Shown piece by piece: positions 1 to 64,000 of a stretch of 64,000 bases of DNA. Under the pieces are notes generated by a model. The model was not told the DNA's origin. It worked only from the letters and a program-made list of their open reading frames with translations, and searched no databases. Where the stretch lies: contig CALAXT010000019.1 of NCBI GenBank assembly GCA_937895435.1, forward strand, positions 1 through 64,000, in the 5' to 3' direction. Made by a program: the position numbers and the translations under genes. Position 1 is the first letter of the stretch. Every line of letters begins with the position of its first letter. The DNA comes from an uncultured Paracoccaceae bacterium (lineage in GTDB: Bacteria > Pseudomonadota > Alphaproteobacteria > Rhodobacterales > Rhodobacteraceae).

Positions 1-549
1 CATCAGATGGGTGCGCAGGCCCGTTTGATGAGCCAAGCCATGCGCAAACTCACTGCCAGCATCAGTCGTACGAATTGCATGGTGATTTTTATCAACCAGA
101 TTCGAATGAAAATTGGCGTGATGTTTGGTTCGCCTGAAACCACCACAGGCGGCAATGCGCTGAAATTCTATGCGTCGGTCCGGCTTGATATTCGTCGTAC
201 CGGTTCGATCAAAGATCGTGACACCGTCATGGGCAATTCGACCAAAGTTAAAGTTGTCAAAAACAAAGTTGCGCCGCCTTTCCGTGAAGTCGAATTTGAC
301 ATCATGTTTGGTGAAGGGATTTCGAAAACGGGTGAGTTGATTGACCTGGGTGTTAAGGCCGGTGTTGTTGATAAATCAGGGTCTTGGTATTCTTATGGTG
401 ATGAACGGATCGGGCAGGGGCGTGAAAATGCCAAATTGTTCTTGAAATCAAACCCAGAGCTTGCCGCCGATATTGAGGGTAAAATTCGCGCATCCCACGG
501 GCTGATTTTGGCCGCCATCACAGGTGAAGAAGATGTGATGGAGGCGTGA
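1..549 (+). CDS. recA: RecA recombinase, C-terminal part (5' end outside window)
   Basis: RecA forms ATP-dependent filaments on single-stranded DNA for homologous recombination and SOS induction. The window opens inside the gene, near loop L1, so Walker A and B are not visible. What remains is 182 codons: the [14 protein letters not shown] strand, the L2 loop with [12 protein letters not shown], and the C-terminal domain ending in a short acidic tail. These match RecA residue for residue in the DNA-binding core. A rho-independent hairpin follows at 603-630, so the gene looks monocistronic at its 3' end. The identification is secure and only the start is missing. Confidence 0.97.
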
Positions 550-602
550 TCTTTACGCAATAATTCAATTTGGCGCCGTTTTGCGCCCATAGGCTTGTAA
601 AG

Positions 603-630
603 CCGCAGGGGAAACTCTGCGGTTTTTTCT
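603..630 (+). terminator. Rho-independent terminator after recA
   Basis: A six-base stem CCGCAG/CTGCGG (603-608 with 617-622) closes an eight-base loop and is followed by six T residues. It lies 54 bases after the recA stop and ahead of alaS. Confidence 0.8.
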
Positions 631-720
631 ATATATTGCGCATTCACAACGCCCGCTATGGACGGGGGGGCTGAGGGCGGGTAAATGAACGCAAATCCCT
701 TGTCAAAAGAGGCTGCAGCC

Positions 721-3381
721 ATGCCGAGCTTGAATGATATCCGTGCAACTTTTCTTGATTATTTTGGGCGCAACGGCCATGCCGTGGTCGACAGCTCGCC
801 ATTGGTGCCGCGCAATGACCCGACACTTATGTTTACCAATGCCGGCATGGTGCAATTCAAAAATGTTTTTACCGGCGTCGAGCATCGCGATTATTCGCGT
901 GCCGCAACATCTCAAAAATGTGTGCGCGCCGGGGGGAAGCACAATGATCTCGACAATGTTGGATATACCGCCCGCCACCACACATTTTTTGAAATGCTGG
1001 GCAACTTTAGCTTTGGTGATTATTTCAAAGAAGAGGCGATTCCCTTTGCTTGGAACCTGATCACCCGTGAATATGGCATCGACCCCAACCGCCTGTTGGT
1101 CACGGTATATCATACCGATGATGAGGCGGCGTTGTTGTGGAAAAAGGTGGCAGGGCTTGATGACAGCCGGATTATCCGCATCCCCACCAATGATAATTTT
1201 TGGATGATGGGCCCGACTGGCCCTTGTGGGCCTTGCACCGAGATTTTTTATGACCACGGCCCAGCGATTGCAGGCGGCCCTCCGGGCAGCCCGGATGAAG
1301 ATGGTGACCGGTTCATTGAAATCTGGAACCTGGTGTTCATGCAGTTTGAACAATTTGCGGATGGCACACGTACGGATTTGCCACGCCCCTCGATTGATAC
1401 GGGTATGGGGCTTGAACGGATTGGTGCACTGCTGCAGGGCAAACACGACAATTATGATACCGATCTGATGCGCTCATTGATTGAGGCATCGGCGCACGCA
1501 ACCTCGCAAGACCCTGATGGGCCGGGAAAAATGCATCACCGCGTGATTGCAGATCATCTGCGCTCGACCAGCTTTTTGATCGCGGATGGGGTGATGCCGT
1601 CAAATGATGGGCGAGGATATGTGTTGCGCCGTATCATGCGCCGCGCCATGCGCCACGCGCATCAGTTAGGGGCGCATGATCCGTTGATGCACCGTCTGGT
1701 ACCGGCTTTGGTGCGCCAGATGGGCGCGGCCTATCCCGAACTTGGCCGGGCGCAGGCATTGATTGAAGAAACGCTGCGGCTGGAGGAAACCCGGTTTCGC
1801 CAAACGCTTGATCGTGGTTTGCACCTGCTGGATGATGAGCTGTCACGTTTGCCTGATGGCGCTGTTTTGCCCGGTGCAGCGGCGTTCAAGCTGTATGACA
1901 CTTATGGTTTTCCACTTGATTTGACGCAAGACGCGCTGCGCGAGCAGGGCCGCGCGGTGGATGTTGCCGGGTTTGAAGCCGCGATGGCCGAACAAAAAGC
2001 AAAGGCACGTGCGGCATGGTCAGGTTCTGGCGATACCAAAGAGGCCGCAATTTGGTTTGATTTGGCCGAGCGCCACGGTGCGACTGAATTTCTTGGCTAT
2101 GAGACGGAAACCGCCGAGGGCCAAGTGTTGGCCTTGGTGGCTGATGGTGCAGAGCTGGCGCAAGCCACCTTGGGCCATGAAGTTCAGATTGTTCTGAACC
2201 AAACGCCCTTTTACGCAGAATCTGGCGGACAAGTTGGCGATTTGGGGACACTGCGTACGGATACGGGCCGCGTCGAGGTGACGGATGTGCGCAAGGCGCA
2301 AGGTGTGTTTATCCACTTTGGCAAGGTCTCGGAGGGGCATATTGCCACGGGCCAAGCTGCAGAACTGGTGGTGGATCATGCGCGTCGTGGGGCGATCCGT
2401 GCCAACCATTCCGCAACGCATTTGTTGCATGAGGCGCTGCGGCGCGCGCTTGGCGATCATGTTGCACAGCGGGGCAGTTTGAACGCGCCAGACCGTATGC
2501 GGTTTGACTTTAGTCACTCAAAAGCGCTGACACCTGAAGAGCTGGCGCAGGTCGAGGCTGAGGTGAACACTCATATTCGGGAAAACAGCCGGGTAGAAAC
2601 CCGGATCATGACGCCCGATGACGCGCGCGCTTTGGGGGCGCAGGCGCTTTTTGGTGAAAAATACGGTGATGAGGTTCGCGTCGTTTCAATGGGTCGCCAG
2701 CTTGGCTCTGGCAAGGGCGCGGATGGCGCGACCTATTCGCTAGAGCTGTGCGGTGGCACACATGTTCGCCAGACTGGCGATATTGGCCTGTGCATTTTGC
2801 TGGGCGATTCGGCATCATCAGCAGGTGTGCGCCGGATTGAAGCACTGACCGGTGCGGGCGCTTTGGCGCATATGGCGGGACAAGCTGCGCGTTTGGCCGA
2901 GGTCGCCGCTGTGATGAAAGCTGCGCCCCATGAGTTGGCCGATCGGGTGCGCACGTTGATGGAAGAGCGTCGTGCCCTGCAAAACGAAGTGGCGCAGCTA
3001 AAGCGTGAGCGAGCGATGGGCAGTGGTGAAAACGGCCCCGAAATTCGTCATATCAATGGAATGAACCTGATCGCTGAGGTTGTGCAAGGGGTTAGTGGTA
3101 AGGATCTGCCCGCGTTGATCGACGAGATTAAGGCCCGAATTGGATCGGGTGCCGTCGTTTTGATAGCCGACACCGGTGCAAAGCCTGCCGTTGCAGCAGG
3201 TGTGACCCAAGACTGTACGGCGCGTATTTCTGCCGTCGATCTGGTGCGCTGTGCGGCAGAGGCGTTGGGGGGTAAGGGTGGCGGTGGCCGGCCAGATATG
3301 GCGCAGGGCGGTGGGGTTGATATCGCCGCTGCGCCTGAGGCGATTGAAAAACTGATCGCGTTGATTGCGGCCAAAGGTTGA
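721..3381 (+). CDS. alaS: Alanyl-tRNA synthetase
   Basis: Charges tRNA-Ala with alanine and edits mischarged Ser/Gly. The 886 residues are the normal family length. The class II catalytic core is at the N-terminus ([10 protein letters not shown], then GPCGPCTEI). The editing domain has HSATHLLH near residue 563 and CGGTH near 677, and the C-terminal C-Ala/DHHA1 part is Gly-rich ([15 protein letters not shown]). An in-frame ATG exists 36 bases upstream, but the start at 721 gives the family N-terminus MPSLNDIR and has an AGAGG ribosome site eight bases before it. Transcription ends at a hairpin shared with the opposing regulator gene. Confidence 0.97.
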
Positions 3382-3420
3382 CGGGGCGGCCGTCAGATAA
3401 AATGTGAGATATTCACCTAA

Positions 3421-3450
3421 AAAGCGGAGCTCTTCGGGCCCCGCTTTTTT
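3421..3450. terminator. Bidirectional terminator between alaS and the MarR-type gene
   Basis: AGCGG (3423-3427) pairs with CCGCT (3441-3445) around a GC-rich loop. There are T residues on the right and A residues on the left, so the hairpin can serve both converging genes. Confidence 0.65.
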
Positions 3451-3462
3451 AAATTTTGCGGT

Positions 3463-3960
3463 TCAATAGATATAGCGGATCTGATCAGCCCAAAAACGTT
3501 CCATGCGTTTGAGCGCCACATTGATTTCCTGCACGCCATCCATTCCCAAAACACCACGGCGTTGCAGGTTTTCGGCCTGCCGCGCGAACAGATCCCCCAC
3601 CACATCATAAACAGCCGTGCCCTTTTCGGTCAGCCGCACCCGTACCGATCGGCGATCAATTTCTGAGCGTTGATGGTGCATATAGCCAGCTTCGACCAGT
3701 TTTTTAAGATTATAGCTGACATTCGAGCCTTGGTAGTAGCCGCGCGTCTTTAATTCACCGGCGGTGACCTCATTTGTGCCAATATTAAACAGCAGCAGGC
3801 CCTGAACGGCGTTGATATCCAGGATGTTCAGCCGCTCGAACTCATCCTTGATCACATCCAGCAGCAAGCGGTGTAAACGTTCAACCAGTTCCAGACTTTC
3901 CAGATAGCTGGACATGAAACCGGGGCGCTCGGTCAGGGCCATTGGATCGTGGGCGCTCAT
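3463..3960 (-). CDS. MarR-type winged-helix regulator (LdtR-like)
   Basis: A 165-residue winged-helix protein. The central part (EVTAGELKTRGYYQGS, then SYNLKKLVEAGYMHH and IDRRSVRVRLTEKG) is the MarR recognition helix and wing, in the form highly conserved across alphaproteobacteria. That form includes LdtR, described as a regulator of an L,D-transpeptidase. The start at 3960 is chosen because GGAG lies six bases upstream; the open frame continues 14 codons further without a better site. It stands alone between alaS (convergent) and sdhE. The target genes and the ligand cannot be read from the sequence, so the LdtR link is family-level inference. Confidence 0.85.
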   Translation of the reverse strand: MSAHDPMALTERPGFMSSYLESLELVERLHRLLLDVIKDEFERLNILDINAVQGLLLFNIGTNEVTAGELKTRGYYQGSNVSYNLKKLVEAGYMHHQRSEIDRRSVRVRLTEKGTAVYDVVGDLFARQAENLQRRGVLGMDGVQEINVALKRMERFWADQIRYIY

Positions 3961-4047
3961 ATCGGGCTCCATTGGTTGATAACGCAACCAAACTGACGCC
4001 AAATCACAAACGTTCGATTAAGAGCCGCAGAAAATCGCCCCTATCTG

Positions 4048-4311
4048 TCAAAAAACTGACCCGACAAAGGCGCGCAGTGTTTCGATATCGGGGCGAATAT
4101 CCTCTGGCGGTTCAGCGTTTCCGGTGACCCAGCGATAGAGATCTTGATCATATTCGCCCAACAGAGCGTCAAAGCGTGTCAGGGCGGCATCATCCATTTG
4201 ATCGAGATGGGTGTCGGCAAAACGTCCCAAAATCAGATCCATTTCTTTCATTCCGCGCCGCCAAGCGCGCATCCGCAGCCGTTTCAATCGCGCCTCGGCC
4301 GATTCCTGCAT
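4048..4311 (-). CDS. sdhE: Succinate dehydrogenase assembly factor 2 (FAD assembly)
   Basis: An 87-residue SdhE/CptB-family protein that promotes covalent flavin attachment to the succinate dehydrogenase flavoprotein subunit. The diagnostic RGMKEMD (RGxxE motif) sits near residue 19, followed by a short all-helical body with LDQMDDAALTRFDALL and an acidic turn. Length and layout fit the family exactly. AGGA lies eight bases before the ATG. It is divergent from the aminotransferase gene at 4387 and not beside sdh genes in this window. Confidence 0.93.
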   Translation of the reverse strand: MQESAEARLKRLRMRAWRRGMKEMDLILGRFADTHLDQMDDAALTRFDALLGEYDQDLYRWVTGNAEPPEDIRPDIETLRAFVGSVF

Positions 4312-4329
4312 GTGTTCATTCCTGCTTGA

Positions 4330-5589
<1,260 letters not shown>

Positions 5590-5612
5590 ACATAAAGAGA
5601 GAGGGTAGGGGG

Positions 5613-6059
5613 ATGGCGCAAGACGATGGGCAGGAACTTTACTTTCGTCTGCGCGAAAACGGTGCCACGGTGTTTCATCTGGCGCCGTCTGGGCGTGAAA
5701 ATCGGCTTGATATGGCGCCAATCGCCTCTGTGAATTTGCGGAACGGCGAAATCAAGCGGCAGGGTGGTCATAATTTGTCGCCAGAAGAATCTGATCAGAT
5801 TCGCGCTTGGATTGAGGCGCGGACAGCCTTGGTTGCGCGGCGTGAAATTGATGATATTTTGCGAACCGTTGAGCATTTGAACCTGACGGCGCATTGGGTG
5901 CAAACCCGCGCCAGCGCCGATGATCTGGCGGCTGTAACCGATCAGCTTTTGCTGGCAATGCATGATTTGCGCAATGTCTTGGTGCGCAAATTGTCAGAGC
6001 GTTTGATTGCAGATGATGCTGAACTACAGGCCAGCGAGGTTGAGAGCGCGGATGATTAG
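5613..6059 (+). CDS. Conserved hypothetical protein, soluble, alpha-helical C-terminal half
   Basis: I do not recognise a family. The 148-residue product begins with a beta-rich part (about residues 8-55, with alternating hydrophobics and a NLRNGEIKRQGG turn). It continues into long amphipathic helices (about 60-135) and ends in an acidic tail. There is no signal peptide, membrane segment or cysteine pair. The start at 5613 is preceded by AGGGGG six bases upstream, better than the earlier in-frame TTG-type start. It follows aspC closely and converges on the MATE gene, whose stop lies four bases beyond its own. Codon use matches the neighbours, so it looks like a genuine gene. Confidence 0.7.
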   Translation: MAQDDGQELYFRLRENGATVFHLAPSGRENRLDMAPIASVNLRNGEIKRQGGHNLSPEESDQIRAWIEARTALVARREIDDILRTVEHLNLTAHWVQTRASADDLAAVTDQLLLAMHDLRNVLVRKLSERLIADDAELQASEVESADD

Positions 6060-6063
6060 GGGC

Positions 6064-7434
6064 TTATGCCTTTGGCATTTCGACCTGTCGCGCGGCCCCG
6101 CGCCAGAACCGGGCCATCAGCAAAATCGCAGCCAAACTTAGCCCCACAACCAGCCCTGCCCAAATCCCCATGGCGCCATAACCCAGCACAAATGCAAACA
6201 CATAGCTGGCTGGAATGCCCAAACCCCAATAACTGACCGAGGCCATAACCATCGGCACCTTGGCATCTTGTACCCCGCGCAACAGCCCCAAGGCCATCAC
6301 CTGTGCGGCATCTACCATCTGAAAAGCCGCCGACAACATCAAAAGCCCAATTCCCAGCGCCACAATGTCTGGGCGTGCGGGATCATCTTGGGCTAAGAAA
6401 AGGCCGATCAGCTGTGCTGGCATCACCAGATAAAGCGCGGTGACCACCAGCCCAAACACCCCAGACAGTGTTATCGCCATCAGCCCAGCGTCACGCAGCG
6501 CGCGCCCGTTGCCTTGGCCCCACGCTTGACCTATGCGAATGGTGGCGGCATTCGACAGCCCCAAATGCACCATAAAGGCCACGGCGGATATCTCCATCGC
6601 GATGCCATGGGCGGCCAAGGCCTCGGTGCCGATCCAGCCCATCATGATGGATGATGCGGTGAACATCCCGCTTTCAAACAGCCCTGTCAGCCCAATCGGC
6701 CAGCCCAATCGCCAAACCTGCCCCAGCATCGTCCAATCTGGCCGCCAAAACCGAACCAGCAACGTGTAGCGGCGCAGGGGCCTGTGTAATGTCGCATAGG
6801 CCACCAACAAAACCGCACACAAGGTTTGCACCGCCAGCGAGGAAATGGCCGCCCCGCGCACCCCCAGTTCGGGCGCGCCCCAATTGCCAAAAATCAGTGC
6901 CCATCCAAGGGCCGCATTGACAAAAACCCCAGCGATGGTGACCCAAAGTGCCACCTGCGTGCGTTCAAGTGCGGCCAGATAGCCTTTGATCACGATCACA
7001 ATTAGTGCGGGCAACATACCAAAACCGGCGATGCGCAGAAATTGCTGTGCCAGGTCGGCCACCTCGGGGTTTTGGCCAAGTGCCAGAAAAATAGGGCCAG
7101 ATATCCAGAAAATCGGCAAAATCAGTACACCATATCCAAGGCTCAGCCACAGCCCCATGCGGGTTGCGCGGCGCACATCGGTGCTGTTGCCGTTGGATTG
7201 CGCCGCTGCCACCATCGGCATCACAGCCCAACCAAAGCCCGACCCCATGATAAACAGCACGAAAAAGCTGGTGGTGCCCAACACCACCGCAGCCAGTGGC
7301 GTGACGCCATAGCGGCCCAGCAGCACGGTATCGGTGACATGCAGCGCCATTTGCGCCATATGGCTGCCCACAATTGGCATCCCAAGCGTTAAAAGCCCGC
7401 GCACATGTGCGCCATATGAGACACGTGGTTCCAT
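6064..7434 (-). CDS. MATE-family multidrug/toxin exporter (NorM-like)
   Basis: An integral membrane antiporter of 456 residues that should expel cationic compounds using Na+ or H+. About twelve hydrophobic segments are visible. The N-terminal half begins LTLGMPIVGSHMAQMALHV with TDTVLLGRYG, the hallmark of TM1-TM2 in NorM-type MATE proteins. A second pseudo-repeat starts near LGWPIGLTGLFESGMF. The start at 7434 (MEPRVSYGAH) is preferred because the 39 upstream codons are Arg/Cys/Pro-rich and not membrane-like. It is divergent from aspS. The substrate is unknown. Confidence 0.92.
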   Translation of the reverse strand: MEPRVSYGAHVRGLLTLGMPIVGSHMAQMALHVTDTVLLGRYGVTPLAAVVLGTTSFFVLFIMGSGFGWAVMPMVAAAQSNGNSTDVRRATRMGLWLSLGYGVLILPIFWISGPIFLALGQNPEVADLAQQFLRIAGFGMLPALIVIVIKGYLAALERTQVALWVTIAGVFVNAALGWALIFGNWGAPELGVRGAAISSLAVQTLCAVLLVAYATLHRPLRRYTLLVRFWRPDWTMLGQVWRLGWPIGLTGLFESGMFTASSIMMGWIGTEALAAHGIAMEISAVAFMVHLGLSNAATIRIGQAWGQGNGRALRDAGLMAITLSGVFGLVVTALYLVMPAQLIGLFLAQDDPARPDIVALGIGLLMLSAAFQMVDAAQVMALGLLRGVQDAKVPMVMASVSYWGLGIPASYVFAFVLGYGAMGIWAGLVVGLSLAAILLMARFWRGAARQVEMPKA

Positions 7435-7594
7435 GGCCCGGCATAGCGCAGCTCGGCGCGTGCGGCAACAACTGCCGCGGGGCGCTGTTTGCGGCCATTG
7501 GCGGCTTTGCGTGGGAAAACCGCGATGTTCCCTTGACTTCCCCCGCCCCAAAGGTTTTCTGGCCCGACATGCAGAAAGCCATTAGGGGGTCATA

Positions 7595-9370
7595 ATGCAC
7601 GCCTATCGCAGCCATACGTGCGCTGAACTGAACACATCAAACGTTGGGCAAACCGTGCGTTTGTCAGGCTGGGTGCACCGGGTGCGCGACCATGGTGGGG
7701 TGCTCTTTATCGACCTGCGCGACCATTATGGCATCACCCAAGTATTGGCCGACAGCGACAGCCCTGCTTTTGCCGCGGTAGATCGCGTACGCGCAGAATA
7801 TGTTGTGCGGGTTGAGGGGCGGGTAAAAGCGCGTGATGCGGGCCTGATCAACGCCAAAATTCCAACCGGTGAGGTTGAGGTGTATATCACCGATTTGCAG
7901 GTGCTTGGTGCGGCAGACGAACTGCCGATGCCGGTCTTTGGTGATGTGGATTACCCCGAAGAAACCCGCCTGACCTATCGCTTTCTCGACCTGCGCCGTG
8001 AAAAGCTGCATGCCAATATGATGCTGCGCTCAAACGTTGTGCGCTCAATGCGCAACCGGATGTGGGATCAGGGCTTTAACGAATTTCAAACCCCGATCAT
8101 TACCGCCTCAAGCCCGGAGGGTGCGCGTGACTTTTTAGTGCCCAGCCGTCTGCATCCGGGCAAGTTTTATGCGTTGCCGCAGGCCCCACAGCAGTTCAAG
8201 CAGCTGATCATGGTTGCGGGTTTTGACCGTTATTTTCAAATCGCACCGTGTTTTCGCGATGAAGACCCGCGTGCTGACCGTTCGCCCACAGATTTCTATC
8301 AGCTTGACGTGGAAATGAGCTTTGTCGAACAAAAAGACGTGTTTGATGCAGTGCAGCCCGTCATTCAGGGTATTTTTGAGGAATTTGGTAATGGCCGCCG
8401 GGTTGATACCGAATGGCCCTGCATCGCTTATCGTGACAGTTTGCTTTGGTATGGCACCGACAAGCCTGATCTGCGTAACCCAATTAAAATGCAGATTGTT
8501 TCTGATCATTTCCGTGGTTCAGGTTTTGGTATTTTTGCCAAACTGCTTGAGTCGGAGGGCACCGAAATTCGTGCCATCCCGGCGCCCACAGGTGGCAGCC
8601 GCAAGTTCTGCGACCGCATGAACGCTTTTGCACAAAAAGAGGGTTTGCCTGGGATGGGCTATATCTTCTGGCGTGAAGAGGGCGGCGTGTTGGAAGGGGC
8701 GGGACCGATTGCCAAAAACATTGGCCCAGAACGCACCGAGGCAATTCGCCAGCAGTTGGGTCTGGGCGTTGGGGATGCCGCATTTTTCATGGGGGGGCAG
8801 CCTGACAGTTTCCAGGCCATCGCGGGGCGTGCGCGCACTGAGATTGGCCGCGAGCTGGGCCTGACCGATTTGGGCCGCTTTGCGTTTGCCTGGATTGTCG
8901 ATTTTCCGATGTTTGAAAAAACAGATGAGGGCGTAATTGATTTCAGCCACAATCCATTTTCAATGCCACAAGGTGGGATGGAGGCGCTGATGGGGGATCC
9001 GTTGCAGGTCTATGCCTATCAATATGATCTGGCGTGCAATGGGTATGAGCTGATTTCAGGCGGTATCCGCAACCACAAGCCCGAGATCATGTTCAAAGCC
9101 TTTGAAATTGCAGGCTATCCCGCGTCTGAGGTCGAAAAACGCTTTGGTGGCATGGTCAAGGCTTTTCGCTATGGTGCGCCGCCGCACGGTGGCTGTGCTG
9201 CGGGTATTGACCGGATCGTGATGTTGCTGGCAGATGAGGCGAATATTCGCGAAGTTATCATGTTCCCGATGAACCAGCGCGCTGAAGATCTGCTGATGGG
9301 CGCACCATCTGAACCGATGAATGCGCAGCTGCGTGAATTGTCGTTGCGGGTTATCCCAAAAGAAGATTGA
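7595..9370 (+). CDS. aspS: Aspartyl-tRNA synthetase
   Basis: Charges tRNA-Asp, and in organisms that use GatCAB it may also mischarge tRNA-Asn. The 591-residue bacterial-type enzyme has an N-terminal OB anticodon-binding domain ([20 protein letters not shown] near residue 24). The class II core follows with motif 2 around [19 protein letters not shown] near 220, the bacterial GAD insertion in the middle, and motif 3 [12 protein letters not shown] near 527. AGGGGG precedes the ATG. The discriminating or non-discriminating nature cannot be settled here. A hairpin at 9394-9419 ends the unit. Confidence 0.97.
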
Positions 9371-9393
9371 TCTGGCCTTGGCCAATACTGAAA

Positions 9394-9419
9394 AACGCCG
9401 CGGCATTTGCCGCGGCGTT
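9394..9419. terminator. Perfect hairpin terminator between aspS and pdhC
   Basis: An 11-base perfect inverted repeat AACGCCGCGGC (9394-9404) / GCCGCGGCGTT (9409-9419) with loop ATTT. On the minus strand it runs into five T residues, so it is a strong terminator for the pdh operon. The plus-strand T tract is short. Confidence 0.75.
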
Positions 9420-9447
9420 CTCAATTTCAGCGATCTGTTGGGCAGCT

Positions 9448-10746
9448 TTAGGCCAGCATTGCCATTGGGTTTTCCAGATTTTCTACAATTGCTTTAAGCA
9501 ATTCAGCACCCAGAGCCCCATCAATCACCCGGTGATCGACCGACAGCGACAAGGTCATGACTGTGGCCACACCCAGCGTTCCGTCGCCGGTCACAACCGC
9601 CTTTTGCACGCCAGCCCCAACCGCCAGAATTGCACCATGCGGTGGGTTGATCACGGCATCAAAACTATCAATGCCAAACATCCCCAAATTAGAAATCGCA
9701 AAGCTTCCGCCCTGATATTCTTGCGGGGCCAGTTTGCGCGCGCGTGCGCGTGTGGCAAGGTCTTTCATTTCTGCTGACAAAGAAGACAGTGATTTTTGAT
9801 CGGCGTCGCGCAAGACGGGCGTAAACAGCCCCCCCTCAATGGCGACGGCCACCGCCACGTCAGATGGTTTAAGCCGCAACACCCGGTCAACTGCCCAAAC
9901 AGCATTGGCATCAGGCACAGATTGCAGCGCCAGCGCACAGGCCTTTATGATGAAATCATTCACCGACAGTTTGACCCCGCGCGTGGAAAGCTGTGCGTTC
10001 AATTGGGCACGAAAGGACATCAGCGCATCCAGTTTCACATCTCGGCGCAGATAAAAATGCGGGATGGTCTGTTTTGCTTCGGTGAGGCGTGCTGCGATGG
10101 TTTTGCGCATGCCATCCAGTGGCACCTCAGTATAGCTGCGGTCGGCATAAAGTCGCATCACCGCATCTGCGCTTGCGCCCACAGGCGCAGAAACGGCTGG
10201 AACTGTCGCCGGCATCACTTGTGGGGCAGGGGCCGCGCTTTTCGTGGGTGCCGTGTCAAGATCAGCGCGGATAATCCGGCCATGCGGGCCTGATCCTGCG
10301 ATGGTGGACAGGTCAATACCCTTTTCTACCGCCAAACGGCGGGCCAGCGGCGTTGCAAAAACGCGCGTGCCAGCGGGTGCGGTCGCTGGCATTGCCGCAG
10401 CTGACAGGCTGGCTGCCGCTGGGGGGGGCGTATGTGCCACAGGTTCGGGTGCAACGGCCGCCTTCTTGGCTGTGGCTGGGGCAGTAACAGCACCCGGCTG
10501 CTCACCCTCTTCCAACAACAAAGCGATTGGCGTGTTGACCTTTACGCCAGCGGTCCCCTCAGCGATCAAAAGCGCGCCCATTGTGCCTTCATCGACGGCC
10601 TCAAACTCCATCGTGGCTTTGTCGGTTTCGATCTCGGCTATGATCTGGCCTGAGGTCACCGGATCACCCGTGGCGACAAGCCATTTGGCCAAAGTGCCTT
10701 CTTCCATCGTGGGCGACAGGGCGGGCATCAGAATTTCGATGGGCAT
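9448..10746 (-). CDS. pdhC: Pyruvate dehydrogenase complex E2, dihydrolipoamide acetyltransferase
   Basis: Transfers acetyl groups from lipoamide to CoA and forms the core of the pyruvate dehydrogenase complex. Of 432 residues, the first 80 are a lipoyl domain (lysine in [12 protein letters not shown]). An Ala/Pro-rich linker follows, then a peripheral subunit-binding domain near 130-165 ([21 protein letters not shown]). The catalytic domain from about 210 carries the active-site [10 protein letters not shown] near residue 405. AAGGAG lies eight bases before the ATG. It is the last gene of the pdhA-pdhB-pdhC operon, 12 bases after pdhB. No lpd gene for E3 is present in the window. Confidence 0.96.
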
Positions 10747-10758
10747 CGCGCGCGCTCC

Positions 10759-12114
10759 TTAACGATAAGTGACTTGATGCACCGCTGCCACGACATCGGC
10801 CGTGGTCAACAGTGCCAGCTTTTCAAGATTGGCGGCATAGGGCATTGGAACATCCTTGCCGGTGCAATTCAAAACTGGTGCATCCAGATAATCAAACGCC
10901 TGTTGCATAATCACTGCCGCCAGATGGTTCCCGATTGAGCAAACAGGAAAGCCCTCTTCGATTGTGACACAGCGGTTTGTTTTTCGAACCGAGGCCAGCA
11001 CGGTGTCATAATCAAGCGGGCGCAGGCTGCGCAGGTCGATCACCTCGGCGCTAATCCCATCAGCTGCCAGCTGGTCAGCCGCCTCAAGCGCATAGGTCAT
11101 GCCGATTCCAAAGCTAACAAGCGTCACATCTGTGCCTTCGCGCCAAATTTTGGCCTTGCCAATCGGCACTGTGAAATCATCGAGCACCGGCACCTCAAAG
11201 CTGCGGCCGTAGAGGATTTCATTTTCCAAGAAAATAACCGGGTTCGGATCGCGTATGGCCGATTTCAACAGGCCTTTGGCATCAGCAGCACTGTAGGGCT
11301 GCACGACTTTCAGACCAGGAATTTGGGCATACCATGCCGCGTAATCTTGGCTGTGCTGCGCGCCCACGCGCGCCGCGGCACCATTTGGCCCACGAAACAC
11401 GATCGGCGCGCCCATCTGACCACCTGACATGTAAAGCGTCTTGGCGGCAGAGTTGATGATTTGGTCAATCGCCTGCATGGCAAAGTTAAATGTCATGAAT
11501 TCCACAATGGGGCGCAAGCCGCCAAAGGATGCGCCGACGGCGATGCCTGCAAACCCATGTTCGGTTATTGGGGTATCAATCACCCGCTTTGCCCCAAATT
11601 CATCCAGCAAACCTTGGCTGATTTTATAGGCACCCTGATATTCCCCGACCTCTTCGCCCATCAAAAACACTTCGGGGCTGCGGCGCATCTCCTCGGCCAT
11701 CGCTTCGCGCAGAGCTTCGCGGACAGTTTGGGTTTTCATTGGGGTGCCTTCGGGCCAATCGGGGCCTGCGAGCGGTGCGGGGGCTTTGGGCTGGGCTGCG
11801 GGCTGTGCGGCTGCGCCTGTGGCCTGCTTGGGTGTTGTTTGGGGCGCTGTTTGCGGTGGGGCGCCGGTGTCATCCTCGCCCTCCATCACTGCAATTGGGG
11901 TGTTGACCTTTACCCCTGCAGTGCCCTCGGCCACAAGAATTCGCCCCATGGTGCCTTCGTCAACGGCCTCAAATTCCATTGTGGCCTTGTCGGTTTCGAT
12001 TTCAGCGATGATCTGCCCTGCGGTGATCGTGTCGCCTTCTCTCACCAGCCATTTGGCCAATGTGCCTTCTTCCATTGTTGGGGAAAGGGCTGGCATCAGA
12101 ATTTCGGTGGCCAT
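10759..12114 (-). CDS. pdhB: Pyruvate dehydrogenase E1 component beta subunit with N-terminal lipoyl domain
   Basis: Partner of PdhA in the thiamine-dependent decarboxylation of pyruvate. At 451 residues it is about 120 longer than a plain E1-beta, because residues 1-80 form a lipoyl domain ([17 protein letters not shown]) nearly identical to that of PdhC. A low-complexity Ala/Pro/Gln linker joins it to the transketolase-like Pyr domain ([14 protein letters not shown] from about 133) and the C-terminal transketolase domain. This arrangement is known in alphaproteobacteria. It lies 46 bases after pdhA and 12 before pdhC in one operon. Confidence 0.96.
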
Positions 12115-12160
12115 TCAAGTCTCCACTGTTCGTGTCATGTGGCGCGCGTGTGGCGTCAAT

Positions 12161-13150
12161 TTAAGCGTAAATATCTGTCCAAAGCTCGGCTGTGTCGGGC
12201 TCGGGGCTGTCTTTGGCGAATTCGGCGGCATCATTCACGATCGCTTTGATATCACGGTCGATCGCTTTAAGATCATCCTCGGTCGCAAGTCCGCCAGTGG
12301 TCAAAAGATCGCGCACATGTTCGATCGCGTCTTTTTCGTCGCGCATCTTTTGAACTTCTTCGCGGGTGCGGTATTTTGCAGGGTCTGACATTGAGTGTCC
12401 GCGATAGCGATAGGTCATGACCTCAAGAATATAGGGGCCTTCGCCTGCACGACAGGCGGCAACCGCCTTTTCACCGGCCGCTTTGACAGCCAGCACATCC
12501 ATGCCATCGACCGCTTCACCCTTTATCCCGTACGCCGCGCCGCGTTCCCAAAGACTGGGCGATTTGGTCGAGCGTTTCACGCTGGTACCCATGGCATATT
12601 GGTTGTTTTCAATCACGAACACCACTGGCAGGTTCCACAATTCGGCCATGTTATAGGTTTCATAAACCTGACCTTGATTGGCTGCGCCATCACCAAAATA
12701 GGCGAACGTTACGTTGTCATTGCCCAGATATTTGTCGGCAAACGCCAATCCTGCGCCAATGGGCACCTGCGCGCCAACGATGCCATGCCCACCATAAAAA
12801 TGCTTTTCTTTTGAAAACATGTGCATCGATCCGCCCTTGCCGCGCGAATACCCGCCTGCACGACCGGTCAACTCGGCCATGACGCCCTTGGCATCCATCC
12901 CGCAAGCCAGCATATGGCCATGGTCACGATAGCTGGTGACGCGCTTGTCACCCTCTTTTGCGGCGGCCTCCAGTCCAACAACAACGGCCTCTTGCCCGAT
13001 ATAGAGGTGGCAGAACCCCCCGATCAGCCCCATCCCATAAAGCTGGCCCGCCTTTTCTTCGAATCGGCGGATCAGCAGCATTTCGCGATAGTATTTAAGC
13101 AAATCATCACGCGAAGCATTTGATTTTGCGGCTGGTTTTCTGGCTGCCAT
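12161..13150 (-). CDS. pdhA: Pyruvate dehydrogenase E1 component alpha subunit
   Basis: Binds thiamine diphosphate and decarboxylates pyruvate together with PdhB. The 329-residue protein shows FEEKAGQLYGMGLIGGF near the N-terminus, the TPP/Mg2+ motif GDGAANQGQVYETYN near 168-182 with the closing ENNQYAMG, and the phosphorylation-loop equivalent YRGHSMSDPAKYR near 255. The Lys/Ala-rich first 13 residues are typical. AGGAG lies nine bases before the ATG. It is the first gene of the pdh operon. ftsB, 149 bases upstream on the same strand, may be part of the same transcript. Confidence 0.96.
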   Translation of the reverse strand: MAARKPAAKSNASRDDLLKYYREMLLIRRFEEKAGQLYGMGLIGGFCHLYIGQEAVVVGLEAAAKEGDKRVTSYRDHGHMLACGMDAKGVMAELTGRAGGYSRGKGGSMHMFSKEKHFYGGHGIVGAQVPIGAGLAFADKYLGNDNVTFAYFGDGAANQGQVYETYNMAELWNLPVVFVIENNQYAMGTSVKRSTKSPSLWERGAAYGIKGEAVDGMDVLAVKAAGEKAVAACRAGEGPYILEVMTYRYRGHSMSDPAKYRTREEVQKMRDEKDAIEHVRDLLTTGGLATEDDLKAIDRDIKAIVNDAAEFAKDSPEPDTAELWTDIYA

Positions 13151-13299
13151 GGCGGTTTGCTCCTGTCGTGGCGCAATAGTTTAATACTGAACTAATTTTA
13201 CAATATCGGTTTGAGCGCGGCCTGGCAAAGGTTTTTTGCAAAGAGTTCAGCGTTGCCGCTGATCAACGCACTGTTGCCACAACACACAACGCGGACATG

Positions 13300-13608
13300 T
13301 CAGTGAATGATACGCTCATCATTGCGCAGCAGACCCAGCCGATCACGCGCCTGTTCATCCAGAAGATCAAGGTCAAGATACCCGTCTGACAGTCGCAGGG
13401 TGCGGTTTTCCATTTGCTGCAACTGTTGGCGCAAATGATCGCGTTCGGCCCGCAGAACATCTGTTTCAGCGATGATTTGCACGCGCTGAAACAGCCCATA
13501 ATCACCCTGCACAGCAGCAAAAGTGAAATAGCTGCCCAACATGAATGTCAGCAGAAAATATAGGGCGGGGCCAAAGGACTGGCCACCTGTTGTGCGCGAT
13601 ATGCTCAT
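13300..13608 (-). CDS. ftsB: Septum formation initiator FtsB/DivIC
   Basis: A small bitopic membrane protein that links early and late division proteins through the FtsQ-FtsB-FtsL complex. The 102-residue product has one transmembrane segment near residues 12-31 (ALYFLLTFMLGSYFTFAAV). A coiled coil follows over about 40-72 (VLRAERDHLRQQLQQMENRT), then LDEQARDRLGLLRNDERI, the conserved end of the family. The start at 13608 is preceded by AGAGG nine bases upstream, better than the ORF's first ATG. It is downstream of fbaB and upstream of pdhA on the same strand. Confidence 0.9.
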   Translation of the reverse strand: MSISRTTGGQSFGPALYFLLTFMLGSYFTFAAVQGDYGLFQRVQIIAETDVLRAERDHLRQQLQQMENRTLRLSDGYLDLDLLDEQARDRLGLLRNDERIIH

Positions 13609-13690
13609 GCCGTTCGGCCTCTTTGGGCTGATTTCAGGCACTATGACACAGTGATTCTTGGTTGTGAATCGCTTTTGTGCAGATTTATCA

Positions 13691-13723
13691 ATAAAACGCG
13701 CGGCCCATCGGTTTGGGCCGCGC
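13691..13723 (-). terminator. Terminator after fructose-bisphosphate aldolase
   Basis: GCGCGGCCCA (13698-13707) pairs perfectly with TGGGCCGCGC (13714-13723) around a six-base loop. On the minus strand it runs into GTTTTATT. It separates fbaB from ftsB. Confidence 0.75.
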
Positions 13724-13734
13724 CAAGGGCGCGC

Positions 13735-14664
13735 TTAGGCGCGACCTTTGTAGATATCAACCAACTTGCCCAGCATCGCCAACGCATCTTCACGTGGGCG
13801 CTGAAAGCTGTTGCGGCCAATGATGGAACCGTTGCCGCCGCCATCACGAATGGCGCGGGCGTCATCATAAACACTGTCTTCGCCTTTTTTCGCACCACCC
13901 GAAAACACCACGATCCTTTTGCCGCCAAACGATGCCTGCATACAGTGGCGCACGCGTGCAGCTTGGGTGGCGATATCGATGGCCTCAGATTGATAGACCT
14001 TTTGCGCCTCGGCCTGCATTAGGTGATCGGTTGAGAGTTTGATCTTGATGATGTGCGCGCCCAAAAGTGCCGCAATCTGTGCTGCATAGGCTGCAACATC
14101 AATGGCGGTTTCGCCATCTTTGGTTACGCCTTCGCCGCGCGGATAAGACCAAATGACTGTCGCCACGCCTTTGCGCGCAGCCTCTTCGCGCATCGCACGG
14201 ATCTCTTCAAACATATTGAGCGAACAGTCTGAGCCAGGATAAATGGTAAACCCGATGGCCGAGCACCCCAAACGCAGTGCGTCATCGACCGACGCTGTGA
14301 TTGCCTGATCTTTGCCAGCTGTGCCTGAAAGCAGCGAATTTGAAGAATTGGCTTTCAAAATGGTCGGAATCTGACCGGCATAGGTATCAGCGCCGGCCTC
14401 AATCATACCAAGAGGGGCGGCATAGGCGTTTAGCCCGGCATCAATCGCCAGCTGATAGTGGTAATGCGGGTCATAGCCTGCGGCATTTGGCGCAAAGCTT
14501 CGGGCCGGGCCATGCTCAAACCCCTGATCAACCGGCAGGATGATCATTTTACCGGTGCCACCCAATTTGCCATTCATCAGAATGCGGCACAGGTTGGCTT
14601 TGACGCCGGGGGTTTCGCCCTCATAGTGACGCAGGATGTTTTGAACGGTGCGGGTGGCGCGCAT
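13735..14664 (-). CDS. fbaB: Class I fructose-bisphosphate aldolase, DhnA/FbaB type
   Basis: Schiff-base aldolase that splits or forms fructose 1,6-bisphosphate in glycolysis and gluconeogenesis. The 309-residue protein belongs to the archaeal-type (DhnA) class I family. It shows MIILPVDQGFEHGPARSF near residue 40, SYPRGEGV near 155, the catalytic lysine segment AHIIKIKLSTDH near 190, and the phosphate-binding FSGGAKKG and DGGGNGSIIGRNSFQRP at the end. AAGGA precedes the ATG. It sits beside pgk on the same strand, 155 bases downstream, so both enzymes act in lower glycolysis. Confidence 0.93.
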   Translation of the reverse strand: MRATRTVQNILRHYEGETPGVKANLCRILMNGKLGGTGKMIILPVDQGFEHGPARSFAPNAAGYDPHYHYQLAIDAGLNAYAAPLGMIEAGADTYAGQIPTILKANSSNSLLSGTAGKDQAITASVDDALRLGCSAIGFTIYPGSDCSLNMFEEIRAMREEAARKGVATVIWSYPRGEGVTKDGETAIDVAAYAAQIAALLGAHIIKIKLSTDHLMQAEAQKVYQSEAIDIATQAARVRHCMQASFGGKRIVVFSGGAKKGEDSVYDDARAIRDGGGNGSIIGRNSFQRPREDALAMLGKLVDIYKGRA

Positions 14665-14819
14665 GGTGCGGTTCCTTTTGACTGATCTGACTGAATAAAC
14701 GTTTAGAAGGTTCTTTTGCCAAGGCCAATGATGGTGGCGCTAACAAGGGGCAGGAATTTTATCAGCCCCTTTGCCCCGCAGCGGCGTGCGCCACGGGGGG
14801 GTGTCTTGGGGGTGGGTGA

Positions 14820-15998
14820 TCAGTTAATGAGGGCGGCGACACCGGGCAGGGTCTTGCCCTCCATCCATTCCAAAAATGCACCCCCCGCCGTTGAGATATA
14901 GCTGAAATCGTCGGCAACACCGGCCTTATTCAAAGCCGCCACGGTATCACCGCCACCGGCCACCGACACCAATTGGCCGGTGCGGGTGAGATGTGCCACG
15001 GTCTGTGCGGCTGCATTTGTTGCAGCATCAAAGGGTGCCAGTTCAAACGCGCCCAGTGGGCCATTCCAGATCAACGTGCGGCATTGCGCAAACACATCGG
15101 CCAGCTGCGCTACTGTTGCCGGCCCCGCATCGAGAATCATCGCATCTGCTGGACAGGCGTTGGTGGCAAGCGTTTCATGACGCGCATGGGCCGCAAATTC
15201 CCATGCTACCACAATATCGACCGGCAGATGAATTTGGCAGCCGGCTGAGGCCGCGCGGGCCAAAATATCGCGTGCTGTCGCGGCCATATCGCGTTCAGCC
15301 AATGATTTTCCGACGCTGATATCTTGTGCCACCAAAAACGTGTTTGCCATACCGCCGCCGATCACCAAGTGATCAACCCGTGTGACCAAATTGGCCAAAA
15401 GATCCAACTTGGTTGATACTTTCGCACCGCCCACCACGGCCGCCACGGGGCGTTCGGGCTTGCCAAGCGCCTTTTCCAAGGCCGCCAGTTCTGCTGCCAT
15501 CAACCGCCCCGCACAGGCAGGCAACAGCCGGGCGATGGCCTCGGTTGAGGCATGCGCCCGATGCGCGGCTGAAAAGGCATCATTGCAATACACATCACCC
15601 AAACTTGCCCATGTTGCCGCAAGGCTGGGATCATTTTTTTCTTCGCCGGGGGCAAATCGGGTGTTTTCCAGCAGGGCAATACTGCCGGCAGGCAGCGCCG
15701 CAAGCGTCGCACGATCAGGTGATTCGACAAACTGCACCGGTTGACCCAACGCGATTTTCAGTGCGGGTAACAGTTGATGCAGGCTCATGTCTGGAACAAC
15801 TTGGCCCTTGGGTCGGCCAAAATGCGCCATCAGCACCGGCAGGCCGCCTTTGGCCAGAATATCACGCACGGTTGGCACAATCTTTTCGATCCTTGTCGCA
15901 TCAGTGACCTGACCGTTTTCGACCGGCACGTTAATATCAACCCGCGTCAGCACGATCTTTCCGGCAAGGTCCATGTCATCAAGTGTCTTCCAGCCCAT
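14820..15998 (-). CDS. pgk: Phosphoglycerate kinase
   Basis: Interconverts 1,3-bisphosphoglycerate and ADP with 3-phosphoglycerate and ATP. The 392 residues are the normal length. Marks are [13 protein letters not shown] near residue 20, the substrate-binding HFGRPKG near 60, [14 protein letters not shown] near 190, and the C-terminal nucleotide-closing [12 protein letters not shown] and [15 protein letters not shown] lies six bases upstream of the ATG. The 155-base gap to fbaB holds no clear terminator. The ppiB gene diverges upstream. Confidence 0.96.
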
Positions 15999-16132
15999 GC
16001 GTCGCTCCTATGAAAAATTTGGGGTCTATGTGATCGGTTCGTGCGGGCGCGTCAACCAAAGCCGCGCTTTGGTCTTTTGCTTGGCGGCGGATCGCATTAG
16101 GGTTGCGCGCGTTAATATCAAAGGAGAGCCCG

Positions 16133-16639
16133 ATGGCCGATATCAAAGATCCCGAAAATACCATCATCATGACGTTGAAAGATGGCCCCGTGGTGATCGA
16201 GTTGCTGGCAGATGTCGCGCCGCAGCACACCGCCCGCATGAAAGAACTGGCCCGGGCCGGTGCTTACGACAATGTGGTGTTTCACCGGGTGATCGATGGG
16301 TTCATGGCCCAAACTGGTGATGTTGAAAACGGCAACGCGGAGAAAGATTTTAACCTGCGCCGCGCAGGTACGGGTGGGTCTGATTTGCCAGATATCCCAG
16401 CCGAGTTTTCAAAACTGCCCCATGACCGTGGCACGCTGGGGGCGGCGCGTTCGTCAAACCCCAATTCAGCCAACAGCCAGTTTTTCATCAACTTTGCCGA
16501 TAACCATTTTCTGAATGGTCAATACACCGTCTATGGCCGGGTTGTTTCGGGCATGGCGCATGTGGATGCAATTGTGCGTGGTGAACCTGCGGCCAACCCT
16601 GATCGTATGATCAGCGTCAAGGTGGCCGCTGATGTCTGA
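16133..16639 (+). CDS. ppiB: Cytoplasmic cyclophilin-type peptidyl-prolyl isomerase
   Basis: Catalyses cis-trans isomerisation of prolyl bonds during protein folding. The 168-residue single-domain cyclophilin has DNVVFHRVIDGFMAQTGD near residue 44 (catalytic Arg in FHRV), NSQFFINFADNHFLNGQYTVYGRV near 112, and no signal peptide. AAGGAG precedes the chosen ATG at 16133, and the longer open frame upstream lacks a site. Its last eight bases overlap the start of a second, secreted cyclophilin gene, so the two are translationally coupled. Confidence 0.94.
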   Translation: MADIKDPENTIIMTLKDGPVVIELLADVAPQHTARMKELARAGAYDNVVFHRVIDGFMAQTGDVENGNAEKDFNLRRAGTGGSDLPDIPAEFSKLPHDRGTLGAARSSNPNSANSQFFINFADNHFLNGQYTVYGRVVSGMAHVDAIVRGEPAANPDRMISVKVAADV

Positions 16640-17222
16640 TCGGCGTGCGGCATTGCGGCTGGCTGTGGCAGGGGTGGGGCTTTGGTTGGCCGCAGCTTTG
16701 CCTTTGGCCGCCCAAGATGGCCCTGGCCCAAATTTGGTGATTGAATTGGCCGGTCAGGCCAATGGGCGTATCGTGATCGATTTGCGCGATGATGTGGCCC
16801 CCAAACATGTGGCGCAAATCACCACACTGGCGCGGGCAGGGGCCTATGACGGTGTGGTGTTTCACCGTGTGATTGAGGGCTTTATGGCGCAAACGGGCGA
16901 TGTGATGTACGGAAAGCGCGGCGCTGATCTGAGCCGCGCAGGCATGGGCGGATCAGATTTTCCTGATCTTCCGGCCGAATTTTCCAGCCTGCCGTTTGAT
17001 GCAGGCGTGGTGGGTATGGCGCGGTCGCGCAGCCCAGATTCGGCCAACAGCCAGTTCTTCATCACCTTTGCGCCTGCGCCACATCTTGATGGCCAGTACA
17101 CAGTGGTTGGTTCGGTGATTGAGGGGATGGAGGTGCTGAACGCAATTAAGCGCGGAAACAGCGCCGCAAACGGATTGGTCAGCTCCCCAGATTACATGGC
17201 CAAAGTCACTGTCGAAGAATAA
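16632..17222 (+). CDS. ppiA: Secreted (periplasmic) cyclophilin-type peptidyl-prolyl isomerase
   Basis: A 196-residue cyclophilin related to its upstream neighbour, but with an N-terminal signal peptide (RR, then a hydrophobic run of about residues 8-24, cut after AAA or AQ). It is expected to fold proteins in the periplasm. The catalytic FHRVIEGFMAQTGD and NSQFFITFAPAPHLDGQYTV blocks are intact. It starts inside the end of ppiB with an eight-base overlap. A strong bidirectional terminator follows. Confidence 0.92.
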   Translation: MSDRRAALRLAVAGVGLWLAAALPLAAQDGPGPNLVIELAGQANGRIVIDLRDDVAPKHVAQITTLARAGAYDGVVFHRVIEGFMAQTGDVMYGKRGADLSRAGMGGSDFPDLPAEFSSLPFDAGVVGMARSRSPDSANSQFFITFAPAPHLDGQYTVVGSVIEGMEVLNAIKRGNSAANGLVSSPDYMAKVTVEE

Positions 17223-17247
17223 CGCTCTGTTTTAAACGCAAACTGAA

Positions 17248-17282
17248 AACGCCCGGTGGCACATCCCACCGGGCGTTTTTTT
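17248..17282. terminator. Strong bidirectional terminator between ppiA and tyrS
   Basis: A 12-base perfect stem, AACGCCCGGTGG (17248-17259) with CCACCGGGCGTT (17266-17277), closes a six-base loop. T residues follow on the plus strand and A residues precede it. It serves the convergent ppiA and tyrS genes. Confidence 0.88.
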
Positions 17283-18541
17283 CATGCATCATCGCCCAGA
17301 CAAACAAGGCTGTGCTTTTTTTTGCCGATTGATACTTTCAACGCATCCCCAATCATCTCTGCCGTCACAAGCGCGGTGGGGTCGGTGATGGGGGCATTGT
17401 TATAGCGCAAACCGCCCTCGGCAATCAGCCGCTTGGCCTCTTTGCCCGAGGCGACCAGCCCCGTGGTTGTCAGAAAGTGCACATTGGTCAGGCCCGCACC
17501 CAAAGTGGCGGGGCTGATTGAAACACTGGCCAGGTCATCGCCGGTGCCGCCCTGCTCAAAAACGGCGCGGGCGGTGGCCTCGGCTGTGGCTGCGGCCTCA
17601 GCGCCGTGACAAAGTGTTGTGACCTGATTTGCCAAAATCACTTTGGCGGCATTAATCTCTGACCCGACCAGCGCGCCTAAACGATTACATTCCTCAAGCG
17701 GCAATTCGGTGTAAAGCTTCAAGAAACGGCCAACATCGGCATCGGTTGTGTTGCGCCAAAACTGCCAAAATTCATAAGGGCTGAGCATATCGGCATTCAG
17801 CCATATTGCGCCCGATGCCGATTTTCCCATTTTTTTGCCATCTGATGTCGTCAGCAGCGGCGAGGTCAGTCCGAAAATCTGATGATCCAGAACGCGGCGG
17901 GTCAAATCGATGCCGTTGACGATATTGCCCCACTGATCTGATCCGCCCATTTGCAACAAACAGCCATAACGGCGATTCAGTTCCAAAAAGTCATAAGCCT
18001 GTAAAATCATATAGTTAAATTCAAGAAATGACAGTGACTGTTCACGATCAAGCCGCGATTTTACCGATTCAAAGGCCAACATCCGGTTCACAGAAAAGTG
18101 CCGCCCGATATCACGCAGAAATTCCAGATAGTTCAGCCCATCCAGCCATTCAGCGTTATTCACCATGATCGCGTCGGTCGCCGCATCCCCAAATCTGACA
18201 TAGGCAGAAAAAACCTGTTTGATCCCGGCGATATTGTCGTCAATCTGTGTGGCGGTCAGCAAGGGCCGTTCATCGGCACGAAAAGACGGATCACCCACTT
18301 TGGTTGTGCCGCCGCCCATCAAAACAATGGGCTTATGTCCGCATTTTTGCATCCAACGCAGCATCATAATCTGGATCAGGCTTCCGACATGCAGTGACTT
18401 GGCCGTGGCATCAAACCCGATATACCCGGGCACAACGCCCGCCATCAGTGCATCATCAAGGCTTTGATAATCCGTACAATCGGCCAAAAATCCGCGTTCC
18501 ATCATCACGCGCATGAAATCTGATTTTGGGTGGTAGGTCAT
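17282..18541 (-). CDS. tyrS: Tyrosyl-tRNA synthetase
   Basis: Class I synthetase that charges tRNA-Tyr. The 419-residue product has the HIGH-like HVGSL near residue 50, the KMSKS-like KKMGKSASG near 225, and a C-terminal S4-type RNA-binding domain ([19 protein letters not shown]). Two nearby in-frame ATGs exist, at 18556 and 18541. The second gives the usual start [10 protein letters not shown] and is preferred, though neither has a clear ribosome site. It is divergent from anmK, a pairing common in proteobacteria. Confidence 0.94.
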
Positions 18542-18603
18542 TGTGGCTTGGTCCATGTTGGGGCAGGCGATCTATAGCTTTCAGAGCATAAAAGGGAAAG
18601 GCC

Positions 18604-19731
18604 ATGTGCGCATTGGCAGAAAATTGGGCTTTGGGCAGCATGTCGGGTACCTCGTTGGATGGGGTTGATGTGGCTTTGGTGAAAACGGATGGCCACAGCA
18701 TCACGGCGTTTGGCCCCAGTTTTTATCGCGCCTATTCCACACAGGAGCGGGCTGTGCTGACGCGTGCGCTGGGGCAGTGGCCCGAGGGGCTTGGTGTAGC
18801 AGCTGCGGCCAGTGTGGTTGAATTGGCCCATATTGAAGCCATGCGTGCGCTTGAGGCGCGGGCCGGATTTTGTGCAGATATAATTGGGTTTCACGGGCAG
18901 ACTCTGGCGCATGATCCGGGCAGGCGCGGCACGCATCAGGTGGGCCAAGGTGCACGGTTGGCGGCTGCTTTGGGGCGGCCTGTTGTTTGGGATTTTCGCA
19001 GTTGCGATGTTGCCGCAGGCGGGCAGGGCGCGCCGCTTGCACCCTTTTTTCACTTTGCCTGCGCACGTTATTTGGGGGCCAAGCTTGGGCAAAGTGGGCC
19101 GATGGTCTTTTTAAATTTAGGTGGGGTTGGCAATATCACATGGGTTGATCCTGCGATGGCTGGCCCTGATGCGCCGTTGGCCTGTGTGGCATTTGATACT
19201 GGCCCCGCCAATGCGCCGATCAATGATCTGATACAGGCGCGTTTGGGCGTTGGCTTTGATAACGGGGGGGCTTTGGCGGCGACGGGGCGTGTAAATCTGG
19301 GTGTTGTCTCAACCTTTCTGGCACACCCTTATTTTGCCAAGTTGCCGCCAAAATCGCTTGATCGCGACAGTTTTGTGGGACTGCAATCACAGGTCGCGGG
19401 GATGGCCGATGCCGATGCTGCCGCCACGCTTGTCGCTGTCGCTGCTGCTGGTGTGGCGGCTGGGTTGCGCCATCTGCCAACTGCGCCCGAGCGGGTTTTT
19501 GTGGGGGGGGGCGGGCGGCACAACGCCGCGCTTATGGCCGCACTGGGGCAACAGATGTCGTGCCCTGTTGCCCCGGTTGAGGCCGTCGGTTTGGACGGTG
19601 ATATGCTCGAGGCGCAGGCTTTTGGTTTTTTGGCCGCGCGCGTTTGTGCTGGTTTGCCCCTATCTGCGCCCCTGACAACCGGCGTGCCTGCACCAACGTT
19701 GGGTGGGCAGATTGCGCGACCACCCGCCTGA
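18604..19731 (+). CDS. anmK: Anhydro-N-acetylmuramic acid kinase
   Basis: Phosphorylates 1,6-anhydroMurNAc released from peptidoglycan so that it can be recycled. The 375 residues fit the family. The N-terminal ASKHA-fold motif is [27 protein letters not shown] near residue 95, [13 protein letters not shown] near 175, [12 protein letters not shown] and the C-terminal [11 protein letters not shown] complete the signature. It ends four bases before the stop of the opposing corrinoid-activation gene. No other recycling gene is adjacent. Confidence 0.95.
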
Positions 19732-19735
19732 ACTA

Positions 19736-21781
19736 TCAGCCCCGCCGCCGCCGTCGGTTGCCACCATCGCCACCGCCATTGCTGTTAAAAGACGGCTGTG
19801 GCAGCGTGACAATCGCGCCCAATTCCGGGAACGGATCGGTGGCATGTGGGATGGCATTTGCGGCGATAAAATGTTCTTGAAATCGCGGCTCGATCGCAGT
19901 TTCCACCTTGTGGATTTGATGCACGGTCGCCTCAATTTCAGCCCGGCTGGCGATGTTGCACAGTGCAATCCGCGCGCCAGTGCCTGCCGCATTGCCCGCC
20001 GATGTCACATGATCAAGCGGTGCATCCGGGATCATCCCCAAAACCATCGCATGTTTAGGTGAGATATGCGCGCCAAAGGCGCCAGCCAACACCACACGGT
20101 CAACATGGTCGACATGCATCTGGTCCATCAACAGCCGTGCCCCAGCATAAAGCGCTGATTTTGCCAACTGGATGGCGCGTATATCGCCTTGTGTCACGCG
20201 GATCACCGGCCCCCCCTCTGTGCTGCCATCATGCACCAGATAGGCATGGGTGCGCCCCTCGGGCTGGCAGCGTGGGGTGCCAGTTTGCTCAGCGCTGCCA
20301 ATCAGGCCGGACGCATCCACCAGACCCGCCATGCGCATCTCTGCGACGGCTTCGATAATGCCTGAGCCGCAGATACCCGTTACCCCAGTGCTAGCGATCG
20401 CATCGGCAAAACCGGGGGCATCTGACCACAGATCACAGCCAATCACCCGGAAGCGCGGCTCTTTGGTGATTGGATCAATTTCCAACCGCTCAATCGCGCC
20501 CGGTGCGGCGCGTTGGCCCGAACTGATCTGTGCGCCTTCAAATGCTGGGCCGGTAGGTGATGAACAGGCCAAGACCCGGCTTTCATTTCCCAACAAAATT
20601 TCAGCATTGGTGCCAACATCGACGATCAACACCAGATCTTTCGATTTGCCCGGTTGTTCGGCCAGCGCCACTGCTGCGCAATCTGCACCAACGTGGCCTG
20701 CGATGCAGGGCAAAATATAAGCCCGTGCATTGGGGTTGACCACCGTGATGTCCAGCGCGGCCACATCAAGCGACATCGCGCTGGATGTGGCCAGCGCAAA
20801 GGGTGCCTGACCGAGTTCGACCGGGTCAATCCCCAGCAACAGATGATGCATGATGGGGTTGCAAACAAACACAGCCTCAAGGATCAAGATGGGCGATACC
20901 TCAGCCTCAGCTGCGATTGCACCGGCCAGATCATTCAGTGCGTGGCGCACCGCACTTGTCATTTCAACATCCCCACCGGGGTTCATCATGACATAGCTGA
21001 CCCGGCTCATCAAATCTTCGCCAAACCGAATTTGAGGGTTCATCAACCCCGATGAGGCCAGCACACTTCCATCGCGCAAATCACATAAATGCGCCGCAAT
21101 CGTGGTTGATCCCAGATCAATTGCCAGCCCGTAAATCCCGCCCTCATAAAAGCCCGGCCAGATTTCCAGCACGCGATGGATCTGGTCATGGTGGCCCTTG
21201 TGCAAGGCAACCGTGACCGTCCATTTGCCTTTACGTAATACGGGTTGCAGTTTGCGTAAAATATTAAGATCAGCCGATATATCATTGATATCCCACTGCT
21301 TTTTCAAAGCACTGGCCAGCCGTTCCAGATCACCAGAGGGTTCGTGCATGTCGGGTTCCTCTACCTCGACATAGTAGAGCTTGGTGGCGGGGTCCATGGT
21401 GATGGCGCGTGTGGTTGCGGCCTTGCGGATCACCTGTTTGTGCAATTGGCTTTCGGGGGGGACATCCACAACCACGTCACCCATCACCTTGGCCTGACAG
21501 CCCAAACGGCGGCCATCTATTAGACCACGTTTGGATTTATAGCGTTCTTCAACCGAATTCCACGGGCTGAGCGCATCAGAAGCAACGGTAACACCATGCT
21601 TTGGAAAGGCGCCAATCCCGGGTGTGATTTGGCATTTTGAACAGATACCGCGCCCACCACAAACGGAATCAAGATCAACGCCCAACTGCCGTGCGGCAGT
21701 CAGAATGGGTGTGCCAATCGCAAAGCGCCCCCGCTTGCCCGATGGCGTGAAAATAACAAGCGCATCTGCGATCTGAGACAT
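19736..21781 (-). CDS. Ferredoxin-ASKHA protein, putative reductive activator of a corrinoid enzyme
   Basis: Likely reduces inactive Co(II) cobalamin in a corrinoid methyl-transfer protein back to Co(I), using ATP. The 681 residues begin with a plant-type [2Fe-2S] ferredoxin domain (Cys41, Cys47, Cys50, Cys95). A linker region follows, and then a DUF4445/ASKHA ATPase domain from about 215 (YGLAIDLGSTTIAAHL, IVDVGTNAEILLGN, GICGSGIIEAVAEM, LAGAFGAHISP). This is the RACE/RamA architecture. AAAGGA lies eight bases upstream. It is the last gene of the methyl-transfer operon. The final 17 residues are Gly/Asn/Arg-rich and end in five Arg, which is unusual for the family core. The substrate enzyme is unknown. 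Confidence 0.88.
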   Translation of the reverse strand: MSQIADALVIFTPSGKRGRFAIGTPILTAARQLGVDLDSVCGGRGICSKCQITPGIGAFPKHGVTVASDALSPWNSVEERYKSKRGLIDGRRLGCQAKVMGDVVVDVPPESQLHKQVIRKAATTRAITMDPATKLYYVEVEEPDMHEPSGDLERLASALKKQWDINDISADLNILRKLQPVLRKGKWTVTVALHKGHHDQIHRVLEIWPGFYEGGIYGLAIDLGSTTIAAHLCDLRDGSVLASSGLMNPQIRFGEDLMSRVSYVMMNPGGDVEMTSAVRHALNDLAGAIAAEAEVSPILILEAVFVCNPIMHHLLLGIDPVELGQAPFALATSSAMSLDVAALDITVVNPNARAYILPCIAGHVGADCAAVALAEQPGKSKDLVLIVDVGTNAEILLGNESRVLACSSPTGPAFEGAQISSGQRAAPGAIERLEIDPITKEPRFRVIGCDLWSDAPGFADAIASTGVTGICGSGIIEAVAEMRMAGLVDASGLIGSAEQTGTPRCQPEGRTHAYLVHDGSTEGGPVIRVTQGDIRAIQLAKSALYAGARLLMDQMHVDHVDRVVLAGAFGAHISPKHAMVLGMIPDAPLDHVTSAGNAAGTGARIALCNIASRAEIEATVHQIHKVETAIEPRFQEHFIAANAIPHATDPFPELGAIVTLPQPSFNSNGGGDGGNRRRRRG

Positions 21782-21841
21782 CTTGACGGTCCTTTAAGGG
21801 CGGGGGAAAGCTCTGTTGTTACTCTTTGCAGCAAATGAAGT

Positions 21842-21874
21842 GGGGGCGCAATCATTGCACGCCCCCGTTTTTTT
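21842..21874 (+). other. Hairpin with plus-strand T tract inside the methyl-transfer operon
   Basis: GGGGGC (21842-21847) and GCAA (21848-21851) pair with TTGC (21855-21858) and GCCCCC (21861-21866), with a two-base bulge, followed by seven T residues on the plus strand. The flanking genes are transcribed from the minus strand, where no T tract follows. It may stop antisense transcription, or stabilise or separate mRNA segments between the methyltransferase and its activator. Confidence 0.6.
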
Positions 21875-21883
21875 GGGTGAAAT

Positions 21884-22855
21884 TTAGCCGCGCGCGCGGC
21901 CGGCCCGCCCACCAGACCGCCCACCCCGCCCACCGGCGGCGGCAGCTTCTGAACTGGCTTCGGCAAAGGATTTACCGGCCGCCACTGCTTCCAATACGCG
22001 CGAAAACCGGATCCATTCACCACCATTTGCGTCATGGTTCATCAAGAAATTTGCGGCACGAATGGCCTCCATTTCAACCTGACGTACGGGGTTCATGATT
22101 GCGCTTGTCATCCCGGCGCCAATGGCCATCGGTAAAAACGCCGCGTTGATACCATGGCGATGCGGCATCCCAAAGGAGATGTTTGAGGCACCGCACGTGG
22201 TGTTCACGCCCAGCTCTTCACGCAGGCGGCGCACCAATGTGAACACCTGTTGACCGGCTGAGGCCAGCGCCCCCACCGGCATCACCAGCGGATCAACCAC
22301 AATATCATGCGCCGGAATGCCAAAATCGGCGGCGCGTTCCACGATTTTCTTCGCAACCGCAAAGCGCACCTCTGGGTCCATCGAAATGCCGGTGTCATCG
22401 TTTGAAATAGCCACAACGGGCACATTATATTTTTTAACCAGCGGCAGAACCATTTCCAAACGGTCTTCTTCGCCTGTGACCGAGTTGAGCAGGGGGCGAC
22501 CTTGGCAGGCGGCCAGTCCGGCCTCAAGCGCGCCGGGAACCGAGCTGTCGATGCACAGCGGCACATCGACCAACCCCTGCACCAGTTCAATCATCTGGCG
22601 CATCAGCGGCGGTTCGGTTTCATTTGGGTTTGGGTTTGAGTTGTAGACCACGCCTGCGTTGATATCGAGTACCATAGCGCCACAGGCGACCTGTTCCAGG
22701 GCATCGCGGGCGACGGTCGAAAAGTCACCGGCCTCAAGCTCGGCTGCCAATTTCTTGCGCCCGGTGGGGTTGATCCGTTCGCCGATCACGCAGAACGGCT
22801 CATCAAAGCCGATGACGACGGTTTTGGTTTTGGATTCGATCACTGTGCGTGTCAT
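21884..22855 (-). CDS. Methyltetrahydrofolate:corrinoid methyltransferase (pterin-binding family)
   Basis: Should move a methyl group between a corrinoid protein and tetrahydrofolate. The 323-residue pterin-binding TIM barrel shows VIGERINPTGRKKLA near residue 23, the folate-binding VLDINAGVVYNSNPN near 62, CIDSSVPGALEAGLA, LLNSVTGEED, and GASNISFGMPHRHGIN near 243. The C-terminus adds an Ala/Gly/Arg-rich tail (GGRGGRSGGRAGRARG) beyond the barrel. It begins nine bases after the reductase stop. The corrinoid partner is not encoded in this window. The function is inferred from fold and operon company. Confidence 0.87.
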   Translation of the reverse strand: MTRTVIESKTKTVVIGFDEPFCVIGERINPTGRKKLAAELEAGDFSTVARDALEQVACGAMVLDINAGVVYNSNPNPNETEPPLMRQMIELVQGLVDVPLCIDSSVPGALEAGLAACQGRPLLNSVTGEEDRLEMVLPLVKKYNVPVVAISNDDTGISMDPEVRFAVAKKIVERAADFGIPAHDIVVDPLVMPVGALASAGQQVFTLVRRLREELGVNTTCGASNISFGMPHRHGINAAFLPMAIGAGMTSAIMNPVRQVEMEAIRAANFLMNHDANGGEWIRFSRVLEAVAAGKSFAEASSEAAAAGGRGGRSGGRAGRARG

Positions 22856-22864
22856 GGAACTCTC

Positions 22865-23785
22865 TTATGCTGGGGTGGCAGGCGCGGTTGCGGCGCCCCC
22901 GTTTTGAATGGCCCAAGTGGCGTTTGCGGTGATGCCGCCCAAGGGGAAGAAATGCACAGACTCAATCCCAAAGCCTGGGTTGGCGGCTTTGTGTTCGGCA
23001 AGCGCAGTCAGAAAATCGTCAGGCGTAAACGGCATAAGCAGCTTTGTCACATCCCGCGCCCGCTTTTGCAACACGCGCAGCGATGCGCCAACACCACAGG
23101 CAATCGCAAATTTCAACAAGGTCTGCAGTTTCCCCGGGCCCGCCACACCAATATGGATCGGCAGCGAAATGCCCTCGGCTGCCAAACGTTCGGCCCACGC
23201 GATGACGGGTGCTGGTTCAAAGCAGAACTGGGTCGCCATCGCCATTTTTGCGTTGGTGCGCTCTGAAAATGCTTGTTTCCAACGCAGTGCCTCCATCACC
23301 ATTTTATCTGATCCATCTGGATCGATATCGCGGTTACCTTCGGGGTGACCAGCGATATGCAGACGATCAAACCCAGAAAAAGCGCCGCTTTCCAGCAGTT
23401 GCATCGATGTTGCAAAATCACCATGTGGTGTGGCCACGCCCCCGGCCAGCAGCAGCGCCTGTTTTACGCCCGCCTCGCCCTGATAGCGTGCAATCCAATC
23501 GCCCAGTGTCGCGCGGTCTTTGATGATGCGCGCGGGGAAATGCGGCATGGGGGTAAAGCCTTCGTCGCTTAACCGCTTTGCCGTAGCCACCATATCTTCA
23601 ATCGCGGTGCCTTCGATATGGGCGATGTAAACGCGGGTGCCCGCAGGCAAGAGTGGGCGGAAATCTGCAATTTTTTCCGCTGTGCGTGGCATGACCTCAA
23701 TCGAATAGCCTTGCAAGAACGCCTCAAGCTTGGGGTTTACAGCTGCGGTTTGCGCAGAATCGCCTTTGAAATTCAGCAGCGCCAT
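22865..23785 (-). CDS. Atypical methylenetetrahydrofolate reductase (MetF family)
   Basis: A 306-residue flavin-type MTHFR homologue. In this setting it probably oxidises methyl-THF to methylene-THF, linking demethylation to one-carbon oxidation. The barrel is visible in SIEVMPRTAEKI near residue 28 (catalytic Glu region), ALLLAGGVATPHGDF, the FAD-region HIAGHPEGN, MATQFCFEP near 185, and IHIGVAGPGKLQTLL. It differs enough from housekeeping MetF to suggest a dedicated form, in the way MetF2 serves chloromethane use in other bacteria. An ideal AAAGGAGG site precedes the ATG. The direction of catalysis is inferred. Confidence 0.83.
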   Translation of the reverse strand: MALLNFKGDSAQTAAVNPKLEAFLQGYSIEVMPRTAEKIADFRPLLPAGTRVYIAHIEGTAIEDMVATAKRLSDEGFTPMPHFPARIIKDRATLGDWIARYQGEAGVKQALLLAGGVATPHGDFATSMQLLESGAFSGFDRLHIAGHPEGNRDIDPDGSDKMVMEALRWKQAFSERTNAKMAMATQFCFEPAPVIAWAERLAAEGISLPIHIGVAGPGKLQTLLKFAIACGVGASLRVLQKRARDVTKLLMPFTPDDFLTALAEHKAANPGFGIESVHFFPLGGITANATWAIQNGGAATAPATPA

Positions 23786-23834
23786 CTGGGGCCTCCTTTG
23801 GTCGCGAATGTGTTGTCATGGGCGGGGCAGCAGG

Positions 23835-24131
23835 TCAGGCCCAGCCATCGTTTGCAATCAGGGTTTTGATACGCTCAAGGTCATATTCAGCTTCCAACCG
23901 GTCGGCCTCGGCGCGGGCGATCTCTTGTGGGTCGCCGGCCATTTCAACCGGATCTGCCTTGCGCCATTCTGCAAGATAGGCATCGGTGTCGCGCGCGCCA
24001 ATTTTCATCGCACAGCGATCAATCGCTTGTTCAAACCGCTCTGGCAGCGGCAGTTTGGCCGCAGTGCGGCCCTTACCCACGATAACTTGGGCCGGAATGT
24101 CGCGCCAATAGACGATTGTAACAAGTGCCAT
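23835..24131 (-). CDS. Small protein of the family named 'virulence factor', head of methyl-transfer operon
   Basis: A 98-residue soluble protein (TIVYWRDIPAQVIVGKGR at the start, a Lys/Leu-rich middle, a charged helical end). It matches the small family that databases label 'virulence factor', for which no biochemical role is established to my knowledge. AGGGG lies eight bases before the chosen ATG at 24131. The gene leads the operon, 49 bases before the reductase, so a role in folate/corrinoid C1 transfer is likelier than virulence. That is inferred from position only. Confidence 0.72.
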   Translation of the reverse strand: MALVTIVYWRDIPAQVIVGKGRTAAKLPLPERFEQAIDRCAMKIGARDTDAYLAEWRKADPVEMAGDPQEIARAEADRLEAEYDLERIKTLIANDGWA

Positions 24132-24315
24132 GATGATTCCCCTATTCAATCCCTGCTTCTAAAGTGCCGCCCTCGTCATACTGTGCTGAATTTCGACACT
24201 CAAAGCCACCGTTGCGACGCGTGCGGTCTGAATGATGATTTCCGCGCGATGCCAAGGCTTGCGCGCGCGCGCTTGCACCATTACCTTGGGGATAACTTGT
24301 GTTGGAGGGCGACAG

Positions 24316-25434
24316 ATGACGCCCGAGCGTCCCATAGGTGCGGACGCGTTCCCCATAGCGGTAGAGCCGACCGCGCCTGATCCCGCTGAGCGGGCACCGC
24401 TTTATGCGGCGCTTGATCTTGGCACGAATAGCTGTCGCATGCTGATTGCCCGACCAAAGGGCAATCAGATTCATGTGGTGGACAGTTTTTCCAAGACCGT
24501 TCAGCTCGGTCAGGGGCTAGAGGTATCTGGCCGTTTGTCACGTGCCGCAATGGAGCGGACCGTGCAGGCGTTGCGGATTTGCCAAAAAAAGCTCGAACGC
24601 CATACCATCACCCAGATGCGGCTTGTTGCAACAGAGGCCTGTCGGCGTGCCAGCAATGGTGTTGAGTTCATGCGTCAGGTGCAGCGTGAAACCGGGCTGC
24701 GGTTGCAGATTATCAAACCCGAGGAAGAGGCGCGGCTGGCGGTCGTGTCTTGTGCGCCCTTTGTCAGCGCCCGCACTGAACAGCTGTTGGTGGTCGATAT
24801 TGGTGGGGGATCGACCGAACTGGTGTGGGTTGATTTGGCAAATGTCCAGCCCGCGCTGCGGGGGCGTGCGATCATGCGCCTGCACGAAGGCTTTGGCCAA
24901 GCAGGCAGCGAAAGTGTTTTGGGCGCGCGGGTGATTGATTGGATTTCTGTGCCGCTGGGGGTTGCCACGCTGAAAGATCAGTTCCGCGATGTTGATGACG
25001 ACGCTGCGCGCTTTGCGTTGATGAGCTGGTTTTTTGAAGAAAATCTGGCTGGCTTTAAACCCTATCAGAACACCCCGGCTGGGGCTGGGTTTCAGATTAT
25101 TGGCACGTCGGGCACAATTACCACTGTGGCCGCGTCTTTTCTGGGGTTGAAACGGTATGACCGAACCAAGGTTGATGGGCTGATGATGACATCGGGCCAG
25201 ATCGATTCGGTCATTCAGGAATATCTGTCGTTGGGGCCTGAGGGTCGGCGCACGGATCCGCGGATTGGTCGTGACCGTCATGCCCTGATTATGTCTGGCG
25301 CGGCAATTTTGCAGGCGATGATGCGCGTGTGGCCGACCGACCTGCTGTCGGTGGCTGATCGTGGCCTGCGTGAAGGGCTGCTGTACGCGCAGATGAGCGC
25401 CGATGGCGTGTTGCAAGAGGAACCATTGAAATGA
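24316..25434 (+). CDS. ppx: Ppx/GppA exopolyphosphatase / pppGpp phosphatase family protein
   Basis: Hydrolyses inorganic polyphosphate and/or the gamma-phosphate of pppGpp. The 372-residue actin-like ATPase fold shows [18 protein letters not shown] near residue 28, [11 protein letters not shown], the acidic [24 protein letters not shown] near 160, and [11 protein letters not shown] near 265. The start at 24316 has GGAGG nine bases upstream, and the longer frame is Arg/Cys-rich and unlikely. It overlaps rlmE by four bases (ATGA). The choice between Ppx and GppA activity cannot be made from sequence. Confidence 0.9.
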
Positions 25435-26216
25435 GCACCGCAAAAACACCTTCGGGCAAAAGCTCGGGTCGGGGCACGCGTGAGTTGCGGGTGCGGGTCA
25501 AAACCGCAAAGGGGCGCAAGCTTTCTTCAACCCTTTGGCTCGAGCGCCAGCTTAATGACCCCTATGTGCAAAAAGCCAAGCTTGAGGGGTATCGCGGACG
25601 CGCCGCCTATAAGATCATCGAATTGGATGACAAATTCCATTTTCTGCGCCCCGGGGTGCGCGTGGTTGATTTGGGCTGTGCGCCGGGGGGGTGGACCCAA
25701 GTTGCCGTAACCCGTGTGAATGCGCTTGGTGCGCGCCGAGGCAAGCCGCAGGGCCATGTTTTGGGCGTTGACTTGCAAGATGTCTTGGCGATTCCCGGCG
25801 CTGATCTGCACGTGCTGGATTTTCTGGCCGATGGTGCGGATGATCAGGTTAAGGCATGGCTGGGTGGCCCGGCTGATGTCGTCATGAGCGATATGGCCGC
25901 TGCGTCATCGGGGCATAAACAAACCGATCACTTGCGCATTGTGGCGCTGTGTGAAGCGGCGGCGTATTTCGCGTTTGATGTGTTGGTGCCGGGGGGCACG
26001 TTTGTGGCCAAAGTTTTGGCAGGTGGCGCTGAAATGGGGCTGCTGACGATGCTGAAAAAGAACTTTCAGATGGTTGCCAATGTCAAACCGCCAGCCAGTC
26101 GCGCGGACAGTTCAGAAAAATACGTGGTTGCGATGGGCTATCGTGGTGTGGCGCCTGCCCCCTTTGTCGATGGGCCTGATGCCGATGATGTGGATATGGG
26201 GGCCAGTCACACCTAA
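25431..26216 (+). CDS. rlmE: 23S rRNA 2'-O-methyltransferase (U2552)
   Basis: FtsJ/RrmJ-family SAM-dependent enzyme that methylates the A-loop uridine of 23S rRNA and aids 50S maturation. The 261 residues include a basic N-terminal extension, the SAM motif [15 protein letters not shown] near residue 80, and the K-D-K-E set in [38 protein letters not shown] and SEKYVVAMG. It starts within the ppx stop (ATGA), so the pair is translationally coupled. It converges on the ribbon-helix-helix gene. Confidence 0.95.
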
Positions 26217-26228
26217 GCGAGGGGGCAC

Positions 26229-26468
26229 CTACGCGTCTTTGGCTACAAGACGCGTGCGCAAATCTTCCAGGACAAAAAGCCGGATGGCAGAGGCCAGGCC
26301 AAGCTCTGCCGGGCGGGTGGCATCAATCTGGGCTGCAAGCGCATTCAGGGGCTGTGCGCGCCGGGCTGCTGCTTGGCGAAACTCTTGCCAAAATGGCTCT
26401 TCGAGCGACACGCTGGTGCGATGGCCCTGCAGGGTGAGCGAACGTTTGGTGGGGCCGGGCGTGGTCAT
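26229..26468 (-). CDS. Ribbon-helix-helix domain protein
   Basis: A 79-residue protein of the RHH_4 type (KRSLTLQGHRTSVSLEEPFWQEF, then a helical middle and RLFVLEDLRTRLV). The beta strand and two helices suggest DNA binding as a dimer, but no target is known. It starts inside the stop of the 58-codon gene upstream (ATGA overlap) and ends the fumC transcript. Its last codons contain an inverted repeat (26232-26240 with 26247-26255) that could act as a terminator. Confidence 0.85.
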   Translation of the reverse strand: MTTPGPTKRSLTLQGHRTSVSLEEPFWQEFRQAAARRAQPLNALAAQIDATRPAELGLASAIRLFVLEDLRTRLVAKDA

Positions 26469-26641
26469 GGCGTGCGTTTATGACCATCTAACTGAGAATT
26501 TTGCTGAGCTAATTTTGCCTTTTGCAATGCTTTTTCAGCCTTGGGCAAACCGTGCAAAGCCGCGTTTTGATCGGCCGTGGCCTTTTTAAGCAGTTTTGCG
26601 CGGGCCTTGCGAGCCCGCGCCAGTGGCACAACCGTACCCAT
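26465..26641 (-). CDS. DUF4169-family small protein
   Basis: A 58-codon gene found by reading the gap between fumC and the ribbon-helix-helix gene. It encodes a very basic product starting [18 protein letters not shown] and ending in DGHKRTP, with long Lys/Ala/Gln helices and no cysteine. This is the DUF4169 pattern, and the same neighbour order is common in Rhodobacterales. The start shares one base with the fumC stop (TGATG), and the stop overlaps the next start by four bases (ATGA), so all three should be translated together. The function is unknown. Confidence 0.85.
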   Translation of the reverse strand: MGTVVPLARARKARAKLLKKATADQNAALHGLPKAEKALQKAKLAQQNSQLDGHKRTP

Positions 26642-28035
26642 CAGCCACGCGGGCCGATCATATCTTCGGGCCGAACGATACGGTCAAAGGTCTCGCCATC
26701 CACCAGGCCCAAGGCAATTGCCTCTTGCCGCAGGGTAGTGCCGTTTTTGTGCGCGGTTTTCGCAACTTTGGTGGCATTGTCATAGCCGATGGTGGGCGCA
26801 AGCGCGGTCACCAACATCAGGCTCTCTTTCATCAACTGGTCAATCCGCGCCACATTGGCTTGGGTGCCGACCACCATATTGTCCGTAAAGCTGCCCGCCG
26901 CATCACCCAAAAGCTGCATGGATTGCAGCACGTTATAAGACATCATTGGGTTATAGACGTTCAGCTCAAAATGACCCTGGCTGCCAGCAAAACCGACGGC
27001 AGCATCATTGCCCATGACATGGGCACAGACCATGGTCAGCGCTTCGGCCTGTGTTGGGTTTACTTTGCCCGGCATGATGGAACTGCCCGGCTCATTTTCG
27101 GGCAAGATCAACTCGCCCAGGCCTGAGCGCGGGCCAGAGCCCAGCAGACGCATGTCATTGGCAATTTTGAACAGACTGGCGGCCACAGTTTTTAGCGCAC
27201 CCGAAAACATCACCATCGCGTCATGGGCGGCCAATGCTTCGAATTTGTTGGGGGCTGTGACAAAGGGCAGGCTTGTGATCTGCGCGATTTGGGCCGCAAC
27301 GCGGCTGTCCCAGCCAACCTTGGTGTTTAAGCCGGTGCCCACGGCGGTGCCACCTTGAGCAAGTTCGTAAATTTCAGGCAAGATCTTGTTGATCCGCATA
27401 ATGCCTTGGGCCACCTGATGTGCATAGCCGCCAAATTCTTGGCCCAGTGTCAGGGGCGTCGCATCTTGTGTGTGGGTGCGGCCGATTTTGATGATGTCTT
27501 TAAAATCATCTGATTTTACCAGCAATGCCGCATGCAGCTTGGCCAAACCGGGCAACAATGTGTCGCGCGCCATCATGCCGATCGCCACATGCATCGCGGT
27601 GGGAAAGGTGTCGTTGGAACTTTGGCCCATATTGACGTGGTCATTGGGGTGAATGGGCGCCTTGGATCCCATCACACCACCCAGCATTTCAATGGCGCGG
27701 TTGCTGATCACCTCATTGGCGTTCATGTTGCTTTGTGTGCCTGACCCTGTTTGCCAGACAACCAGCGGAAAATTGTCATCAAATTGGCCAACAATCACCT
27801 CATCGGCGGCGACTATGATTGCATTCCCTAGGTCTGCGGCGATATCGCCCTGATCAATATTCACCTGTGCACAGGCCTTTTTGATCACACCCAAAGCGCG
27901 GATGATGGCCACAGGTTGGCGTTCCCAACCGATTGGGAAATTCAGGATCGAGCGTTGGGTCTGCGCGCCCCAATATTTATCGGCAGGCACCTGCAAAGGG
28001 CCAAAGCTGTCAGTTTCGGTGCGGAACGCGGTCAT
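26641..28035 (-). CDS. fumC: Class II fumarate hydratase
   Basis: Iron-independent fumarase of the TCA cycle, converting fumarate to malate. The 464-residue protein has [16 protein letters not shown] near residue 100, [17 protein letters not shown], and the family signature [15 protein letters not shown] near 318 in the mobile catalytic loop. The start at 28035 is chosen because AGGAG lies nine bases upstream. The earlier ATG overlaps that site. It heads a transcript with two tiny genes. Confidence 0.96.
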
Positions 28036-28121
28036 GGGGGATGTCTCCTGCAAATTATGCCTGTGGCATAGCGCGGGGGGGGCGTAAGATCAATCGGCAT
28101 GCCGTAGCATACAGGCGCGGC

Positions 28122-28562
28122 TTATGTTTTGCGAAAACTGTCCAAACGCACAACCTCACCTTCGGGTTGCGGCGGGGTATCTTCGTCGTCTTCATCTTCA
28201 TCGTCTGGGTCGACGGTTTCAAACCGCAGGCCAAATTCCACCGAAGGGTCGACAAACGTCCGAATGGCATCAAACGGAATATACATCGGCTCTGGCGAAT
28301 CGCCGAAATTCAGCGTGATGGCAAAACCTTCGGGATCAACGGCCAGATTGTCATACCAATTTTGAATGACCACCGTCATATCGCCCGGATAGCGATCATG
28401 TAGCCAATCGGCCAAAGCCACATCGGGGTGATTGGTGTCAAATGTGATGAAAAAGTGATGGCTGCCTGGCAGGCCGTTGGCCGCCACGTCTTGCAACACT
28501 TGTTCAATCAGCCCGCGCATGGCCCGGTGCATCAGGTTGCCATAGTCAATACTGCGCGCCAT
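28122..28562 (-). CDS. sspB: ClpXP adaptor protein SspB, alphaproteobacterial type
   Basis: Binds ssrA-tagged proteins and hands them to ClpXP. The 146-residue product has the SspB fold core (HHFFITFDTNHPDVALADWL near residue 40, NLAVDPEGFAITLNFGD). It has a flexible Asp/Glu-rich linker around 118-131 and a hydrophobic C-terminal ClpX-docking end (EVVRLDSFRKT). AAGGGGG precedes the start. The tag it should recognise is encoded 1.5 kb away in ssrA. Confidence 0.92.
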   Translation of the reverse strand: MARSIDYGNLMHRAMRGLIEQVLQDVAANGLPGSHHFFITFDTNHPDVALADWLHDRYPGDMTVVIQNWYDNLAVDPEGFAITLNFGDSPEPMYIPFDAIRTFVDPSVEFGLRFETVDPDDEDEDDEDTPPQPEGEVVRLDSFRKT

Positions 28563-28642
28563 GGGGCCCCCTTTTGAAATATCGGTTTATCCTTAATTGA
28601 TTCGAGCGCGAAGAAAAGGGGCCGTTGGGGTTTTTATATGCC

Positions 28643-29923
28643 TTAAACCGATCCATTTGCCGCGATAAGGGCTGACAGGCCCGCGCACAGACCAAGCACA
28701 TAGGCCAAAGGCCAGCGCCGCCAAAACAGTGTGATCGCCGCCACCGCCATTACCCCCACAGTAACGGGGCGGAGACTGCCCCATTCGGGCCAGATCAGGT
28801 GTAGTGGGCCAAAAGTCACCGAATGCAGTGTTGTGAAAATCACGTGCAGCGCAAACCACAGCGATAAATTGGCGATAACCCCCACCACGGCTGCTGAAAT
28901 TGCTTGCAGTGCCGCGCTAAGCGCCGGACGCGTGCTGATGAAATCCAAATAGGGGGCGCCAACGAAAATCCAAAGAAAACAGGGAATAAAGGTCATCCAA
29001 AGCGCAACCCCCGCCCCGGCCAACCCCAGTGTCCAGCCGCCCACACCATGGGCGGCCATGTATCCCACGAACTCTGTCACCAAAATCAAAGGCCCCGGTG
29101 TTGTTTCGGCCAGCCCCAAACCATCCATCATCGCGGCTGTGCTCAGCCAGCCCAGATCCGTCACCGCCCGCTGTGCCATAAAGGCCAAAACGGCATAGGC
29201 GCCGCCAAATGTCACCACGGCAAGCCCAGCAAAAAAACTGCCGATTTTTGCTAAGATCCCGCCCTCAAACAGCCAAAGGCCGGCCAAAGGCACCAGCCAC
29301 ATCGCCCCCCAGCCAAACAGGCTTTGCCATGGGAAACGCGGCAATGCGGCGCCAAAGACAGCCCGGGCCACCCGCCCGCGCCCAAACACCACACCAGCCA
29401 GCGCCGCGCAGCCGATAACGGCAGGAAAGGGGACTTGCATCAGAAAAAGTGCTGTAAAAGCCAATCCAGCCAATAGGCGAGCTTGGGCGCTGATTAGGGC
29501 GCGACGGGCCATGCGCCAAAGTGCGTCAGCTATGATCACAACGACGCTGGCCTGTACCCCCAAAAACAGGGCTGCCACCAGCGGCACTTGTCCCAAGGCT
29601 GCATACACAACGGACAAGCCCAGCACGACCAAGGCGCCGGGCGCTACAAAAAGCCCGCCTGCCATCACACCACCCAAGGTGCCATGCAGCCGCCAGCCGG
29701 CATAGGTGACAAGCTGCATCGCCTCGGGTCCGGGTAAAAACATGCAAAACGACAAGGCGCGCAGAAAATCGCCCTGATCCAGCCAGCCGCGCTGATCCAC
29801 CAATTCACGTTGCATCAGGGCTATCTGCGCCGCGGGGCCGCCAAATGATAAAATTCCAATTTGGGCAAAGACGGCTGCTGACTGGGAAAAGCTTGGGGGG
29901 GGCAATGTGCCGGGGCTGGACAT
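28643..29923 (-). CDS. chrA: Chromate transporter ChrA family, two-domain
   Basis: A membrane protein of 426 residues with two homologous chromate-transport domains and about ten hydrophobic segments. The first begins GILSFGGPAAQIALMQREL with FCMFLPGPEAMQLVTYAGWR. The second carries VVTFGGAYAVLAFM with LAETTPGPLILVTEFVGYMAAH. Family members export chromate or related oxyanions, and the actual substrate here is unknown. The start at 29923 gives MSSPGTLPPPSF with AGAGG about 11 bases upstream. The longer frame reaches the tmRNA gene region. Confidence 0.9.
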   Translation of the reverse strand: MSSPGTLPPPSFSQSAAVFAQIGILSFGGPAAQIALMQRELVDQRGWLDQGDFLRALSFCMFLPGPEAMQLVTYAGWRLHGTLGGVMAGGLFVAPGALVVLGLSVVYAALGQVPLVAALFLGVQASVVVIIADALWRMARRALISAQARLLAGLAFTALFLMQVPFPAVIGCAALAGVVFGRGRVARAVFGAALPRFPWQSLFGWGAMWLVPLAGLWLFEGGILAKIGSFFAGLAVVTFGGAYAVLAFMAQRAVTDLGWLSTAAMMDGLGLAETTPGPLILVTEFVGYMAAHGVGGWTLGLAGAGVALWMTFIPCFLWIFVGAPYLDFISTRPALSAALQAISAAVVGVIANLSLWFALHVIFTTLHSVTFGPLHLIWPEWGSLRPVTVGVMAVAAITLFWRRWPLAYVLGLCAGLSALIAANGSV

Positions 29924-30027
29924 GATGTCTGGGACCTCTGCGGTGAAAGACGCGCGTACGCCTGCCCCGACAGTTAGCGCCCAAGCTTCCATCTTTCAGC
30001 ATGTAATCGTAAAAGTTTTAAGAAAGT

Positions 30028-30341
30028 GCAGGCTTCTGTTGCCAGGTGCCTGCGAACCCCGCCTTACGCTGCTAGGCGCAAGGGCTTAGTTTCGGCGACC
30101 CGAACTGCTTACGCAGCCAGAGCCATTGCCGGAGCACGGTTGTCATTGGCAACTGTACGTTTGGACCGGTAACGGTGGTACCTCACCGAGCAAAAGCAAT
30201 CACCTTTACACGTTCGTCGATCCTATTTCGGCCCCATTCGCCCCCAATGAGGGATGTTTGGTGGAGCCGCCGGGTACCGCCCCCGGGTCCGATCCGCTTA
30301 TTCCGTGCGCGTTTATCGCCATATTTCCCGTTTCCGAGAAC
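30028..30341 (-). ncRNA. ssrA: Transfer-messenger RNA, permuted two-piece (alphaproteobacterial) type
   Basis: Rescues stalled ribosomes and tags the nascent peptide. Reading the minus strand, the acceptor piece comes first (about 30341-30259). It ends in GGCTCCACCA with the T-arm-like GGACCCGGGGGCGG just before. A spacer of 23 bases (30258-30236) is removed. The coding piece then starts at 30235 with GGGGCC, which pairs with GGCTCC of the acceptor end, followed by GGATCGACG. The tag frame at 30150-30109 reads ANDNRAPAMALAA and a TAA stop. A hairpin (30028-30033 with 30048-30053) followed by T-rich sequence ends the RNA. The exact processing ends are estimates. Confidence 0.95.
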
Positions 30342-30347
30342 ACTATG

Positions 30348-30376
30348 AACATAGGCGCGGGTGGGCCCAACCACAA
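30348..30376 (-). promoter_or_regulatory. Candidate ssrA promoter
   Basis: On the minus strand TTGTGG (30376-30371) and TATGTT (30353-30348) are separated by 17 bases. The expected start point near 30341 coincides with the 5' end predicted for the acceptor piece. Each box matches the sigma-70 consensus at four positions. Confidence 0.5.
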
Positions 30377-30397
30377 GTGCTGATCTGGGGTGCTGGC

Positions 30398-31843
30398 TCA
30401 GGTGCCGCAAAACGTCGCGTGAACGACTTGGTTTGGGGCAGGGGAGAGGGCCAGATCCTCGGCGCCTGGTTGGGTTTCATATGGGCGTGCCCAGACGGCA
30501 GCTATCCGATGAAATGGGGCGAAATCACCCGACAAACCTGCAGTGATTGCTGCTGCGATTTGGTGATTGCGGGGGATATATGCGGGGTTGGCTGTGGCCA
30601 ATCTTTGCTCAAGCGGTGGTGTGTTTGGCGGGGTAGGGGTGCTGGCCAGCCGTGCCTGCCAGCGCGCGTTCCAGATTTCAAATCCGGCTGGGTCTTTGAA
30701 TTCCGCCCATGTTGTGCCGTTGGCCAATCCGCGAAAGCTGCGCGTGAAATCAGCGTTTTCGGTGGCCATCAGTGCCAAAAAGTCATCAATCAATGCGATG
30801 TCGCCGGCATCTTCACCAATCAAGCCCAGTTTGGCACGAAACTTTGCCGCCCAAGCCGTTTCGTAGAGTGTTGGAAAGGTGTGAACGATCTCGGTCGCCC
30901 GTTCAATTGCCGCATCGCGCGGACCCATCAAGGGCAGTAATGCGGTTGCAAACTGCGCCATATTCCAAACCGCGATTTGTGGCTGATTGGCATAGGCATA
31001 GCGCCCCATATGATCAATCGAGGAAAACACCTGGTTTGGGTTATACCCATCCATAAAAGCGCAGGGGCCATAATCAATCGTCAAGCCGCCGATATGGGCA
31101 TTGTCGGTGTTCATCACGCCGTGAATAAAGCCAAGCCCCATCCATTGCGCAATCAAATGTGCCTGGGCTGTGATGGTGGCTTGCAGCAGAGAGAATGCAT
31201 CATGGGCTGTCGGGAAATGGCGCGTGCAGCTGTAGGCCAGCAACGCCTCTAACGCTGCGGTATCTTGGCGCACAGCGAAATATTGAAAGGTTCCAACCCG
31301 GATGTGGCTGGGGGCCACGCGGGTTAAAATGGCACCGGGCACGGGCCCCGTGTCGCGTAAAATCGTAGCGCCAGTTGTCACTGCCGCAAGTGCGCGGGTG
31401 GTGGGCACACCGAGCACATGCATCGCCTCACTTACCAGATATTCACGCATAACCGGCCCAAGCCATGCCCGCCCATCGCCCCCGCGCGAAAACGGGGTGC
31501 GGCCCGCACCTTTCAGCTGAATGTCTTGGCGGGTTCCGTGATCGTCGATCACCTCACCCAATAAAATCGCCCGCCCGTCACCCAATTGCGGCACAAAACC
31601 GCCAAACTGATGCCCCGCATAGGCCTGTGCCAATGGTTGCGCGCCCGCAGGCAGGGTGTTGCCCGACAGCATGGCCAGCCCATCAGCACTGGCCAATTCG
31701 GCTGGATCTAACCCTAAGGATCGGGCCAGTGGGGCATTGAGTGCGATCAGGTCAGGGTTTGGCACTGGCGTGGGTGATTGCGGCGCAAACAGCCGATCAG
31801 GCAGGCGAGCAAAGCTGTTATCAAAGGCAATGCGCAGGCTCAT
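30398..31843 (-). CDS. selO: SelO family protein adenylyltransferase
   Basis: A pseudokinase-fold enzyme that transfers AMP to protein Ser/Thr/Tyr, linked in the family to redox control. The 481 residues show AYAGHQFGGFVPQLGDGRA near residue 80, QLKGAGRTPFSRGGDGRA near 110, the active site HGVMNTDNAHIGG and DYGPCAFMDGY near 240-262, and a C-terminal Cys (FCGT) where eukaryotic SelO has selenocysteine. The start at 31843 overlaps the stop of the M20 peptidase gene by four bases (ATGA), so they are coupled. ssrA begins 57 bases beyond the stop. Confidence 0.93.
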   Translation of the reverse strand: MSLRIAFDNSFARLPDRLFAPQSPTPVPNPDLIALNAPLARSLGLDPAELASADGLAMLSGNTLPAGAQPLAQAYAGHQFGGFVPQLGDGRAILLGEVIDDHGTRQDIQLKGAGRTPFSRGGDGRAWLGPVMREYLVSEAMHVLGVPTTRALAAVTTGATILRDTGPVPGAILTRVAPSHIRVGTFQYFAVRQDTAALEALLAYSCTRHFPTAHDAFSLLQATITAQAHLIAQWMGLGFIHGVMNTDNAHIGGLTIDYGPCAFMDGYNPNQVFSSIDHMGRYAYANQPQIAVWNMAQFATALLPLMGPRDAAIERATEIVHTFPTLYETAWAAKFRAKLGLIGEDAGDIALIDDFLALMATENADFTRSFRGLANGTTWAEFKDPAGFEIWNARWQARLASTPTPPNTPPLEQRLATANPAYIPRNHQIAAAITAGLSGDFAPFHRIAAVWARPYETQPGAEDLALSPAPNQVVHATFCGT

Positions 31844-33228
31844 GCCGACAGCCGCGCCAGAATGCGGGCCCAACTGCGAATTCCTTTGTGAAAGCTTTTA
31901 AGATCGTATTTTTCATTGGGCGAATGGATCTGATCATCATCTTTCGAAAACCCCACCAGCATCGCATCCATATCCAAAACTGTCTTAAAATGCCCCGCCA
32001 CAGGGATCGAACCGCCGCTGCCCACAAAGGCCGCAGCACATCCCCATTCCTCAGACAAAGCTTGGCGCGCCTGTTCAAACGCAGGCGCCGTGGTGGCCAT
32101 CTTTGAGGCGCGCGACGCGCCATGGCCCAAAAACTCAACCCGACAATCAGCGGGCAGCATCGCGCGGACCATGGCGCGAAAATTGTCGCGAATGGCATGG
32201 GGATCTTGGCCAGGAACCAGACGAAAGCTGATTTTTGCGCGCGCCTCAGCTGGCAAAACGGTTTTGAACCCATCGCCTGTGTAGCCGCCGATAATACCAT
32301 TTACCTCACATGTTGGGCGTGACCACAGCATTTCCAAGGGCGTGCGATCCTGCTCGCCCGCGGGTTGTGACAGGCCGACTTTGCCCAGAAAATCAGCGTG
32401 ATCAAAGCTGAGCGCCTGCCACTGCGCACGCATGGCATCTGGCAGCTCTTCGACATCATCATAAAATTCCGGAACGGTGACGCGCCCTGTGTCGTCATGC
32501 AACGATGCGATGATTTTCACCAAAACCCGCACCGGGTTGATGGCCGCCCCGCCGTAAAGCCCAGAATGCAAATCTTTGGTGGGGCCGCTGATCACGACCT
32601 CTTCACCCAATAAGCCGCGCAGCATGGTGACGATGGCTGGGGTTTTGCCTTGAAACAGCCCCGTGTCGCAGATCAAGGCCAAATCAGCTGATAGCAGGTC
32701 GGCATGTGTGCCCATGAAAGGCACAAGGCTGGGTGAGCCAGATTCCTCTTCGCCTTCAAAGAAAACTTTGATCCGGGCGGGCAGCGTGCCAGTTTCAGCC
32801 TGAAAAGCGCGACAGGCCTCTAAAAACGTCATCAACTGCCCCTTATCATCCGACGCACCCCGGCCCCGGATCACGGCCCCATCGGGGGTTTCTTCTATGT
32901 GGGGGTCAAACGGATCATTGTGCCATAAAGCCAGTGGATCAACGGGTTGCACATCATAATGTCCATAAAACAGCAGGCAGGGCCCTTGATCGGCACCTGC
33001 TTGACCCACCACCATCGGGTGGCCGGGGGTGTCATAGGTCTGCGCATCAAATCCCAAATCTTGCAGTTCTCGCACCAGCCAATCGGCTGCGGCGCGGCAA
33101 TTGGGGGCAAAAGCAGGATCGGTTGAAATTGACGGGATGCGCAGCAATGCTTGCAGCCGCGTGACAGCCTGCGGCATGTTGGCATCGATTCGGTTCAAAA
33201 CGGCATTAAGCGTCGCGGCGTCGGTCAT
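31840..33228 (-). CDS. M20-family metallo-dipeptidase / deacylase
   Basis: A 462-residue di-zinc hydrolase of the M20 dipeptidase-like group. Metal ligands are in YGHYDVQPVDP near residue 85, GRGASDDKGQL near 118, and FEGEEESGSPSL near 152 (catalytic Glu pair), with the terminal His in GSGGSIPVAGHF. A lid (dimerisation) domain lies between. The start at 33228 has AAAGGGG upstream. It is coupled to selO by a four-base overlap. The substrate (peptide or acyl-amino acid) is unknown. Confidence 0.88.
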   Translation of the reverse strand: MTDAATLNAVLNRIDANMPQAVTRLQALLRIPSISTDPAFAPNCRAAADWLVRELQDLGFDAQTYDTPGHPMVVGQAGADQGPCLLFYGHYDVQPVDPLALWHNDPFDPHIEETPDGAVIRGRGASDDKGQLMTFLEACRAFQAETGTLPARIKVFFEGEEESGSPSLVPFMGTHADLLSADLALICDTGLFQGKTPAIVTMLRGLLGEEVVISGPTKDLHSGLYGGAAINPVRVLVKIIASLHDDTGRVTVPEFYDDVEELPDAMRAQWQALSFDHADFLGKVGLSQPAGEQDRTPLEMLWSRPTCEVNGIIGGYTGDGFKTVLPAEARAKISFRLVPGQDPHAIRDNFRAMVRAMLPADCRVEFLGHGASRASKMATTAPAFEQARQALSEEWGCAAAFVGSGGSIPVAGHFKTVLDMDAMLVGFSKDDDQIHSPNEKYDLKSFHKGIRSWARILARLSA

Positions 33229-33463
33229 TTTCGGCCCCTTTTTGCGGCAAGGGGGTAAGCCTAACAAGCCTGACGGTGCTGTCCAGAGATCATCGGGGCG
33301 CGAGGGCCCAATTGATACAGTGATTACGGCAATTTTTTGGTGAATTGCTTACCAGCACGTTAAAGAATCTCTTGCGTCATTGGGCGATTCTCATGGATAG
33401 AGTTAATGAGGCCTTGGGGTGCGTTGCTGCGCCCTTAAAAAGGTAGGGTTTTGGGGGCACGAA

Positions 33464-34720
33464 ATGATCGGGCGCTGGTATCGCCGCCATGCAGACGCCG
33501 CCGCAGTGCCAGAGGATGGCCCGCGCGGTTTCGACGATTATGACGTATCGCTGGGCGATCTAATGCGCGGTGAACGCGCGACCCTTGGCAAATCACTGCT
33601 GGATGTACAGCGCGAATTGCGCATCAAAGCCTCATATATTGCAGCGATTGAAAACCGTGATGTGGCCGCGTTTGATACCCCAAGCTTTATCGCAGGGTAT
33701 GTGCGTTCGTATGCGCGTTACTTGGGGATGGAGCCAGATGCCGCCTATGCACGGTTTTGTGCTGAGGCTAATTTTTCTGTCGCACATGGTCTGTCCGCAG
33801 CGGCATCAAGCCCGCAACTGGTGGCGGCAAAGCAGCGCAAAGCAGCCGAATTTACCGACCCTCTGGCCAATCCAATTTTTGTGCCACGCCGCGAACATCT
33901 GCTCGATCAGATTGATCCCCGCGCGATGGGGTCAATGTTGGTTTTGTTGGCCCTGATCGGCGTGATTGGTTACGGTGGGTGGTCGGTGTTGCGCCAAATA
34001 CAGCAGGTTGATCTGGCCCCGGTCGATCAAGCCCCCGAGGTTGTGGCGAGCCTGGATCCTTTGGCCAACGTTGGCGTGCCCGCGCTGGACAGTGCGGCGG
34101 TAGATGCGGCTGTCAAAGGTGCCATGGCAGCGTTGATGCCATCAGATGCACCAGACGACGGCTTTACCGTTTCGGGTGGTGCGCCCGCGCTTGCCGTTGC
34201 CAGCACCGGTGCCCGGCCTCAGGCGCTGGATGTGCCGGTGCTCTCACCACGCGATGGTCCGATTGGGGCGCTTGCGCCGCTGCGTCGGGCTGACTTGCGC
34301 CAAAGCGTTGATTCTGTACTGGCTGAAATGGTTTTTGATGAGGACACCCCCGCAAAGCCACAAGTGCAGGTGCTGGCAGATGCCGCGCCAAAACTTGAGC
34401 TTTTTGCCGTCCGCCCGGCATGGGTGCGTGTGCAGGCCGCGGATGGCACGATCCTGTTTGAAAAAATTCTGGATGCTGGTGAGCGTTACAGCGTGCCACA
34501 AAGCGATATCCCAGCGCGGTTGCGGGCGGGCAATGCAGGGTCGGTTTATTTTGCTGTTGCGGGCAAAACCTATGGCCCAGCCCGCGCAGATGGGGGTGTT
34601 GCGAAAAACGTAACGCTATCTGTTGATGCGCTGACCAAAAGCTATAGCTTGGCGGATCTGACGCGTGATGCAGATCTTGCACGTATGGTGGCTGTTGCTC
34701 AGGCGCAAACGGGCCGATAG
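33464..34720 (+). CDS. rodZ: RodZ-like cell-shape protein (HTH_25, single TM, DUF4115)
   Basis: An inner-membrane protein that links MreB-type filaments to wall synthesis in the family. The 418 residues start with a cytoplasmic helix-turn-helix (LGDLMRGERATLGKSLLDVQ, IKASYIAAIENRDVAAFDTP, then FIAGYVRSYARYLG). One transmembrane segment lies near 155-177 (MGSMLVLLALIGVIGYGGWSV). An Ala/Pro-rich periplasmic stretch leads to a DUF4115 beta domain with WVRVQAADGTILFEKILDAGE. ATG 33464 is preferred to the earlier non-ATG start. ispG follows, the same neighbour order as in enterobacteria. Confidence 0.88.
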   Translation: MIGRWYRRHADAAAVPEDGPRGFDDYDVSLGDLMRGERATLGKSLLDVQRELRIKASYIAAIENRDVAAFDTPSFIAGYVRSYARYLGMEPDAAYARFCAEANFSVAHGLSAAASSPQLVAAKQRKAAEFTDPLANPIFVPRREHLLDQIDPRAMGSMLVLLALIGVIGYGGWSVLRQIQQVDLAPVDQAPEVVASLDPLANVGVPALDSAAVDAAVKGAMAALMPSDAPDDGFTVSGGAPALAVASTGARPQALDVPVLSPRDGPIGALAPLRRADLRQSVDSVLAEMVFDEDTPAKPQVQVLADAAPKLELFAVRPAWVRVQAADGTILFEKILDAGERYSVPQSDIPARLRAGNAGSVYFAVAGKTYGPARADGGVAKNVTLSVDALTKSYSLADLTRDADLARMVAVAQAQTGR

Positions 34721-34748
34721 CGCAGGGCTTTGCGCTGCGTTCTTTTGA
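34720..34748 (+). terminator. Weak terminator-like hairpin after rodZ
   Basis: GCGCA (34720-34724) pairs with TGCGC (34731-34735), or CGCAG with CTGCG in an alternative register, and TTCTTTT follows. The stem is short, so partial read-through into ispG is possible. Confidence 0.45.
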
Positions 34749-34847
34749 ATCAGATCAAGCTGCAGCTTTGCATGACGCGCGTGTTGCCCGAATGCGTTTG
34801 GCGCGCTATCACTTGGGGAGATAATAATTTCCAAGCGGTGAGGCCCC

Positions 34848-35990
34848 ATGTCGTTGCATGCAATCAGACCCTGGCGTGAAATCGCGCGCCGCAAATCGCG
34901 CCAGATCCGGGTGGGTAAAGTTCTGGTGGGGGGGGATGCGCCAATTTCGGTGCAAACAATGACCAACACCGACACGTCAGACGTCAAGGCCACGATCGAA
35001 CAGGTGCAGCGCGCTGCTGTCGCTGGGGCTGATATTGTGCGGATTTCTACGCCAGATGAGTCCTCAACCCGTGCATTGCGCGAGATTGTCGCCGAAAGCC
35101 CGGTGCCCATCGTGGCGGATATCCATTTTCATTATAAGCGGGCGATTGAAGCCGCAGAGGCAGGGGCTGCGTGTTTGCGGATTAACCCCGGAAATATTGG
35201 CGATGCCCGCCGTGTGGCCGAAGTGATCCGCGCGGCCAAAGATCACGGCTGTTCGATCCGTATTGGGGTAAATGCAGGGTCATTAGAACGGCATTTGTTG
35301 GAAAAATACGGTGAGCCTTGCCCAGATGCGATGGTGGAGAGCGGATTAGACCATATCCGAATTTTGCAAGATAACGATTTTCACGAATTCAAGATTTCGG
35401 TCAAAGCGTCGGATGTGTTTATGGCGGCCGCCGCCTATCAACAACTCGCCGATGCGACCGATGCACCAATCCACCTTGGCATCACCGAGGCGGGGGGGCT
35501 GGTTTCTGGCACTGTCAAATCTGCAATTGGTTTGGGCAATTTGTTGTGGATGGGCATCGGTGATACCATTCGCGTCTCGCTGTCGGCCGATCCGGTCGAA
35601 GAGGTCAAGGTTGGCTTTGAAATTCTGAAATCTCTTGGGCTGCGGCATCGAGGGGTTACGATCATTTCTTGCCCATCCTGTGCGCGGCAGGGATTTGACG
35701 TGATCAAGACTGTGTCCACGCTGGAAGACAGGCTGGCCCATATTACCACTTCGCTCAGCCTGTCGGTGATTGGCTGTGTGGTCAATGGCCCGGGTGAGGC
35801 GCTGATGACGGATGTGGGATTTACGGGGGGGGGCGCTGGATCAGGTATGGTGTATTTGGCCGGAAAACAATCGCACAAGATGGGCAATGACAAGATGATT
35901 GACCACATTGTGGAACAGGTCGAAAAGCGCGCCGCCGCGATTGAGGCCGCTGAACGTGAAGCGGCCGAGGCTGAAGCGCGGGCCGATTGA
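34848..35990 (+). CDS. ispG: 4-hydroxy-3-methylbut-2-enyl diphosphate synthase (GcpE)
   Basis: Penultimate enzyme of the MEP isoprenoid pathway, turning MEcPP into HMBPP with a [4Fe-4S] cluster. The 380 residues contain the TIM barrel ([17 protein letters not shown] near residue 35, [34 protein letters not shown]). The cluster domain has Cys ligands in [12 protein letters not shown] near 270 and [10 protein letters not shown] near 305. The C-terminus is a charged Glu/Ala helix. It probably shares a transcript with rodZ. Confidence 0.96.
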
Positions 35991-36018
35991 TCGGAAAACT
36001 GAGAATTCAGCAATGCAA

Positions 36019-36050
36019 AAGCCCCGTGCGGTCGATGACGCGCGGGGCTT
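36019..36050. terminator. Bidirectional terminator between ispG and the DsbA-like gene
   Basis: AAGCCCCG (36019-36026) pairs with CGGGGCTT (36043-36050), with further pairing inside (TGC/GCG). A residues precede and T residues follow. Confidence 0.75.
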
Positions 36051-36094
36051 TATACTGCCAATGTTTGTTCGAATTCTTTGGGCGGGCCGCGCGG

Positions 36095-36868
36095 TTATTT
36101 ACCGCGGACCTCTGCCACGATTTCGCGCATGGCATCCAGAGGTACATATCCACGCAAAATTCCTGATCCCAAAACAAAACCGGGTGTGCCCTGAATTTGC
36201 AACGTGCTGGCCAAAGTCTGATTTTGGGCCAAAGCGGCCGTAACCGCATCGCTGTTCATTTCTGACTGAACGGCGGCCAGATCAAGTGACAGGTCCTTGG
36301 CCAGACTGTCAAAGGTGGCCTGTGACATCTGCCCACGCAGGGTGATCAGTGCGTCATGCACCTCTTTATAGGCCGCATCCCCGGCCAGTGATTTTACAGC
36401 CATTGCAAAACGTGCAGCCAGAACAGATTCCGGCCCCAAAACCGGAAATTCTTTATAAATGAGCCGGATGTTTCCGTCGCTTTCCACCAATTCTGTCACA
36501 TCCGCATGGGCTTTTTTGCAATAACCACACCGATAATCCATAAATTCAACAATCGTGACATCGCCATTCACATTTCCACCCACCCAAGAATAACCATCGT
36601 CAAACAGGGCCAGGGCGTTGGCCTTTACCAGATCTTCGTCAGACATCGCTTGGGCTGCGGATTTGCGCTGTTCAAGCACCGCGATGGCTTCCATCAGAAC
36701 TTCGGGGTTTTCTAACAAATAGGCGCGCACGGCTTGGCCGAATTGGCTTTGCTGCTGCACGGTCATTTGATCCAGTTCAAGCGCCTGTCCTGGCGTGCCC
36801 AGCGACAAAACGCAGGCGCTGGCTACCAACAGAGATTTCAGGCGTGAAAGCGGGGCGAAAGCGGGCAT
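36095..36868 (-). CDS. Periplasmic DsbA-family thiol:disulfide oxidoreductase (ScsC/BdbD-like)
   Basis: A secreted thioredoxin-fold protein for disulfide formation or isomerisation. The 257 residues start with a signal peptide (hydrophobic run near 10-28). A short helical dimerisation-type N-terminal domain (QQQSQFGQAVRAYLLENPEV) precedes the DsbA fold with active site FMDYRCGYCKKAH near 123 and the cis-Pro loop GTPGFVLG near 232. CGYC with such an N-terminal region is typical of ScsC/Com1-like proteins rather than classic DsbA. The start at 36868 is chosen for its signal peptide and AAGGA upstream. It is divergent from the amidase gene. Confidence 0.88.
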   Translation of the reverse strand: MPAFAPLSRLKSLLVASACVLSLGTPGQALELDQMTVQQQSQFGQAVRAYLLENPEVLMEAIAVLEQRKSAAQAMSDEDLVKANALALFDDGYSWVGGNVNGDVTIVEFMDYRCGYCKKAHADVTELVESDGNIRLIYKEFPVLGPESVLAARFAMAVKSLAGDAAYKEVHDALITLRGQMSQATFDSLAKDLSLDLAAVQSEMNSDAVTAALAQNQTLASTLQIQGTPGFVLGSGILRGYVPLDAMREIVAEVRGK

Positions 36869-37096
36869 GAAAACGATCCTTGGATGAATTGCAGGCCACC
36901 TTCGCAGATCATAACGCAGATGCAAGACCAAGAGGGCCGCTTGTCGCAGGCCAGCGCCATCATATTTTCTCAGGTCTGTTGGGCTTTTCGGCCAAGGGGC
37001 GTTTGCAGGGCGGATGCTTCGGGTTAAGATAACCCCCAAAGATCTGTTTGCGCAGACTTGGGGTGCAGGGGGCGCGGTGCTGTGACAGCTTGGCAA

Positions 37097-38356
37097 ATGG
37101 GGGCATGGCGATGCTGGTGGCGCGCGATTTGCCTGTGCTGCGGTTTGTGTCTTGGTGGGGCAGTTTTGGCGCAAGCACCGCTGACGGCGTTGGCGCGTGT
37201 GAACCCGATGTTGTCAGGCGTGACAGAAACGGTGTCGGGGGTTCGGCTGGGGGTGGCGCTTAGCCAGCCGGTGCCATGGCGGGTTGCGCTGCTGGCAGAT
37301 CCGCCGCGTTTGGTGCTCGACCTGCAAGAGGCGGACTGGTCTTTGGTAGATCTGGCGCGATTTGCGGCGGGGGCTTTGGTGGTGGATGCCCGTGCGGGTG
37401 TGGTGCAGCCGGGATGGTCACGATTGGTTTTGGAACTGGGCCAGCCCTTGGGGCTGCGCCAAGCCGGCATGCGCACGGATGGGCAATGGGCACAAGAGGC
37501 GCTGATTACGATTGATCTGTCCCCAGTGACTGATGCCGAATTTGCCCAGCAAGTGGCGCGTTCAGAAGGTGCGGTGGCGATGTCCGCACCTTGGCCAGCG
37601 TTACCACCCGCGCCCCCCCAACCAACCACGCCGCCCCGAGACACCGGGCGCAGGGTTGTTGTGCTTGATCCTGGGCATGGTGGCATTGACCCTGGCGCAC
37701 GCCATGAGAACCGATCCGAGGCTGATTTGATGCTGACCTTGGCGCAAGAATTGCGTGAGGCGCTGCTGCGCCACGGTGGGTTTGATGTGGTTTTGACCCG
37801 CGAAGATGATCGTTTTGTCCCGCTTGAAACCCGTTTGAGCGTTGCCAATGCGGCTGGTGCGGCGGTGTTTATCTCACTGCATGCTGATGCGGTGGAAGAT
37901 GCGGTAACATCGGGTGCCACAATTTACACGCTGTCGGCGGATGCCGCTGATACCGCATCGGCGCTGTTGGCCGAACGTCACGACCGTGATGATTTGTTGG
38001 CGGGCGTTGATTTAAGCGGGCAGGGCGATGAGGTCGCGCTGATCTTGATGGACTTGGCGCGGGCGCAGACTGCGCCGCGTGGGCAGCGGTTGGCGGACAG
38101 TTTGGTTTCAGCGCTGCAAGATGCGGGAATTCGTTTGCACAAACGTCCGCTGCAGCGTGCTGCGTTTTCAGTTCTGAAATCACCCGATATCCCATCTGTG
38201 CTGATTGAGGCCGGGTTTCTTTCATCTCGCGCAGATCGGGCCAATTTGCTGAACCAAGAGTGGCGCGGGGTTTTCACCCAAGCATTGGTCACGGCGTTGG
38301 CCGGGTGGACTGTGCAAGAAGATGTGCGGACCTCCGTTGGGGCAGGCCCGCAATAA
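37097..38356 (+). CDS. amiC: N-acetylmuramoyl-L-alanine amidase, AmiC type (AMIN + Amidase_3)
   Basis: Periplasmic zinc amidase that cleaves septal peptidoglycan. The 419 residues have a signal peptide (WWRAICLCCGLCLGG near residues 6-20) and an AMIN domain (about 35-150). A Pro-rich linker leads to the Amidase_3 domain with VVVLDPGHGGIDPGARH near 190, FISLHADAVED near 257, and the catalytic Glu in PSVLIEAGFLSS near 370. The start at 37097 gives the best signal peptide; a TTG 39 bases earlier is also in frame. The usual downstream partner, PBP1A, lies beyond an opposing cupin gene. Confidence 0.92.
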   Translation: MGAWRCWWRAICLCCGLCLGGAVLAQAPLTALARVNPMLSGVTETVSGVRLGVALSQPVPWRVALLADPPRLVLDLQEADWSLVDLARFAAGALVVDARAGVVQPGWSRLVLELGQPLGLRQAGMRTDGQWAQEALITIDLSPVTDAEFAQQVARSEGAVAMSAPWPALPPAPPQPTTPPRDTGRRVVVLDPGHGGIDPGARHENRSEADLMLTLAQELREALLRHGGFDVVLTREDDRFVPLETRLSVANAAGAAVFISLHADAVEDAVTSGATIYTLSADAADTASALLAERHDRDDLLAGVDLSGQGDEVALILMDLARAQTAPRGQRLADSLVSALQDAGIRLHKRPLQRAAFSVLKSPDIPSVLIEAGFLSSRADRANLLNQEWRGVFTQALVTALAGWTVQEDVRTSVGAGPQ

Positions 38357-38372
38357 AGGGGTTTCGCTGGGT

Positions 38373-38735
38373 TTAATCCACCTGAAACTCTGGCCCGGCA
38401 ATGTGTACGGCCAACAGGCAGCCATTGGGAGTGGTGGAGCAGTGTTCCGTGCCATCGCGTAAAAACACCAGATCGCCCTTGCGAAAAACTGTGCCGTCAT
38501 TTTCGACCAGCTCGCCCTCAAGGATCAAAAACTGCTCATGTCCATTGTGGCGATGTGGGCGGGTCGTCATGCCAGCGGGCATGCGATAGACGTGAAATCC
38601 GGTGCCCAGTGCCACCCCGTCATCATGCTGTAAGACGGCATCGCCCAATGCCAGCCCATCATCATAGACAAAAGGCGTAAACTCTGCGTCATAGATGTTG
38701 GTGACTTTGCGGTCTTTGGCATCAATTTTTTGCAT
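38373..38735 (-). CDS. Small single-domain cupin
   Basis: A 120-residue cupin with metal-site motifs RPHRHNGHEQFLILEGE near residue 60 (two His and a Glu) and GTEHCSTTPNGCLLAVH near 96. It may bind a small ligand or metal. The reaction is unknown. GGAGG lies six bases before the chosen ATG. It runs against the amidase and PBP1A genes, and its start lies 148 bases from the PBP1A start in divergent orientation. It looks like an insertion into a cell-wall block. Confidence 0.82.
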   Translation of the reverse strand: MQKIDAKDRKVTNIYDAEFTPFVYDDGLALGDAVLQHDDGVALGTGFHVYRMPAGMTTRPHRHNGHEQFLILEGELVENDGTVFRKGDLVFLRDGTEHCSTTPNGCLLAVHIAGPEFQVD

Positions 38736-38883
38736 TTCATCCTCCAAGTATTACTGTGAGCGTGGCGGTTTTGCTGCAAGCTGTCAACGCTACAGGCCCG
38801 CGTGGCGCAGGTCAGGTCTGTCTGTTGCTTTGACGCGCAGTTTCTTCATGCCTATAAGCAGACCCATCGGTCAGGAGACGCGC

Positions 38884-41439
38884 GTGATCCGTTGGATTTT
38901 ATCATTTTTGGGGGCGATTTTCAGCCTTGTGACGTTGGGGTTGATTTTCATGGCCATCGCGATTGGTGCGGTGTTTTGGATTTATGGCCGCGATCTGCCC
39001 AGCTATGATCAATTGGCGCAATATTCCCCGCCGACCATCAGCCGTATCTATTCTGCTGAGGGGCGCATTATTGATGAATTCGCGCAAGAACGCCGTATTT
39101 TCACCCCAGTTGAAGAAATTCCCGATCTGGTCAAACAGGCGTTTATATCGATCGAAGATCAGCATTTTTATACCCATAAAGGGTATGATGTGACCGGTAT
39201 GTTGGCGGCGGCACGGGATGCTGTGGTGTCGCGGGGGCGCAATGTGCGGGGCGCCTCGACCATCACGCAGCAGGTCATGAAAAACTTTTTGCTGTCAGGT
39301 GATCGCACGGGGGAGCGCAAGATCAAAGAACTGATCTTGGCTGCGCGTATTGAAAAGACACTCAGCAAAGAAAAGATACTTGAGCTTTACTTAAATGAGA
39401 TTTTTCTGGGCCAAAATTCCTATGGTGTGACGGCGGCAGCCCAGACCTATTTCAACAAAACATTGGTCGAGCTGGGTCCAGAAGAGGCCGCATTTTTGGC
39501 ATCGTTGCCTCAGGCGCCCTCAAGCTATCATCCGGTCCGTGCAAAAGAGCGGGTGACGCAGCGCCGCAATCAGGTTTTGCGCCGGATGGCGGCAGAGGGT
39601 TATATTAGCGCCGAGGCCCGTGATCTGGGCATTGGCGCGCCGCTGCGCACCGTGCAAAATGGCGATTATCCAGGCTTTCGCGCCAGTCTGCCGCCGCGCG
39701 ATTATTTTACAGATGAAATTCGCCGGCAATTGTCAGACACATTCGGTGAGCAAGAGTTTTTTGGTGGCGGCCTGACCATTCGTTCCACCGTGCAACCCGA
39801 TTTACAGGCACAGGCTGCGCGGGCACTGCGTGATGGGCTTGAACTTTATGACCGGGGTCGAGGGGTTTGGCGTGGCACAGGTGTGGCCATTGCCGGTTCG
39901 GATCTGAACGATGAGCCCAATTGGCGGGCTGCTTTGGCCAATGTTCAAGTGCCCCGCGACATTGAGGGATGGCTGCCTGCGGTTGTTCTTAGTCTGGGCA
40001 AAACTTCAGCCCGGATCGGGATTGAGGGCGTGGCCGATGACAGTGATGGCCACTTTATCGGACCCGACGATGTCACATGGGCGCGCAAGCGCCTGGCGGA
40101 TGGCAAGCTGGCGCCCAAGGCCCGCGTTGCGGCGGATTTATTGGCTGTGGGCGATGTGATTATGGTTGCTGCCTTGGCCAATAAGGATGGCACGTTTGAC
40201 CGCTGGTCGTTGCGCCAACTGCCCGAGGTTCAGGGCGCTTTCATGGCGATGGATGTAAATTCTGGTCGCGTGATGGCGATGCAGGGCGGCTTTAGCTATC
40301 AGTCGTCTGTATTTAACCGCGCCACCCAAGCTGCGCGCCAACCAGGCTCATCATTTAAGCCCTTTGTTTACGCGGCAGCGCTTGATTCGGGCTATACCCC
40401 CGCCACTATCGTGATCGACGCCCCGATCGAAGTCGACACCCCCGAGGGGATTTGGAAGCCGAAGAACTCATCTGATAAATTCTATGGTCCCGCGCCGCTG
40501 CGGGTGGGGATTGAACAGTCACGCAACCTTATGACCGTCCGCTTGGCCCAAGAAATTGGGATGGATACGGTGGGGCAATATGCGGAAAGCTTTGGCGTTT
40601 ATGATCCGATGCAGCGGTATTTGGCCAACGCGCTTGGTTCGCAAGAGACCACGCTGTTTCAAATGGTGGCGGCCTACGCGATGTTTGCCAATGGTGGTGA
40701 GCGGGTGGAACCCACACTGGTTGACCGGGTGCAAGACCGCTGGGGGCGCACGATTTATCGACATGATCCGCGCAACTGTCTGGAATGCGGTCTGCCTGCT
40801 CTTGCCCCAGGGTTTGGCCCGCGTATTTTGTCCAGCCGCGAGCGGGTGATGGATGCGGTGACCGCTTATCAGCTGACGGCCATGATGGAGGGTGTGCTGG
40901 AGCGCGGTACAGCGCGCGGGATCAACCTGCCGGTCCCGATTGCGGGGAAAACGGGTACAACGAATGATGCCAAGGATGTTTGGTTTATCGGCTATTCGTC
41001 CAATCTGGTAGCAGGGTGCTATATTGGTTTTGATCAGCCGCGTGCCTTGGGGCGGGGCGCATCGGGTGGGGGGATGTGTGGTCCTGTCTTTCAGTCTTTC
41101 ATGCAAGAGGCGATCAAAACGCGGGGTGGCACCGAATTCAAAGTGCCAGATGGCGGGTATTTCCTGAACATTGACCGCTATACCGGCGCCCTTTTGCCCG
41201 AGGATGCCGAGGGCGAAAATGTCGTGGCTGAATATTTTCGCGAGGGATTTGACCCATTATTTGGAACCGAGGCGGTGGTGGATGGTGGCTTTGCGGTGGG
41301 AAGAAATCTGCCGTTGTTTAAGCTGGGTGAAACCGATGCCGAGGAACTGAGCACGGTCACCACGGGCACCGGAGAAATTAAGATATTGCCAAAGAATAAC
41401 GCAGATTTTGGCACGATTAGCGCGGGTGGGCTTTACTAG
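38884..41439 (+). CDS. mrcA: Penicillin-binding protein 1A (bifunctional transglycosylase/transpeptidase)
   Basis: Polymerises and cross-links peptidoglycan. The 851-residue protein has an N-terminal membrane anchor (residues 5-35). The glycosyltransferase domain has AFISIEDQHFYTHKG near 85, RGASTITQQVMKN, and KILELYLNEIFLGQNSYG near 160. An OB-type region follows, then the transpeptidase domain with the SxxK serine in RQPGSSFKPFVYAA near 487, SRN in EQSRNLMTVRLA, and KTGTTN near 698. A GTG at 38884 is taken as start because CAGGAG lies just before it; ATG 38848 is the alternative. Confidence 0.93.
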   Translation: MIRWILSFLGAIFSLVTLGLIFMAIAIGAVFWIYGRDLPSYDQLAQYSPPTISRIYSAEGRIIDEFAQERRIFTPVEEIPDLVKQAFISIEDQHFYTHKGYDVTGMLAAARDAVVSRGRNVRGASTITQQVMKNFLLSGDRTGERKIKELILAARIEKTLSKEKILELYLNEIFLGQNSYGVTAAAQTYFNKTLVELGPEEAAFLASLPQAPSSYHPVRAKERVTQRRNQVLRRMAAEGYISAEARDLGIGAPLRTVQNGDYPGFRASLPPRDYFTDEIRRQLSDTFGEQEFFGGGLTIRSTVQPDLQAQAARALRDGLELYDRGRGVWRGTGVAIAGSDLNDEPNWRAALANVQVPRDIEGWLPAVVLSLGKTSARIGIEGVADDSDGHFIGPDDVTWARKRLADGKLAPKARVAADLLAVGDVIMVAALANKDGTFDRWSLRQLPEVQGAFMAMDVNSGRVMAMQGGFSYQSSVFNRATQAARQPGSSFKPFVYAAALDSGYTPATIVIDAPIEVDTPEGIWKPKNSSDKFYGPAPLRVGIEQSRNLMTVRLAQEIGMDTVGQYAESFGVYDPMQRYLANALGSQETTLFQMVAAYAMFANGGERVEPTLVDRVQDRWGRTIYRHDPRNCLECGLPALAPGFGPRILSSRERVMDAVTAYQLTAMMEGVLERGTARGINLPVPIAGKTGTTNDAKDVWFIGYSSNLVAGCYIGFDQPRALGRGASGGGMCGPVFQSFMQEAIKTRGGTEFKVPDGGYFLNIDRYTGALLPEDAEGENVVAEYFREGFDPLFGTEAVVDGGFAVGRNLPLFKLGETDAEELSTVTTGTGEIKILPKNNADFGTISAGGLY

Positions 41440-41521
41440 GCGCTGGCTGGTCTTGCCCGGCGGGCGGGATGGGGCTATCACCCCAACCCTAAAGATAAGA
41501 ACGTCAAGAAAGGTGCGCGCA

Positions 41522-42649
41522 ATGCGGACAGAGGCACAAAACATGGTGGATGCGATCAAGAAGTCCCTTCGACTTCTTGGCCAGCGCATGGATGTGCAAA
41601 CTGCACCCCACCGGTTGGAAGAATTCAACGCCATGATCGAGGATGGCGATCTGTGGTCTGACCCGGCGCGCGCCCAAAAACTGATGCGCGAACGCCAAAC
41701 CCTTATGGATAAGCTGGCGATCCACGACTCGATCACCCGAGAGCTGTCAGACAATATTGAGCTGATTGAAATGGGCGAGGCCGAGGGCGACGCCGATATC
41801 GTGACTGAGGCCGAAGAGGGGCTGCGCGCCCTGCAAAAATCCGCCGCCAAAAAAGAGATTGAGGCGCTGTTGGATGGTGAGGCCGATGGCAATGACACGT
41901 TTTTGGAAATCAATGCAGGCGCGGGCGGCACCGAAAGCTGCGATTGGGCGAATATACTGGCGCGGATGTATGTGCGATGGGCCGAGAAAAAGGGCTATAA
42001 AGTCGAACTGATGTCTGAGACCGCAGGTGAAGAAGCTGGGATAAGGTCGGCCGCTTATAAAATCACAGGTCCAAATGCCTATGGCTGGCTGAAATCTGAG
42101 TCGGGCGTCCACCGGTTGGTGCGTATCTCGCCCTTTGATTCCGCAGCGCGGCGCCACACGTCTTTTAGTTCAATCTGGGTCTATCCGGTTGTCGATGAAA
42201 ATATTGAAATTGATATCCCCGACCGTGACATTCGAATTGATACCTATCGCTCGTCTGGGGCGGGTGGGCAGCACGTCAATACCACCGACTCAGCAGTGCG
42301 CATCACCCATATTCCCACCAATATCGTGGTCACCAGCTCTGAAAAGTCGCAGCACCAAAACCGCGCCAACTGTATGGCCGCATTAAAATCGCGTCTTTAT
42401 GAAATGGAGCTGCGCAAGCGCAACGAAAAGATCATGGAGCAGCATGAAAATAAGGGCGATGCTGGTTGGGGAAACCAAATCAGATCATACGTTTTACAGC
42501 CCTATCAGATGGTCAAAGATTTGCGCACTTCGGTGGAAACCTCGGACACCCAAGGCGTTCTTGATGGCGATCTGGATCAATTCATGGCAGCGACCTTGGC
42601 AATGGAAGTGTCGGGCAAAAGCCGTGCCGACGCACAGGCTGAGGAATAA
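41522..42649 (+). CDS. prfB: Peptide chain release factor 2
   Basis: Terminates translation at UGA and UAA. The 375 residues include the stop-codon tripeptide in [15 protein letters not shown] near 207 and GGQ at residues 248-250. The frame is continuous from the ATG, so the +1 programmed frameshift of many other bacteria is absent, as is usual in this group. AAAGG precedes the ATG. It follows mrcA by 82 bases and is likely co-transcribed. No convincing terminator is seen before the hexamer repeat at 42713. Confidence 0.95.
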
Positions 42650-42712
42650 CCCCACCCCGATATGTCATTCCAGACAGGCGCCGCGATACACGCGCCCATC
42701 TGGTGATCATGT

Positions 42713-42748
42713 TCAGGCTCAGGCTCAGGCTCAGGCTCAAGCTCAGGC
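42713..42748. repeat. Hexanucleotide tandem repeat (TCAGGC, six units)
   Basis: Six successive 6-base units of TCAGGC occur, the fifth being TCAAGC. The run ends directly at the stop codon (42749-42751) of the minus-strand molybdenum hydroxylase gene. It does not encode part of that protein, but would extend it if the stop were lost. Confidence 0.9.
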
Positions 42749-45037
42749 TTAGGCCTTGGCCGCTTGCAGATATTGCCATACCCGGTGCGGGGTCAGCGGC
42801 ATATCGATATGGCGCACCCCGCGCGACCAAAGCGCATCCAAAACCGCATTGCTGACGGCAGCAATTGATCCCACTGTTCCTGCCTCGCCGCAGCCCTTCA
42901 TACCGATTGGGTTCATAAGAGAGGGCACGCATTCGGTGGTGAAAACCACGGGCGGCATGTCGGTGGCGCGCGGCATGGCGTAATCCATAAATGTGGCTGT
43001 CAGCAATTGGCCGTTTTCATCAAACACCACCTGTTCACACAGTGCCTGGCCCAGGCCTTGGGCGATGCCACCATGCACCTGACCTTCGACCAACTTTTCA
43101 TTCATGATAACCCCGAAATCATCGGTCACGGCATAACGCAGCACGGCAGTTTCGCCAGTGTCGGGATCAATCTCAACCTCAACGACATGCGCGCCATTGG
43201 GAAAGGATCGGCCCTCAAGTTCATAGCTGTGACGATGGCGCAGCAGATCGGTGCGCCCATGGGTGCGCGCCAGATCAGCAGCCTCGAGCAGGGTCAGGCG
43301 GCGGTTGGTGGCGGGTGATTGAAATGTACCCTCTTCAAATTGCAACTCTTGGGCGTTGATCCCCAGTTCTTGCGCCAAAAAGGGGGTAAAAGCGGCAACC
43401 ATCTTGGTGGTTGTGTTCAGGGTTGCGCTATTTTGAACTGTGACCGACCGTGATCCCCCAGTGCCACCACCCTCGGGGATTTCATCGCTGTCGCCTTGGA
43501 TGATATCGATCTGTTCAACGGGAATGCCAGTTTGTTGGGCCAAAAACGCGCTATAGACCGTTTCATGCCCCTGCCCATTTGACTGCGTGCCGACCCGCAG
43601 CGATACGCGCCCATTGGGTTCAAACCGAATTTCTGCTGCCTCAACCGGATTGCCAAGAATAGATTCGATATAAAACGCCAAACCCAACCCACGCAGCTTG
43701 CCCTGTGCCTGCGATTGCGTGCGGCGTGCTGGAAAACCAGCGGCGTCTGAGACTTGATAGGCGCGATCAAGAACTTTGGTAAATTCCCCCACATCATAAA
43801 GCCCCCCCGATGCGGTGGCATAGGGAAAGGCGTCTGGGGCGATGAAATTGCGCCGTCTTAACGCCCACGGGTCTTGGCCCAGAACGCGGGCGGCGTGATC
43901 CATTGCGCGTTCAAGCGTTGTAATTGCTTCGGGGCGACCTGCGCCGCGATAGGCGTCGACCGGTGTCGTATTGGTGTAAAACCCCTGACAGGTCATAAAG
44001 GCATTTTTTATATCATAGGCACCTGTCAGCACTTTCGAGAACAGGGTTGACTGGATTTCCTGCGCAAATTGCGAATTATAGGCCCCCAGATTGCAGCGCA
44101 CATCGACCCTGTAGCCCGTGATGCGGTAATCTGCGTCAAAACCCAGTTCTGCCTCGGCGACCAGATCGCGCCCGGCATTGTCACTGAGCATTGCCTCGGT
44201 CCGCTCAGACATCCATGCCAGTGGTCTGCCAGCCAGCCTTGCGCCTGCGGCCAGGGCCAGATGTTCGGGATAGTAAAACGACTTCATCCCAAACCCGCCG
44301 CCGACATCCGGAATGGTCACGCGCACGTTTTGGGCGGGCAGGTTGAAATGTTTCATCAAGTCAGCTTTAAGCTGCCAAACACCCTGACCGTTAAAGGTCA
44401 TGTGCAAATGGCCATCCAGCCATTCAGCCTGTGCGCCGCGCGGCTCCATTGAATTTGCAATGATCCGATTGCCCAAAACTGACAGTCGCACCCGATGTTT
44501 GGCATTTTCGAGCGCGGCCATGGTGGCCTGCTCCTGACCCACGGCCCAATCAAAGGCCGTGTTCATCGGGGCCTCGGGGTGCAGCGTCGGGGCTCCGGGG
44601 GCGAGCGTCAGGGCTGCGGGCAGGGTTTCATAGCGCAGGTCAATGGCTTCGGCTGCATCTTTTGCTTGGGCCATCGTCTCGGCGGCAATCATCACGACCG
44701 GCTCGCCCACAAAACGCATAAACTGATCTGCCAGAACTTGACGGATTGGCAGGGCGCCAAGGGTGCCGTCGCGGTTGTTGGTCTGTGCGCCGCGCAGCAC
44801 CCCGCTGAACCCTGCTGCGTCAAGATCAGCGGCCGTCATCACCAAATGCACGCCGGGCAGGGCGCGGGCCTCTGCGGTCTGCAGGGTTGTGATGCGGGCA
44901 TGGGCGACCGGCGCGCGCAGAAAGAACACCACCAAGGCATCTGCCACCGCGTGATCGTCAATATAGCGACCCGCGCCGGTCAGAAACCGCTGATCTTCAC
45001 GGCGCCCGCTGTATTGGCTTTGCCCGAATTTGGTCAT
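42749..45037 (-). CDS. Xanthine dehydrogenase-family molybdopterin subunit, form II CoxL-like
   Basis: Large molybdenum-cofactor subunit of an aerobic hydroxylase. The 762 residues have the N-terminal a/b hammerhead (EDQRFLTGAGRYIDDH) and cofactor-binding GGGFGMKSFYYPEH near 240. The active-site loop is AYRGAGRPEA near 363, the form II signature and not the AYRCSFR of true CO dehydrogenase. GQGHETVYSAFLAQQ near 475 and GQVHGGIAQGLGQAL near 660 follow. No small (2Fe-2S) or medium (FAD) subunit and no maturation gene is nearby. The substrate is unknown. Confidence 0.88.
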   Translation of the reverse strand: MTKFGQSQYSGRREDQRFLTGAGRYIDDHAVADALVVFFLRAPVAHARITTLQTAEARALPGVHLVMTAADLDAAGFSGVLRGAQTNNRDGTLGALPIRQVLADQFMRFVGEPVVMIAAETMAQAKDAAEAIDLRYETLPAALTLAPGAPTLHPEAPMNTAFDWAVGQEQATMAALENAKHRVRLSVLGNRIIANSMEPRGAQAEWLDGHLHMTFNGQGVWQLKADLMKHFNLPAQNVRVTIPDVGGGFGMKSFYYPEHLALAAGARLAGRPLAWMSERTEAMLSDNAGRDLVAEAELGFDADYRITGYRVDVRCNLGAYNSQFAQEIQSTLFSKVLTGAYDIKNAFMTCQGFYTNTTPVDAYRGAGRPEAITTLERAMDHAARVLGQDPWALRRRNFIAPDAFPYATASGGLYDVGEFTKVLDRAYQVSDAAGFPARRTQSQAQGKLRGLGLAFYIESILGNPVEAAEIRFEPNGRVSLRVGTQSNGQGHETVYSAFLAQQTGIPVEQIDIIQGDSDEIPEGGGTGGSRSVTVQNSATLNTTTKMVAAFTPFLAQELGINAQELQFEEGTFQSPATNRRLTLLEAADLARTHGRTDLLRHRHSYELEGRSFPNGAHVVEVEIDPDTGETAVLRYAVTDDFGVIMNEKLVEGQVHGGIAQGLGQALCEQVVFDENGQLLTATFMDYAMPRATDMPPVVFTTECVPSLMNPIGMKGCGEAGTVGSIAAVSNAVLDALWSRGVRHIDMPLTPHRVWQYLQAAKA

Positions 45038-45117
45038 GTTGGCCTCCGCTGTTGGTCATTGCGCGCAAACTGAACCGGATTGGCGAGGGTGTCCACCCGG
45101 CAATTTCTGCAGGTGAA

Positions 45118-45151
45118 AAAAGGCCCGCCCCTTGTCAGGGCGGACCTTTTT
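45118..45151. terminator. Bidirectional terminator beside the decarboxylase gene
   Basis: AAAGG-C-CCGCCC pairs with GGGCGG-A-CCTTTTT around a short loop, with A residues left and T residues right. It ends the minus-strand decarboxylase transcript before the molybdenum hydroxylase gene. Confidence 0.75.
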
Positions 45152-45172
45152 GATCACTGTCGAAATTAAGGA

Positions 45173-46318
45173 TCAGAGAGCCAATGACAGCGTTGTTGCA
45201 ATCGTCAGCTCGCCAAATCCGTTAAAGCGGGTGTTGGTAACGGTGGCATAGGCGCCCATGCCATGGATCACGACATAATCACCCTCGGCAGTGTCACCGG
45301 GCAGCATCACCGCGCCGGGCATCCGGTCGGTGCTGTCACAGGTGGGGCCGAACACAATCCGCCCAATGGCAGGGGCCTTGCGCAAATGGCCATCGGGGCT
45401 GACAACCTGCACCCGGTCAATCATACCAATCAGCGCCAGTTCATTCATCGACCCGTAATAGCCATCGTTCAAGAACACATGCGTATCATCACGCAGGGCT
45501 TTGACGCGTGCGATCAGTACACAGCTTTCGCCCACAATCCCGCGCCCCGGCTCACAGACCAGTGATGGGCGCAATTGGCCAAAGACCTCTGTGCTGACAC
45601 GATCGATCAGGGCAAAGATTTCCTCAAGCTGCGGTAAATGGGCCACTTGGCGGTGTGCGGGAAACCCGCCGCCAACATTAAGCCGTGCAAGTTGAACGTC
45701 TGCATCTGCCGCAATACGTGCTGCGGTTCTGATATAGGCATCCCATGCCATCGGGTCAGTGCATTGCGTGCCGGCATGAAAGGTCAAAGATGGGATAAAG
45801 CCAAGCGCCGCAACAGTGCGCAGCAGATCAGTCGCAAGTTCAGCGCTGGCACCAAATTTTGCGCCAAAATCATAGGCAGCACCAGCAACCGGCAGCTTGA
45901 ACCGCACTGCGATTTCGGTGCCTTGGGCGGGCAACATATCAGCGAGTTTGCGCAATTCGGAATGGCTGTCGACCGAATATGACCGCACACCATTTTCCAA
46001 AGCAAAGGCAATTTCCCGACGCGAGCGAACCGGGTTATTGTAATGCATCGCTGCATCTGGCGCCAAGCGACGGATCATTTCAATCTCAAACGGCGATGCA
46101 ACATCATAGCCACGCACCCCAGCTGCCGCCAGGTTTTGGATGACCATTTCATCAGGGTTGGATTTCACCGCATAGGTGACAAGCCCGGGAAAGCCCGCAA
46201 GAAAACGCCGCGCGGTTTCCTGCAACACAGTGGGCGCAAACAGCAAAACCGGGTTTTCCGGCGCCTGCACACGCATATATTCGGTTGGATTGTTCCAAAT
46301 AGTCTGAGAGAGCCCCAT
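45173..46318 (-). CDS. Ornithine/lysine decarboxylase, fold type III PLP enzyme
   Basis: Makes putrescine or cadaverine. The 381-residue alanine-racemase-fold enzyme has the PLP lysine in VTYAVKSNPDEMVIQ near residue 47, FHAGTQCTDPMAW near 180, the PLP phosphate-binding LNVGGGFPAHRQV, CEPGRGIVGESC near 258, and the catalytic Cys in GPTCDSTDRM near 325. The start at 46318 has AAGGA nine bases upstream, and the longer frame is not protein-like. It is divergent from an Lrp/AsnC-type gene that may control it. Ornithine versus lysine preference is not resolved. Confidence 0.9.
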   Translation of the reverse strand: MGLSQTIWNNPTEYMRVQAPENPVLLFAPTVLQETARRFLAGFPGLVTYAVKSNPDEMVIQNLAAAGVRGYDVASPFEIEMIRRLAPDAAMHYNNPVRSRREIAFALENGVRSYSVDSHSELRKLADMLPAQGTEIAVRFKLPVAGAAYDFGAKFGASAELATDLLRTVAALGFIPSLTFHAGTQCTDPMAWDAYIRTAARIAADADVQLARLNVGGGFPAHRQVAHLPQLEEIFALIDRVSTEVFGQLRPSLVCEPGRGIVGESCVLIARVKALRDDTHVFLNDGYYGSMNELALIGMIDRVQVVSPDGHLRKAPAIGRIVFGPTCDSTDRMPGAVMLPGDTAEGDYVVIHGMGAYATVTNTRFNGFGELTIATTLSLAL

Positions 46319-46491
46319 CGGCGAGATCCTTTCGTTGCCAACAGAGCGCAGCCACCTCTTGCCCGGATGTCCGACTTCAGAGCCGCTTACGCGATATGAT
46401 GATTTTCCTGACAGGCAAGGTGCGTATGAGCCGCCCTTCTCCCTGATCCAAGGATGCTGCATATCTGTGACAATTTGACCGATCAAAAGTG

Positions 46492-46519
46492 TTGTTTTGA
46501 CTTAATTGATGGTTATAAT
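46492..46519 (+). promoter_or_regulatory. Candidate promoter of the Lrp/AsnC gene in an AT-rich divergent region
   Basis: A perfect TATAAT (46514-46519) has TTGTTT 16 bases upstream and a predicted start point about 17 bases before the ATG at 46543. The surrounding 46490-46540 is AT-rich, the kind of DNA Lrp-family proteins bind. Confidence 0.4.
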
Positions 46520-46542
46520 GACGAAAAAATGGGTAAAATGTA

Positions 46543-46974
46543 ATGGACGAGACAGATCGCAACCTTTTGGCGCTTTTGGGGGCCGATGCGCGGGTGTCGG
46601 TGGCGACGTTGTCGCGCCGGCTTAAGGTTGCGCGCTCTACGATTCAGGCCCGATTAGAGCGGTTAGAGACATCGGGAATCATCGCGGGCTACACTGTGAA
46701 ATTGGGGGTTGCTGGCCGTTTGGGTCGAATTCGTGCTACGGTTTTGCTTACGGTTGAGCCGCGCACTCAGCCCAATGTGCTGACCCGGCTTAAGGCACTG
46801 CCTGAGGTCGAATCTATCCATTCGGTTTCGGGGCGCGTGGATCTGTTGTTGCAACTCGCCGCGCCGAGCACTGCTGTTCTTGATACTGTTTTGGATGCCA
46901 TTGGGGCAATCAATGGCGTGAAATCATCAGAAAGCTTGATCCATCTGTCGACAAAGCTTGATCGGGCTGTCTGA
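46543..46974 (+). CDS. Lrp/AsnC-family transcriptional regulator
   Basis: A 143-residue feast/famine regulator. The N-terminal helix-turn-helix ([38 protein letters not shown]) is followed by the RAM/AsnC effector domain with the conserved [17 protein letters not shown] turn. The ligand is probably an amino acid. Divergent placement from the ornithine/lysine decarboxylase across 224 bases suggests it controls that gene and itself. It is followed by valS on the same strand. Confidence 0.9.
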
Positions 46975-47039
46975 CCGCTTGGCCTTTTGGTGTGAATTGG
47001 GTAAGCCGCTTGCCAAACACCAGATTTCAGGATGCCGCC

Positions 47040-50039
47040 ATGCCGATGGAAAAGAATTTTGCCCCCGCCGAGGCCGAAGCCCGCATCAGCGCCATGTGGG
47101 AGGCCAGCGGGGCCTTTCGCGCAGGCGCGCATGCCAAACCTGGGGCGGAACCCTTTTCTATTATGATCCCGCCGCCCAATGTCACGGGCAGCCTGCATAT
47201 GGGGCATGCATTTAACAACACGCTGCAAGATATTCTAGTGCGCTGGCATCGGATGCGTGGGTTTGACACCCTGTGGCAGCCCGGCACCGATCACGCCGGT
47301 ATCGCTACGCAAATGGTGGTGGAACGTGAGTTGGCCAAGGCGGGTCTGCCGGGCCGGCGCGATATGGGGCGTGAGGCGTTCTTGGAAAAGGTCTGGGCTT
47401 GGAAAGACCAATCTGGTGGCACGATTATCAACCAATTGAAACGTCTGGGGGCGTCGTGCGATTGGAGCCGCGAGGCCTTTACCATGTCGGGCAATTTTCC
47501 CGATGCGGTGACCAAAGTATTTGTTGATATGTACAACAAGGGCCTGATTTACCGGGGCAAACGACTGGTCAACTGGGATCCACATTTTGAAACCGCGATT
47601 TCCGATCTTGAGGTCGAGAACATCGAGGTTGACGGCCATATGTGGCATTTCAAATACCGTCTGGCCGACGGTGCAACCTATGAATACGTGGAAAAAGACG
47701 AAGATGGCACGGTGATTGTGCGCGAGACGCGCAACTATATTTCTATTGCCACCACGCGCCCTGAAACCATGCTGGGGGATGGCGCGGTGGCGGTGCATCC
47801 ATCCGATACGCGTTATCAGGCCATCATTGGCAAAATGGTGCATCTGCCGCTGTGTGACCGCCTGATCCCGATCATTCACGATGAATATCCCGACCCCTCC
47901 TTTGGGTCTGGGGCGGTCAAGATCACCGGTGCGCATGATTTCAACGATTACGCCGTGGCCAAACGCGCGGGCCTGCCGTGCTATCGCTTGATGGACACGC
48001 GCGGCGCGATGCGCCAAGACGGCGCGCCCTATGCCGAGGCCGTCGCCCGCGCCCGTGAAATCGCCACAGGCAGCCCCACCACAGAGGCCGAGGTGGACAG
48101 CCTGAACCTTGTGCCCGAAAAATATCGCGGCATGGACAGGTTTGCCGCCCGCACCGCTGTGATAGCCGATATCACCGCCGCAGGTCTGGCCGTGACCACG
48201 CTGATCAAGGAAATTGATGCCGAGACCGGCAGCGAGCATCTGCGCCTTGAGCCGGTGGTTGAGGCCAAAAAGATCATGCAGCCCTTTGGCGACCGGTCCA
48301 AGGTCGTGATCGAGCCGATGCTGACCGATCAGTGGTTCGTAGATACCGACAAGATCGTTGGTCCCGCGCTCGAGGCCGTGCGGTCCGGCGCCACCAAGAT
48401 CATGCCGGAATCTGGCGAAAAGACCTATTTCCATTGGCTGGAGAATATAGAGCCATGGTGCATCTCGCGCCAGCTTTGGTGGGGGCACCAGATCCCGGTG
48501 TGGTATGGGCCAGAGGGCCTCAAGCTTGCAGGCAAAGAATTTTGCGCTCCATCAGAAGAGGACGTTTCGGAGATAGCGCATGCATATTATGAGAAAACTC
48601 TAGGCACCGCGGTTAGAATAGAATTTCCCGATCAGGCCTTCTTTGAGGTGCTTGGCGCAGGGTTAGACAGAGACGCGTCTTCGGTTATTGTTTTGAATTC
48701 TGACGGATCGCACACTATTAAACTGCGTCGCGATCCCGATGTGCTTGATACATGGTTTTCTTCGGGCCTTTGGCCCATTGGCACACTGGGCTGGCCCGAA
48801 CAGACGCCAGAACTGTCCAAGTATTTTCCGACGTCCACCCTGATCACTGGGGCCGATATCATCTTTTTCTGGGTTGCCCGGATGATGATGATGCAGCTTG
48901 CCGTGGTTGATCAGGTACCATTTAAGACCGTGTATCTGCATGGGCTGGTTCGTGACGCCAAAGGCAAAAAGATGTCCAAATCCTTGGGCAACGTTGTTGA
49001 TCCGCTGGATATCATTGATGAATTTGGGGCTGACGCGTTGCGTTTTGCCAATTCCGCGATGGCATCTTTGGGCGGCACGCTGAAACTTGATACCCAACGC
49101 ATTGCCGGATACCGCAACTTTGCCACCAAACTTTGGAACGCCTGCCGTTTCGCTGAGATGAATGGCGTATGGGAAAACCACACCCAAAGTGCAACGCCGC
49201 CCAGCGTAAATGCGACGGCAAACCGTTGGATCATTGGCGAAACAGCACGCGCAGCGGCCGAGCTTGATGCGGCTTTGGCGGCATTTCGCTTTAATGATGC
49301 CGCCAACACGCTTTACAGCTTTGTTTGGGGCAAGGTGTGCGATTGGTATGTGGAATTTGCCAAACCGCTGCTTGACGGCCCAGCCACTGCCGCCGAAACC
49401 CGCGCGACGCTTGGTTGGGTCTTGGATCAATCCATGATTCTGCTGCACCCGATCATGCCGTTTGTGACCGAAGAACTTTGGGCCACAACCAGCACGCGCA
49501 GCGCGCCGTTGGCGGTCTCTGATTGGCCAAGCTATGCGCCGTCGGCGCTGGTCGATTTGGATGCAGATCACGAAATGACATGGGTGATTGCGCTGATCGA
49601 ACAGATCAGATCTGCCCGCTCTGAGGTGCATGTGCCGGTTGGCCTGAAACTGCCGATGGTGCAGGTCTCGTTGGATGATGCCGGCCGCGCCGCTTGGGGG
49701 CGCAACGCCGCGCTTATCCAACGCCTTGCCCGGATCAGTGATCTCTCCGAGGGCGCAAGCCCGCGTGGCGCGCTGACGCTGACGGTTGAGGGCGGGGTTT
49801 TTGCGCTGCCGCTTGATGGAATTATCGATATTGCCGCTGAAAAAGCGCGTTTGGCCAAAGCGATTGATAAGATCACAAAAGAAATCTCTGGATTGAATGC
49901 GCGGCTGACCAACCCCAAATTTGTCGCATCGGCGCCGCCCGAAGTTGTCGAAGAGGTGCGTGACGCGCTTGACGCGCGTTCGGTTGAGGCACAAAAACTC
50001 GATCAAGCCATGGGCCGTTTGGCCAATCTGGAAGCCTGA
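47040..50039 (+). CDS. valS: Valyl-tRNA synthetase
   Basis: Class I synthetase charging tRNA-Val and editing Thr. The 999 residues show [18 protein letters not shown] near 42 (HIGH equivalent), [13 protein letters not shown], the CP1 editing domain with [17 protein letters not shown] near 239, [14 protein letters not shown] near 480, [12 protein letters not shown] near 567, and [12 protein letters not shown] near 644. An anticodon domain and a C-terminal coiled coil end it. AGGA lies seven bases before ATG 47040. Codon use changes inside the gene: about 48445-48720 is rich in ATA, AGA, CTA and TTA codons unlike the rest. Confidence 0.96.
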
Positions 50040-50044
50040 TCATC

Positions 50045-50080
50045 AAACCGGGCGGGGGCTTTTTGCCCCGCCCGGTTTTT
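50045..50080 (+). terminator. Strong terminator after valS
   Basis: AAACCGGGCGGGG (50045-50057) pairs perfectly with CCCCGCCCGGTTT (50066-50078), followed by T residues. It sits six bases after the valS stop. Confidence 0.88.
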
Positions 50081-50244
50081 CTCCACCTAATTTGCCGAAT
50101 TGAACGGGCTTCGTTCTTTCACACGATCTGATCGTTTTGGAAGCACTGACAGACGTGGGCCCACGTTGGCTTGGTGGCGATGCCGGCAGCGGAGTTGCGC
50201 GATATCCCAAGATATCCGTTGACAAAACCGCCCCCCTCTCAGAC

Positions 50245-50273
50245 GCTTTGCCCCCAAGCCCAAGTGGCAAAGC
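50245..50273 (+). other. Leader hairpin upstream of the ABC transporter operon
   Basis: GCTTTGCC (50245-50252) pairs perfectly with GGCAAAGC (50266-50273) around a 13-base loop CCCAAGCCCAAGT. It lies 33 bases before the start of the binding-protein gene. The 5' arm and loop closely resemble a hairpin in the leader of the hydrolase gene at 60868. A role in regulation is conjecture. Confidence 0.5.
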
Positions 50274-50305
50274 TCGCCCAGCGTGCACGAAAGGATAGAG
50301 TGCTT

Positions 50306-51481
50306 ATGATACGTCCTAAACTGTTCATGGCCCTTTTGGCAGGCGTTGTGCTGCTGGCATCTGGCGCGGTTGCGCCTGCCGGGGCAGATGTGATTAAGGT
50401 TGGGGTGATCGCGCCGTTTTCGGGGCCGTTTGCAATTTGGGGCAAACAATTCCAAGATGGGATTACCGTCTATCAAGCCCAGCACGGCACACAGGTCGAT
50501 GGGCAAACGGTTGAATTTCTTTATCGTGACTCTGGCGGGCCGAACCCAGATGTGGCGAAATCCTTGGCGCAAGAGCTGCTGGTGCGCGAGCGTGTCGATT
50601 ATTTGGGCGGATTTGTGTTTACACCCAATGCGTTGGCAGTTGCCCCCTTGATCGATCAGTCGCAAACACCCACCGTCATTTTTAACGCGGCCACCAGCGC
50701 CATCAACGCCAGATCACCATTTTTTCTGCGCACTGGGTTTACGCTTTGGCAGGTGTCGGTGCCCATGGCGCAATGGGCCTATGATCAGGGGCTGCGCGCC
50801 GTTGCAACATCGGTATCAGATTACGGGCCAGGGTTAGATGCCGAAGCCGCGTTTGCATCGGCGTTTCAGGCGCGCGGAGGCGTTGTGGTTGATGCGATCC
50901 GGATGCCATTGTCGAGCACGGATTTTGCGCCGTTTATGCAGCGTATCAAAGCCTCGGGTGCGGATGCGGTGTTTGGCTTCTTGCCCGCAGGGCCACCCAC
51001 ATATGCTTTTACCAAAGCCTATAATGATGCAGGTCTGCGTGCCGCTGGAATTGGCTTTTTGGGGACGGGCGAGACAGATGAGACCACGCTGGACGCTTTG
51101 GGAGATGCCGCACTTGGGTTAAACACCGCCTATCATTACTCGGCAGCCCACCCCAGTTCTGTGAACAAGGCCTTTATCAATGCGTTGGCCCTGCATGATC
51201 CGCGTGCGGTTGCCAATATGGCATCGGTTGGGGCCTATGATGGGGCGCATTTGATCTATGAAATGGTGGCGGCGGCCAAGCGCGATGGGCCGGGTGCTGT
51301 TGCGGCAGCTAAGGGGCTGGCATGGGAAAGCCCGCGTGGACCAGTTTTAATTGATCCTGAAACCCGCCATATCACGCAAAACGTTTATATCCGCGTGGTA
51401 GACAAAGATGCCACTGGCCGTCTGTTTAACCGAGAGTTCGCCACCATTGAGGCCCAGCCTGATCACGGTTGGAACCGTTAG
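50306..51481 (+). CDS. ABC transporter periplasmic substrate-binding protein, LivK/HAAT type
   Basis: Captures the substrate of the import system encoded downstream. The 391-residue protein has a signal peptide (FMALLAGVVLLASGAVAPAG near residues 8-27) and a type I periplasmic-binding fold (IKVGVIAPFSGPFAIWGKQ, then VDYLGGFVFTPNALAVAPL). The absence of the classic branched-chain amino-acid residues and the P450 in the same operon suggest an aromatic or carboxylate ligand. The start at 50306 has AAGGA 11 bases upstream. It is the first of six genes in one direction. Confidence 0.88.
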   Translation: MIRPKLFMALLAGVVLLASGAVAPAGADVIKVGVIAPFSGPFAIWGKQFQDGITVYQAQHGTQVDGQTVEFLYRDSGGPNPDVAKSLAQELLVRERVDYLGGFVFTPNALAVAPLIDQSQTPTVIFNAATSAINARSPFFLRTGFTLWQVSVPMAQWAYDQGLRAVATSVSDYGPGLDAEAAFASAFQARGGVVVDAIRMPLSSTDFAPFMQRIKASGADAVFGFLPAGPPTYAFTKAYNDAGLRAAGIGFLGTGETDETTLDALGDAALGLNTAYHYSAAHPSSVNKAFINALALHDPRAVANMASVGAYDGAHLIYEMVAAAKRDGPGAVAAAKGLAWESPRGPVLIDPETRHITQNVYIRVVDKDATGRLFNREFATIEAQPDHGWNR

Positions 51482-51541
51482 CGCGGCTTTGCCACCACTT
51501 TTTGCATATCCCCCCAAGCCCGCTCGGATAAGGCATTTGTG

Positions 51542-52411
51542 ATGGGAATGGTGTTCAATATCGCGCTCGACGGGCTGTCTTATGGCATGGTGCTGTTTAT
51601 GATCAGCGTCGGGCTGTCGGTGACGCTGGGCTTGATGCGGGTGATCAATTTGGCCCATGGCGGTTTTGCGCTGCTTGGTGGGGCTTTGATGCATGGGCTG
51701 ACGTTTCAGCTGGGGTGGCCGTTTGCGCTTGCCTTGCCTGTCAGTGTGCTTTCGGTCACGCTGATTGCCCTGCCGATGGAATATGTGTTTTTTCGCCCGC
51801 TCTATGGCAAAGGTGATCTGACACAAGTCTTGGCCACGATTGGGCTGACGTTTCTTATGATTGCCTTTGTCAACTGGCTTTATGGCTCTGCTTTATTGGG
51901 TATTCCGCTGCCACCGTCCTTGCGTGGCACGGTTGATCTGGGCCTGCGCACGCTGCCTGTGCAGCGGGTTGCGGTCATTGTGACGGGTATGGTGGTGTTG
52001 GGCGCGCTGTATGGGCTGATCGAGCGCACGCGCTTTGGCATCTGGTTGCGTGCGTCGGTTGATAACCGCGCGGCGGCTGAGGCTTTGGGCATCAACACGC
52101 GGTGGGTCTTTGCGGCCACCTTTGCGCTTGGGGCGGGGCTTGCAGCTTTGGGTGGGGTTTTGGGGGCTGAGTTGATGCCGATTGAGGCCTATTACCCGCT
52201 GCGGTATTTGGTTGTGATCTTAGCGGTCGTGGCTGTGGGGGGGATGGGGTCGGTTTGGGGCGCGTGGTTTGCCGCATTGGGCCTGGGCCTGATTGACACC
52301 GCCGCGCGCTATGCGCTGCCAGACTTTGGCACGATTTTTTTCTTTGCGGCATTGATCGTCGTTTTGGCCCTGCGCCCGCAGGGACTTTCAGGGCGCGCTT
52401 ACGATGTTTGA
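51542..52411 (+). CDS. ABC transporter permease, LivH type
   Basis: Inner-membrane permease of 289 residues with about eight hydrophobic segments. It has the LivH pattern (FNIALDGLSYGMVLFMISVGLS at the start, TLGLMRVINLAHGGF, GLIERTRFGIWLRASVDNRAAAEALGI as the ATPase-coupling loop near 160). ATG 51542 is the probable start; GTG 51539 is equally possible. It overlaps the LivM-type gene by eight bases. Confidence 0.9.
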   Translation: MGMVFNIALDGLSYGMVLFMISVGLSVTLGLMRVINLAHGGFALLGGALMHGLTFQLGWPFALALPVSVLSVTLIALPMEYVFFRPLYGKGDLTQVLATIGLTFLMIAFVNWLYGSALLGIPLPPSLRGTVDLGLRTLPVQRVAVIVTGMVVLGALYGLIERTRFGIWLRASVDNRAAAEALGINTRWVFAATFALGAGLAALGGVLGAELMPIEAYYPLRYLVVILAVVAVGGMGSVWGAWFAALGLGLIDTAARYALPDFGTIFFFAALIVVLALRPQGLSGRAYDV

Positions 52412-53363
52412 GGCATGGTTGGGCCGGATGGGTGCACCTGTAGCGCTGCTGGGCGTTGTGGGACTGATCGCGTTTTTTGCGTTTCCTTATGATCTTGGGT
52501 TTTTGACCCGTATCCTGATCATGATGATCTTTGTTTTGTCGATTGATCTGGTGCTGGGTTATGGCGGTATTGCGACCTTGGGGCAGGCGGCAATGTATGG
52601 AACAGGCGCTTATGCGGCGGGGCTTTTTGCGGTGCATATTTCGGCCAATCCGCTGCTTGGGTTGTTGATTGGGGCGGGTGCCGGGGCGGGGGTTGCATTT
52701 TTGTCTGGGCTGATTGTGCTGCGCGCGCATGGGCTGGGGTTATTGATGCTGACCATCGCAGTTGCGCAGATCTTGCACGAAATTGCCAATAAAGCCCGGG
52801 TGGTGACGGGGGGCGCAGACGGGCTGTCGGGCATTCGCATGGCGCCGCTTTTTGGGCGGTGGCACTTTGATTTTATTGGCCAGACCGGCTATCTTTATGC
52901 CTTAGCGGTTCTGGTTTTGGTGATGGTGTTTTTGCGTGCGCTTTGCGTGGCGCCACTTGGGCTTACGGCACGCGGCATTCATGAAAGCCCTGTGCGGATG
53001 GCGGCGATTGGCGTGCCTGTCTATGGGCGGCGGGTTTTGATCTATACAATTGCGGGGGGGCTTGCAGGGTTGGCAGGCGCTTTGTCAGCCCAAGTGACTG
53101 CTTTGGTCAGCTTGCAAGTCTTCAGCTTTTCACTGTCGGCTGAGGCGGTGGTGATGCTGATTTTGGGGGGCACTGGGCGGCTTTGGGGGGCCATTTTTGG
53201 CACCGCGATCTTTATGGTGATCCACCATCTGGCGGCCACGGCTGACCCCTATAACTGGTTGTTTGTGATCGGAATTTTGCTTTTGGGTGTGGTCTATTTT
53301 ATTCCAGGTGGGTTGATGGGGGTGCGGCAGCGGCTGCGGATATTGTTTGGGGGGCAGGGGTAA
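52404..53363 (+). CDS. ABC transporter permease, LivM type
   Basis: Second permease of 319 residues with about nine hydrophobic segments. It has the LivM hallmark SIDLVLGYGGIATLGQAAM near residue 47, the coupling loop GLTARGIHESPVRMAAIGV near 190, and GGTGRLWGAIFGT near 250. It starts inside the LivH gene and shares one base with the ATPase gene (TAATG), so translation is coupled on both sides. Confidence 0.9.
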   Translation: MFEAWLGRMGAPVALLGVVGLIAFFAFPYDLGFLTRILIMMIFVLSIDLVLGYGGIATLGQAAMYGTGAYAAGLFAVHISANPLLGLLIGAGAGAGVAFLSGLIVLRAHGLGLLMLTIAVAQILHEIANKARVVTGGADGLSGIRMAPLFGRWHFDFIGQTGYLYALAVLVLVMVFLRALCVAPLGLTARGIHESPVRMAAIGVPVYGRRVLIYTIAGGLAGLAGALSAQVTALVSLQVFSFSLSAEAVVMLILGGTGRLWGAIFGTAIFMVIHHLAATADPYNWLFVIGILLLGVVYFIPGGLMGVRQRLRILFGGQG

Positions 53364-54127
53364 TGCCAGTGGGGCTGGGCGTGGGCTTGCAACTGCGTGG
53401 GCTTTGCAAAAGCTTTGGTGGGTTGGCTGTAGCGCAAGACTTAAACCTCGATCTTCCACCGGGGGCGCGCACCGCGCTGATCGGGCCCAATGGCGCAGGT
53501 AAATCGACCCTGGCCCAATTGATCACGGGCTGTCTTGTCCCTGATCAAGGCATGGTCATGTTGGATGGTGTTGATTTGGCGGCGGTGTCTCAAGCTGCGC
53601 GGGTTAAGCGGGGCATTGCCAAAACGTTTCAGATCACCACGCTTTTTGCCGGCCTTAGCTTGCGCGAAAACCTGCGTTTGGCGGTGCAAGAACAGCGGGG
53701 GCAGGGTGCGCGGTGGTTTGGCCGGGCCGATCGCTGCCCCGAGGTGGAAGAAATCATTGAATTTCAATTGGCGCGCTTTGGTCTTTTGGGGCTGGCCGAT
53801 CAGATGGTGGGGCGTTTGGCCTATGGACAGCAGCGGCTGGTGGAATTGGCGCTGACGCTTTGTTTGCAACCGCGCGTTCTGGTTTTGGATGAACCGGCGG
53901 CGGGTGTGCCAATGGGTGAGATCCCGATGATTGTTGAGGCGCTTGAAGGCTTGCCAAAAAACTTGGCGGTGCTGTTGATTGACCACGACATGGATCTGGT
54001 CTTTCGGCTGGCACAGCACATCGTGGTCATGGTGGCGGGCACGATTTTGGCCCAAGGCACACCTGCTGAAATCGCCACCAATGCAACCGTGCAGCGCTTG
54101 TATCTGGGCGAGGCGTTTGATGCATAA
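53363..54127 (+). CDS. ABC transporter ATP-binding protein, LivG type
   Basis: A 254-residue ATPase with Walker A GPNGAGKST near residue 38, the Q-loop FQITTLF, a modified signature LAYGQQRLVELAL near 152 (YGQQR replacing the usual SGGQ, as in LivG proteins), Walker B VLVLDEPAAGVP, and the switch His in DHDMDLVF. It overlaps the LivF-type gene by eight bases. It energises import together with that protein. Confidence 0.92.
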   Translation: MPVGLGVGLQLRGLCKSFGGLAVAQDLNLDLPPGARTALIGPNGAGKSTLAQLITGCLVPDQGMVMLDGVDLAAVSQAARVKRGIAKTFQITTLFAGLSLRENLRLAVQEQRGQGARWFGRADRCPEVEEIIEFQLARFGLLGLADQMVGRLAYGQQRLVELALTLCLQPRVLVLDEPAAGVPMGEIPMIVEALEGLPKNLAVLLIDHDMDLVFRLAQHIVVMVAGTILAQGTPAEIATNATVQRLYLGEAFDA

Positions 54128-54836
54128 CCCGCTGATTGCTCTGCAAGATATAACTGCCGGATATGGCGCCACCCATATTTTGCAGGGGCTTTCCCTGTCG
54201 ATCGCCCAAGGCGAGCGTGTGGCGGTTTTAGGGCGCAACGGGGTGGGTAAGACCACGCTTTTGTCAACCATCATGGGCTTGACGCAGGTGCATTGTGGCA
54301 CACTGACGCTGGCCGGGCGCGATCTTGCAGGTCTATCAATATATCAGCGCGCGCGTATGGGGCTGGGGTTGGTGGCGCAGACGCGCGATATCTTTCCCTC
54401 ACTTAGTGTTGAGGAAAATCTTTTGGCCGGTCAGCGCCGCGGCGTGTCGCTGGCGCAGGCCTATGTACTGTTTCCCCGTCTGCAAGAGCGGCGGCGTAAC
54501 CAAGGCGGGCAGCTGTCTGGCGGTGAGCAGCAGATGTTGGCAATTGCCCGCACATTGATGGCCGCCCCTGATATCTTGCTGTTGGATGAACCATTGGAGG
54601 GTTTGGCACCTGTTCTTTGCGCGCAATTGATGGCGGTTTTGGCTGAACTGGCCCAAGATGGCACAAGGACGATTTTATTGGTGGAGCAAAACACAGGCCC
54701 AGCTTTGCGTTTTGCCAGCCGCGTTGTGATTTTGGATCAGGGTCGGATTGTGTATGATGGGGCTGCAGCTGCACTGCGCGCGAGCCCAGATATCTTGCAT
54801 CGCCATCTTGGCGTTGCACCAAAGGATCAAGACTAA
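54120..54836 (+). CDS. ABC transporter ATP-binding protein, LivF type
   Basis: The second ATPase, 238 residues. It has Walker A GRNGVGKTT near residue 40, the Q-loop LVAQTRDIFPSLSVEENL, the canonical signature LSGGEQQMLAIARTL near 135, Walker B ILLLDEPLEGLAP, and the switch LVEQNTG. The start at 54120 lies in the end of the LivG-type gene. The long open frame upstream of it is out of family. The P450 gene begins three bases after its stop. Confidence 0.92.
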   Translation: MHNPLIALQDITAGYGATHILQGLSLSIAQGERVAVLGRNGVGKTTLLSTIMGLTQVHCGTLTLAGRDLAGLSIYQRARMGLGLVAQTRDIFPSLSVEENLLAGQRRGVSLAQAYVLFPRLQERRRNQGGQLSGGEQQMLAIARTLMAAPDILLLDEPLEGLAPVLCAQLMAVLAELAQDGTRTILLVEQNTGPALRFASRVVILDQGRIVYDGAAAALRASPDILHRHLGVAPKDQD

Positions 54837-54839
54837 CAG

Positions 54840-56075
54840 ATGCCCCAGCCCCCCAATCTTTGCGAAGGCCACCACGTGATTGTCCCACCCAAGGGTGTGC
54901 CGGTTTGGGATGTTGACCCCTATGCCCCTGAAATATTGGTCAATCCCGCACCCTATTATACGGCACTGCGGGGGCAGGGGGCGTTTGCCTATATCCCCGC
55001 CTGTTCCATTTTGACCTGCGGCGGTTTTGCCGTGACGCAAGAGGTATTTTCTGATCACAGCCGCTTTGTGTCCGCACGCGGCGTTGGATTGCAGGATTTC
55101 AATCTTGGCACTACTTGGCGGCCACCCTCAATCATTCTTGAGGCTGATCCCCCAGATCATACCAAAACCCGGCGGGTGATGATGCGTGCAATGTCACCGC
55201 GTGCGGTGGCCGATCTGCGTTCAGGGTTTCAAGATGCAGCTGATGGGCTGATTGATCGGCTGTTGGCCCAAGGCCAATTTGACGCCGTGTCTGATCTGGC
55301 CGAGCCCTTTGCCACCGATGTTTTTCCCCGGGCCGTCGGCATGCAACACAACGACCCGCGTCGTTTGGTGGATTATGGCGCGATGGTTTTCAACGCGCTT
55401 GGCCCCGATAACGCACAGCGTCGTGCGGCGCTGGCAAAAGGCCCTGATATCGTTCCCTTTATCACGGATAGCTGCGCACGGGCCCGTCTGAGTGATGGCG
55501 GTTTTGGCGCCTCGATCTATTCTGCCGCCGATGCAGGCGACATTTCACAAGCCGAGGCTGGAATGTTGGTGCGCTCACTGCTGTCAGCGGGGGTCGATAC
55601 GACCGTGACGGCGCTTGGTAACGCGCTGTGGTGTCTGGCGCGCAATCCAGCCCAGTTTGATCTGCTGCGCGCCGATCCAACATTGGCGAAAGCTGCCTTT
55701 GATGAGGTATTGCGGTTTACCTCACCCGTGCATTCATTTTGCCGCACGGCGGCTATCACGACCCAAGTAGCGGGGGTCGAAATTGTCGAGGGCACCAAAA
55801 TCTTATGTTCTTTGGGTGCCGCCAATCTTGACCCTGAGCGTTGGCACAATGCGGATCAGTTTGACATCACCCGCAGGCCTGTGGGCCATCTGGCCTTTGG
55901 CGCGGGTATTCATGTCTGCGTCGGTCAAAACGTGGCGCGCGCAGAGTTAGAGGCAGTGCTGACAGCTTTGGCCCAACAGGTCGCCCGTATTGAACTGCTA
56001 AACGCACCAGTTTGGCGGCCCAACAATGCAATTCATGCGCTTGATCTTATGATGATCCGGCTGCATCGCGCCTGA
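54840..56075 (+). CDS. Cytochrome P450, CYP199-like
   Basis: A soluble bacterial P450 of 411 residues. It has the I-helix oxygen-activation motif SLLSAGVDTTV near 250, EVLR (ExxR) near 285, and heme-ligand Cys360 in FGAGIHVCVGQNVA. SARGVGLQDF, WRPPSIILEADPP and VFNALGP resemble CYP199 enzymes, which oxidise or O-demethylate para-substituted benzoates. That resemblance is from memory of the family and needs a search. It directly follows the importer genes, so transport and oxidation of one aromatic acid are likely linked. No ferredoxin or ferredoxin reductase gene is beside it. Confidence 0.88.
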   Translation: MPQPPNLCEGHHVIVPPKGVPVWDVDPYAPEILVNPAPYYTALRGQGAFAYIPACSILTCGGFAVTQEVFSDHSRFVSARGVGLQDFNLGTTWRPPSIILEADPPDHTKTRRVMMRAMSPRAVADLRSGFQDAADGLIDRLLAQGQFDAVSDLAEPFATDVFPRAVGMQHNDPRRLVDYGAMVFNALGPDNAQRRAALAKGPDIVPFITDSCARARLSDGGFGASIYSAADAGDISQAEAGMLVRSLLSAGVDTTVTALGNALWCLARNPAQFDLLRADPTLAKAAFDEVLRFTSPVHSFCRTAAITTQVAGVEIVEGTKILCSLGAANLDPERWHNADQFDITRRPVGHLAFGAGIHVCVGQNVARAELEAVLTALAQQVARIELLNAPVWRPNNAIHALDLMMIRLHRA

Positions 56076-56103
56076 AATTGGGGCGAATGACAACAGCTCT
56101 GGG

Positions 56104-56814
56104 CTAAAGCCCTGCATCAATTGTTGTGGCAAAACGCTGTTTTGACCGTTCAACATGGCGGAAAAAAGCCGATTGTGCCCGTTCTTTATCACCGGTCGAC
56201 ACGGCGTCGATCATGTCGCGGTGTTCGCGGTTGGAAACGGCCAAACCGCCTGCCTGCACCAAGCTGCGCGCCCGACACAGATGCAGCTTTTTCACAAGGG
56301 CCTTATAGTCAGACACAAGGGTTTTATTGCCAGTCGATTGGATCAGAAAATCATGAAAGGCCAGATTAAGCCGGTAATATTCATCAAAGCTTTGTTGCCG
56401 GGCAACACGGTCCATTTCATCAAGAAATTCATGCATTCGGTTAAGCATGGCATCATCAACGCGGTCGGCCAAAATCCGCCCCGCCAAGCCAAAGATCGCC
56501 GCCCGGACATCATAGATTTCCAAAGCTTCAGCTGCCAAAACCGCCCGGACAAAAACGCCACGGTTTCGGATGGTTTCAACCAAACCTTTGGCATTCAAGC
56601 CACGCATCGCCTCGCGCAGCGGGCCGCGGGATATCCCAAATTTTGCGGAAAGTTGCAGCTCGTTCAGACGTTGGCCGGGCAACAGCTCACCCGTCAAGAT
56701 CATATGTTCCAGATCCAGCTCGATTGACGCGCGCAGGGATGACGTCTCGGCCGGCGCGGGCAGGGTGCCTGGGTCGGTGGTGGCATCAGTGATCACGTCG
56801 GGTTGCAGGTTCAA
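56104..56814 (-). CDS. GntR-family regulator, FCD (FadR/VanR-type) domain
   Basis: A 236-residue regulator. The winged helix is at about residues 28-95 (ILTGELLPGQRLNELQLSAKFGIS, PLREAMRGLNAKGLVE). An all-helical FCD effector domain has metal-type His positions (NLAFHDFL, NREHRDMIDAV, FFRHVERSK). No ATG lies at the N-terminus. A TTG at 56814 with GAGG about nine bases upstream is the probable start. It ends the PrpD-PdxA-TtuC transcript and converges on the P450 gene, so it may control either operon. The ligand is probably a carboxylic acid. Confidence 0.87.
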   Translation of the reverse strand: MNLQPDVITDATTDPGTLPAPAETSSLRASIELDLEHMILTGELLPGQRLNELQLSAKFGISRGPLREAMRGLNAKGLVETIRNRGVFVRAVLAAEALEIYDVRAAIFGLAGRILADRVDDAMLNRMHEFLDEMDRVARQQSFDEYYRLNLAFHDFLIQSTGNKTLVSDYKALVKKLHLCRARSLVQAGGLAVSNREHRDMIDAVSTGDKERAQSAFFRHVERSKQRFATTIDAGL

Positions 56815-56924
56815 GGCTCTGACCTCAGTTTGCTATGCTGTGGGTTGGCTGATGACGGATATCACCCAACCCTTTGACTTTTGCCACAAGAGCTGCGCTG
56901 CGCGCTAGCCCTGAAACACACAGA

Positions 56925-58001
56925 TCATGCCAGCAACGCGTCGCGCACAGCCGTTCCGCATGAAATCGTCGTGGCCGTTCCGCCCAGATCGCCAGTGCGG
57001 GTTGCTGGATTGGCCAATGTGACCTCAATCGCGGCTACAATCGCCTCGGATGCGGCGCTGTATCCCAGATGGTCAAGCATCATCGCAGCTGCCCAAATTT
57101 GGCCCACTGGGTTCGCAATTCCCTTGCCGGCGATATCGGGGGCCGACCCGTGAACCGGCTCAAACACGGATGGGAACAGACGTTCGGGGTTGATATTGCC
57201 CGAGGGCGCGATGCCGATCGTGCCGGTGCATGCGGGACCCAAATCGGACAAAATATCCCCAAAGAGATTTGAGGCCACAACCACATCAAACCAATCAGGG
57301 TGAAGCACGAATTGGGCGGTAAGAATATCGATGTGAAATTTATCCACTGCGATATCTGGGTATGCCTTTGACATTTCGACAACACGCTCATCCCAATAGG
57401 GCATTGTGATGGCAATTCCGTTTGATTTCGTAGCCGATGTCAGTTTGCGCCGGGGGCGTTTGGCGGCCAGATCAAACGCAAAGCGCAAGATCCTGTCGAC
57501 ACCTTTGCGGGTCATGATGGTTTCTTGCATCACCATTTCACGGTCGGTGCCTTCAAAAACTCTGCCGCCGATTGATGAATACTCACCTTCGGTATTTTCG
57601 CGCACGACCCAGAAATCAATGTCGCCAGGTTTGCGGTTGGCCAAGGGGGATGGCACCCCCGGCATCAGGCGCACGGGCCGCAAGTTGACATATTGGTCAA
57701 ACTCACGCCGAAATTTGATCAGTGATCCCCAAAGCGAAATGTGATCTGGCACGGTTTCAGGCCAGCCCACCGCACCAAACAAAATGGCATCGGTGCTGCC
57801 AATCTTGTCTTTCCAATCATCAGGCATCATTTGGCCATGCGCTGCATAATAGGCGCAGGATGCGAATTCGTGATGTTCAAACCCAAGCTTCAAATCAAAC
57901 CGCGTTGACGCCGCTTCCAGCACCTTGAGCGCTTCGGGCATCACCTCGGTTCCGATCCCGTCACCGGGGATCACCGCAATACGGTGCACAGGGTTGGTCA
58001 T
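56925..58001 (-). CDS. ttuC: Tartrate / D-malate dehydrogenase (decarboxylating) family
   Basis: A 358-residue NAD-dependent beta-decarboxylating dehydrogenase related to isopropylmalate and isocitrate dehydrogenases. It has IAVIPGDGIGTEVMPEAL near residue 8, the arginine loop NLRPVRLMPGV near 126, VRENTEGEYSSIGGR near 152, and the metal-binding SNLFGDILSDLG near 250. FEPVHGSAPDIAGKGIANP lies near 288. The residue pattern fits TtuC/DmlA better than LeuB. It overlaps the PdxA-like gene by four bases (ATGA), so they are coupled. The natural substrate could be tartrate, malate or an alkyl-malate. Confidence 0.87.
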   Translation of the reverse strand: MTNPVHRIAVIPGDGIGTEVMPEALKVLEAASTRFDLKLGFEHHEFASCAYYAAHGQMMPDDWKDKIGSTDAILFGAVGWPETVPDHISLWGSLIKFRREFDQYVNLRPVRLMPGVPSPLANRKPGDIDFWVVRENTEGEYSSIGGRVFEGTDREMVMQETIMTRKGVDRILRFAFDLAAKRPRRKLTSATKSNGIAITMPYWDERVVEMSKAYPDIAVDKFHIDILTAQFVLHPDWFDVVVASNLFGDILSDLGPACTGTIGIAPSGNINPERLFPSVFEPVHGSAPDIAGKGIANPVGQIWAAAMMLDHLGYSAASEAIVAAIEVTLANPATRTGDLGGTATTISCGTAVRDALLA

Positions 58002-59047
58002 GGGCGTTCGTCTCCTGAAGCTGGCGCGGCGGTGCCGCCGTTTTTTGCCAGCCGGGCGGCCAGCTGAATTGCATTTTCAAACGCACCGGGGTCTGCGATG
58101 CCTTGGCCGACAATGTCATAGGCTGTGCCGTGGGCGGGGGTTGTAAAGATTGTGGACAGACCTGCGGTGATGGTGACGCCTTTGTTAAACCCGCGCAGTT
58201 TCGTGGCGATCTGCCCTTGGTCGTGATACATGGCCAAAACAGAGTCAAACGCCCCGGCAAAGGCTTTGATATACACAGTATCAGAGGGGAACGGGCCTGT
58301 GCAATTAATCCCCTCTGCGGCCATTTTCGCAACTGCAGGGGCGATTATGTCGATTTCTTCGCGGCCAAACAGGCCGCCCTCACCGCCGTGGGGGTTAAGT
58401 GCGGCCACCGCAATACGCGGCGCCTCTATTCCGGCGCGCCGCAGCACACGGTCTGTCAGGCGCAGCGCGTCACAAATTGACGCTTCTGTGATAAGATCCA
58501 GCGCCTGACGCAACGACACATGCGATGTGACGCGGCTCATCCACTGGTTCCCCAGCACGTTCATTTCACGAAACAGGCCCTTGTGGTCTAAAAGATGCGC
58601 GAACAGCTGATGTTCGTCGGGGAATTGCCAGCCGCCGTCAAACATCGCCTTTTTGTGCAGCGGAGCAAAGCAGATCCCCTGAACCGCACCCGTACGGGCA
58701 ATATCGATTGCATGTGACAGCGTTTGGCCCACGCGTTTTCCCACGCTTGGATCTGGGGCACCGATTGCAAAGCTGCCGGGCGCGAAATTGGCCAAATCAA
58801 TGATGGGTGTGGCGTTTTGGTGAAAATTGGCCTGATCGGCCGCACCGATGCTGTGCAGGGCCAATGTGACGCCAGCTTGGCTGGCGCCCATCTCCATCAC
58901 GTGGCGGTCACCCACCACGAGAAAGTCCGCGACATCGCGCAACTGTCCACTGGCTAAAACCTTGGCCGTCAGCTCAGGGCCGATACCGGTGGGATCCCCC
59001 GGTACCAGCGCCAAAATCGGCTTTTCGCGCGTCATCGTCATCGTCAT
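57998..59047 (-). CDS. PdxA-family dehydrogenase, catabolic type
   Basis: A 349-residue relative of 4-hydroxythreonine-4-phosphate dehydrogenase, with metal-binding His in SHVSLRQA, NPHGGEGG and MYHDQGQ and the N-terminal LVPGDPTGIGPE. The genome context is catabolic rather than vitamin B6 synthesis. Relatives in such settings oxidise phosphorylated sugar acids (threonate/erythronate type) or cis-diols such as the terephthalate diol. No DUF1537 sugar-acid kinase gene is nearby, so the phosphate-dependent route is uncertain. It is coupled to the dehydrogenase gene downstream. Three ATGs occur within the first five codons. Confidence 0.82.
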   Translation of the reverse strand: MTMTMTREKPILALVPGDPTGIGPELTAKVLASGQLRDVADFLVVGDRHVMEMGASQAGVTLALHSIGAADQANFHQNATPIIDLANFAPGSFAIGAPDPSVGKRVGQTLSHAIDIARTGAVQGICFAPLHKKAMFDGGWQFPDEHQLFAHLLDHKGLFREMNVLGNQWMSRVTSHVSLRQALDLITEASICDALRLTDRVLRRAGIEAPRIAVAALNPHGGEGGLFGREEIDIIAPAVAKMAAEGINCTGPFPSDTVYIKAFAGAFDSVLAMYHDQGQIATKLRGFNKGVTITAGLSTIFTTPAHGTAYDIVGQGIADPGAFENAIQLAARLAKNGGTAAPASGDERP

Positions 59048-59076
59048 GCCTGCTTTCTTGCGGAAGATGGTGCCGT

Positions 59077-60531
59077 TTAGTGCGGATGATAGGCCAGAAG
59101 ATCAAAGATTTGTCCAACATCGGTTTGCGCATCCAGCGCCCAAACCAAATCCAGAACCTTGGTCATTTGCGGTTCTGACAAAAGACCCTCGGCGCAGTTG
59201 CGGAACTTATCGGAAAGTTCCTCATCTGACAGTGGGTTGTGCGGGCTTCCACGATAGTTTTCATCAGCCCAGCGTTCAAACGTACGACCGTCTTTGGTAA
59301 CAACTTCGATCTTGGACCGAATGCGATCCCAGCCCATTGCTTCAATTTCGGGTGAAAAGCGGGTTTCAATGCGGGCCTGCATATCTTGGCACGCTGCAGA
59401 AGAAACGAATTCGTCAGTGAATTCGGCCTTGCCTGCTTTGCCCGCCAGAACAATCGCGCTGAGCAAAAAGGCAAAGGAAAACTTGCCCTCTAGTTCGGTT
59501 TTCGCGATGCGATAGCGAATGGGCCCCAGCACATTGCTGCCGGCATGCAATGTGACCGATTCCACGTCTTGGGCGGAAATTCCTGTCTCACGCATCAAAA
59601 ACAGCATCGCATCCATGCTTGGGTGGGTCAAAACGCCCGAAGGATAGGGTTTGATGCTGACGCCGGGTGACAGCATCGAATGTGGCGCCCCAATCCGGTC
59701 ACGCACCATTTCTGGCTCGCCCCCCGGGCCTGCAATGGCCAAATAGCCCCAACGGCCATCCAGCGCTTCATGGTTGGACGACAGCCCGTGGCGGGCCAAA
59801 AGTGCGGCCGTAACACCGTTTTCAGCGGCGCGACCGACATGCAGCGGCTTTGTCATAGTGCCAAATCCGGCACGAATGCCCGAGGCCATCGATGCGGCTA
59901 TTCCAAGTGCACGGGCTGTTTCTTCTTCGTTCAGACCCAACAGATTTGCGGCAGCGGCGGCTGCGGCAAATGTGCCGATGGTGCCTGAAGTGTGGAAACC
60001 CCGCATGTAGTGGTTGGGGTTGATCGCTTCTGCGATTTTACAGCCAACCTCAAATCCGGCGGTAAAAGCTGCGATAAAGCGCTTGCCATCTACGGCTGTA
60101 CCGGTCTCTGACGCAATCAGGTCTGAAATGGTCAGCGCCGCCACCAGTGGCGGCATCGTTGGGTGCATGAGCAACCCATAGGGCCTGCCCGGCCCTTCGG
60201 CCAATTGGGTGTCATCCCAATCCATGGCATGGCCCGCGGTCCCTGCCCAAAGTGCTGCAAGGTGTGCGGGCATCCGTGCGGCACCGGCCAGCCCCAGCAT
60301 CCGTGCCTGACCCGCCCCGCCCAACGTGTCGATATAGGCTTTCAGTGGGGCCATCCCGGGCTGATCTGTGCCCGCCAGCGCCACGGACAGGCCATCCAAC
60401 ACACAGCGCCGCGCCAGATGCATGGTTTCGGCATCCAGATCTTCAAAGCGATGGTGGGCAACAAACGTCGCCAAGGCGGGTGTCAGGCCAGAAAGATGCG
60501 ACCAGTCATCAGGAGCGTGTGTGGGGGTCAT
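59077..60531 (-). CDS. MmgE/PrpD family protein
   Basis: A 484-residue member of the 2-methylcitrate dehydratase / cis-aconitate decarboxylase fold. It has RRCVLDGLSVALAGT near residue 40, AGHAMDWDDTQ near 95, and FHTSGTIGTFAAAAAAANLLG near 175. MASGIRAGFGTMTKPLHVGRAAENG lies near 215 (AENG-type helix). The start at 60531 is supported by AGGAG about eight bases upstream. It is the first gene of the operon that continues with the PdxA-like and TtuC-like genes. It probably dehydrates or decarboxylates a polycarboxylate. The substrate is unknown. Confidence 0.88.
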   Translation of the reverse strand: MTPTHAPDDWSHLSGLTPALATFVAHHRFEDLDAETMHLARRCVLDGLSVALAGTDQPGMAPLKAYIDTLGGAGQARMLGLAGAARMPAHLAALWAGTAGHAMDWDDTQLAEGPGRPYGLLMHPTMPPLVAALTISDLIASETGTAVDGKRFIAAFTAGFEVGCKIAEAINPNHYMRGFHTSGTIGTFAAAAAAANLLGLNEEETARALGIAASMASGIRAGFGTMTKPLHVGRAAENGVTAALLARHGLSSNHEALDGRWGYLAIAGPGGEPEMVRDRIGAPHSMLSPGVSIKPYPSGVLTHPSMDAMLFLMRETGISAQDVESVTLHAGSNVLGPIRYRIAKTELEGKFSFAFLLSAIVLAGKAGKAEFTDEFVSSAACQDMQARIETRFSPEIEAMGWDRIRSKIEVVTKDGRTFERWADENYRGSPHNPLSDEELSDKFRNCAEGLLSEPQMTKVLDLVWALDAQTDVGQIFDLLAYHPH

Positions 60532-60574
60532 GGGGCGGCTCCTTTCAAGAGCTGGGAACAAACGGGCGGCAGTA

Positions 60575-60651
60575 TTGGTACAAATGAACGCTGAGCACAA
60601 AATCTGCCTACAATTTAGTCTCTAAGAAAAGGAAATCTTGCAAAATGTCAA
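60575..60651 (-). promoter_or_regulatory. Candidate promoter and operator of the MmgE/PrpD operon
   Basis: On the minus strand a perfect TTGACA (60651-60646) begins an AT-rich stretch with no clear -10 box. About 65 bases nearer the gene an imperfect palindrome (plus strand TTGGTACAA, 60575-60583) could be a site for the operon's own GntR regulator. Both are unproven. This gap (60532-60867, 336 bases) otherwise holds only the leader of the hydrolase gene. Confidence 0.35.
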
Positions 60652-60779
60652 CAATGCTTTACGGGTAAGTGCGTATGAAACCGAGAGGCCCTCGGATGAA
60701 AAAACAATTACAGCTCAGCGGTATCGTGATGGTTTTTGGTGATTTTATGGTGCCGATGTTGCTGAGCCCGAAGGTAGCT

Positions 60780-60810
60780 TGCCCCCAAAGCCCGAGTGGG
60801 CTGTGGGGCA
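60780..60810 (+). other. Nested leader hairpin upstream of the hydrolase-rhodanese operon
   Basis: TGCCCC (60780-60785) pairs with GGGGCA (60805-60810), and AGCCC (60789-60793) pairs inside with GGGCT (60798-60802) around the loop GAGT. No T tract follows, so it is not an ordinary terminator. The bases at 60777-60799 resemble those at 50245-50267 in the ABC transporter leader. Confidence 0.5.
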
Positions 60811-60867
60811 GATCGTCCCCCTGTCGCCAAACCCGTGTTAACAATGACCCCTCACCGCGGAGCTGAA

Positions 60868-61830
60868 ATGACCCAAACCTCGCAAACCCAGCCATCAGGC
60901 GCGATGCCACCGCTTTTGCCGGCCCAAAGCTTAATGCAGGGGTTCCAGCGTCACACCGTAAAAACCCGTGGGGCCGAGATTAACGTGGTGATCGCGGGCG
61001 AGGGGCCGCCGCTTTTGTTGCTGCATGGCAACCCATTGACCCACGTCAGTTGGCACAAGATTGCCCCAACATTGGCCAAAAGCTTTACCGTGATTGCCCC
61101 TGATTTGCGGGGCTATGGTGACAGCTCAAAACCCGATGGCGGGCCAGATCATGCTGCCTATACTTTTCGGGCAATGGGCGAAGACGCGTTTGATGTGATG
61201 GACCATTTTGGGTTCAGCCAGTTTGCCGTGGCAGGTCACGACCGGGGCGCGCGCGTGGGCTTTCGCATGGCGCTTGATCAGCCAGATCGTGTCACACGGC
61301 TTTGCGCGCTGGATATTGTGCCGACCCATCATGTTTTAAGCAATGTCAGCCTTGGTTGGGGGCTAGAGGCGTATCATTGGTTTTTCATGGCGCAAAAAGC
61401 CCCATTCCCCGAAGATCTTTTATCCGCCGATCCGGGCTATTACATCCGCTACAAGTTAAATAAAAAGAACGTCGGTTTGGAAATCTTCACGCCGGAGGCG
61501 CTTGCTGAATATACACGCTGCACCACCCGCGCGCAGATCCATGCGGTTTGTGAAGATTACCGCGCGACGGTGACGCTGGATTTGGCGATGGATACGGCAG
61601 AGTTTGGAAACCGTAAAATCGCTTGCCCGGTGTTGGTGCTTTGGGGCTCAAACAGCCATTGTGGGCGGCATTTCAAACCGTTGCAAGCTTGGGCCGATTG
61701 GGCGCCTGATTTGCAGGGGTTTGCCTTGCCCACGGGCCATTACCCGGCAGAACATCGTCCTGATTTGGTTTATCCGATCTTTTTTGATTTCTTTTCAGGC
61801 AACACCCCAAAAAATCCGGAGGAAGCATGA
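60868..61830 (+). CDS. Alpha/beta hydrolase, haloacetate (fluoroacetate) dehalogenase type
   Basis: A 320-residue alpha/beta hydrolase. The oxyanion region is LLHGNPLTHVSWHKIAP near residue 51. The nucleophile elbow GHDRGARVG gives Asp125 with Arg126 and Arg129, which bind carboxylate in fluoroacetate dehalogenases. Asp149, the His170-Trp171 pair in EAYHWFFMAQ, and the catalytic His291 in TGHYPAEHRPD complete the set. This residue set fits the fluoroacetate dehalogenase group better than ordinary esterases, though epoxide-hydrolase-like activity is possible. GGAG precedes ATG 60868. It overlaps the rhodanese gene by four bases. Confidence 0.82.
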   Translation: MTQTSQTQPSGAMPPLLPAQSLMQGFQRHTVKTRGAEINVVIAGEGPPLLLLHGNPLTHVSWHKIAPTLAKSFTVIAPDLRGYGDSSKPDGGPDHAAYTFRAMGEDAFDVMDHFGFSQFAVAGHDRGARVGFRMALDQPDRVTRLCALDIVPTHHVLSNVSLGWGLEAYHWFFMAQKAPFPEDLLSADPGYYIRYKLNKKNVGLEIFTPEALAEYTRCTTRAQIHAVCEDYRATVTLDLAMDTAEFGNRKIACPVLVLWGSNSHCGRHFKPLQAWADWAPDLQGFALPTGHYPAEHRPDLVYPIFFDFFSGNTPKNPEEA

Positions 61831-63422
61831 TCACGATTACCGCAACTCAGGCCAGCCAACGGCTGCATTCTGGCGCAGAAATCGCCTTTCTTGACCTGCG
61901 GGAAGCTGGTGAATTTGGCGAAGCGCATCCGCTGTTTGCAATTCCCGCACCCTTTTCACAGTTGGAACTTAGCATTGCGCGGTTGGTGCCCCATTTAGCG
62001 GCGCCGATTATGCTGCTCGATGGGGGGGATGGTATTTCGCAAAGGGGCGCTGCGCGGCTAGAGGCCTTGGGCTACAGCGATGTGTCGGTAATCGCTGACG
62101 GCATGCCGGGGTGGCGTGCGGCTGGTCTTGGGGTTTATAAGGGGGTCAATGTGCCCTCAAAAACTTTGGGCGAGTTGGCTGAACATGTGTGGCACCCTGA
62201 TATGCTGACGCCCGAGGCTTTGGCAGATTGGCAGCGCGATCAAACGCCGTTTTTGTTTTATGATGCACGCCCGCCGGCCGAATATGCAAAGATGCGCGTG
62301 CCGGGTGCCCGTTGCTTGCCGAATGGCGAATTGGCGCATCGTATCACAACCCAGACCACCGTTGATGGGCCACCGGTTGTTATCACCTGTGCCGGGCGCA
62401 CGCGGGGCATTATTGGTGCGATTGGTCTGCGGTTGTCAGGGTTTCAGGGGCCAGTCTTTGCATTGGAAAATGGAACCCAAGGGTGGGCCTTGGCGGGGGA
62501 AACGTTGGAACGTGGCAACCCGGTCGCGCCCTATCCGAGACTCACTGCAGACGATATGGCCGCGTCCCATCGCGGGGCGCAGGCCTTGGCTGCACGTTTC
62601 AACATTCCCGTTCTCAATCCGCAAACGGCCACAGCACTTTTGCAAGACACAGACCGCACCACATATCTGTTGGATACACGCAGTGCGGATGAGGCGATAT
62701 CAGACCCCATTCGTGGTGCGGTGAATGCACCGGGCGGGCAGTTGGTTCAGGCCACTGACCAGTGGGTGGGCCTGCGCAACGCTCGGCTGATTTTGTGTTG
62801 TGATACGGGGATGCGCTCGGCCATTGCGGCGTTTTGGCTGCGCCAGATGGGGTATGATGCCCAGATTTTGGTGATTGATGATGCGCTGCGCTCGGGTGCG
62901 TTGCCTGCGGGTTTGGCGCTGCCCCATCCCCAGCGACTGTCCGAAACAGATGCAGCATCAGCCGTGGCCATGATCGCCGCATCCGATGTCAGGGTGTTGG
63001 ATCTGCGCGGGTCCATGGCCTATCGCAAGGAACATGTGGTGGGCGCACAGTGGGCGATCAGGCCGCGGCTTGATGCTGTGAAAGCCGCATTGGTTGGTGT
63101 TCGGCGTGTATTGATGATTGAAGACACACCGGGCGTTGCAGCATTGGTTGTGGGTGACGTGTACGCAACGTTGCCTGAACAGGATTTGCCGCAGTTTACG
63201 GTCGTTGCGGGGGGGCATGCAGCCTTGGCGCAGGCCGGCGCCGCAGTGACCCAAAGCGCCAACACCCCCGCTGACGGCGATGCCATTGATCACCTGTTTT
63301 TTGTGCATGACCGCCATGATGGGAACCTTGCAGCCTCGCGCCAATATCTGGCGTGGGAAACTGGCTTGATTGCACAGCTTTCAGCAGCGGAGCGGGCAGA
63401 ATATCGGCTGTATCAGCCCTAA
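61827..63422 (+). CDS. Four-domain tandem rhodanese protein
   Basis: A soluble protein of 531 residues made of four rhodanese folds (about 1-105, 125-230, 260-365 and 375-470) plus a short C-terminal helix region. The sulfur-carrying loop Cys is present in domain 2 (ITCAGRTRG, Cys188) and domain 3 (LILCCDTGMR, Cys324/325). It is absent in domain 1 (LLDGGDGIS) and domain 4 (MIEDTPGV). Sulfurtransfer from thiosulfate or a persulfide is therefore likely at two sites, with two structural domains. GGAGGA precedes the ATG, which overlaps the hydrolase stop (ATGA). The acceptor is unknown. Confidence 0.85.
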   Translation: MITITATQASQRLHSGAEIAFLDLREAGEFGEAHPLFAIPAPFSQLELSIARLVPHLAAPIMLLDGGDGISQRGAARLEALGYSDVSVIADGMPGWRAAGLGVYKGVNVPSKTLGELAEHVWHPDMLTPEALADWQRDQTPFLFYDARPPAEYAKMRVPGARCLPNGELAHRITTQTTVDGPPVVITCAGRTRGIIGAIGLRLSGFQGPVFALENGTQGWALAGETLERGNPVAPYPRLTADDMAASHRGAQALAARFNIPVLNPQTATALLQDTDRTTYLLDTRSADEAISDPIRGAVNAPGGQLVQATDQWVGLRNARLILCCDTGMRSAIAAFWLRQMGYDAQILVIDDALRSGALPAGLALPHPQRLSETDAASAVAMIAASDVRVLDLRGSMAYRKEHVVGAQWAIRPRLDAVKAALVGVRRVLMIEDTPGVAALVVGDVYATLPEQDLPQFTVVAGGHAALAQAGAAVTQSANTPADGDAIDHLFFVHDRHDGNLAASRQYLAWETGLIAQLSAAERAEYRLYQP

Positions 63423-63448
63423 GCCTTTGCAATATGTGCACAAATAAC

Positions 63449-63486
63449 AAAAGGGCGGCGCGGTGTGATACCGCGCCGCCCTTTTT
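63449..63486. terminator. Strong bidirectional terminator
   Basis: AAAAGGGCGGCGCGGT (63449-63464) pairs with ACCGCGCCGCCCTTTT (63470-63485) around GTGAT. It lies between the convergent rhodanese and TctA-type genes. Confidence 0.88.
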
Positions 63487-63506
63487 ACTTATGAATAGTG
63501 CGTGTG

Positions 63507-64000
63507 TTAGCTTTCGGCGGCGTCTCTCACGCTCAGGCGGCGCTTTTTGCGCGCACGCGAGATAACCGACAACACGATTGACAACACCAACAGCGCCAGA
63601 ATGAACAGGGCGCCGGGGCGCTCTAACGCATATGACAGTTTGCCCCCACTGACCTGATAGGAACGTAGCAGATTGCCCTCAAGCAATCGCCCCAACAACA
63701 GGCCCACCACGGTTGCAGCGACCGGATAATCATAGCGTACCATCGCCCAACCCAGCACTGAAAAGACCGCCAGCGTGATCGGACCCGAGGCGCTGCCGTC
63801 AATGGCATAAGATCCAAACACAGACACGACCAACACGCTGGGGATCAAAAACCGCAGGGGCACCCGAACAACATAACCCGCCAGATAGACAAAGCCCAAC
63901 CCCACGAAAAACAACAGCATCGCTTGAGCAAAGTTCGAAAAGATGATTGCGTAAACGATGTCTTTGTTCTGCGCGATAAAGCTTGGGCCACCTACGATAT
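63507..64000 (-). CDS. Tripartite tricarboxylate transporter large permease (TctA), C-terminal part
   Basis: The frame is open to the window edge and continues past the internal ATG at 63920. The upstream codons read GGPSFIAQNKDIVYAIIFSN, matching the TctA motif in which a Pro-rich loop precedes a hydrophobic helix. About 164 residues are visible with four or five hydrophobic segments (FFVGLGFVYLAGYVV; FLIPSVLVVSVFGSYAI; VVGLLLGRLLEGNLLRSY; ILALLVLSIVLSVI) and a basic tail. TctA works with a TctB subunit and a TctC binding protein to import carboxylates. Those genes lie outside the window. Confidence 0.87.
   Translation of the reverse strand, partial: IVGGPSFIAQNKDIVYAIIFSNFAQAMLLFFVGLGFVYLAGYVVRVPLRFLIPSVLVVSVFGSYAIDGSASGPITLAVFSVLGWAMVRYDYPVAATVVGLLLGRLLEGNLLRSYQVSGGKLSYALERPGALFILALLVLSIVLSVISRARKKRRLSVRDAAES

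Follow-up and report, generated by a model that had tools for sequence, protein, structure and literature searches.

The closest described relatives of the pathway studied here are the split methionine synthase and the MtgBCDE glycine betaine system of Phaeobacter inhibens and Ruegeria pomeroyi (Price 2018, PMC5764234; Mausz 2025, PMC12478193). According to the accessible parts of these papers, they are built from the same stand-alone pterin, corrinoid, homocysteine and MttB modules as found here, with a RamA-like reactivator, DUF1638 and metF2, and both methionine synthesis and betaine demethylation have been reported in vivo, while the present organism is known from its genes. The mtgBCD genes are described as widely expressed in the ocean (PMC12478193, accessible text). 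No statement on what brings the separate synthase parts together was found in the accessible split-synthase literature, and PMC12366255, in its accessible text, gives as unknown whether MtgE (Bmt) works alone or with other parts of the split synthase. Likewise, no mention of terminal tails was found for the MtgBCDE system in the accessible text of PMC5764234 and PMC12478193; the words arginine, N-termin-, disordered and tail have zero occurrences in the main text of PMC12478193, and arginine has none in PMC12366255. A search of titles and the beginnings of abstracts, which left most subscription papers and preprints outside, gave no description of the tails among the matches listed.

Two other kinds of assembly are comparable. 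In MtaB-MtaC (2I2X) and MttB-MttC (7XCN), a client methyltransferase docks on a corrinoid carrier, as is assumed here, and in the complex MtaC makes use of an extra domain at its N-terminus (PMC9842639), but no Arg-rich tag shared by several clients is reported in the accessible accounts of them. The single-chain B12 methionine synthase MetH carries out the same module chemistry around one cobalamin domain; its modules are covalently linked, whereas here they are separate proteins and each presumed client has an Arg-rich tail. Short terminal tags that gather the enzymes of one pathway are also familiar as docking peptides and cargo-loading peptides. The tails described below differ from these in that they are kept by Arg composition and not as a fixed motif; targeting to a microcompartment was rejected, as the PF00936 shell gene is absent from the genome.

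Arg-rich termini in the window operon and its genome

The window, a stretch of 64,000 nucleotides from an uncultured Paracoccaceae bacterium, has a four-gene operon on the minus strand. The ORF at 21884-22855 (323 aa, with the stop codon TAA at 21884-21886) encodes an MtgD-type methyltetrahydrofolate:corrinoid methyltransferase (PF00809, E 3.8e-26; NCBIfam NF005719, E 4.8e-123, above cut-off), the stand-alone pterin-binding module of the split methionine synthase. Its C-terminus reads ...EAAAAGGRGGRSGGRAGRARG, with positions 21887-21943 translating to AAAGGRGGRSGGRAGRARG, and the last 16 residues form the Arg/Gly-rich tail GGRGGRSGGRAGRARG (21887-21934), which consists of 8 Gly, 5 Arg, 2 Ala and 1 Ser. 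The terminal run of about 16 Gly, Arg, Ser and Ala residues pointed out in the initial annotation is thus real. Directly downstream lies the gene for a RamA/RACo-type corrinoid reactivation ATPase with an N-terminal ferredoxin-like domain (19736-21781; PF14574, E 4.4e-83, and PF17651 and PF17650, above cut-off; PF00111 slightly below cut-off and NCBIfam AcsV also below). This protein ends GGNRRRRRG, within the Arg-rich tail NGGGDGGNRRRRRG (19739-19780). The other two ORFs, a MetF2-like protein (22865-23785) and a small PF13769 ('Virulence_fact') protein (23835-24149; E 2e-31), which served as controls, the latter being also a possible accessory part, were inspected for an Arg tail and have none; the earlier remark that two operon neighbours share RG-type tails and the other two proteins lack them is confirmed from the ORFs. 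The MetF2-like protein, methylenetetrahydrofolate reductase-like, was labelled by its operon position after the accessible text of PMC12478193, since TIGR00676 is only weakly matched (E 0.0044, far below its cut-off) and a Pfam search at 1e-3 gave no match. It recurs next to MtgD and may be a very divergent methylenetetrahydrofolate reductase or something else. Elsewhere in the window, 16103-16639 and 16632-17222 are adjacent, slightly overlapping ORFs, which we take to resemble peptidyl-prolyl isomerases.

The MtgD tail of the window is not rare when taken alone. Its densest 10-residue stretch has 4 Arg, and at least this number is reached at the C-terminus by 5/87 annotated neighbouring proteins and by 101 of 958 long ORFs, which are mechanical calls and include shadow ORFs; at least 5 Arg per 10, as in the window RACo, are found in 2/87 and 31/958, respectively. 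Solved chains of RACo and AcsE type have no such tail, since they end 8-11 residues after the match to RACo and MtgD. A single-sequence structure model of the window MtgD had a pLDDT of 44.8 and was discarded.

The other parts of the split synthase and MtgBCDE system, namely the stand-alone corrinoid and homocysteine modules and the MttB demethylases, are all present in the same genome (2.66 Mb, 81 contigs) besides the pterin module and the RamA-like reactivator. There are five MttB-family genes (PF06253 matches, all above cut-off), and all five N-termini are Arg/Gly-rich: RRARGGGGAARRAER, RRSRSGGRQARQ, RKRRSGGRAGHRDR, RRGRRTGREN and RRVGRSGGRAARVAVR. The string RSGGR is common to the window MtgD tail and three of these five heads; a DNA pattern search for RSGGR over the whole genome gave 147 matches vs 233 for the reversed control and is uninformative. 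At another locus (L006), an MtgE-type betaine-homocysteine methyltransferase (206-1228; NF005718, E 2.8e-183, above cut-off), which ends PRERRRARS, adjoins the corrinoid protein MtgC. The latter is a 233-aa protein of cap plus B12 domain (PF02607, E 9.5e-17, above cut-off; the NCBIfam MtgC model and related ones match, every one below cut-off), has an acidic N-terminus and no tail, and its best 80 named matches are mostly from Rhodobacteraceae or genera of that group. A further ORF there is presumably of the DUF1638 type, a name given from its position.

The initial annotation had proposed a common assembly or localisation signal and would have given it up if other pathway proteins had no tails and orthologues did not conserve them. 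The opposite was found, as all five MttB proteins and MtgE are tailed and the tails are kept across families, so that a pathway-specific common signal is well supported, and its role may be assembly rather than some other shared one. The corrinoid proteins, which the annotation had also proposed to search for similar termini, do not bear them: 0/56 and 0/80 carriers reach 5 Arg per 10 and one of the 56 reaches 4. Since the carrier itself is untailed, it is a candidate receptor for the tails.

Conservation of the tails and the preference for arginine

Tails were measured as the maximum Arg count in any 10 residues past the conserved core, and MttB heads as at least 5 Arg in 20 residues within 45 residues before the core; loci L008-L037, which are shorter copies of 30 of L098-L137, were excluded from all counts. 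In the set to which the window operon belongs (circuit A), 120 of 122 RACo proteins from 121 genomes reach 4 Arg and 117 reach 5. These comprise 77 from the window's family (76 of the 80 sampled genomes have RACo, to which G101 is added), 44 from 43 other genomes of the class and one from another class, a partial match in G256 being left out; among the 76 sampled family genomes, 75 reach 4 and 73 reach 5. The two proteins below 4 are those of G163 (L177) and G022 (L388), and in L162 and L180 the Arg cluster lies further inside a longer end. MtgD was counted where it lies whole within the stretch beside RACo, which is the case in 25 genomes of the family, 40 further ones of the class and one from another class. 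It reaches 4 Arg in 66/66 genomes and 5 in 64/66, the window MtgD being at 4. This conservation, of MtgD in 66/66 genomes and RACo in 120/122 proteins at the threshold of 4, is beyond chance.

Moreover, MtgE is tailed in 13/13 cases of one set, and among 65 distinct proteins from 80 loci of named genomes and metagenome bins, for which a complete MtgE in the stretch was required, all 65 reach 4 Arg and 63 reach 5. The MtgE tail is already inside an existing family profile, because NF005718 spans the protein up to residue 340 of 341; its one-line description is silent on the tail. In the MtgE genes of L237-L315, a linker of the form GGFSSASDGTGDD precedes the Arg cluster, and its conservation exceeds that of the tails on the other clients. 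For MttB, 116 of 118 distinct proteins have an Arg-rich head by script, and 115/118 once L195 is removed. MttB start codons are uncertain, so that untranslated sequence may be present in the 45 scanned residues, and for this reason the L195 MttB, which belongs to an untailed circuit, counts as positive by script. Both remaining misses are MttBs from the archaeon Halomicrococcus. The set of 118 is not a random draw but includes paralogues picked by hand among the matches listed; with these, the matches in G165, G241, G163 and G277 are covered completely and those in G291, G289, G243 and G254 in part. Even divergent MttB paralogues with 38-66% identity to the MttBs of the window's genome have an Arg-rich head in 38/38 cases by eye, and these head sequences differ. 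A single MttB head is weak evidence, as at least 5 Arg per 20 are also reached by the N-termini of 7/87 annotated neighbours and 174 of 887 ORFs (again mechanical calls with shadow ORFs); its uniform retention is not weak. At 5 Arg per 10, none of 35 MetF2-like and none of 45 PF13769 proteins is tailed, and DUF1638 reaches this threshold in 1/48 and 0/76 cases and that of 4 in 6/48 and 12/76.

Arg-rich termini on both MtgD and RACo were also seen in Sinorhizobium meliloti pSymB, Paracoccus aminovorans, Paracoccus methylovorus (only loosely for its RACo) and the betaproteobacterium Azoarcus sp. KH32C, and MttB heads in S. meliloti, both Paracoccus species, Azoarcus, Cereibacter sphaeroides, Leisingera methylohalidivorans and Aminobacter aminovorans. 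The solved chain 4yyc_A appears from its sequence to carry the S. meliloti MttB head, being identical to it over the aligned part. Among the homologues seen, tails are absent in Halomicrococcus (RACo, an MtrH-type methyltransferase and the two MttBs), Acetoanaerobium (MtgD-like protein and RACo), Vescimonas (RACo) and Gemmatirosa (RACo and a homocysteine methyltransferase).

Although the tails drift in sequence, they retain their Arg, even at 33-38% GC. Over the 25 C-terminal residues, the counted RACo, MtgD and MtgE proteins have an R:K ratio of 1065:91, vs 5876:2564 in their bodies. Where the locus has 33.5% or 36.8% GC, R:K is 11:18, 29:42, 12:16 and 27:45 in the bodies and 9:0, 6:4, 8:1 and 6:2 in the tails, and one MttB in each of these two genomes shows the same contrast, with R over K in the head and K over R in the body. 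Arg and Gly codons are GC-rich, the window has about 57% GC and its own tail falls within the background, so that one could think of harmless tails produced by GC-rich codons or by read-through of GC-rich 3' ends. Yet Arg-over-Lys tails on Lys-rich bodies at low GC speak against base composition, and operon neighbours and paralogues have no tails even inside one genome; an artefact of GC or composition is ruled out by the low-GC genomes, and a neutral origin of this kind is extremely improbable. The preference hints at a role of the guanidinium group in the tails beyond that of charge.

Arg is preferred over Lys in RG-rich condensate proteins as well. The strong Arg preference, together with the RG-rich, low-complexity character of the tails and a composition kept while the sequence drifts, would also suit tails that drive a condensate or a higher-order metabolon through contacts with each other or with a polyanion (RNA or polyphosphate), with no dedicated site on MtgC. 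But it is the presumed clients of the corrinoid protein that the tails track, and the MetF2-like neighbour in the operon is untagged (0/35). RGG or RSGGR strings occur in some MttB heads and in the tail of the window MtgD; many tails of RACo and MtgE, in contrast, are Arg runs about 10 residues long and not RGG repeats. We therefore consider a condensate rather unlikely.

A second, untailed circuit and the carrier MtgC

A second RACo-MtgD-carrier set (circuit B) was found at eight loci (L182-L187, L194 and L195) in genomes of this class, with 28-32% (RACo), 31-37% (MtgD) and 46-51% (carrier) identity to the proteins of the window's genome. It has no tails on RACo (0/8) or on the MtgD-like protein (0/8), and the MttB of L195 has no Gly/Arg-rich stretch beside its core, its start being uncertain. 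Three times this untailed circuit stands beside the tailed one, in G274, G040 and G064 (the genome of L195). In G274 both circuit A enzymes seen, RACo and MtgD, are tagged, in G040 and G064 the sole circuit A enzyme in the stretch, RACo, is tagged, and the circuit B enzymes of all three are untagged. This bears on the possibility that the tails act inside each enzyme, for example in oligomerisation, solubility or substrate binding, for which there is a parallel in the N-terminal strands of Methanosarcina barkeri MttB that aid oligomerisation according to the accessible text of PMC9842639. The circuit B paralogues manage without tails, however, and several families, tailed at the N- or the C-terminus, would each need the same chemistry, which makes such a role very improbable.

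The carriers of circuit A start with an acidic element, D..L..L.D(D/E)ELV.Q(M/I).(D/E)DLY(D/N)GL, whose part (D/E)DLY(D/N)G occurs within the first 50 residues in 58/58 circuit A rows, in which a few genes appear twice, vs 0/8 circuit B carriers. Over their first 40 residues, circuit A carriers have a net charge between -10 and -17 and those of circuit B one between -4 and -11 (L195 being at -11), so that the two ranges meet. The circuit B carriers are themselves acidic (net charge -14 to -22), and what separates the circuits is therefore the conserved element rather than charge. In the alignment, the four circuit B carriers shown begin roughly 8 to 17 residues later than those of circuit A. 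A circuit A MtgC model of moderate quality (mean pLDDT 72.5, pTM 0.60, 27 close relatives) places residues 1-13 outside helices except for a turn at 9-11, predicts the first cap helix at 14-26, and matches the cobalamin domains of MttC and MetH with a TM of about 0.6; for the four solved relatives shown, the alignment to MtgC begins at its residue 12 to 24.

Furthermore, the tail appears to have been lost where the carrier is missing. The genome G046, which is 100% complete, was searched for RACo, MttB and MtgC (the last at E 1e-40) and gave no match, and its MtgE homologue (L404, 50% identity) ends AAQPVAATRRA; the FSS.DGT linker is missing from it, as is the Arg cluster. A quick tree with 24 proteins places this homologue on a long branch among tailed family members (SH-aLRT 83 for the nearest join), so that it is probably nested among tailed proteins, with the unsure placement that so long a branch has; it may have turned into a stand-alone homocysteine methyltransferase. 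In G042 and G074, where MtgC is present and MttB is not, the MtgE tail is kept. A tree of RACo was built from 58 rows, among them 45 circuit A proteins drawn at random, all tailed, the two tail-less ones not being included; in it, a single branch divides the tailed proteins from the rest. The RACo tail thus probably arose once and was then kept, to judge from this tree, and the correlation of tail and acidic element on RACo counts as one event, to which the loss in G046 adds one more, on a long branch of unsure place.

Tails as candidate client tags

MttB, MtgD, MtgE and RACo are taken as the clients of MtgC, because by the published scheme and established corrinoid chemistry each must reach the cobalamin of the carrier, and MetF2 need not. 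That enzymes which are unrelated but meet one B12 carrier share conserved Arg-rich termini suggests a common docking tag. Such a docking code would agree with the tagging of the presumed clients, with an acidic element confined to their carrier and with loss of the tail where the carrier is absent. We assume, with a probability slightly above one half (roughly 0.55), that the tails are client tags that dock the modules of the split enzyme on MtgC. The B12-dependent methionine synthase of this lineage is split into parts that share the small carrier MtgC with several MttB demethylases and the RamA/RACo reactivator; each presumed client of MtgC bears an Arg-rich, often Gly-rich and presumably disordered terminus, and the MetF2-like and PF13769 proteins and MtgC itself go untagged. 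On MtgC, the acidic N-terminal element together with the first cap helix (DDELVxQMxDDLYDGL) would offer a weak binding site at which the tails are interchangeable. This would keep all clients within reach of the carrier, in place of the covalent linkers that join the modules of MetH, and would separate the tailed circuit from the untailed one in some of the same genomes. That an N-terminal addition to a corrinoid protein chooses the partner has a precedent in MtaC (PMC9842639, accessible text). We infer from these comparisons that the tails are disordered, contact the element and raise flux or specificity. The stronger form, in which one degenerate Arg tag at either end of four enzyme families gives interchangeable docking on one acidic B12 carrier and serves both as a non-covalent substitute for the MetH linkers and as an address code for the two corrinoid circuits of one cell, seems to us about an even bet.

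Two points weigh against docking on MtgC. Purified P. inhibens Bmt (MtgE) is active in vitro on betaine or DMSP without a carrier, as the accessible text of PMC12366255 reports, which counts against a docking tag. In addition, published work on the split synthase ties DUF1638 to reactivation, in its accessible parts; if DUF1638, which is mostly untailed, also meets the carrier, not every client is tagged, which would leave a gap in the scheme. As a control, a fused pathway pair was sought, in which the fused module should need no tail, and none was found among the ORFs examined.

Instead of MtgC, the shared partner brought in by the tails may be a different one, for example a reductant, DUF1638 or the PF13769 protein. 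DUF1638 was ruled out as the receptor, since it also accompanies untailed circuits (L195 and Halomicrococcus). The PF13769 protein could be the receptor in place of MtgC: among the loci examined it is confined to circuit A (26/44 vs 0/8), and on the plasmid of Terrarubrum flagellatum (L229, 5695-7977) one CDS of 760 aa annotated 'virulence factor' joins a PF13769-type protein to RACo, a fusion seen from annotation and outside the ORF set examined for fusions, which suggests that the PF13769 protein works with the reactivator. It is near neutral, though (two named loci give net charges of -4 and -1), and at 18/44 loci the fetched stretch did not show it; we regard a partner other than MtgC as distinctly unlikely. 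As a separate observation, four proteins annotated with an MTHFR C-terminal domain (L226 8848-9435, L227 6535-7008, L228 6286-6867 and L234 4241-4831) have net charges of +13 to +18 in mostly acidic company and are possibly further clients of the carrier.

If the shared tag on MttB, MtgD, MtgE and RACo for docking on MtgC is true, it would answer how a split machine that makes methionine and uses betaine holds together. It would also give a direct genetic test, predict which MttB paralogues feed this carrier and provide a sequence signature for new clients.
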